DNA from: a virus
DNA length: 25,122 nucleotides
Strand: one strand, 5' to 3'
IMG/VR virus record: IMGVR_UViG_3300027969_002482
Location: 1 to 25,122 of that record
The notes under the pieces are model-generated. The model was not told the DNA's origin and searched no databases. It was given only the letters and a program-made list of their open reading frames with translations. A program made the position numbers and the translations under genes. Positions 1-25,122 of this stretch are shown in pieces (the first letter of the stretch is position 1; the number at the start of each line of letters is the position of its first letter).

Positions 1-2957
1 CTTTCTTCTAAAATATTTACCGCCTCTTGTGGGTAAATTAATGCACTTGGGTCAGGACTTGGAATAAATAAATCACTATCAGCCGTTGTACAAATATATA
101 ATGAGTCAGCTCTGTTAAACTCAATCATTTCAATCGCCTCCTCAACTAAATCAGAGTTATTTGAATAATCAATACCCGGAGTAACAAATATGTTGATATT
201 AACCGCCTCAGGATTTGAAAATGTTTGTTGTCCTAATAAGTATGCGTAGTAATCAGAATTACCATAATCAACACTATTGTTTCCAACGGTAATTTTCTTG
301 AATGCTCCCCATCCTGTGGCCGTTGGATATTGAATATCCGGACAGTATCCGTTTAAGAAACCTTGTCTACCTAATTTAAATCTATCCGTATTACTTCTTG
401 ATTCTCTATAGATATCCCATCCGTCAAAACCACCTTGTACTAATAATGAGAATTTACGTGAGTATATTCTGTAGTAAGGACTTGATTCACTTGTTGGGTC
501 AGATGTAAATGTTGTATCACCAACGTAATATGCCGGAGTTCCACTTGTAGTAAATGCGTTTGATATTGTAATACCACTTGCATTTTTATCCATATGGAAA
601 CCTTTTGTCAGTGTTAACCATTCCGCAGCATCACTATCAATACATATATTTAATGGTCTTTGTTTTCCTTTATATTGGAAGAAATCGACATCGTATCCTG
701 CTCCGTTTCCTGTTGAAATACCTAAGTAAGTTCTACGAACATTATCTCCCGGACTTAGAGTAGCGTCATTACCACCTGAACTTAATCCAAATGGGGGGTC
801 AAATACTACCTCACCTGGATAATCATATTTAGTTTTATATATTGGGAATGGAGACCTTGATGAACCATATTGTCTAAATTTAAATCCTTGGAATCCACAA
901 GGTAATGTGTCAATTGGTGCGTCTTCATTCATTTCTACCATAATGTATTTTGAATTCAACTCATACTCACCATCAGTTGTACCAATTTTCTTGGCCACAA
1001 ATGAATTATCATTTGGGTTCATAGTACAATTTGTAAATTTCTCAATAACTACCGGATTATTATCCGTATCAAAGAAGTCTCTAACCAAAATATCAAATGT
1101 TAAATTACCAAAAGACATATTTGCAATAGATATTTTAACTTCAGTATTAGCAGCATTACCATCAGATATTGTTGCAAATCTAAATAAATTAAATACTTTG
1201 TTACCTCTTACTTCAGAAACAACCCACGGAGAAACCGGTGTTTGATATCTTTCTAAGTAGTAAGCGATTGAGGATGCGTTACCACTACCCGCCGCTCTTG
1301 GTAAATCTAATAAATTACAATTTAAACCTCTAATATAACCTTTATTATATCCATAATTCAATAATGCTTGGAATCTTTCTTCAACAAATACCGGAACTGT
1401 TGTTCTTGGTTTAGCAAAGTTTGAAGAACCAAATACTTTTGGTAAGTATTTAGAATCTGATTCACTAAATGATGTTTCGAAGAAGAATGTATTACCATCA
1501 TAATCAGTCACATTAAGACCAAACGTTGCAAATGGATTTTTATTAATATTTGAATAAGTTGATGCAGTACAATTAATAGATACATCAGTCGCTCCTGTAA
1601 CTTCATAAACCGGTCCATCACTACCCGTACCATAAGTTGCAATACCTCTTGAACGAAGAGTTGCTATAACCATATCATCAAAATCAGTATACGAAACACC
1701 TGAATATGTGTAAATTTTACCACTTACCGTACCACTATAACAAGTTGTTATTATTCCGGTATTATTTGAACCTGTGTTACCTGATGTTGCAGGATTACAA
1801 GGATTATATATAGAAACATTTACTGTCCAATTTTTTGTTGTTCCACTATCTTGAGACACTAAAACATATTGTTTAGTTCCCGCTGAGAAATTTTGGGTTG
1901 TTCCTGAACTTTGTTGTGTAACACCACTAACTTTAACATTTGTAGTACAAGAACTGAACATAACAGTTAATGCTGTTAATCCTGATGTTGGTGTTCCTTG
2001 TGGTAATACAACACTAATTGTATTGTTATTATAATTTATACTACCAACAGTATTTGAAACTGTTGCAGAACTCATAGAAAATGAATAGAATGTTGCACAA
2101 TTTGATAATGACGTAGTGGCGGTTAAAGCACTAACAACATTATAGAATGAGAAACCACTATATGAACCACTATTATTATCAAATAAAGAATAATACCAAG
2201 GGTCGTTATTTGCGTCAGTATAATCTGCGTTAGTTGAACTTACACTATCAATACCATAGACATTATTTTCAGATGTATAAGCGCTTAAAGAGTTATAGTC
2301 AGAACCTGAAATAGTTCCATAGTAGTTAATCGATGTTGCTGAACTACTTGGTGTTGTTATAATGTCAAATAACTGTGATTGAATATTATCTAAAAGTCTT
2401 GATGTACTACCATTAAATGTTTCGTAAGTATCATTTATTTTATTTGAGATTAATGTTGGAACATTAAATACTTGAACCGTACCAATCCCACTATTACATC
2501 CAGTAAAGGTGAATGTGAATGGAGTGATAGTATATCCTGTACATATGTTAGTACAAGTATTAATATCATATGTAAAACCTGAACATTGGAAACCTACTGT
2601 TGATTTATCTACGTTCGCGATTGTTCTAAAAGACCAAGATGGTCCCGCGTCATATCCTGACAATCCCAAAATTCTAGTTACAAACAACTGATTAGATTGT
2701 TGTAAATAAGCTTTTGCGATATACGAAGCTTCATACTTCGGTATTTGTGTATTAATAAATTTTTCAGGTGTTGTCCCTCCAAAGAAGTTAGTAAATTCAT
2801 CAAAATTTCGTATAAAAATAGGTTCGAAAGCTGGACCTTTAAGAGTCTCACCAACAATACCTAATGTGGTTACACCCACACTCTGTGCTACGAAACTTAA
2901 ATCAACTTCGGAAGTATATACCCCAGGTGATACGAATACTTTGCTGTTTGTTGCCAT
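1..2957 (-). CDS. Contractile tail sheath protein (gp18-like), C-terminus beyond the window
   Basis: The frame is open from the ATG at 2957 to the left edge, at least 985 residues, so the 3' end is missing. The product should polymerise around the tail tube and contract on infection. The N-terminus reads MATNSKVFVSPGVYTSEVD, the usual opening of myovirus sheath proteins, followed by the GIVGETLKGPAFEP region. Near residue 830 is LLVQGGFDGWDIY, matching the GGFDGWD signature of T4 gp18-type sheaths. Residues about 120-420 form a Ser/Thr/Gly/Asn-rich insertion that breaks the conserved core. Within it, residues about 299-381 look like an Ig-like DUF5018-type domain. The sheath core then resumes (FGLNVTDYDGNTFFFE). 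Length is well above T4 gp18 because of the insertions. The start is favoured by a TATTTATA promoter-like octamer 30 bases upstream and the conserved N-terminus. Identification is firm; the boundaries of the inserted domains are estimates. Confidence 0.93.
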   Translation of the reverse strand, partial: MATNSKVFVSPGVYTSEVDLSFVAQSVGVTTLGIVGETLKGPAFEPIFIRNFDEFTNFFGGTTPEKFINTQIPKYEASYIAKAYLQQSNQLFVTRILGLSGYDAGPSWSFRTIANVDKSTVGFQCSGFTYDINTCTNICTGYTITPFTFTFTGCNSGIGTVQVFNVPTLISNKINDTYETFNGSTSRLLDNIQSQLFDIITTPSSSATSINYYGTISGSDYNSLSAYTSENNVYGIDSVSSTNADYTDANNDPWYYSLFDNNSGSYSGFSFYNVVSALTATTSLSNCATFYSFSMSSATVSNTVGSINYNNNTISVVLPQGTPTSGLTALTVMFSSCTTNVKVSGVTQQSSGTTQNFSAGTKQYVLVSQDSGTTKNWTVNVSIYNPCNPATSGNTGSNNTGIITTCYSGTVSGKIYTYSGVSYTDFDDMVIATLRSRGIATYGTGSDGPVYEVTGATDVSINCTASTYSNINKNPFATFGLNVTDYDGNTFFFETSFSESDSKYLPKVFGSSNFAKPRTTVPVFVEERFQALLNYGYNKGYIRGLNCNLLDLPRAAGSGNASSIAYYLERYQTPVSPWVVSEVRGNKVFNLFRFATISDGNAANTEVKISIANMSFGNLTFDILVRDFFDTDNNPVVIEKFTNCTMNPNDNSFVAKKIGTTDGEYELNSKYIMVEMNEDAPIDTLPCGFQGFKFRQYGSSRSPFPIYKTKYDYPGEVVFDPPFGLSSGGNDATLSPGDNVRRTYLGISTGNGAGYDVDFFQYKGKQRPLNICIDSDAAEWLTLTKGFHMDKNASGITISNAFTTSGTPAYYVGDTTFTSDPTSESSPYYRIYSRKFSLLVQGGFDGWDIYRESRSNTDRFKLGRQGFLNGYCPDIQYPTATGWGAFKKITVGNNSVDYGNSDYYAYLLGQQTFSNPEAVNINIFVTPGIDYSNNSDLVEEAIEMIEFNRADSLYICTTADSDLFIPSPDPSALIYPQEAVNILEE

Positions 2958-2979
2958 TAGTTTGTCTTGTTTATAATTT

Positions 2980-2995
2980 TATTTATATATAAATA
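2980..2995. repeat. 16-base perfect palindrome made of two head-to-head TATTTATA octamers
   Basis: The sequence TATTTATATATAAATA is its own reverse complement. It sits between the leftward sheath gene and the rightward ribbon-helix-helix gene, and could be a two-way promoter or an operator for a dimeric DNA-binding protein. Only the palindrome is seen; function is inferred. Confidence 0.5.
2988..2995 (-). promoter_or_regulatory. TATTTATA promoter-like octamer upstream of the tail sheath gene
   Basis: On the - strand TATTTATA lies 30 bases before the sheath ATG. It is the distal half of a perfect 16-base palindrome (2980-2995), so the same octamer also occurs on the + strand at 2980-2987. The same octamer precedes several other genes here; its role as a promoter is inferred from that recurrence. 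Confidence 0.45.
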
Positions 2996-3031
2996 TTAAA
3001 AAAAAATCAAAATACTTTACTTCGTAGCAAC

Positions 3032-3039
3032 TATTTATA
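3032..3039 (+). promoter_or_regulatory. TATTTATA promoter-like octamer upstream of the small RHH gene
   Basis: The octamer lies 35 bases before the ATG at 3075, in the same orientation relative to its gene as the other copies. Function is inferred from recurrence. Confidence 0.42.
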
Positions 3040-3074
3040 TTTTAGGGAGATTATTTTCTACCTTTTTTCTACTT

Positions 3075-3239
3075 ATGGATGAAGACATCAAAAAGATTAA
3101 AAATTTAAAGATATCGGTGGAGACACACGAGATTCTTAAAACCTACTGTGAAAAGAGAGGTATTAAAATGTACCGGTTCTTAGAAAGACTTATTGTTGAA
3201 AAGTGTAAAGAAAAAAAAGATATCTACGGAGAAGATTAA
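3075..3239 (+). CDS. Small ribbon-helix-helix (Arc/MetJ-type) DNA-binding protein
   Basis: A 54-residue frame starting at ATG 3075 and ending in TAA. The pattern fits a ribbon-helix-helix fold: a short beta strand at residues 10-15 (NLKISV), helix 1 at about 16-28 (ETHEILKTYCEKR), a GIK turn, and helix 2 at about 32-44 (MYRFLERLIVEK). Such proteins bind DNA as dimers through the beta ribbon and commonly act as repressors. The charged N-terminus (MDEDIKKIK) and C-terminus (KEKKDIYGED) are probably disordered. It is encoded opposite to both neighbours, divergent from the tail sheath gene, and overlaps the end of the convergent 3236-4270 gene by four bases. A palindrome and promoter-like octamers lie just upstream, so it may regulate itself and the sheath gene. 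The fold call is by motif only; a plain helical hypothetical protein is the alternative. Confidence 0.72.
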   Translation: MDEDIKKIKNLKISVETHEILKTYCEKRGIKMYRFLERLIVEKCKEKKDIYGED

Positions 3240-4270
3240 AGTATCTTATCTATGAATTGAATACTTGATTCTAATTGGTTGTCAGTTTTAACTACATCAA
3301 TTCTTAAAATATCACCTGAATTAATTTGTATTAACTCTAAATCACTACCATAATAATCATCGTTGATATAGACATCAAACGAATCTATATTTGTTGTATC
3401 ACCAATTTTAATATCAACAATATAACTAAATAATTGTGTTAAAGTAGTGGTGCCAACAATAAATAATGCTTGACTTCCAACACCCTCCTCGTCTTTTTTT
3501 CTCTTACCACGTCTTGTTGTGGTCTTATCAAATTCAACAACTTGTAAAACTCTTGTTATTGCTGGTGATACTTCAAATTCATCTTCGTCAATTAAAAATC
3601 CTAACATTGTGAATTCATAACTTTGAATATAGTATTTTCTTTTCTCAACATCCATAACGGACTCATCGGTAATATTACCCATAACAATTGGAATATAATG
3701 ACCTTTAATCACGGCATAAGCTTGTTTTGATGCAAATTTTTCAAGAATAGTTTGATTGAGTTTATTTAACTCTCTCATTCTATTACAAATAATTTTAACA
3801 GAATAAGTAATATCCACCGGAACCGGTTGAGGTATTGTATAAACATCCATACCATTTCGTTGTCCATCCCAAGTTGGAACTTGAGCATAAAAATATTGTC
3901 TTCTATTTGGTATGTTATATAACAACGAAGGGTTTGTACCAAATTTAACTTCGGGTAGTCTAATTGTTGTTATAAATGGTGGTTCGGCGTTTTTATCTAT
4001 ATTTTGAAAGTTCCAAGTTTCGGTAAATTGAGCCCAATTTTGAGTTGTAACAATAATATCAACCGTTGGAATTGTCTTACCTTCAACAACCACTTTTAAC
4101 TCATCTTTAACAAAATCTAAAAACCCTCTGTCCAAGTCGGCGTGCAATAAAGATTTTGGAAGATAAGTTCCGTCTTTATTGATTTTGTCCAAAAGTTCTT
4201 GTCTTCTTGGTAAAAGAGTTTTTGGTTCAGTTAGTGGTAAGTTTTTTTTTATTTTACTTGGTAAACCCAT
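3236..4270 (-). CDS. Probable virion protein, possibly the tail terminator (gp15-like)
   Basis: 344 residues, soluble, no signal peptide or membrane segment. The centre (about 140-235) reads like the second half of T4-type gp15 proximal sheath stabilisers: a PVPVDITYSVKIICNRM strand, a helix with LNQTILEKFASKQAY, then IPIVMGNITDESVMDVEKR and YYIQSYEFTMLGFLIDEDEF. In those families this pattern is a loop-rich beta domain ending in an 'Ftl.Gyl' strand. A basic patch (TTRRGKRKKDEEG, about 252-265) leads to a C-terminal beta-rich domain. It is the last gene of the leftward cluster 5636-3236 and the sheath gene follows in the same direction, as expected for a tail-completion gene. Its start lies five bases from the upstream stop. 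A TATTTATA octamer ends 13 bases before the ATG. That it is structural is fairly likely; the gp15 role is an inference from pattern and position. Confidence 0.55.
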   Translation of the reverse strand: MGLPSKIKKNLPLTEPKTLLPRRQELLDKINKDGTYLPKSLLHADLDRGFLDFVKDELKVVVEGKTIPTVDIIVTTQNWAQFTETWNFQNIDKNAEPPFITTIRLPEVKFGTNPSLLYNIPNRRQYFYAQVPTWDGQRNGMDVYTIPQPVPVDITYSVKIICNRMRELNKLNQTILEKFASKQAYAVIKGHYIPIVMGNITDESVMDVEKRKYYIQSYEFTMLGFLIDEDEFEVSPAITRVLQVVEFDKTTTRRGKRKKDEEGVGSQALFIVGTTTLTQLFSYIVDIKIGDTTNIDSFDVYINDDYYGSDLELIQINSGDILRIDVVKTDNQLESSIQFIDKIL

Positions 4271-4274
4271 TTTT

Positions 4275-4718
4275 TTAATTTATTATAAATATTTTGTTCT
4301 TAGAATTTATCATTTTTACTATATCCGCTTTATATACGGGTTCTTCAGTGTCTTTCATAACAAATGAGTTATACTTATATGGGTTATAAGTCACAATATT
4401 GTTATTAGGTTCACTCGGCATATCTTCACAAGGATAATTACAATAATCAACCAAAGTTCCAATCACAAATGAATGAACATTTTTTCTTTTGTCTTTTAAT
4501 ACTTTATCTCTACCACCTTGTCTAACTCTAAATTCAACATCAAGTAATTTAACGTAATCCGCGTGAGCAATAACTCGTCCGTTATAACTTACTGAAAAGG
4601 TGTGTTTATGTAAATTATAATAAACCATAACCCTATCACCTAAATGTTGTTTTTCTTCATTATTTGTAACATCTTCAAATAATTTCCTATATTGATTTTC
4701 GTTAATTATTAATTTCAT
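4275..4718 (-). CDS. Hypothetical protein with MK-hydrophobic-IINE N-terminal tag
   Basis: 147 residues; I do not recognise the family. The N-terminus MKLIINENQYRKLFEDV is amphipathic and resembles that of the next upstream gene (MKVIITES...), as if both carry a shared short leader. The rest is mixed alpha/beta, basic in the middle (FRVRQGGRDKVLKDKRK, about 68-84), with two Cys close together (YCNYPCEDMP). No signal peptide or membrane segment. It overlaps the 4702-5124 gene by 17 bases, so the two are probably translationally coupled. It lies between the possible neck (5124-5636) and tail-terminator (3236-4270) genes, so a virion or assembly role is possible but unproven. Confidence 0.6.
   Translation of the reverse strand: MKLIINENQYRKLFEDVTNNEEKQHLGDRVMVYYNLHKHTFSVSYNGRVIAHADYVKLLDVEFRVRQGGRDKVLKDKRKNVHSFVIGTLVDYCNYPCEDMPSEPNNNIVTYNPYKYNSFVMKDTEEPVYKADIVKMINSKNKIFIIN
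4284..4291 (-). promoter_or_regulatory. TATTTATA promoter-like octamer upstream of the 344-residue virion protein gene
   Basis: It lies 13 bases before the ATG at 4270, inside the last codons of the preceding gene. The extended form TATTTATAATAAA also precedes the 17890 gene. Function is inferred. Confidence 0.38.
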
Positions 4719-5124
4719 AATTGTAATACGTTGATACGGTTTTAACTGGTAATTTGAAGTTATCTTTAAACCATTTTTTCATCGGTTCTTTCCAATGAGT
4801 TCCAAACATACTATCTAAATGTCTTCCATTTTCACCTAAAACATCTAATATTGGTGCTTCATCTCTAAAAGGTTTATGTGATGGGTCGTTCTTATCATAG
4901 AAATCAACATCAAAATAATGAAAAACAAAATCAGAATCTTCGTAACCTTCATATTCTCCTTTGTAAAACATTAAAAAATTTTCATTTTCTCTATCAATAT
5001 CCGGATATCCATCTTCATCTTCATCAATACCATATATCCAATCCATATTATTTGGGTCAAAGGTTTCATCAATATAGTTATAGATTGAATTAGACACCTT
5101 ACTCTCTGTAATTATTACTTTCAT
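4702..5124 (-). CDS. Hypothetical acidic protein with MK-hydrophobic-IITE N-terminal tag
   Basis: 140 residues, strongly acidic (Asp/Glu clusters such as YGIDEDEDGYPDIDRENENF and GEYEGYEDSDF), family not recognised. The N-terminus MKVIITESKVSNSIYNYIDE resembles that of the downstream gene. The Asp-rich stretch at about 33-45 (DEDEDGYPDID) loosely recalls Ca-binding loops, but spacing does not fit a canonical EF-hand well enough to claim one. Its ATG overlaps the stop of the 5124-5636 gene in a TAATG junction, and its own end overlaps the next gene by 17 bases, which indicates one transcript. Function unknown. Confidence 0.6.
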   Translation of the reverse strand: MKVIITESKVSNSIYNYIDETFDPNNMDWIYGIDEDEDGYPDIDRENENFLMFYKGEYEGYEDSDFVFHYFDVDFYDKNDPSHKPFRDEAPILDVLGENGRHLDSMFGTHWKEPMKKWFKDNFKLPVKTVSTYYNYEINN

Positions 5125-5636
5125 TATAATCCTCTAAATTCGTTATTAGTTACCGGTGACGCCATTATTGTTCTATAAAAAGGTTTGTATCCACCATAAG
5201 TGTGTTTATTATCAGAAGTAACCCTTCCATCATTATTAACCGTATAATATCTTACCTTATCTTCTGTTTCATAATACCCAATATAATCGCCATAATTAAT
5301 ATCCACCTCCAATTCATCTAAATCTCTTTGATAAACTGATACTTTCATATTACCCGGTTCCATTTGGTCTATTTTAGAATTACCTAAATACTTGTTCTCA
5401 GGTGCCATAATTTGAACATATCCTTTAAACTCAACTGGTGGTAAAAATTTAATACCATCAGATGCTGTTTCACCATAAACGTCATCAGTTTTAGTTTTAT
5501 ATCTATCAACACGATATAAAACCAATGTAAAATTCATCCACCCGTGTAACCATTCGGTTCCAAAGTCCTGTTGTAATTTAAAATCCTCAGCCCCGAAGAA
5601 TTTACCTATTCTTGTTATTGGTACTTTATTATTCAT
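5124..5636 (-). CDS. Probable neck/head-closure-type virion protein (gp14-like position)
   Basis: 170 residues, beta-rich, no signal peptide. The order of elements resembles small head-closure and neck proteins: an early strand FTLVLYRVDRYKTKTDDVYGE, a GYVQIM strand, a MKVSVYQRDLDELEVD segment, then the pattern YGDYIGYYETEDKVRYYTV (about 123-141), in which a surface-to-edge strand precedes an aromatic strand. T4-like gp14 and SPP1 gp16-type stoppers share such an architecture, but I see no diagnostic motif. It is the first gene of the leftward cluster with two small genes and the possible tail terminator. Only 48 bases separate it from the divergent helicase. A structural role is likely; the specific neck role is inference. 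Confidence 0.5.
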   Translation of the reverse strand: MNNKVPITRIGKFFGAEDFKLQQDFGTEWLHGWMNFTLVLYRVDRYKTKTDDVYGETASDGIKFLPPVEFKGYVQIMAPENKYLGNSKIDQMEPGNMKVSVYQRDLDELEVDINYGDYIGYYETEDKVRYYTVNNDGRVTSDNKHTYGGYKPFYRTIMASPVTNNEFRGL

Positions 5637-5684
5637 ATTGATAAATATTATAAAATATGTTATATTTCTATTAAAAGATTAAAT
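5637..5684. promoter_or_regulatory. Divergent intergenic region between neck-like gene and helicase
   Basis: 48 bases of almost pure A/T separate the start of the leftward 5124-5636 gene from the rightward TTG start at 5685. A TATTTATC variant (- strand, 5640-5647) is present but ends only 3 bases from the leftward ATG, too close for an ordinary leadered promoter. Rightward, TTATATTTCTATT at about 5660-5672 is only a weak match. It must hold at least one promoter if both genes start here. Confidence 0.3.
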
Positions 5685-7460
5685 TTGGAAAACAATATAT
5701 CTGAAAATTCTAATTTAACAATAGAACAACGAGCGTTAAATCTCCTTGAAACTTATCAAGGGGCAAATAACTACATCCTAAAATTAAAACATCAAAAAGA
5801 GACCAATAAAAGATTTTTTCCAACAAGGTCTCAATGCGATTATATTACAAATTATTATGAAGTCACACCAAAGGTAGCCAAAAGGTGGGTAGATTTAGAC
5901 CCCTATTTTGCTAAAAAGATTGCCGATGAAAAATTACTACTAAAAATCCCTGAACAGGTATGGGTTGAAAAGCTATTAGTTGAGAAAGAAAAATCCTACC
6001 ACGTTTGGGGTAAAATTTTAGAGGGTGAAACCATCCACGAATTTTGGCTACCTAAAGGTGCTTTAATTAAAACACACACAATTAAGAATGTTGAGATTGA
6101 TTACGAAAAGTATTCACACCGACCACCTCTTACTCATCAAAAAGAAGCTATTGAGAAATTAGCGGGTTCCAAAAGATTTATTCTTGCTGATGATATGGGA
6201 TTGGGTAAAACTACTTCAACTATTATTGCGGCGTTAGAAACGGGAGCCAAAAAGATTCTTATAATTTGTCCGGCATCTTTGAAAATCAACTGGCAACGTG
6301 AGATTGAAAACTATTCTGATAGAAGTGTTTATATTTCTGAGAGTAAGAATTGGTCAAATGAACACGATTTTGTGATTGTTAATTACGATATTCTTAAAAA
6401 CTTCTACGACCTTAAAGATAAAGAAAATTCTTTAATCACCAAAGGTGAATTTGATTTAATTATTTTAGATGAGGCACATTATGTTAGTAATGGTACTGCG
6501 GCAAGAACAAAATTGGTCAATAGTTTTACCAAAAAATGTGAAAGAGTTTGGTTATTAACCGGGACACCGATGACTAACCGACCTATGAACTATTTTAATC
6601 TATTATCAATTATTGAGAGTCCAACCGCTCAAAACTGGATGGCTTATGCTATCAGATATTGTGGTGGTTATCAATTTACCGCAGGAAAAAGAAAAATATG
6701 GAATGTTGCCGGAGCAACCAATTTGGAAGAATTAAGAGATAGGACATCTCGTCAAGTTTTACGTAGATTAAAAACCGATGTTTTAGATTTACCTGAAAAA
6801 ATTATTACACCGGTTTATCTAAGATTAAAGTCAAAACTTTATGAAGGGTTGATGGGTGAATACTATGATTGGTATAATAGAAACCCCGATGAATCAACAT
6901 CTTTAACAGTTCAGTTCAGTAAGTTAATGAAGGTTCGTCAGGTTATTGCCGAAGAAAAAATTAAAGATACTATAGAATTAGCTGAAAATATTTTGGAACA
7001 AGACAAAAAAGTTATTATCTTTACCAACTTTACTGAGACATTAAACAGAATTGCCGACTATTTTGGTAAACAAGCCGTAAGATTAGATGGTTCAACATCA
7101 AAACCTAAACGACAATATGCTGTTGACCAATTTCAAGATAATGAAAAGATTAAGGTGTTTGTTGGAAATATTAAGGCCGCAGGAGTTGGTATCACACTGA
7201 CCGCCGCTGAGGCAGTAATCATTAATGACCTATCGTTTGTTCCGGGTGACTTAGCTCAAGCGGAAGACAGAGCGTATAGATACGGACAAAAAAATTCGGT
7301 ATCAGTTTACTATCCAATATTTGATAATTCAATAGAAGGAATCATTTATGATATGGTAAATCAAAAAAAACAAAACATTGGAACCGTGATGGGGGATGAT
7401 TTAGAAGACAAAGGAGATTTTATCTCAAACATTATGAATAAGATAAACAACCGGGGTTAA
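5685..7460 (+). CDS. SNF2-family DEAH-box helicase/ATPase
   Basis: 591 residues. Superfamily 2 motifs of the Snf2/Rad54/HepA group are all visible: motif I DDMGLGKT (169-176), motif II DEAH (262-265), motif III LTGTP (291-295), motif IV region VIIFTNFTET (443-452), motif V GVGITLTAA (500-508), and motif VI QAEDRAYRYGQ (525-535). Proteins of this type translocate on double-stranded DNA; the SMARCAL1-like branch reanneals or remodels forks, so a role in phage replication or recombination is likely. Residues 1-145 form an accessory domain with an RSQCDYITNYYEVTPKVAKR segment that I do not recognise. The start is TTG (MENNIS...): no in-frame ATG occurs nearby and a frame with ATG at 5657 stops at once, though ATT at 5670 is possible. 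A hairpin overlaps its stop codon. Confidence 0.9.
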   Translation: MENNISENSNLTIEQRALNLLETYQGANNYILKLKHQKETNKRFFPTRSQCDYITNYYEVTPKVAKRWVDLDPYFAKKIADEKLLLKIPEQVWVEKLLVEKEKSYHVWGKILEGETIHEFWLPKGALIKTHTIKNVEIDYEKYSHRPPLTHQKEAIEKLAGSKRFILADDMGLGKTTSTIIAALETGAKKILIICPASLKINWQREIENYSDRSVYISESKNWSNEHDFVIVNYDILKNFYDLKDKENSLITKGEFDLIILDEAHYVSNGTAARTKLVNSFTKKCERVWLLTGTPMTNRPMNYFNLLSIIESPTAQNWMAYAIRYCGGYQFTAGKRKIWNVAGATNLEELRDRTSRQVLRRLKTDVLDLPEKIITPVYLRLKSKLYEGLMGEYYDWYNRNPDESTSLTVQFSKLMKVRQVIAEEKIKDTIELAENILEQDKKVIIFTNFTETLNRIADYFGKQAVRLDGSTSKPKRQYAVDQFQDNEKIKVFVGNIKAAGVGITLTAAEAVIINDLSFVPGDLAQAEDRAYRYGQKNSVSVYYPIFDNSIEGIIYDMVNQKKQNIGTVMGDDLEDKGDFISNIMNKINNRG

Positions 7461-7471
7461 TTCGGTTGTTT
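7445..7471 (+). terminator. Hairpin at the end of the helicase gene
   Basis: The stem AAACAACCG (7445-7453) pairs perfectly with CGGTTGTTT (7463-7471) around a 9-base loop that includes the TAA stop. The downstream tract is only weakly T-rich, so termination may be partial or the hairpin may act in mRNA processing. Confidence 0.5.
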
Positions 7472-7474
7472 ACA

Positions 7475-7482
7475 TATTTATA
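7475..7482 (+). promoter_or_regulatory. TATTTATA promoter-like octamer upstream of the nuclease-like gene
   Basis: It lies 15 bases before the ATG at 7498 and immediately after the helicase hairpin, a layout that suggests one transcript ends and another begins here. Confidence 0.45.
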
Positions 7483-7497
7483 TTAAAATAAGCCTTT

Positions 7498-8382
7498 ATG
7501 AAAAATACAGAAAACAAAGCTAATCTTATTATTGAAGAGATTAAAAAAAATGAAACGGATAGAAAAATAACATTAGTTTTATCAGAATCAAAAGCCGAAA
7601 AATGTTCACCATCAAAAGTTGAAGAAATTAGACAAGTATTCAATACAAACCCAAGAGTTAAAAATTTATTTAAAAATTCAATAAACAATATCTTAAAAGA
7701 TGTTTTTTCTAAAAATTATTATGATAAAGGAAAATATGGTGAGGGGGAGATGTCCGGAATATATGATTTAGAACAAGAAGGTCGTTCAGTTATAAATAAA
7801 TTAAATACAAATTATAGTTGTTTTTGTGTACTACTTAGAGATGTTAACAAACTGTTATCTTCCCAAAAACAACAACCAATATCATTCAATAATTTAGGTA
7901 TATTTGAACAAATTAACCAAGTTAAAAGATTTGTTAATATTATTGACGAATACAAAACAAGAATCTTTAATCCCGAATCCTCAACATTCCAATCTCTTAT
8001 GATGGTGTTGGGTCAAACCCACACTTGGGGTCAAAAACGTGAAGACACCACAATTGAAATCCTTAAAAGACAATTTGGTGATGATAATGTTAAATCCGTT
8101 GGTAAACTTGGTAGTAGTGAAGATATGATTGGTGGTGTCGATTGTGAAATAATTGTTGATGGTATTTTAAAAACTGCACAAATAAAACCATTTGGTCACA
8201 CTAACACTAATAATGGATTTACAACAATATTCGAATCAGCGAACGTACAACCCTATAGAACAAATTGGTTAATTTTTGCAAAAAACAATAAAGAAATTTT
8301 AATTTTTGACAACAAAAGATGTAAAATTTTAGATGGAAATTTTGTTTTTCCTGAAGAAGATTTAATTTATACTCTTAGATGA
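7498..8382 (+). CDS. Putative PD-(D/E)XK-superfamily nuclease
   Basis: 294 residues. The C-terminal third carries a restriction-endonuclease-fold signature: a helix with EDTTIEILKRQFG (182-194), then GGVDCEIIVDG (212-222) with the catalytic-type Asp215, a turn, and TAQIKP (226-231) with a Q-x-K (228-230) in place of the usual E-x-K, as also seen in Mrr-like nucleases. A conserved-looking GKLGSSEDMIGG precedes the Asp. Residues 1-165 are helical and unrecognised, possibly for DNA or partner binding. It follows the helicase and precedes the neck gene in the same direction, separated from each by short gaps with promoter-like octamers. In a phage it could act in DNA processing, host DNA breakdown or recombination. 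The fold is an inference from motif spacing and should be tested by profile or structure comparison. Confidence 0.55.
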   Translation: MKNTENKANLIIEEIKKNETDRKITLVLSESKAEKCSPSKVEEIRQVFNTNPRVKNLFKNSINNILKDVFSKNYYDKGKYGEGEMSGIYDLEQEGRSVINKLNTNYSCFCVLLRDVNKLLSSQKQQPISFNNLGIFEQINQVKRFVNIIDEYKTRIFNPESSTFQSLMMVLGQTHTWGQKREDTTIEILKRQFGDDNVKSVGKLGSSEDMIGGVDCEIIVDGILKTAQIKPFGHTNTNNGFTTIFESANVQPYRTNWLIFAKNNKEILIFDNKRCKILDGNFVFPEEDLIYTLR

Positions 8383-8390
8383 TATTTATA
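8383..8390 (+). promoter_or_regulatory. TATTTATA promoter-like octamer upstream of the gp13-like gene
   Basis: It starts directly after the TGA stop of the nuclease-like gene and ends 17 bases before the ATG at 8408. Function is inferred from recurrence. Confidence 0.45.
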
Positions 8391-8407
8391 TAGAAACACA
8401 AATCTAT

Positions 8408-9529
8408 ATGGCAATTATCGCAGAACCTCAAAGAACTCAACTCTATACCAGAATTCGTCATCAATTAGGAGCACCCTTAGTTTCTGTTGAAATTGAAGAT
8501 GAGATGATGGATAGTTTATTAGAACTATCTATAAGTGATTATTCACAATATGTTCAAGATTGGTTAATTGAATCTCAATGGACATCATTGTATAATCTTA
8601 ATCTTGACACACAATCGTTATCTAGGGCTTTCATAACTAAAAGTTTAGATTATGAAACTCGTTATACTTACGCTTATTCTAAAATTGTTGGACTACAAGC
8701 GGGTGGTGATTGGGAACTTAAAAAAGATTATATTGAATTAGTAAGGGGACAACAGATTTATGAGATACCGGCAGGTAGAGAAATTAATGAAGTAATGTGG
8801 TACACTCCAGCTGAACTTAATAATCTATTATTTGACCCTTGGACATTCGGTGCGTTAGGTGCCGGTGGTTTAGGTGGTCCGGAAGGATTCTCTCAAATGG
8901 GTATGTCAGGGTCATATTTTATGATGCCGGCATTTGATATGTTATTAAGAATGCAAGAAATAAATATTCAAAGAAGAATTATTGCCGGTGAATTAACTTA
9001 TAGAATTACTGCTTTACCTGAGGGTAAAAAAGCATTACATTTAATGCAAGTTCCCGGTGGTAAGTTTGACTTCGGAAATGCAACAATGATGAGGGGTAAA
9101 GTATGGTATTGGTATTACGATACTGAAGGTGCCGATAGAGATAAATGTTTAAAAGATAATCCGGACATTATTAAATTACCATCAGATGTTCCTTTTGATG
9201 AGATTGATTGGGTAGATTTAAATAATCCAGCACAAGTTTGGATTCGTCGTTGGTTTACCGCTTATGTCAAAGAAACATTAGCAAGAGTTCGTGGTAAATT
9301 TAGTGGAAACATCAAAACACCTGATAGTGAATTACAAATGGATTATGCGTCATTATCAACTGAAGCAAAAGATGAAAAATCCAAACTTATTGAAGAATTA
9401 ATTGGGGCTGAAGGTAGATTAACACGATTAAAACCTGAAAAGGTTATGGAACGAGAGGCGTTAATTGCTGAGAACTTAAATAAACAATTAAAGTTTAGAG
9501 CAATGCCAAGACAAATATACGTAATTTAA
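8408..9529 (+). CDS. Neck / head-tail adaptor protein (gp13-like)
   Basis: 373 residues. The N-terminus has the pattern known from T4-like and marine myovirus neck proteins: RIRHQLGAPLVSVEIEDEMM (16-35), then a helix ending in ISDYSQYVQDWLIE, in place of the usual 'LGAPv..ei.ddQi...idea...Y..y'. The middle (about 135-190) is a Gly/Met-rich insertion (FGALGAGGLGGPEGFSQMGM). The C-terminal region (about 280-330) has WFTAYVKETLARVRGKFSG and a helical stretch with EAKDEKSKLIEELIG, typical of the ring-forming helix of adaptor proteins. Such proteins join the portal to the tail. The gene is followed after five bases by a small gene on the same strand. The family assignment is from remembered pattern; a generic virion structural protein is the fallback. 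Confidence 0.65.
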   Translation: MAIIAEPQRTQLYTRIRHQLGAPLVSVEIEDEMMDSLLELSISDYSQYVQDWLIESQWTSLYNLNLDTQSLSRAFITKSLDYETRYTYAYSKIVGLQAGGDWELKKDYIELVRGQQIYEIPAGREINEVMWYTPAELNNLLFDPWTFGALGAGGLGGPEGFSQMGMSGSYFMMPAFDMLLRMQEINIQRRIIAGELTYRITALPEGKKALHLMQVPGGKFDFGNATMMRGKVWYWYYDTEGADRDKCLKDNPDIIKLPSDVPFDEIDWVDLNNPAQVWIRRWFTAYVKETLARVRGKFSGNIKTPDSELQMDYASLSTEAKDEKSKLIEELIGAEGRLTRLKPEKVMEREALIAENLNKQLKFRAMPRQIYVI

Positions 9530-9534
9530 TTTAT

Positions 9535-9879
9535 ATGACATTTATAACAAGAACAAAAACAGGTAAAAAATTATTTGGGTCAATGTCCAATTTACCGACA
9601 CAACCACCAATTAAAACAATTGTAATTCCCGAACATAGAACAAATGGGGAAGAATTTATTTTGGTTAAAGATGTTGATTATTGTAAAATACTTTTAGACC
9701 AAAATACAACTGAACATATTGTAATTAAAACATTAACTAAAGTTTTAATTATTCCAATGATGGGACAAATAGATGAACAATATGATGAAATACTTATTGA
9801 TAAAGGAGCTTGTGTTGAATTTTTTAAAGTCGATAATAATTGGTACATAATTAGTTCAGATGGTTTAAAATTAGAATAA
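9535..9879 (+). CDS. Small beta-rich hypothetical protein, possible virion decoration or fibre module
   Basis: 114 residues, five bases downstream of the gp13-like gene and so almost surely cotranscribed. The C-terminal half alternates short hydrophobic strands: TEHIVIKTLTKVLIIP, a turn with MGQIDEQYDEI, LIDKGACVEFFKVD, and the end NNWYIISSDGLKLE. This resembles the repetitive strand-turn units at the ends of phage fibre and decoration proteins ('..V.l....WyI.s'), but no specific family is recognised. No membrane segment. The terminator at 9880-9906 follows its stop directly. Confidence 0.55.
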   Translation: MTFITRTKTGKKLFGSMSNLPTQPPIKTIVIPEHRTNGEEFILVKDVDYCKILLDQNTTEHIVIKTLTKVLIIPMMGQIDEQYDEILIDKGACVEFFKVDNNWYIISSDGLKLE

Positions 9880-9906
9880 AAAAAAGGGGGTATTAACCCC
9901 TTTTTT
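9880..9906. terminator. Bidirectional rho-independent terminator between convergent genes
   Basis: The stem AAAAAAGGGG (9880-9889) pairs with CCCCTTTTTT (9897-9906) around the loop GTATTAA. Read on the + strand it ends in a T run after the GC stem; read on the - strand the A run becomes the T run. It therefore can stop both the 9535-9879 transcript and the leftward polymerase transcript, whose stop codon (9905-9907) lies inside it. Confidence 0.9.
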
Positions 9907-12730
9907 ATTTTATGTATTCTTCCCATCCCTCAGATGCTAAATCGTAAATGTAATCAGGACTCATTCCTCGTTTCTCCCAATATTTAATTTCACCTTCACT
10001 AATATCCAACACGTCTTCTTTTAATCTGTCTTGGTCACCCTCTTTAAATGGGACACCATTTATAAGTTCAGATTGTTCTTTAGTGAAGAACCCTCTGTCT
10101 TCAGGATTATCAACAATTAGTTGTTCTCTTACTTCTTCTTTAAACACCACCAATAATGGACCAATTCTCTTATTAAACGTTGTGATTGCTCGTGCCACAT
10201 TATAATCACCTCTCATATCCGGATTGTTCTCAATCTCAGTAGGGTCTAATATATAACAATTTAATTGAATGTGTGATGTTGATTTAATCTCAGGTTCTTT
10301 TCCGTGTTCAGAAACATATTGTTCCAAAGTTTTTTTAGTGTATAAATTTTTTGTAACTTTTTGAACATCTCCGTGTGACGCTCTCTCACCATTATTTACA
10401 TAACTAATAACATCACCTAACGATACTTTTAAATTCTCCTTAATGGCTAGTTCCATATGGGCCATTCTACTCATTAACGAACCACCCTTTGTCTTCTGAG
10501 TACAACGTTTCTTATACTCGTCGATTGATAACTTCACCTTCGCTCTCTGAGCAATCTTCATAAGAGGGATGTCTTTATCGTAGATTTTTTGTAGGTATTC
10601 ATAGTACCACTCAATAAACTCTTGTCCTTTACCTTCCAATAACATTTTCACTCCTTTATCTAAGAAGTCCTCAATATATAATGGAAGTTTCTTTGATTTG
10701 ATGGTATTACCGGTAAGTTTAATTTTACCACTCGCCTCCATAACCGCATAGTTCTTACGAGCCAAGTTAATACACGAAGGCCAAGTCCCATCTGTATCCA
10801 AGGCCATCTCACCTCTCATAAACATATCGTTAAACTCGGCAACGTCAGCGTCATCACCGGTGTATTCCTTACCCTCTTTAACTTTCCAATTCAACCCTTT
10901 ACCTACGTATCTTCTGTTCTCCCAACCCTCAGGTTTTGAGAAGTTCACACCATCGGTATCCATAACCAAAGGAGTATATCCTTTCTTCATAAAGAACTTA
11001 ATCATCTGACGAAGATATTGTCTTCCGGTACAAGTAATCTGTTCCCCCATAAACATATCTCCCCACTCATAAACGTGTGGTGCGGATAACGCTCCAAACA
11101 TACTATTTATGAATATCTTAATCGGTAATTGTTTTCGGTCATACGATAAAGATTTTTTACGGTCAGATTCATAAAACTCAGATGCTAAGTTTTTATACAT
11201 AATACGTGAGTTACGGAAGTAAGCCAACATACCTTTCATACCCCCCATAACATCACACTCAGGGAATACATCGTGTACGAGCTGAATAGATGGATATAGG
11301 GAAGAGTAATCTAGTTTTAATACGTTGGTAGAGTATCCAACTTTAAGTAGTCGTGAGAGACCTCCTACGAAGTCGGTCTTATCTTCTTTTTGGGGTATCG
11401 CCAAATTGTTTTTATATGACCAAGCCAACATAATCATTCTCCATAGAGTTGCGGTTCCCATTGTGGAAACTCTCTCGTATGTTGTTGGTACCATCGATGC
11501 AAGTAGAAACGTTCCTTGGTTGAATTCATCATCCACTGTCAACGTTTCTTCCAAGTCATCATCAAGATATCTCTCCACAATATTATCTCCGGTTACCTTT
11601 ACATATTTGCCCGGGAATCTTGTATCTAAATTATTGAAGTCCGGATTATTCGCTTTTTTATACTTACCATTCTCAACATTTAACCAATACTCTTCTTTTT
11701 TAGCATACATCGGACCAATCTCTAAGTGGTCAATATAAACTCGGTCGGGAGATTCTGCTTTAATATATTGGGTAATATATTTAAGACCTGCGGACTTAAT
11801 ACTTGAGTTGATTGCTTGTGCTCTACGAACTGAGTGGATAATATCTATAATGTTATAACCCCACAATTGAGTTTGGGAATATCTTTCCACCTCGTTTGCA
11901 AGTTTTAACATTCCATCCTTTTGTGAGATAGGTCTTGACGGGTTTAAAGATTTGGCAATCTTTTTGATGTCTAAATTAAGTGCCTTACATCTCTCAAAAA
12001 TCCAAAACCAATCAAAGTTCGCTGAATTGTATCCACCAATAATTGATGGTTTAATCTCATCAATAATATTGAAGAATTCCACCAACCCTTTTCTTTCTTG
12101 GTCTTCGTCAGCACACTCAATAACTTTTTGGTATCCTTTGTTGGTTTTAATTCCAATCATAAATATACGACCATCCTTTGGTTCCAAAGCGGTCGTCTCC
12201 AAGTCAAATCCGAGTCTAGTGATGTCGTTGTATTCTTCATACCCTTTGAATAACCTCTTCTCTCTTGAGATAAGGAACTGCTCAACCGGTGGAAGTACCG
12301 TTAGTTTTCCTTTTGTTTTTTCACCCCAAGGGTCAACACCACCCTCTTTAAAGAATTGGATAAGTGAACGGTAACCCTTCATTGACTTAACCATAAATTT
12401 AAGACCTTTTTCTAATCTTTCATTTCCTTTGGTTTCTAACTTATCAATGATGATTCCGTGTTTTTTCATTGCTTCTTTTTGTTGGTCTTTAGATTTTGAA
12501 TAAAAATTCAAATCTCTGAGGTCTCCAACCCAAGCAAATGCCGTAAATGTATCTTTTTTGATTATTTTTCCCTGACCCGGGATTTCTTTGATTTTGTAGA
12601 TTGCGTCGGTGACGTAATCATACTCGATAGCAACTATGTGCTCTTCGGGGTCATTCCCTTCAAGGAACGCCTTAATTTCTTCTTGTGTTACCATATTATA
12701 TTTTTTAGAGTGACATATTGGCTCCGACAT
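9905..12730 (-). CDS. Family B DNA polymerase with 3'-5' exonuclease
   Basis: 941 residues. It should be the phage replicative polymerase. Exonuclease motifs: Exo I FDLETT (175-180, D176/E178), Exo II YNSANFD (234-240), and a likely Exo III YLDDD (388-392), so proofreading looks intact. Polymerase motifs: A LDYSSLYPS (473-481), B KIFINSMFG (538-546, Kx3NSx[YF]G), C MDTDG (590-594). Motif C has DTDG where DTDS is usual, and motif B has Phe for Tyr. Two starts are possible: ATG 12730 and an in-frame ATG at 12694 (MVTQEEIKAF), which has an A-rich leader and gives an N-terminus that looks more natural. The longer form is reported. The gene stands alone on this strand between two terminators, with a TATTTATA octamer 22 bases upstream of the first ATG. 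Confidence 0.96.
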   Translation of the reverse strand: MSEPICHSKKYNMVTQEEIKAFLEGNDPEEHIVAIEYDYVTDAIYKIKEIPGQGKIIKKDTFTAFAWVGDLRDLNFYSKSKDQQKEAMKKHGIIIDKLETKGNERLEKGLKFMVKSMKGYRSLIQFFKEGGVDPWGEKTKGKLTVLPPVEQFLISREKRLFKGYEEYNDITRLGFDLETTALEPKDGRIFMIGIKTNKGYQKVIECADEDQERKGLVEFFNIIDEIKPSIIGGYNSANFDWFWIFERCKALNLDIKKIAKSLNPSRPISQKDGMLKLANEVERYSQTQLWGYNIIDIIHSVRRAQAINSSIKSAGLKYITQYIKAESPDRVYIDHLEIGPMYAKKEEYWLNVENGKYKKANNPDFNNLDTRFPGKYVKVTGDNIVERYLDDDLEETLTVDDEFNQGTFLLASMVPTTYERVSTMGTATLWRMIMLAWSYKNNLAIPQKEDKTDFVGGLSRLLKVGYSTNVLKLDYSSLYPSIQLVHDVFPECDVMGGMKGMLAYFRNSRIMYKNLASEFYESDRKKSLSYDRKQLPIKIFINSMFGALSAPHVYEWGDMFMGEQITCTGRQYLRQMIKFFMKKGYTPLVMDTDGVNFSKPEGWENRRYVGKGLNWKVKEGKEYTGDDADVAEFNDMFMRGEMALDTDGTWPSCINLARKNYAVMEASGKIKLTGNTIKSKKLPLYIEDFLDKGVKMLLEGKGQEFIEWYYEYLQKIYDKDIPLMKIAQRAKVKLSIDEYKKRCTQKTKGGSLMSRMAHMELAIKENLKVSLGDVISYVNNGERASHGDVQKVTKNLYTKKTLEQYVSEHGKEPEIKSTSHIQLNCYILDPTEIENNPDMRGDYNVARAITTFNKRIGPLLVVFKEEVREQLIVDNPEDRGFFTKEQSELINGVPFKEGDQDRLKEDVLDISEGEIKYWEKRGMSPDYIYDLASEGWEEYIK

Positions 12731-12752
12731 AAGTCAGGTTTGTCTTGTTCCC

Positions 12753-12760
12753 TATAAATA
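12753..12760 (-). promoter_or_regulatory. TATTTATA promoter-like octamer upstream of the DNA polymerase gene
   Basis: It lies 22 bases before ATG 12730. Between them is AACAAGACAAAC (- strand, 12738-12749), a 12-base string repeated exactly in the leader of the tail sheath gene (- strand, 2960-2971). Confidence 0.45.
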
Positions 12761-12795
12761 TATTGGAAATGTTTGGTTAAGTCAAATGGATAAAA

Positions 12796-12817
12796 AAAAA
12801 GACCCGAAGGTCTTTTT
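12796..12817 (-). terminator. Rho-independent terminator with UUCG tetraloop, end of the right-hand operon
   Basis: Read on the - strand, AAAAAGACC-TTCG-GGTCTTTTT forms a 9-pair stem with a UUCG tetraloop, followed by more T residues (12792-12795). It starts two bases after the stop codon of the 12819-15044 gene. Confidence 0.9.
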
Positions 12818-12818
12818 G

Positions 12819-15044
12819 TTAGATTATAAAGTTGGGGTCGGAATAAATTACCACACCATTTTGTTTTTCATAAATTCTAAAATAGTTACCGGTTGGGACA
12901 CCATTAACCAAATTTTTAGCAAGTATTTTAAAATCATTAATATTTAATACATTTGTTAGTTCCGCTCTGTAATCATATTGATATTTTATATAATAATCGT
13001 CATTATAACCGGATAAATAATTTTGAGAACGATACTCACCAATTAAATCACAAGTTTGTGCCGATAATGACGGTATTATTGTATAATTTGTTCCCGACAT
13101 TGGTAATGTTTTATTTAAATACGAACTAATTATTTCGTAATTTTGAAATGTTGACCCGGTATTAATATTATTATTTAACGTAATTTGAGTAAATCCGTAG
13201 AACGGTATATCAACACGATTACCACTATTGTTAATCCAAGATATGTTATTTAAACTATCTCCCGTAGAAGAATTATTAATTGTTGTGACCACATTATCGA
13301 TATAACTATCACAATATAATTCACAATTAGTAAAACTAATTTGTTTTGTTATTGTTGGCATAGTAACATTCATAAACCAACCATTACTTGTTGAACCTGT
13401 TGTCATCACAGAACTAGTGTGTAAAAAATAATCCTTAAATCCCGTACTATCACCACAACTTTCATTTAATGCCGTATTTGGGTCTAAACTAAGAATCGGA
13501 ACCCTTAAATATATAAATCGGTAATACCTAATATCTGTTGGGTCGGAAATGATTGTTGCGTAAGATAATATTAAATTATATGAATCATTAAAATCTATTA
13601 AATCATTATAATTTGAAAATGTCATATATACATTACCAATACCATTAACACCACTTAAATTTTTTGTAAATGATAATGTGTTATTACTAAATGGTTTACA
13701 AACTGTTTGAAAAGCGGAACCTTGTTGACTACACGATACACCTGAAAACCAATGTGTATTAAATGATGATATTAATCCGTTGATATCATATCTTGCAGCA
13801 CTATTAAAAATTGGTGAAATTATTGATGGAGTATAAAAATATTTATAATAATCTGTATTCTCAATATCTGATGTTGTACATCCACTAGTGTTAAAAGAGA
13901 TATAAAGTCTATTACAACTTTGAGTTATTCCGGTAATTGAACTACCTTGTATTTTATATGGTGAATTTAAATAATTGTTAAAACAAGTATCACAATTAAA
14001 TGTCTCTAAACAAGTGAAATAAAAATCATAATCAGTTTTAAAGTTTAATATGTTTGGTGTAATTTCTAAAACTAAATAATCATCAACACTTCTAGTTAAA
14101 CCAGTTAAACAGGTTACCCTATTGAATCCCGGTTGTTGAGAATATAATAAATTTCTTACTAATTTAGGATTTAGATTATTTGAGAAATTTGTTGTTGAAT
14201 TATCATTCCCAACATTATAATATTCTAAAATAATTGGTGTGTTATTGTAATATGTTCCATAATACGTTATCTTGACTGTGTCAGGAACACTATATCCATT
14301 AAATCTCCAAGCAAAATAGTTAGTAGTATCTGATAATAAAAACGTTGCCTGCACCGGTACTGGTGATTGACCTTGAGAGGCACCTGAAAATTGTAATAAA
14401 TGGGTGTAGTCGCCCTGATTGGTTCCGTTGTCACACGTTAATGGTGATACACTTACCGTTGTATTTGTGAAACAATTTAATGTTGCTTGAACAAATCCTG
14501 TTTCTAGCTGAGAAGAATAGTTTATACCATTTAATCTAACTTTTTTAATAACCGGAACATAGGTACCGGATAACGCAGGAATACTACTAATACCAATTAA
14601 AGGATGTGTAAATCCATATGGTTGGAATAATGTACCGTAACCTGAAGTATAAACAGGTGTGTTTAAATTACTAATATTATACCACTCAATTAAATAATCT
14701 GTTATATTATTATCACAACTACCGGTTAAGTTTCCAGCAATAATTCTACTCAAAGTAGTTGATGAATAAGAGTCAAACCCTAAATCACATATATCGCATA
14801 TCGTATTTTGAGATATTGGTATTGTGACACAACAAGATGAATTCACATCTAAAATTTGAAGTGTTGTTGTTCCGTTTGGAATATTAGTTAATACATATGG
14901 ACAGTTAACTCCGGTTATATTTGATAATAAAATATCTGTTTGAAAAGGGTCTGTATAACTATCCACATCAGAATAAAAATCAACTGATGTTCCTAATTGT
15001 AAACTACCTATATTTGTTAAACAAAATGATGATGAAAATGGCAT
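12819..15044 (-). CDS. Large Cys-, Ser/Thr- and Asn-rich virion protein, probably tail fibre or baseplate
   Basis: 741 residues; no named family recognised. It is beta-rich, full of Ser, Thr, Asn and Tyr, and has many Cys, some paired (SSCCVT at about 69-74; TICDICDLGF at about 81-90; FNCDTCFNN). The first 100 residues look like an Ig-like domain ending in NGTTTLQILDVNSSCCVTIP. The 90s to 180s (SRIIAGNLTGSC ... YLIEWYNISN) read as a second beta domain, and later parts repeat a similar texture. There is no signal peptide, membrane segment or enzyme motif. It follows the 942-residue BppU-like protein after 17 bases and is the last gene before a terminator, so the two are cotranscribed and may assemble together at the baseplate. 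The structural role is inferred from composition and place. Confidence 0.6.
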   Translation of the reverse strand: MPFSSSFCLTNIGSLQLGTSVDFYSDVDSYTDPFQTDILLSNITGVNCPYVLTNIPNGTTTLQILDVNSSCCVTIPISQNTICDICDLGFDSYSSTTLSRIIAGNLTGSCDNNITDYLIEWYNISNLNTPVYTSGYGTLFQPYGFTHPLIGISSIPALSGTYVPVIKKVRLNGINYSSQLETGFVQATLNCFTNTTVSVSPLTCDNGTNQGDYTHLLQFSGASQGQSPVPVQATFLLSDTTNYFAWRFNGYSVPDTVKITYYGTYYNNTPIILEYYNVGNDNSTTNFSNNLNPKLVRNLLYSQQPGFNRVTCLTGLTRSVDDYLVLEITPNILNFKTDYDFYFTCLETFNCDTCFNNYLNSPYKIQGSSITGITQSCNRLYISFNTSGCTTSDIENTDYYKYFYTPSIISPIFNSAARYDINGLISSFNTHWFSGVSCSQQGSAFQTVCKPFSNNTLSFTKNLSGVNGIGNVYMTFSNYNDLIDFNDSYNLILSYATIISDPTDIRYYRFIYLRVPILSLDPNTALNESCGDSTGFKDYFLHTSSVMTTGSTSNGWFMNVTMPTITKQISFTNCELYCDSYIDNVVTTINNSSTGDSLNNISWINNSGNRVDIPFYGFTQITLNNNINTGSTFQNYEIISSYLNKTLPMSGTNYTIIPSLSAQTCDLIGEYRSQNYLSGYNDDYYIKYQYDYRAELTNVLNINDFKILAKNLVNGVPTGNYFRIYEKQNGVVIYSDPNFII

Positions 15045-15061
15045 AATTATATTTTTTTTAT

Positions 15062-17890
15062 TTATTGAGGTCCGGGTACATTTATTGATGGGTTTACTAA
15101 TTTAAATTTAGTATTAGTTATATCTCCGGTGATGGGAACGATGTTCGTGTACGCTCGTTGAAACATATTAGCGGCACACGGGTCAAATGGATTGTTTTTC
15201 CAACCTAAATCATATTGATAAAGTATTGTGCCTGAAACATTTCTAACCTGTAAATATAAAGATTGAACTTGTGAAGAATCTACCCAACCAAACAAAATGT
15301 CCTCATTACATTGTGGTATAATTTGAACAGTGTTTAATTGAGTCCACGTATAACCTGTTGGATATGCTTGTGTAATATTGTTGAACCCTGTATTACCCGT
15401 ATAAATGGTATACCAAACAGTTACCATCATTGGTGAAAATGTGTTAGAAATTGACCCCCATATAGCATTTCTATAAACACCTGATGGTGGTGATGGAACT
15501 GTTTGTGGTGTTGTATTTGATATTATGTATGAATACCCACTAATTCCACAATTATTACACGATGATTGTGCTGACGGTGTTGGTGTCATAGTTGGTGTTT
15601 TTGTTGGTGTTGTTGTTACCGTTGATGTTACTGTCGGTGTTGGTGTTTGAGTTCTCGTAGGAGTAGTTGTTTTTGTAGGTGTTGGAGTCGGTGTTGGACA
15701 TACAATACTTAATTTTGACAAACAATCCGGACAATCATTAAAAATAGTTAAATTTGAACTATTAAATTGAAGATTAGTGTTTGTTTCAGAAATTACCACC
15801 ACACAACCTGAATAACCACTAGTTTCTAAATAATATGACGCACCTATGGTTAAACCACTTGACATTGAACCAACTTTAATTTTAATATTTGCATCACAAC
15901 AATCTTGGAAATAACCGATAATTGGGGGTAATGGTGATGAAGTTATTGTTGGGGTTGGAGTCCTTGTTTGTGTTACAGTTGGTGTTGGTGTTCTTGTCGT
16001 TGTAACTGTTGGTGTAACCGTTGGAGTTGATGTTTTTGTAACAGTTTGCGTTGGTGTCGGGGTTGGAGTTCTGGTTGATAATGGTGTTCTAGTAACTGTG
16101 GTAGTTGGTGTTGGTGTTGGAGTCTTTGTTTTTGTTGGGGTAGGTGTTAAAGCACAAGGATTTATACTAATACAACTTGAACAACCAGAGTATATTGTTG
16201 AATTGTCCCAATAAAATGTTGGTATAGACCCCTTTATAGCTGTTCCGGTGATTGTATAACAAGTACCATTCAGAAGAATAGTACTTCCAATAATAAAAGT
16301 TGATGGTAAAATTACCACACCTGATAAAGTACCACAACAAGATAAAACATTATAAGGTATATTAATAATTCGTCTAGTTGGTGTTGGTGTTTTAGTTGGT
16401 GTTGGTGTGGATGTTTTAGTTGGTGTTACTGTTGGTGTTGTTGTTGGTGTTGGTGTCGTGGTAGTTGTCGGTGTAGGGTTTGGTGTTGAACCAATTGTTT
16501 TTGTTGGTGTTGGAGTAGGTGTTCTTGTTGGTTTTACAACATAGTATATAACGGTATTAGATGTTGTTGTTGGACAACCATCACAAATTGTGGTTACATT
16601 AAAATAAATTACTGATGGTAATGAACCTGTCAAAGTAATACTTACCGGTGAACTACACACACCACTAACACTTGTAAAATTAATGTTATCTGATGACCAA
16701 TTTACAATAGACGAATTACAACATCCAGTATTACTAAAATATACTAAAAATGTATTACCACTTGTATTTATAACGGTATTTAATACCGGTGTGTTACATC
16801 TTTTTGTTGGTGTAGGTGTTGGTGTCGGAGTAACTAAACAAGGGTTTTGTGTCGATGTTGGTGTAGGTGTTGGAGTTGGTTTTACTACATTACAAGGATT
16901 TCTACCAGTACAAGTTCTACAATCTTTATAATATTTACCACTGAACGATAAATCAACATCACAAATGTCTTGAAAATCTTTTAAAATATAACAAAAACCA
17001 TCATTTCCAACTAACGTTGTTCCTAATGGCATTGTTATTGGAATATCTCCCATACAATATGTTAATCCATCACAACAACTAACAACTGTTGCAAATACAA
17101 ATCTTGGTCTTGGTCTTGGTCCTATTGGCTCAATAATAATTGGACTATCAATAATCGGCATTAAATCATATTGAGAATAACTATCCGAAGTTAATACAAC
17201 ATCTGAAAATAATGTAGATAAATTTAATCTATTAAAATCATCATCAACTATTATTTCAGTCGTAGCCTCCTTATAACCGGTGTAAATTGTTACCGAAGTA
17301 TTAATAGTAATTGGTTCCCCATCAATAACACCCAAAACATTTTTAAACGATACCGTCATATCTGTATCGGCAACATACCTCGACGTTGCAGTATACAAAG
17401 CACCAATAGACCCAGGATAATATTGGGGAACAATAGTTACATTATTTTCATTTGGGTTATCAACTATTATAGGATTTCCACAACAAGGGAATGTTGATGT
17501 ATAACAAGTGTTATATTCTAAATCGTCAGCAATAAACGACTCTTGAATATAAATAAACAATTTTTCTCTAACAGGTAAAATAACATTACCCTCAAATGTT
17601 TTAACCAAAAACTGCCCTTCATATCTACCCTCAATACTCGTGTCTTGTTTGGTAAATTGATAGTAAATATAATATTCAGGTTCTGCATTGGGGTCGTCAA
17701 ATATTTTTTCAACAAATCCAGCAGGTCTTGAAGTTATTCTAGGAATCCCATTCTCGGTATTAACCATAGAAAAGAATATGGTGGAAGTTTCCAACAATTC
17801 CATAAAATTATTGTAATCACTTCTACCATCTTTTACTACTTGGAGTTTAAGGAGGGGTAAGGTTGCGTTTTTCTTTATAAAAAATTCCAT
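15062..17890 (-). CDS. Mucin-like baseplate/fibre protein: BppU-like N-terminus, Thr-Pro linkers, three Cys-rich modules
   Basis: 942 residues. Residues 1-120 resemble the Ig-like BppU N-terminal domain that anchors baseplate proteins: FIKKNATLPLLKL, a 'G.p.it..aGfv' region, YYIYYQFT, EGRYEGQFLV, and LFIYIQESF. Residues 121-265 are an unrecognised beta region. Then small domains alternate with Thr-Pro-rich linkers: Cys module 1 (267-333), linker (337-364), an Fn3-like domain (365-452), linker (453-507), Cys module 2 (512-579), linker (580-656), Cys module 3 (657-731), linker (732-776), and a C-terminal beta domain (777-942). The modules share CC-x(24-30)-C-x(23-25)-C-x2-C-x(5-7)-C. The Thr-Pro linkers are natural candidates for O-glycosylation, and three glycosyltransferase genes lie directly upstream in the same operon. 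A TATTTATA octamer lies 13 bases before the ATG. A virion role is inferred. Confidence 0.7.
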   Translation of the reverse strand: MEFFIKKNATLPLLKLQVVKDGRSDYNNFMELLETSTIFFSMVNTENGIPRITSRPAGFVEKIFDDPNAEPEYYIYYQFTKQDTSIEGRYEGQFLVKTFEGNVILPVREKLFIYIQESFIADDLEYNTCYTSTFPCCGNPIIVDNPNENNVTIVPQYYPGSIGALYTATSRYVADTDMTVSFKNVLGVIDGEPITINTSVTIYTGYKEATTEIIVDDDFNRLNLSTLFSDVVLTSDSYSQYDLMPIIDSPIIIEPIGPRPRPRFVFATVVSCCDGLTYCMGDIPITMPLGTTLVGNDGFCYILKDFQDICDVDLSFSGKYYKDCRTCTGRNPCNVVKPTPTPTPTSTQNPCLVTPTPTPTPTKRCNTPVLNTVINTSGNTFLVYFSNTGCCNSSIVNWSSDNINFTSVSGVCSSPVSITLTGSLPSVIYFNVTTICDGCPTTTSNTVIYYVVKPTRTPTPTPTKTIGSTPNPTPTTTTTPTPTTTPTVTPTKTSTPTPTKTPTPTRRIINIPYNVLSCCGTLSGVVILPSTFIIGSTILLNGTCYTITGTAIKGSIPTFYWDNSTIYSGCSSCISINPCALTPTPTKTKTPTPTPTTTVTRTPLSTRTPTPTPTQTVTKTSTPTVTPTVTTTRTPTPTVTQTRTPTPTITSSPLPPIIGYFQDCCDANIKIKVGSMSSGLTIGASYYLETSGYSGCVVVISETNTNLQFNSSNLTIFNDCPDCLSKLSIVCPTPTPTPTKTTTPTRTQTPTPTVTSTVTTTPTKTPTMTPTPSAQSSCNNCGISGYSYIISNTTPQTVPSPPSGVYRNAIWGSISNTFSPMMVTVWYTIYTGNTGFNNITQAYPTGYTWTQLNTVQIIPQCNEDILFGWVDSSQVQSLYLQVRNVSGTILYQYDLGWKNNPFDPCAANMFQRAYTNIVPITGDITNTKFKLVNPSINVPGPQ
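15563..15697 (-). repeat. Thr-Pro linker 4 (low-complexity ACACCA-type repeats)
   Basis: Encodes residues 732-776 of the 942-residue protein, almost only Thr and Pro with Lys, Arg, Val and Met interruptions. On the + strand it reads as imperfect GGTGTT repeats. Confidence 0.8.
15923..16153 (-). repeat. Thr-Pro linker 3, the longest
   Basis: Encodes residues 580-656, imperfect TP, TPTV and TRTP units between Cys modules 2 and 3. It contains several near-identical DNA stretches with linkers 2 and 4. Confidence 0.8.
16370..16534 (-). repeat. Thr-Pro linker 2
   Basis: Encodes residues 453-507 between the Fn3-like domain and Cys module 2, with TP units interrupted by Lys, Asn and Thr runs. Confidence 0.8.
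16799..16882 (-). repeat. Thr-Pro linker 1, a double tract split by NPC
   Basis: Encodes residues 337-364: two TPTPTPT tracts separated by STQNPCLV. The extra Cys could take part in a disulphide with the neighbouring module. Confidence 0.75.
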
Positions 17891-17903
17891 CTAAAGTTTT
17901 TAT

Positions 17904-17911
17904 TATAAATA
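17904..17911 (-). promoter_or_regulatory. TATTTATA promoter-like octamer upstream of the mucin-like protein gene
   Basis: It lies 13 bases before the ATG at 17890 in the 36-base gap after the glycosyltransferase gene, in the extended form TATTTATAATAAA also found before the 4270 gene. It could give the structural genes their own transcript. Confidence 0.42.
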
Positions 17912-17926
17912 CTTCGTAATACGGAA

Positions 17927-19603
17927 TTAGCTTTCTTTTCTTAACGACCCATCATAATGTTCAAATCGGTTGTGTTCAGTTGGGGTTAATAATAATAGTC
18001 CGGGTTTTATATTACCTTTAACAGTTTCTTGATAAGCGTATGACATAAGAGTTTGTTCAAACGGATGAGCCCACTTAGTTTCCAAATAACATTTATAATT
18101 CCCTTTCTTGGTTAAAACTATTGGCCAATTACATAAATAAATCTCACCCGACACATATGGTAATCCTTTATGAATATTAATCTCATCAAATTTTGTTTTT
18201 GGTGAGTTCGGGTCTAAACCTTGAACCGGTAATTTTGCGTTGTTTGGCCAATGTGATTGTCTAAAATCCTGAGGAACATTATACCAACTCCATTGGACAC
18301 TGTTATCACCAAAAAATTCACTAAAATTTAATTTTAAAAAATCAAAATTTTCTTTTTCTACAATTTCTAATGATTTTTGATATAAATTATCAATAAATCT
18401 TGGAAATCCATTTCTACAAACTTCACCTTTCTTAGGATAAAATGCCATATCATCTTCAAACCACCAACAAAAATCTAAATCAGTTTCATCAAAATGTTCG
18501 GCAACAAATACTCGACCACCAACAATACCGATATTGTCTTTCTTAATATGTTCAAACCCGTATTGTTCGCATAGTTCAATATATCTTGGTGTTGTTGATA
18601 AATCTGTTGAATTGTCTAATAAAAATTTTCTTGGTTTTTCAATAAAATCTTTATCATAATCTAACATTGATTGAATTAAAACTTCTAATTGTTTTGGTGA
18701 ATTAAATGTTATAATATAAAGACCTACTTTGGATGAGTCTAAATTATTTACTGTCACATTTTTAACTACTTCTGATTTAACCTCAACCGTAGTATTTTTT
18801 AAATCTTCAAAAAATTTACCCATTAGTCCGTTACCTTCAATTTCGGAATAACTAATTAAATTAGGATATTTATAAGTCATAATCGTAAACAGAGATTCTT
18901 CGGTACCCATTAAACCTTGTGATAATGTATCATTCATTAAACCATAGTAGATACTATTGATTTCAGATATTACATTTTTTTTACCTCCAAAGAATCCGGC
19001 ACGGGCAACCATATTAACTGGTTTACCGGCTAATTCGCACAACTCATTATATTTGAATCCGTGAATTTCACTATTAGTTTCATATGGAAAACAAACAAAG
19101 TGAAAGTTTTTAACTAATTTTGGTAATTTATCTAAAACTTTGTCGTGTGTAAAATATCCGGGATGGATTGTATTAGTTAAACCTGCGTCAATCCAAAACA
19201 TATATTCCGAATCAAACTTATCTAAAATTTTGGCATCGTGTAACAAATAAACTTTAGACATAACCAAAGGATTGTACATTTCTAATTTAGCTTGAGTGGA
19301 ATCAGTTAACCATCCAACCTGATTATACCAATCAGGATTAGTTCTAATTTTTTGTATTTTTTCATAGAATTCATTATTCTTAAACCAAGATAAATCTCTT
19401 CTAAAAAATTGAGTATTTTCAGACCGTCTATTATTATTAACAAACCCCTCCAATTCTTCATCACCAAATATTATCATATTCACATCAACTTGTAATAGTT
19501 GTTGGAATTTGTCTAAATAATATTGAAATGAGCGAGACCACCCTTCTTGAAGGTCGCTTCTACCAATATCCCATAATCCGGTTACTAAAGTTATTTTATT
19601 CAT
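17927..19603 (-). CDS. Two-domain glycosyltransferase: HtrL/YibB-like plus GT-A (GT2-like)
   Basis: 558 residues, soluble, no membrane segment. The N-terminal domain (1-270) resembles the HtrL/YibB family: ITLVTGLWDIGR at the start, WSRSFQYYLDKF, VNMIIFGD, FWIDAGL (136-142), ARAGFFGGKK (200-209) and EESLFTIM (235-242). The C-terminal domain (291-558) resembles a GT-A fold: VGLYIITFNSPKQLEVLIQS as the nucleotide-binding start, KFLLDNSTD, and WWFEDDMAF (380-388), whose EDD is a candidate metal-binding DxD-type motif. The start overlaps the end of the upstream glycosyltransferase gene by 8 bases, so translation is probably coupled. The upstream gene holds the same HtrL-like domain at its other end. 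Sugar and acceptor are unknown; the neighbouring Thr-Pro-rich virion proteins are possible acceptors. Confidence 0.75.
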   Translation of the reverse strand: MNKITLVTGLWDIGRSDLQEGWSRSFQYYLDKFQQLLQVDVNMIIFGDEELEGFVNNNRRSENTQFFRRDLSWFKNNEFYEKIQKIRTNPDWYNQVGWLTDSTQAKLEMYNPLVMSKVYLLHDAKILDKFDSEYMFWIDAGLTNTIHPGYFTHDKVLDKLPKLVKNFHFVCFPYETNSEIHGFKYNELCELAGKPVNMVARAGFFGGKKNVISEINSIYYGLMNDTLSQGLMGTEESLFTIMTYKYPNLISYSEIEGNGLMGKFFEDLKNTTVEVKSEVVKNVTVNNLDSSKVGLYIITFNSPKQLEVLIQSMLDYDKDFIEKPRKFLLDNSTDLSTTPRYIELCEQYGFEHIKKDNIGIVGGRVFVAEHFDETDLDFCWWFEDDMAFYPKKGEVCRNGFPRFIDNLYQKSLEIVEKENFDFLKLNFSEFFGDNSVQWSWYNVPQDFRQSHWPNNAKLPVQGLDPNSPKTKFDEINIHKGLPYVSGEIYLCNWPIVLTKKGNYKCYLETKWAHPFEQTLMSYAYQETVKGNIKPGLLLLTPTEHNRFEHYDGSLRKES

Positions 19604-21266
19604 ATATGTTATTTAGTTCTGTTAAAATTTTATAAAAACTTCTATTGTTTTTAACGTGTTCCGCCATATCCGTTCCGGCCATTCTCTCATCTTCGTGCCA
19701 CCAAGTTTCAAAATAATAATCATAAAATAAATCAGGATGATTTCTAAACATTAACGTCATAATATCTTCTTCGTGGTATAATCGTTTATCGTGTTCAGAA
19801 ACTTTATAAACGTAATCTGTAAATAATTGAACGATTGGGTCCCACAATTCTTTTCTACCACCAAACATTCCACCTATAATATGAATACTTCGATTATATT
19901 CAATAAAATGTATTGGGTTTACTGTTCCTGACCAAAAATTCCTATCATTCTCTTTCCCAATAAGTGTAAATTTATCACCGGTATTTTTAATTAAATTATT
20001 TAAAAACAAATTATTAAATAATGGACTTTCATAATAACCTCTATTATGAGGTCCGGACAAGGATAGATGTTTATTTGGAATTAAACCACAGTGAGATAAT
20101 CCGGCATCAATCCAAAAATAGTAATCGTAAGATTTATCTTCACTTAAAAACCAAATAAATTTCATATATTGAATTTCAATACATCTATCACCTCTCTTAA
20201 TACCTTCAATATCTTTATATTGATTAATTATTTCAGAAAATTCATTATCATATAGGTTAAATTTAACTATTTGTAATTTTTCTCGATTAATATTATTTTC
20301 TTCATAAAAAAATTGTTCTAAACCATCAAATTCCTCATCTGAAGTATAACAAATAAAATCGGCATTAGTCATTTTTAATATTGATAATAAACTCCATCGA
20401 TAATGTCCGTGTCTATTAGGTCTTCCACCTAATTCTGTTCCGTATAAATTAGAATAAATTGCGGTAATAAATTTAACACTATATTCAGATTTACTATCTA
20501 ATAATGGTAAATTAATCTCTAATGATTTATGAGTATTTTCAAATATTTTATTATTTGGTTTGATTATTTTTTCAGGATATTTTTTTTCTTTCTCACAATA
20601 ATCTATATCGTAATATAAATTACTAATTTTATTCTCAGTATATAAATTCCAATTATAGGTAATCAAATAATGGTTATTATCATCTGTATTATTAATATCT
20701 GAAAAACCATTTTTTTGTGTTACAATAGGTATTGATGGTGCATAACATTTTAAAATTTTGTAAATATCTTCGTAAAAAAATTGGTCAATAGCTTTCTGAT
20801 TATTTATCTCCCAATCTAAAACTTTTTTGGCGAACTTTCTATTAGTTATGTAACAAACTGTATTATATATTCCTCTGTGATGAGGTTCTTGTTCAGGTAA
20901 TTCTGATAAGTTTAATAAATTTTCTGAAAAATCATTAACCGGACAATTAATACTCGGACCTAAATGAAAAAAATCCCACTCAATATCATTTAATTCTTTT
21001 AGTGATTTTTCTAATTGATTTTTAGCGTATGGCATAAAATAACAATCATCTTCAATAATCATTAGATAATCGTCATTTGTTTTTAAAAAATCTTTTAGTA
21101 TTTCTTGATGTGATAATGCGCAACCAATATAACTACCCTTATCAATTGCTTCAAAAATTTCATAATCCCAACCAATATAACTCATTTCTTGGTCAAAATT
21201 TTCTAATCTATCTGTTCTTCTTTTAAGATTTACAACAACCTTTCTTATTTTATCTATATCTAACAT
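19596..21266 (-). CDS. Two-domain glycosyltransferase: GT25-like plus HtrL/YibB-like
   Basis: 556 residues. The N-terminal domain (1-210) has the hallmarks of glycosyltransferase family 25 (LPS and collagen-type galactosyltransferases): VVNLKRRTDRLENF (11-24), GCALSHQEILKDF (48-60) and YLMIIEDDCYF (67-77) with the EDD metal-binding motif (72-74). The C-terminal part (264-556) resembles HtrL/YibB: VKFITAIYSNLYG, FWIDAGL (384-390), and later GGMFGGRKELWDP and HEEDIMTLMF, all with counterparts in the next gene's N-terminal half. It lies 6 bases after the GT60-like gene and overlaps the next by 8 bases, so the three enzymes form one translational unit. Substrates are unknown. Confidence 0.78.
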   Translation of the reverse strand: MLDIDKIRKVVVNLKRRTDRLENFDQEMSYIGWDYEIFEAIDKGSYIGCALSHQEILKDFLKTNDDYLMIIEDDCYFMPYAKNQLEKSLKELNDIEWDFFHLGPSINCPVNDFSENLLNLSELPEQEPHHRGIYNTVCYITNRKFAKKVLDWEINNQKAIDQFFYEDIYKILKCYAPSIPIVTQKNGFSDINNTDDNNHYLITYNWNLYTENKISNLYYDIDYCEKEKKYPEKIIKPNNKIFENTHKSLEINLPLLDSKSEYSVKFITAIYSNLYGTELGGRPNRHGHYRWSLLSILKMTNADFICYTSDEEFDGLEQFFYEENNINREKLQIVKFNLYDNEFSEIINQYKDIEGIKRGDRCIEIQYMKFIWFLSEDKSYDYYFWIDAGLSHCGLIPNKHLSLSGPHNRGYYESPLFNNLFLNNLIKNTGDKFTLIGKENDRNFWSGTVNPIHFIEYNRSIHIIGGMFGGRKELWDPIVQLFTDYVYKVSEHDKRLYHEEDIMTLMFRNHPDLFYDYYFETWWHEDERMAGTDMAEHVKNNRSFYKILTELNNIYE

Positions 21267-21272
21267 CTAAGA

Positions 21273-22520
21273 TTACAAATTTCCCGTTATTCTTTCACAC
21301 CAATCTTTTGATGTGCTGTGCGGCCAAACCACCCAATATTTTGGTTTATGTGTTGTTTGAAACTCTCTCCAAACTTTACAATACCCATCAGGGTCGTTCA
21401 TCATCATATTAATTTCGTTAATATCAGCATCTTTTCTAAATATTGTTTCATCATTTTCATCGTGAAATGCAACAACCCAAAAATCATAATCTTTTTCCGG
21501 AACCTGACTAAATCCAATATCAATACAATGTTTAAAGATACTTGCGTAACTTGCCAACCATTCTTCCTCGGTTTCAAATATTTGAGGATTAGGTGCGTAG
21601 TGTTTATCTAATGTATATTGTTGAACTGCTCTATTTGAAAATTTAAGCCCGGAGTAAATTTCATAATCTCTTAAAGTTCTTTCGGTTCCAAAACCATAAT
21701 AACTAAAATCCAAAGTAACTTCTTCACCATCCATTCCAAATAGTTGACGATTCTTCTTATGAGATAATTCATTTTTCTTACCCCACTCTTTATCATCATC
21801 CCATTGTTTGGTTCTACCCTTACGAGTATATTCGTGCCAAATTACGGTTTTGTGTGGGTGAAATAAATCATATCCGTGAGTAAATGCTCTAACGGCAATC
21901 GATATCTCTTCTCCGTGAAAATAAAACTCAGGGTCGTGCTGAACCTCAACACTAAATTGTCCTAAGGTAAATGCCATATGTGCTGAATAAAATCGTGAAG
22001 TAACCGGTTCGGTTAATTTTTCCCATCCCGGAATTGTTTCAGGTAAGAAGAAAACCGCACCTTCGGGAATGAATCTATCAAAGACCATTCTCCAAGGCTC
22101 ATTAACTCTACCTGCCGGGTCATTATCCGGGTCGAATGAGGAAACGTATCCGGTTAATAAAGGTTTCTTAAATCCTTTCTTTTGAAGTTGTTTAATCATT
22201 TTGATTAAGGTGTCATCCCAATCCTTTTCGAATCTCATATGAGAATCAATTTGTAAGGTATACTCTTCACCTTTATATAATTGTTGAACTTGGTTTCTTG
22301 CCCAACATACACCTTTTGATTCTGTATATAGGACATCAACAACTCTGAATCGTTTATCTTTAGCATACTCCGATAAATCATCAAACCCATCCTCAGGATG
22401 ATATTGACGACAAATTCCGATTACTAAATTTTTAGGTTTTTTTGCATTCTCCAACATTGATTTAATTGTTGGGATAAGTTGGGGGTCACGATAAGATGCT
22501 ATCTGTACAAATATCTTCAT
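21273..22520 (-). CDS. GlcNAc-transferase-like glycosyltransferase (GT60 type)
   Basis: 415 residues. The protein follows the pattern of the GlcNAc family that includes Skp1 GlcNAc-transferase: IFVQIASYRDPQLIPTIKSM (3-22), LVIGICRQYHPEDGF, ESKGVCWARN (67-76), LQIDSHMRF (89-97) with the D-x-H metal motif, WDDTLI, and YFHGEEISIAVRAFTHGYD (200-218) followed by VIWHEY (226-231). Known relatives add GlcNAc to a hydroxyproline or other protein hydroxyl, which fits a protein acceptor. It is the first of three packed glycosyltransferase genes and lies downstream of a BspA-like adhesin and a 75-residue gene. The last 150 residues are unrecognised. The family call is strong; the acceptor is inferred. 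Confidence 0.85.
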   Translation of the reverse strand: MKIFVQIASYRDPQLIPTIKSMLENAKKPKNLVIGICRQYHPEDGFDDLSEYAKDKRFRVVDVLYTESKGVCWARNQVQQLYKGEEYTLQIDSHMRFEKDWDDTLIKMIKQLQKKGFKKPLLTGYVSSFDPDNDPAGRVNEPWRMVFDRFIPEGAVFFLPETIPGWEKLTEPVTSRFYSAHMAFTLGQFSVEVQHDPEFYFHGEEISIAVRAFTHGYDLFHPHKTVIWHEYTRKGRTKQWDDDKEWGKKNELSHKKNRQLFGMDGEEVTLDFSYYGFGTERTLRDYEIYSGLKFSNRAVQQYTLDKHYAPNPQIFETEEEWLASYASIFKHCIDIGFSQVPEKDYDFWVVAFHDENDETIFRKDADINEINMMMNDPDGYCKVWREFQTTHKPKYWVVWPHSTSKDWCERITGNL

Positions 22521-22602
22521 TTAATATCTTTTTATTAGAAAAATAATATTTTTTATAAAAAGATAAATAACATTATACTAAATTTAGTGGTAAATCAGGA
22601 GG
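22521..22602. promoter_or_regulatory. Intergenic region with 12-base palindrome and promoter-like variant
   Basis: This 82-base AT-rich gap precedes the glycosyltransferase genes. It holds the perfect palindrome ACTAAATTTAGT (22577-22588) and, reading leftward, a TATTTATC variant of the promoter-like octamer (22562-22569) 41 bases before the ATG. The palindrome has no T tract that would make it a terminator, so an operator is possible. Confidence 0.35.
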
Positions 22603-22830
22603 TTACGAAATATTAATTGTTAAACCCGAACTTGGTAAACTATCTTCATAATTGATGTTATGGTTTAATAACTCATCAATGTATTCTTGTTCTACCGTTG
22701 TTGTATAAACATTTTCTTTTCCTGTTACCATACATTGGTCCGTATCAATTGTTCCATAATGAACATTATCATCGTTTTCATTATATGCAATGAAATATGT
22801 TTTTTCTAAAGGGTAATTAATTTCTGCCAT
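22603..22830 (-). CDS. Small hypothetical protein between adhesin and glycosyltransferases
   Basis: 75 residues, acidic, no signal peptide or membrane segment. The middle (YFIAYNENDDNVHYGTID) suggests beta strands, followed by an acidic helix (VEQEYIDELLNH) and a tail ending GLTINIS. I do not recognise it. It starts 19 bases after the stop of the BspA-like gene on the same strand with an A-rich leader and no Shine-Dalgarno. Small genes beside fibre genes are often chaperones or fibre tips, but nothing here shows that. Confidence 0.6.
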   Translation of the reverse strand: MAEINYPLEKTYFIAYNENDDNVHYGTIDTDQCMVTGKENVYTTTVEQEYIDELLNHNINYEDSLPSSGLTINIS

Positions 22831-22849
22831 ATTTTTTAAATTTTAATTT

Positions 22850-25122
22850 TTATATTCCACCATCGGTTATTGTCCAACCATATGTTCCTTGAAGAATTGC
22901 CTTACCGGCTGAACCGGCCGCAGTATATTTAATTGTGTTAAAAGTAATGTTTCTTCCGGTCTGAACAGATGGTAACGAACTCCAACCATTGTAAATCGCG
23001 TCTAAGTTTGTTGTTGAATAATCACTAAAAGTTTTCAAAGCCATAAAATTTGTAAAATTAGTAACCCCACTGACATTCCAACCACCAATATTTTGGTTAA
23101 AATTTGTCGCTCCGTGAAACATAGACTCCATCACGTTAACCTTTGAAACATTCCAATTTCCAATTGGTTGGTTAAATTGAGTTGCGGCTCTAAACATCCA
23201 ATACATACTAACATTACTTGAAGTATTGATTGTCCACCCACTAATTGATGGTGAGCCACCATTATTAAATGATGAAATTAAAAACATTCCACCAAATTCA
23301 GTAACTTTACTAACATTCCAATTTCCAATATTTTGGTTAAACGCCGCATTTCCGTTAAACATACCAAACATACTGGTAACTAATGATGGTGTCCAAGCAC
23401 TGATTGATGGTGAACCACCGTTATTAAATGTATGTGAGGAGGCAAACCCTTGAAACATAAGACTCATACCGGTAACCTTAGACACATTCCACGCACCAAT
23501 ATCTTGATTAAATAGGTAAGCATCTCTAAACATACTGCCCATATTAGTCACATTACCCACATTCCAAGAATTTAAAGGTTGATTAAAATTTGATGCTGTA
23601 TTAAATATAGACGACATATTAGTCACATTACCCACATTCCAAGAACCAATATTTTGGTTAAATGATGTAGCTTGACTAAACATACCACTCATATTAGTAA
23701 CACTACCCACATCCCAAGAATTTAGAGGTTGGTTAAACACTGATGCTTGATTAAACATATTTATCATATTTGTAACACTACTAACGTCCCAATTATTTAA
23801 TGGTTGGTTAAATAATATATCGTTATAGAACATTGAAGTCATATTAGTAACGTTTGATACATTCCAAGAATTAATTGGTTGATTAAAAGGTGTTGATAAA
23901 AACATACCTGACATATCTGTAACATTAGACGTTGACCAACCACTAATAGATGGATAACCACCGTTATTAAATGAACTACTATTAAACATTTGATTCATAG
24001 TAGTCACATTTGAAACATCCCAAGAACCAATTGGTTGATTGAATTGTGTTGACGCAAACATATCACCCATATCTGTAACGTTATAAGTGGTCCAACCACT
24101 AATCATTGGCGAACCTCCGTTATTAAATGATGTACAACCATTAAAAGTCCCTTTCATATTAGTAACATTACCAACATTCCAAGAACTTAAATTTTGGTTA
24201 AAAACGGTATTTTGTAAGAACATATAACTTATAGATTGAACATTTGATACATCCCAAACACCGATTGGTTGATTAAATAAATAAGTGTTATCAAACATTG
24301 CTCCCATATCTGTAACATTACTAACATCCCAACCTGATATGTCGTCATTAAAATTATAACACTCAACAAACATACCTTGCATATTTGTTACGTTTGATGT
24401 GTTCCAGGAATTTATAAAAGGAACTGTTGTTAAATTATTACAATACCCAAACGTATAAGATAAATTATTTGTTCCTGTTAAATTTAAAACATCTGTAACA
24501 TTTGATAATATCAAATTACTACAAGATTCAAAATTACCACCACTATTACCTAATCTTAAACAACCCCATTGTAAAACCTCATATATTTTGAACGAACTAA
24601 AAGAGTTAACCCCAAATGACCAACCAATTAATACTCCAGTTATAGTTATGGTGTATGTTCCAGGAGTTGTGTATATATGTTCTATATTATCGTAAGTGTT
24701 TGTAGATGTTGTTCCATCACCCCAATCAATTATTCCACTATACCATCCTCCTGATTCATAAGGTAAGACAATTAATTCTGATGGTACTGTTATAACCCAA
24801 ACAGATATAAATGATGGTGGTACCGGTGGAGTACAAGTATTGTATTTAATACATAATTTACAATCAAGATATGTTGTACCGTGATTCCAATAATCTGTTA
24901 CATATGTTTTTATTGGTGATTTTGAAACTATTTCATAACATTCTCCAAAAGTATTTAATATTGATGTTCCAGGTAAAAAATTTATAGGTAACATCATATA
25001 TTTAACTTTCTTATCACAACAAGATACAATTTGGAATAAAATATATTGAAATGATGGTGTTGGTGTATGAGTCGGTGTTTGAGTCGGTGTCTTAGTCATC
25101 GTAACCGTTGGTGTTGGTGTTA
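22850..25122 (-). CDS. BspA-like DUF285-repeat adhesin with Cys module and PKD-like domain, N-terminus beyond the window
   Basis: At least 757 residues; the frame stays open to the right edge, so the true start lies outside. The ATG at 25099 is an internal Met in a Thr-Pro linker (TPTVTMTKTPTQTPT). Numbered from that Met: linker to 15, a Cys module (24-89) of the same type as in the 942-residue protein, a PKD-like domain (97-158, DWGDGTT...HIYTTPGTYTITI), then 17-18 DUF285/BspA-type repeats (228-690) on the pattern W-[ND]-V-[SG]-NVTNM-x2-MF-x5-FNQPI. The C-terminal 50 residues (LDAIYNGWSSL ... GTYGWTITDGG) form a capping end typical of such proteins. The family is known from surface proteins that bind host molecules, so a fibre or receptor-binding role is likely. 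It heads the leftward glycosyltransferase operon. Confidence 0.82.
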   Translation of the reverse strand, partial: TPTPTVTMTKTPTQTPTHTPTPSFQYILFQIVSCCDKKVKYMMLPINFLPGTSILNTFGECYEIVSKSPIKTYVTDYWNHGTTYLDCKLCIKYNTCTPPVPPSFISVWVITVPSELIVLPYESGGWYSGIIDWGDGTTSTNTYDNIEHIYTTPGTYTITITGVLIGWSFGVNSFSSFKIYEVLQWGCLRLGNSGGNFESCSNLILSNVTDVLNLTGTNNLSYTFGYCNNLTTVPFINSWNTSNVTNMQGMFVECYNFNDDISGWDVSNVTDMGAMFDNTYLFNQPIGVWDVSNVQSISYMFLQNTVFNQNLSSWNVGNVTNMKGTFNGCTSFNNGGSPMISGWTTYNVTDMGDMFASTQFNQPIGSWDVSNVTTMNQMFNSSSFNNGGYPSISGWSTSNVTDMSGMFLSTPFNQPINSWNVSNVTNMTSMFYNDILFNQPLNNWDVSSVTNMINMFNQASVFNQPLNSWDVGSVTNMSGMFSQATSFNQNIGSWNVGNVTNMSSIFNTASNFNQPLNSWNVGNVTNMGSMFRDAYLFNQDIGAWNVSKVTGMSLMFQGFASSHTFNNGGSPSISAWTPSLVTSMFGMFNGNAAFNQNIGNWNVSKVTEFGGMFLISSFNNGGSPSISGWTINTSSNVSMYWMFRAATQFNQPIGNWNVSKVNVMESMFHGATNFNQNIGGWNVSGVTNFTNFMALKTFSDYSTTNLDAIYNGWSSLPSVQTGRNITFNTIKYTAAGSAGKAILQGTYGWTITDGGI
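23030..24418 (-). repeat. Array of 17-18 DUF285/BspA-type repeats
   Basis: Repeats are about 25 residues (75 bases), with several lengthened by an NNGG[SY]P[SM]I insertion before the next Trp. The units are similar enough at DNA level (for example a recurring TTGGTTAAA / TTGATTAAA on the + strand) that slippage or recombination could change copy number. Confidence 0.85.
25052..25122 (-). repeat. Thr-Pro linker at the right edge
   Basis: Encodes repeated Thr-Pro pairs with Val, Lys, Gln and His interruptions, running past the window end. The + strand reads as GGTGTT-type repeats, as in the linkers of the 942-residue protein. Confidence 0.8.

Follow-up and report, generated by a model that had tools for sequence, protein, structure and literature searches.

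We identified a cassette of glycosyltransferase genes which suggests that a freshwater phage, together with several distantly related giant phages, builds its own mucin-like tail coat. The suggestion comes from the combination of an initiating enzyme of the mucin type with Thr-Pro proteins that accompany it almost constantly. The best explanation, which we consider probable, is that the phage encodes a mucin-type O-glycosylation system directed at threonines of Thr-Pro linkers in its tail or baseplate proteins; what the acceptor and the sugar are, in which order the chain grows and what the phage gains are inferred.

The window (the whole stretch of DNA that was analyzed, 25,122 bases long, with 32% G+C and forming an entire IMG/VR record) comes, as judged from its sequence, from a large tailed phage. 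The cassette lies near polB, the gene of a family-B DNA polymerase, and the window also carries neck-like and sheath-like genes, the sheath label being a reading from sequence and position without a family match. Scans of the window for tRNA and Rfam families gave no matches. The initial annotation had placed three packed transferase genes between two genes for Thr-Pro linker proteins, all in one direction and ending at one terminator. The genes, their order and their strand stand, with a small ORF intervening on the upstream side (Table 1). Both flanking linker genes are present, but the upstream one is incomplete and DUF285/PARCEL repeats make up most of it; its product also contains a Thr-Pro linker, a Cys module and a PKD-like stretch. 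The terminator had been misplaced, since the hairpin follows the next gene of the run and not the linker gene. The DUF285/PARCEL (TIGR02167) array of the upstream protein is long, and such repeats are better known from surface proteins of Mycoplasma and Listeria. Elsewhere in the window (4275-5124), small proteins share a common MKxIITE-type start, and three tandem near-copies of a small protein resembling them are found in locus L229 (13156-14851).

Table 1. Features of the cassette region, in window coordinates.
Feature	Position	Strand	Remarks
Upstream linker protein	22850..25122	-	N-terminus cut by contig end; probable virion surface/adhesin protein
75-aa ORF	22603..22830	-	between upstream linker gene and GT60; relatives only in 3 loci
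GT60-like polypeptide HexNAc-transferase	21273..22520	-	PF11397; phrog_24687
GT25 domain then HtrL-like domain	19596..21266	-	GT25 part variable among relatives
HtrL_YibB domain and C-terminal GT-A-like domain	17927..19603	-	constant partner of GT60
Downstream linker protein	15062..17890	-	putatively BppU-like N-terminal domain, Cys modules, Thr-Pro linkers, C-terminal domain
741-aa probable virion protein	12819..15044	-	next gene of same run
Intrinsic-terminator-like hairpin with T tail	12796..12817	-	ends run

The first transferase is GT60-like, as had been proposed: it matches PF11397 (GlcNAc transferase, CAZy GT60) with 230 bits against a cut-off of 21 (E 7e-68). D92 and H94, which we take to be the DxH metal motif of related GT27/GT60 enzymes, are invariant in all 115 sequences (115/115) of an alignment of the window's enzyme with 114 dereplicated relatives. 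When the AlphaFold model of the protein (mean pLDDT 92.9) was compared with the PDB by Foldseek, the best 41 matches were all polypeptide GalNAc-transferases of the GT-A fold, from mammals, fly and Toxoplasma; the lowest E value was 8e-11, and the global TM-score reached only about 0.5. At the sequence level, profiles of the GT60, HtrL-like and GT-A parts retrieved nothing useful from solved structures; for GT60 it was the fold search that worked. The GT60 activities that we found described all modify polypeptides. Members of the family make GlcNAc-alpha-Thr on the mucins of T. cruzi (PMC9472816) and act on mucin-type domains in Dictyostelium (PMC8724618, PMC3188802), and the hydroxyproline of Skp1 is also modified by a GT60-type polypeptide alpha-GlcNAc transferase. 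Hydroxyproline, with a prolyl 4-hydroxylase as partner, had been put forward as an acceptor in the window. However, oxygenases of the prolyl-4-hydroxylase type, searched for as PF13640, were found in only 2/22 phage records with GT60, and GT60 enzymes are known to modify threonine directly (PMC9472816, PMC8724618). The hydroxyproline route was therefore rejected as the general case, although hydroxylation by the host or by an oxygenase from a different family is conceivable, and threonine is the likelier acceptor.

The second gene is composed as first read, with a GT25 domain in its first half (PF01755, E 1e-13) and, in its second half, a match to the HtrL profile by hhalign (probability 98%, E 7e-14), PF09612 being matched by 3/18 members. 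For the third gene, the HtrL_YibB domain was confirmed (PF09612, E 2e-18, 67 bits against a cut-off of 24), although the NCBIfam YibB equivalog cut-off was not reached. Its GT-A half is weakly backed, through relatives: this half of the window's protein has no Pfam match, while relatives match Glycos_transf_2 above the cut-off (locus L467) and TAGT (PF20691) just below it (25 vs 27.5 bits). The order GT60, variable genes, HtrL/GT-A, linker-protein N-domain gene and polB is kept in about 80 close loci, and the HtrL/GT-A gene is directly upstream in 162/180 N-domain loci. GT60 and HtrL/GT-A are thus the constant members of the supposed trio, whereas the GT25 part is not conserved and the genes between the two change. 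These variable genes form 60 clusters and include FkbM methyltransferases, GT2, GT10, GT11, GT25, a carbamoyltransferase, an aminotransferase, an epimerase and an acetyltransferase. GT60 is also kept with HtrL/GT-A in phages XacN1 and RAS14 and in most of the 17 environmental loci that a search with the XacN1 enzyme retrieved, often with the carbamoyltransferase between them. From this gene pattern we infer an initiation step that stays constant and is followed by tailoring that varies.

The downstream linker protein (942 aa) has an N-terminal domain of residues 1 to ~125, then Thr-Pro linkers (at about residues 334-369, 450-509, 575-659 and 725-777) that alternate with Cys modules, and last a C-terminal domain. 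The linkers are real: their 146 residues include 65 T and 43 P, T precedes 34 of the 43 P, and they are encoded by mixed synonymous codons. Thr-Pro (TP) genes exceed chance at the genome level. In four related or GT60-bearing phages, 8-15 TP genes per genome were counted, against 1-3 after within-protein residue shuffling; XacN1 has 15 and RAS14 has 13. The Cys module described as common to both linker proteins was recovered, that of the DUF285 protein matching those of the TP protein with E 5e-12 and 3e-6, and phrog_15511 matches tie these modules to linker proteins of other lineages. Searches with the N-terminal domain gave no match in Pfam or in cultured phages. Its structural model matched BppU N-terminal, baseplate, tailspike and minor-tail proteins in BFVD (E 5e-5 to 9e-4, modest TM-scores of 0.4-0.5), and the linker protein may begin with a baseplate/tail-like fold. 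The PDB fold search with this domain returned only immunoglobulin-like folds of poor fit, which were set aside. At locus L344, where GT60 is much diverged, a tail protein nearby repeats Thr-Pro about twenty times in a row; the linker protein of this locus matches minor-tail, virion-structural and tail-fiber families. A radical SAM/SPASM enzyme is encoded between the tail protein with the Thr-Pro run and the diverged GT60 (L344 1752-5744), which suggests another kind of modification there.

The linkers and GT60 go together in other phages, as the co-occurrence check proposed in the initial annotation had asked. When whole records were searched for coding DNA of the pattern, (Thr-Pro)3 was present in 50/53 GT60-bearing records, and the exceptions were short fragments. 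The first set of 22 records (20 environmental ones of 130-322 kb, XacN1 and RAS14) contained the pattern in 22/22, 6-44 times each, with 0-1 matches to the reversed pattern. In the second set, selected for GT60, 28/31 were positive; the exceptions were fragments of 40, 58 and 65 kb, and one positive was a whole bacterial MAG, with 1 of its 2 matches on the GT60 contig. Among 14 control jumbo phages picked by us, including RaK2, CBB, GAP32 and Atu_ph07, (Thr-Pro)3 was found in 1/14, as a single match, and PF11397 in 0/14. Contigs picked only for (Thr-Pro)5 carried PF11397 in 7/42 cases, compared with 0/34 for those picked for [KERG]-Pro repeats ([KERG]P5; Fisher p 0.015, the p values being only indicative, given the non-independence of records from one lineage). 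The remaining 35/42 (Thr-Pro)5-picked records, many of them fragments, had the linkers without GT60. These results show an association between Thr-Pro linkers and GT60. The impression that linkers are often absent in relatives was discarded as a threshold effect of the strict Thr-Pro pattern, since whole-record searches find them. In the short sequences L174 and L232, which are PolB relatives, neither transferases nor Thr-Pro tracts were seen upstream of polB.

It is conceivable, though unlikely, that the enzymes glycosylate another virion acceptor, such as the sheath, the capsid or the Cys/Ig-like domains, and that Thr-Pro linkers are flexible spacers common in large phages. The gene adjoining the cassette has a Thr-Pro linker in only 93/174 complete relatives, so that in about half of these phages other linker proteins would be meant, and the known phage glycoproteins are the capsid and tail tube of mycobacteriophages (as cited in PMC12619734). 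However, the tracts are uncommon in other jumbo phages (1/14), and the [KERG]-Pro type of repeat showed no GT60 (0/34).

Glycosylation of the Thr-Pro linkers is also consistent with gene positions in separate lineages. The window's clade and its sister clade, with a PolB identity of about 61%, carry GT60 enzymes that differ (mostly about 40-44% identity to the window's) and occupy different sites. GT60 of the sister clade lies tens of kilobases from polB, and TP tracts are found at <=3 kb from it in 27/31 dereplicated loci, with a density of 3.2 per kb within 3 kb of GT60 vs 0.6 per kb at 3-8 kb. Within a locus, TP tracts lie closer to GT60 than to the other genes, both in the window's clade (p 7e-8) and in the sister clade (p 1e-4), near-relatives in these tests not being independent; the adjacency was not significant in a mixed group of other loci or in XacN1-type loci. 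Two TP genes directly flank GT60 and a second gene in a 292-kb record (L486), a TP gene adjoins GT60 in L466 and L340, and TP genes are not adjacent to GT60 in XacN1-type phages.

ORF334 of XacN1 is a GT60 homologous to that of the window (48% identity) and likewise has an HtrL+GT-A partner, but a carbamoyltransferase lies between the two and the Thr-Pro genes are elsewhere in the genome. Several of these are beside sheath, baseplate-wedge and head-completion genes. According to PMC5852040, proteomic analysis detected at least two glycoproteins in XacN1 virions, and the authors proposed virion glycoprotein synthesis for ORF334. XacN1 further encodes ORF392 (AP018399.1 285246-286136), a diverged thymidylate synthase homolog besides ORF186 and possibly a base-modification enzyme. 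In the enzyme tree the GT60 of XacN1-type phages is nested next to the window's group, but the window's PolB has no match in these phages; a transfer of the enzyme between distant phages is therefore probable. Neither GT60 nor Thr-Pro tracts are present in those RaK2-like relatives of XacN1 that were tested, so that both make a joint appearance on the XacN1 branch. The balance tips slightly toward several giant-phage lineages having a mucin-type pathway of their own with a rapidly exchanged tailoring cassette that gives each phage its own sugar coat, GT60 and linkers having been gained together in distant phages.

The closest long relative of the window's phage is 308,574 bases in length and has a PolB 95% identical to the window's. 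Moraphages are described, in PMC12619734, as freshwater phages of Bacteroidota hosts with PolB, genomes of up to about 308 kb and four core glycosyltransferase groups. Judged by these reported features, which fit, the window's phage likely belongs to this lineage. A scan of genome contigs for hosts found a GT60 relative in one Saprospiraceae MAG contig only.

It is rather unlikely that the transferases act on phage DNA, adding sugar to a hydroxymethylated base as a protection against restriction, and that the tail genes nearby are coincidental. DNA is a frequent target of phage glycosyltransferases, the HtrL+GT-A protein comes near TAGT, a family of TET-associated DNA glycosyltransferases, in its C-terminal half, XacN1 has its diverged thymidylate synthase-like gene, and the moraphage authors raise DNA glucosylation (PMC12619734). 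On the other hand, Tet_JBP was found in 0/22 records, in a search that gave no positive-control match, and thymidylate synthase-family genes were found in only 12/22, those examined in the window's clade having the canonical motif. The GT60 fold matches polypeptide transferases, and DNA modification leaves the Thr-Pro link unexplained. In one record (G002, locus L383 8716-10363) the thymidylate synthase gene is split and a 240-aa GIY-YIG-like ORF is inserted next to its two parts; G001 and G006 likewise gave split matches, pointing to an intron or similar element. Alteration of the LPS or capsule of the infected cell, for superinfection block or phage release, is quite improbable: HtrL_YibB and GT25 are found in LPS loci and the middle genes vary as much as LPS/capsule genes, but the cassette has a conserved place within late tail/structural gene runs, its initiating enzyme is of the polypeptide type, and no lipid-carrier or flippase gene is among the cassette families listed (25 of 41).

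Tail glycosylation, as the initial annotation had read the cassette, is thus retained without its hydroxyproline part, on the strength of the co-occurrence, the adjacency, the polypeptide-transferase fold, the putative baseplate/tail-like domain and the XacN1 glycoproteins. In the proposed pathway, Thr of the Thr-Pro linkers would receive HexNAc (by analogy GlcNAc) through the GT60-like enzyme, with a UDP-sugar of the host cytosol as donor. Extension and decoration of the chain would fall to the HtrL+GT-A enzyme and to the exchangeable genes in the middle (GT25+HtrL here; elsewhere GT2, GT10, GT11, FkbM methyltransferases, the carbamoyltransferase or a sugar aminotransferase). This may yield stiff glycosylated spacers, resistant to proteases, that separate small Cys-rich or adhesin domains and bear a glycan differing from phage to phage.

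Few cases of glycosylated phage virions are known, and the rules by which acceptors are chosen are poorly understood. If the proposal is true, bacterial viruses would have a counterpart of mucins, and a variable glycan may mask, stiffen or tune their tail adhesins. The GT60 and Thr-Pro signature recurs in uncultured jumbo phages and in cultured XacN1 and RAS14, and is therefore testable in the laboratory. The proposal would also explain the core glycosyltransferases of moraphages, probably the same lineage as the window, whose four orthogroups were left without an assigned target by the authors; the accessible part of that paper (PMC12619734) connects these orthogroups neither with Thr-Pro proteins nor with the GT60 type. 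Mycobacteriophage virion glycosylation is similar in its phage-encoded transferases and virion protein target (proposed here), but there the targets are the C-termini of capsid and tail-tube proteins (Freeman et al. 2023, as cited in PMC12619734), whereas here a GT60-type enzyme and Thr-Pro linkers would be involved. Hydroxyproline glycosylation of Skp1 (Gnt1/PhyA) shares a cytosolic initiating enzyme of the GT60 type and differs in its prolyl hydroxylase partner, present in just two of the 22 phage records. There is also a likeness to the mucin-type O-glycosylation of T. cruzi (OGNTs) and Dictyostelium, with a PF11397/GT60 enzyme, Thr/Pro-rich candidate acceptors and extending transferases; here, however, the system is encoded by a tailed phage, would work in the bacterial cytosol and has virion tail proteins as its candidate acceptors.
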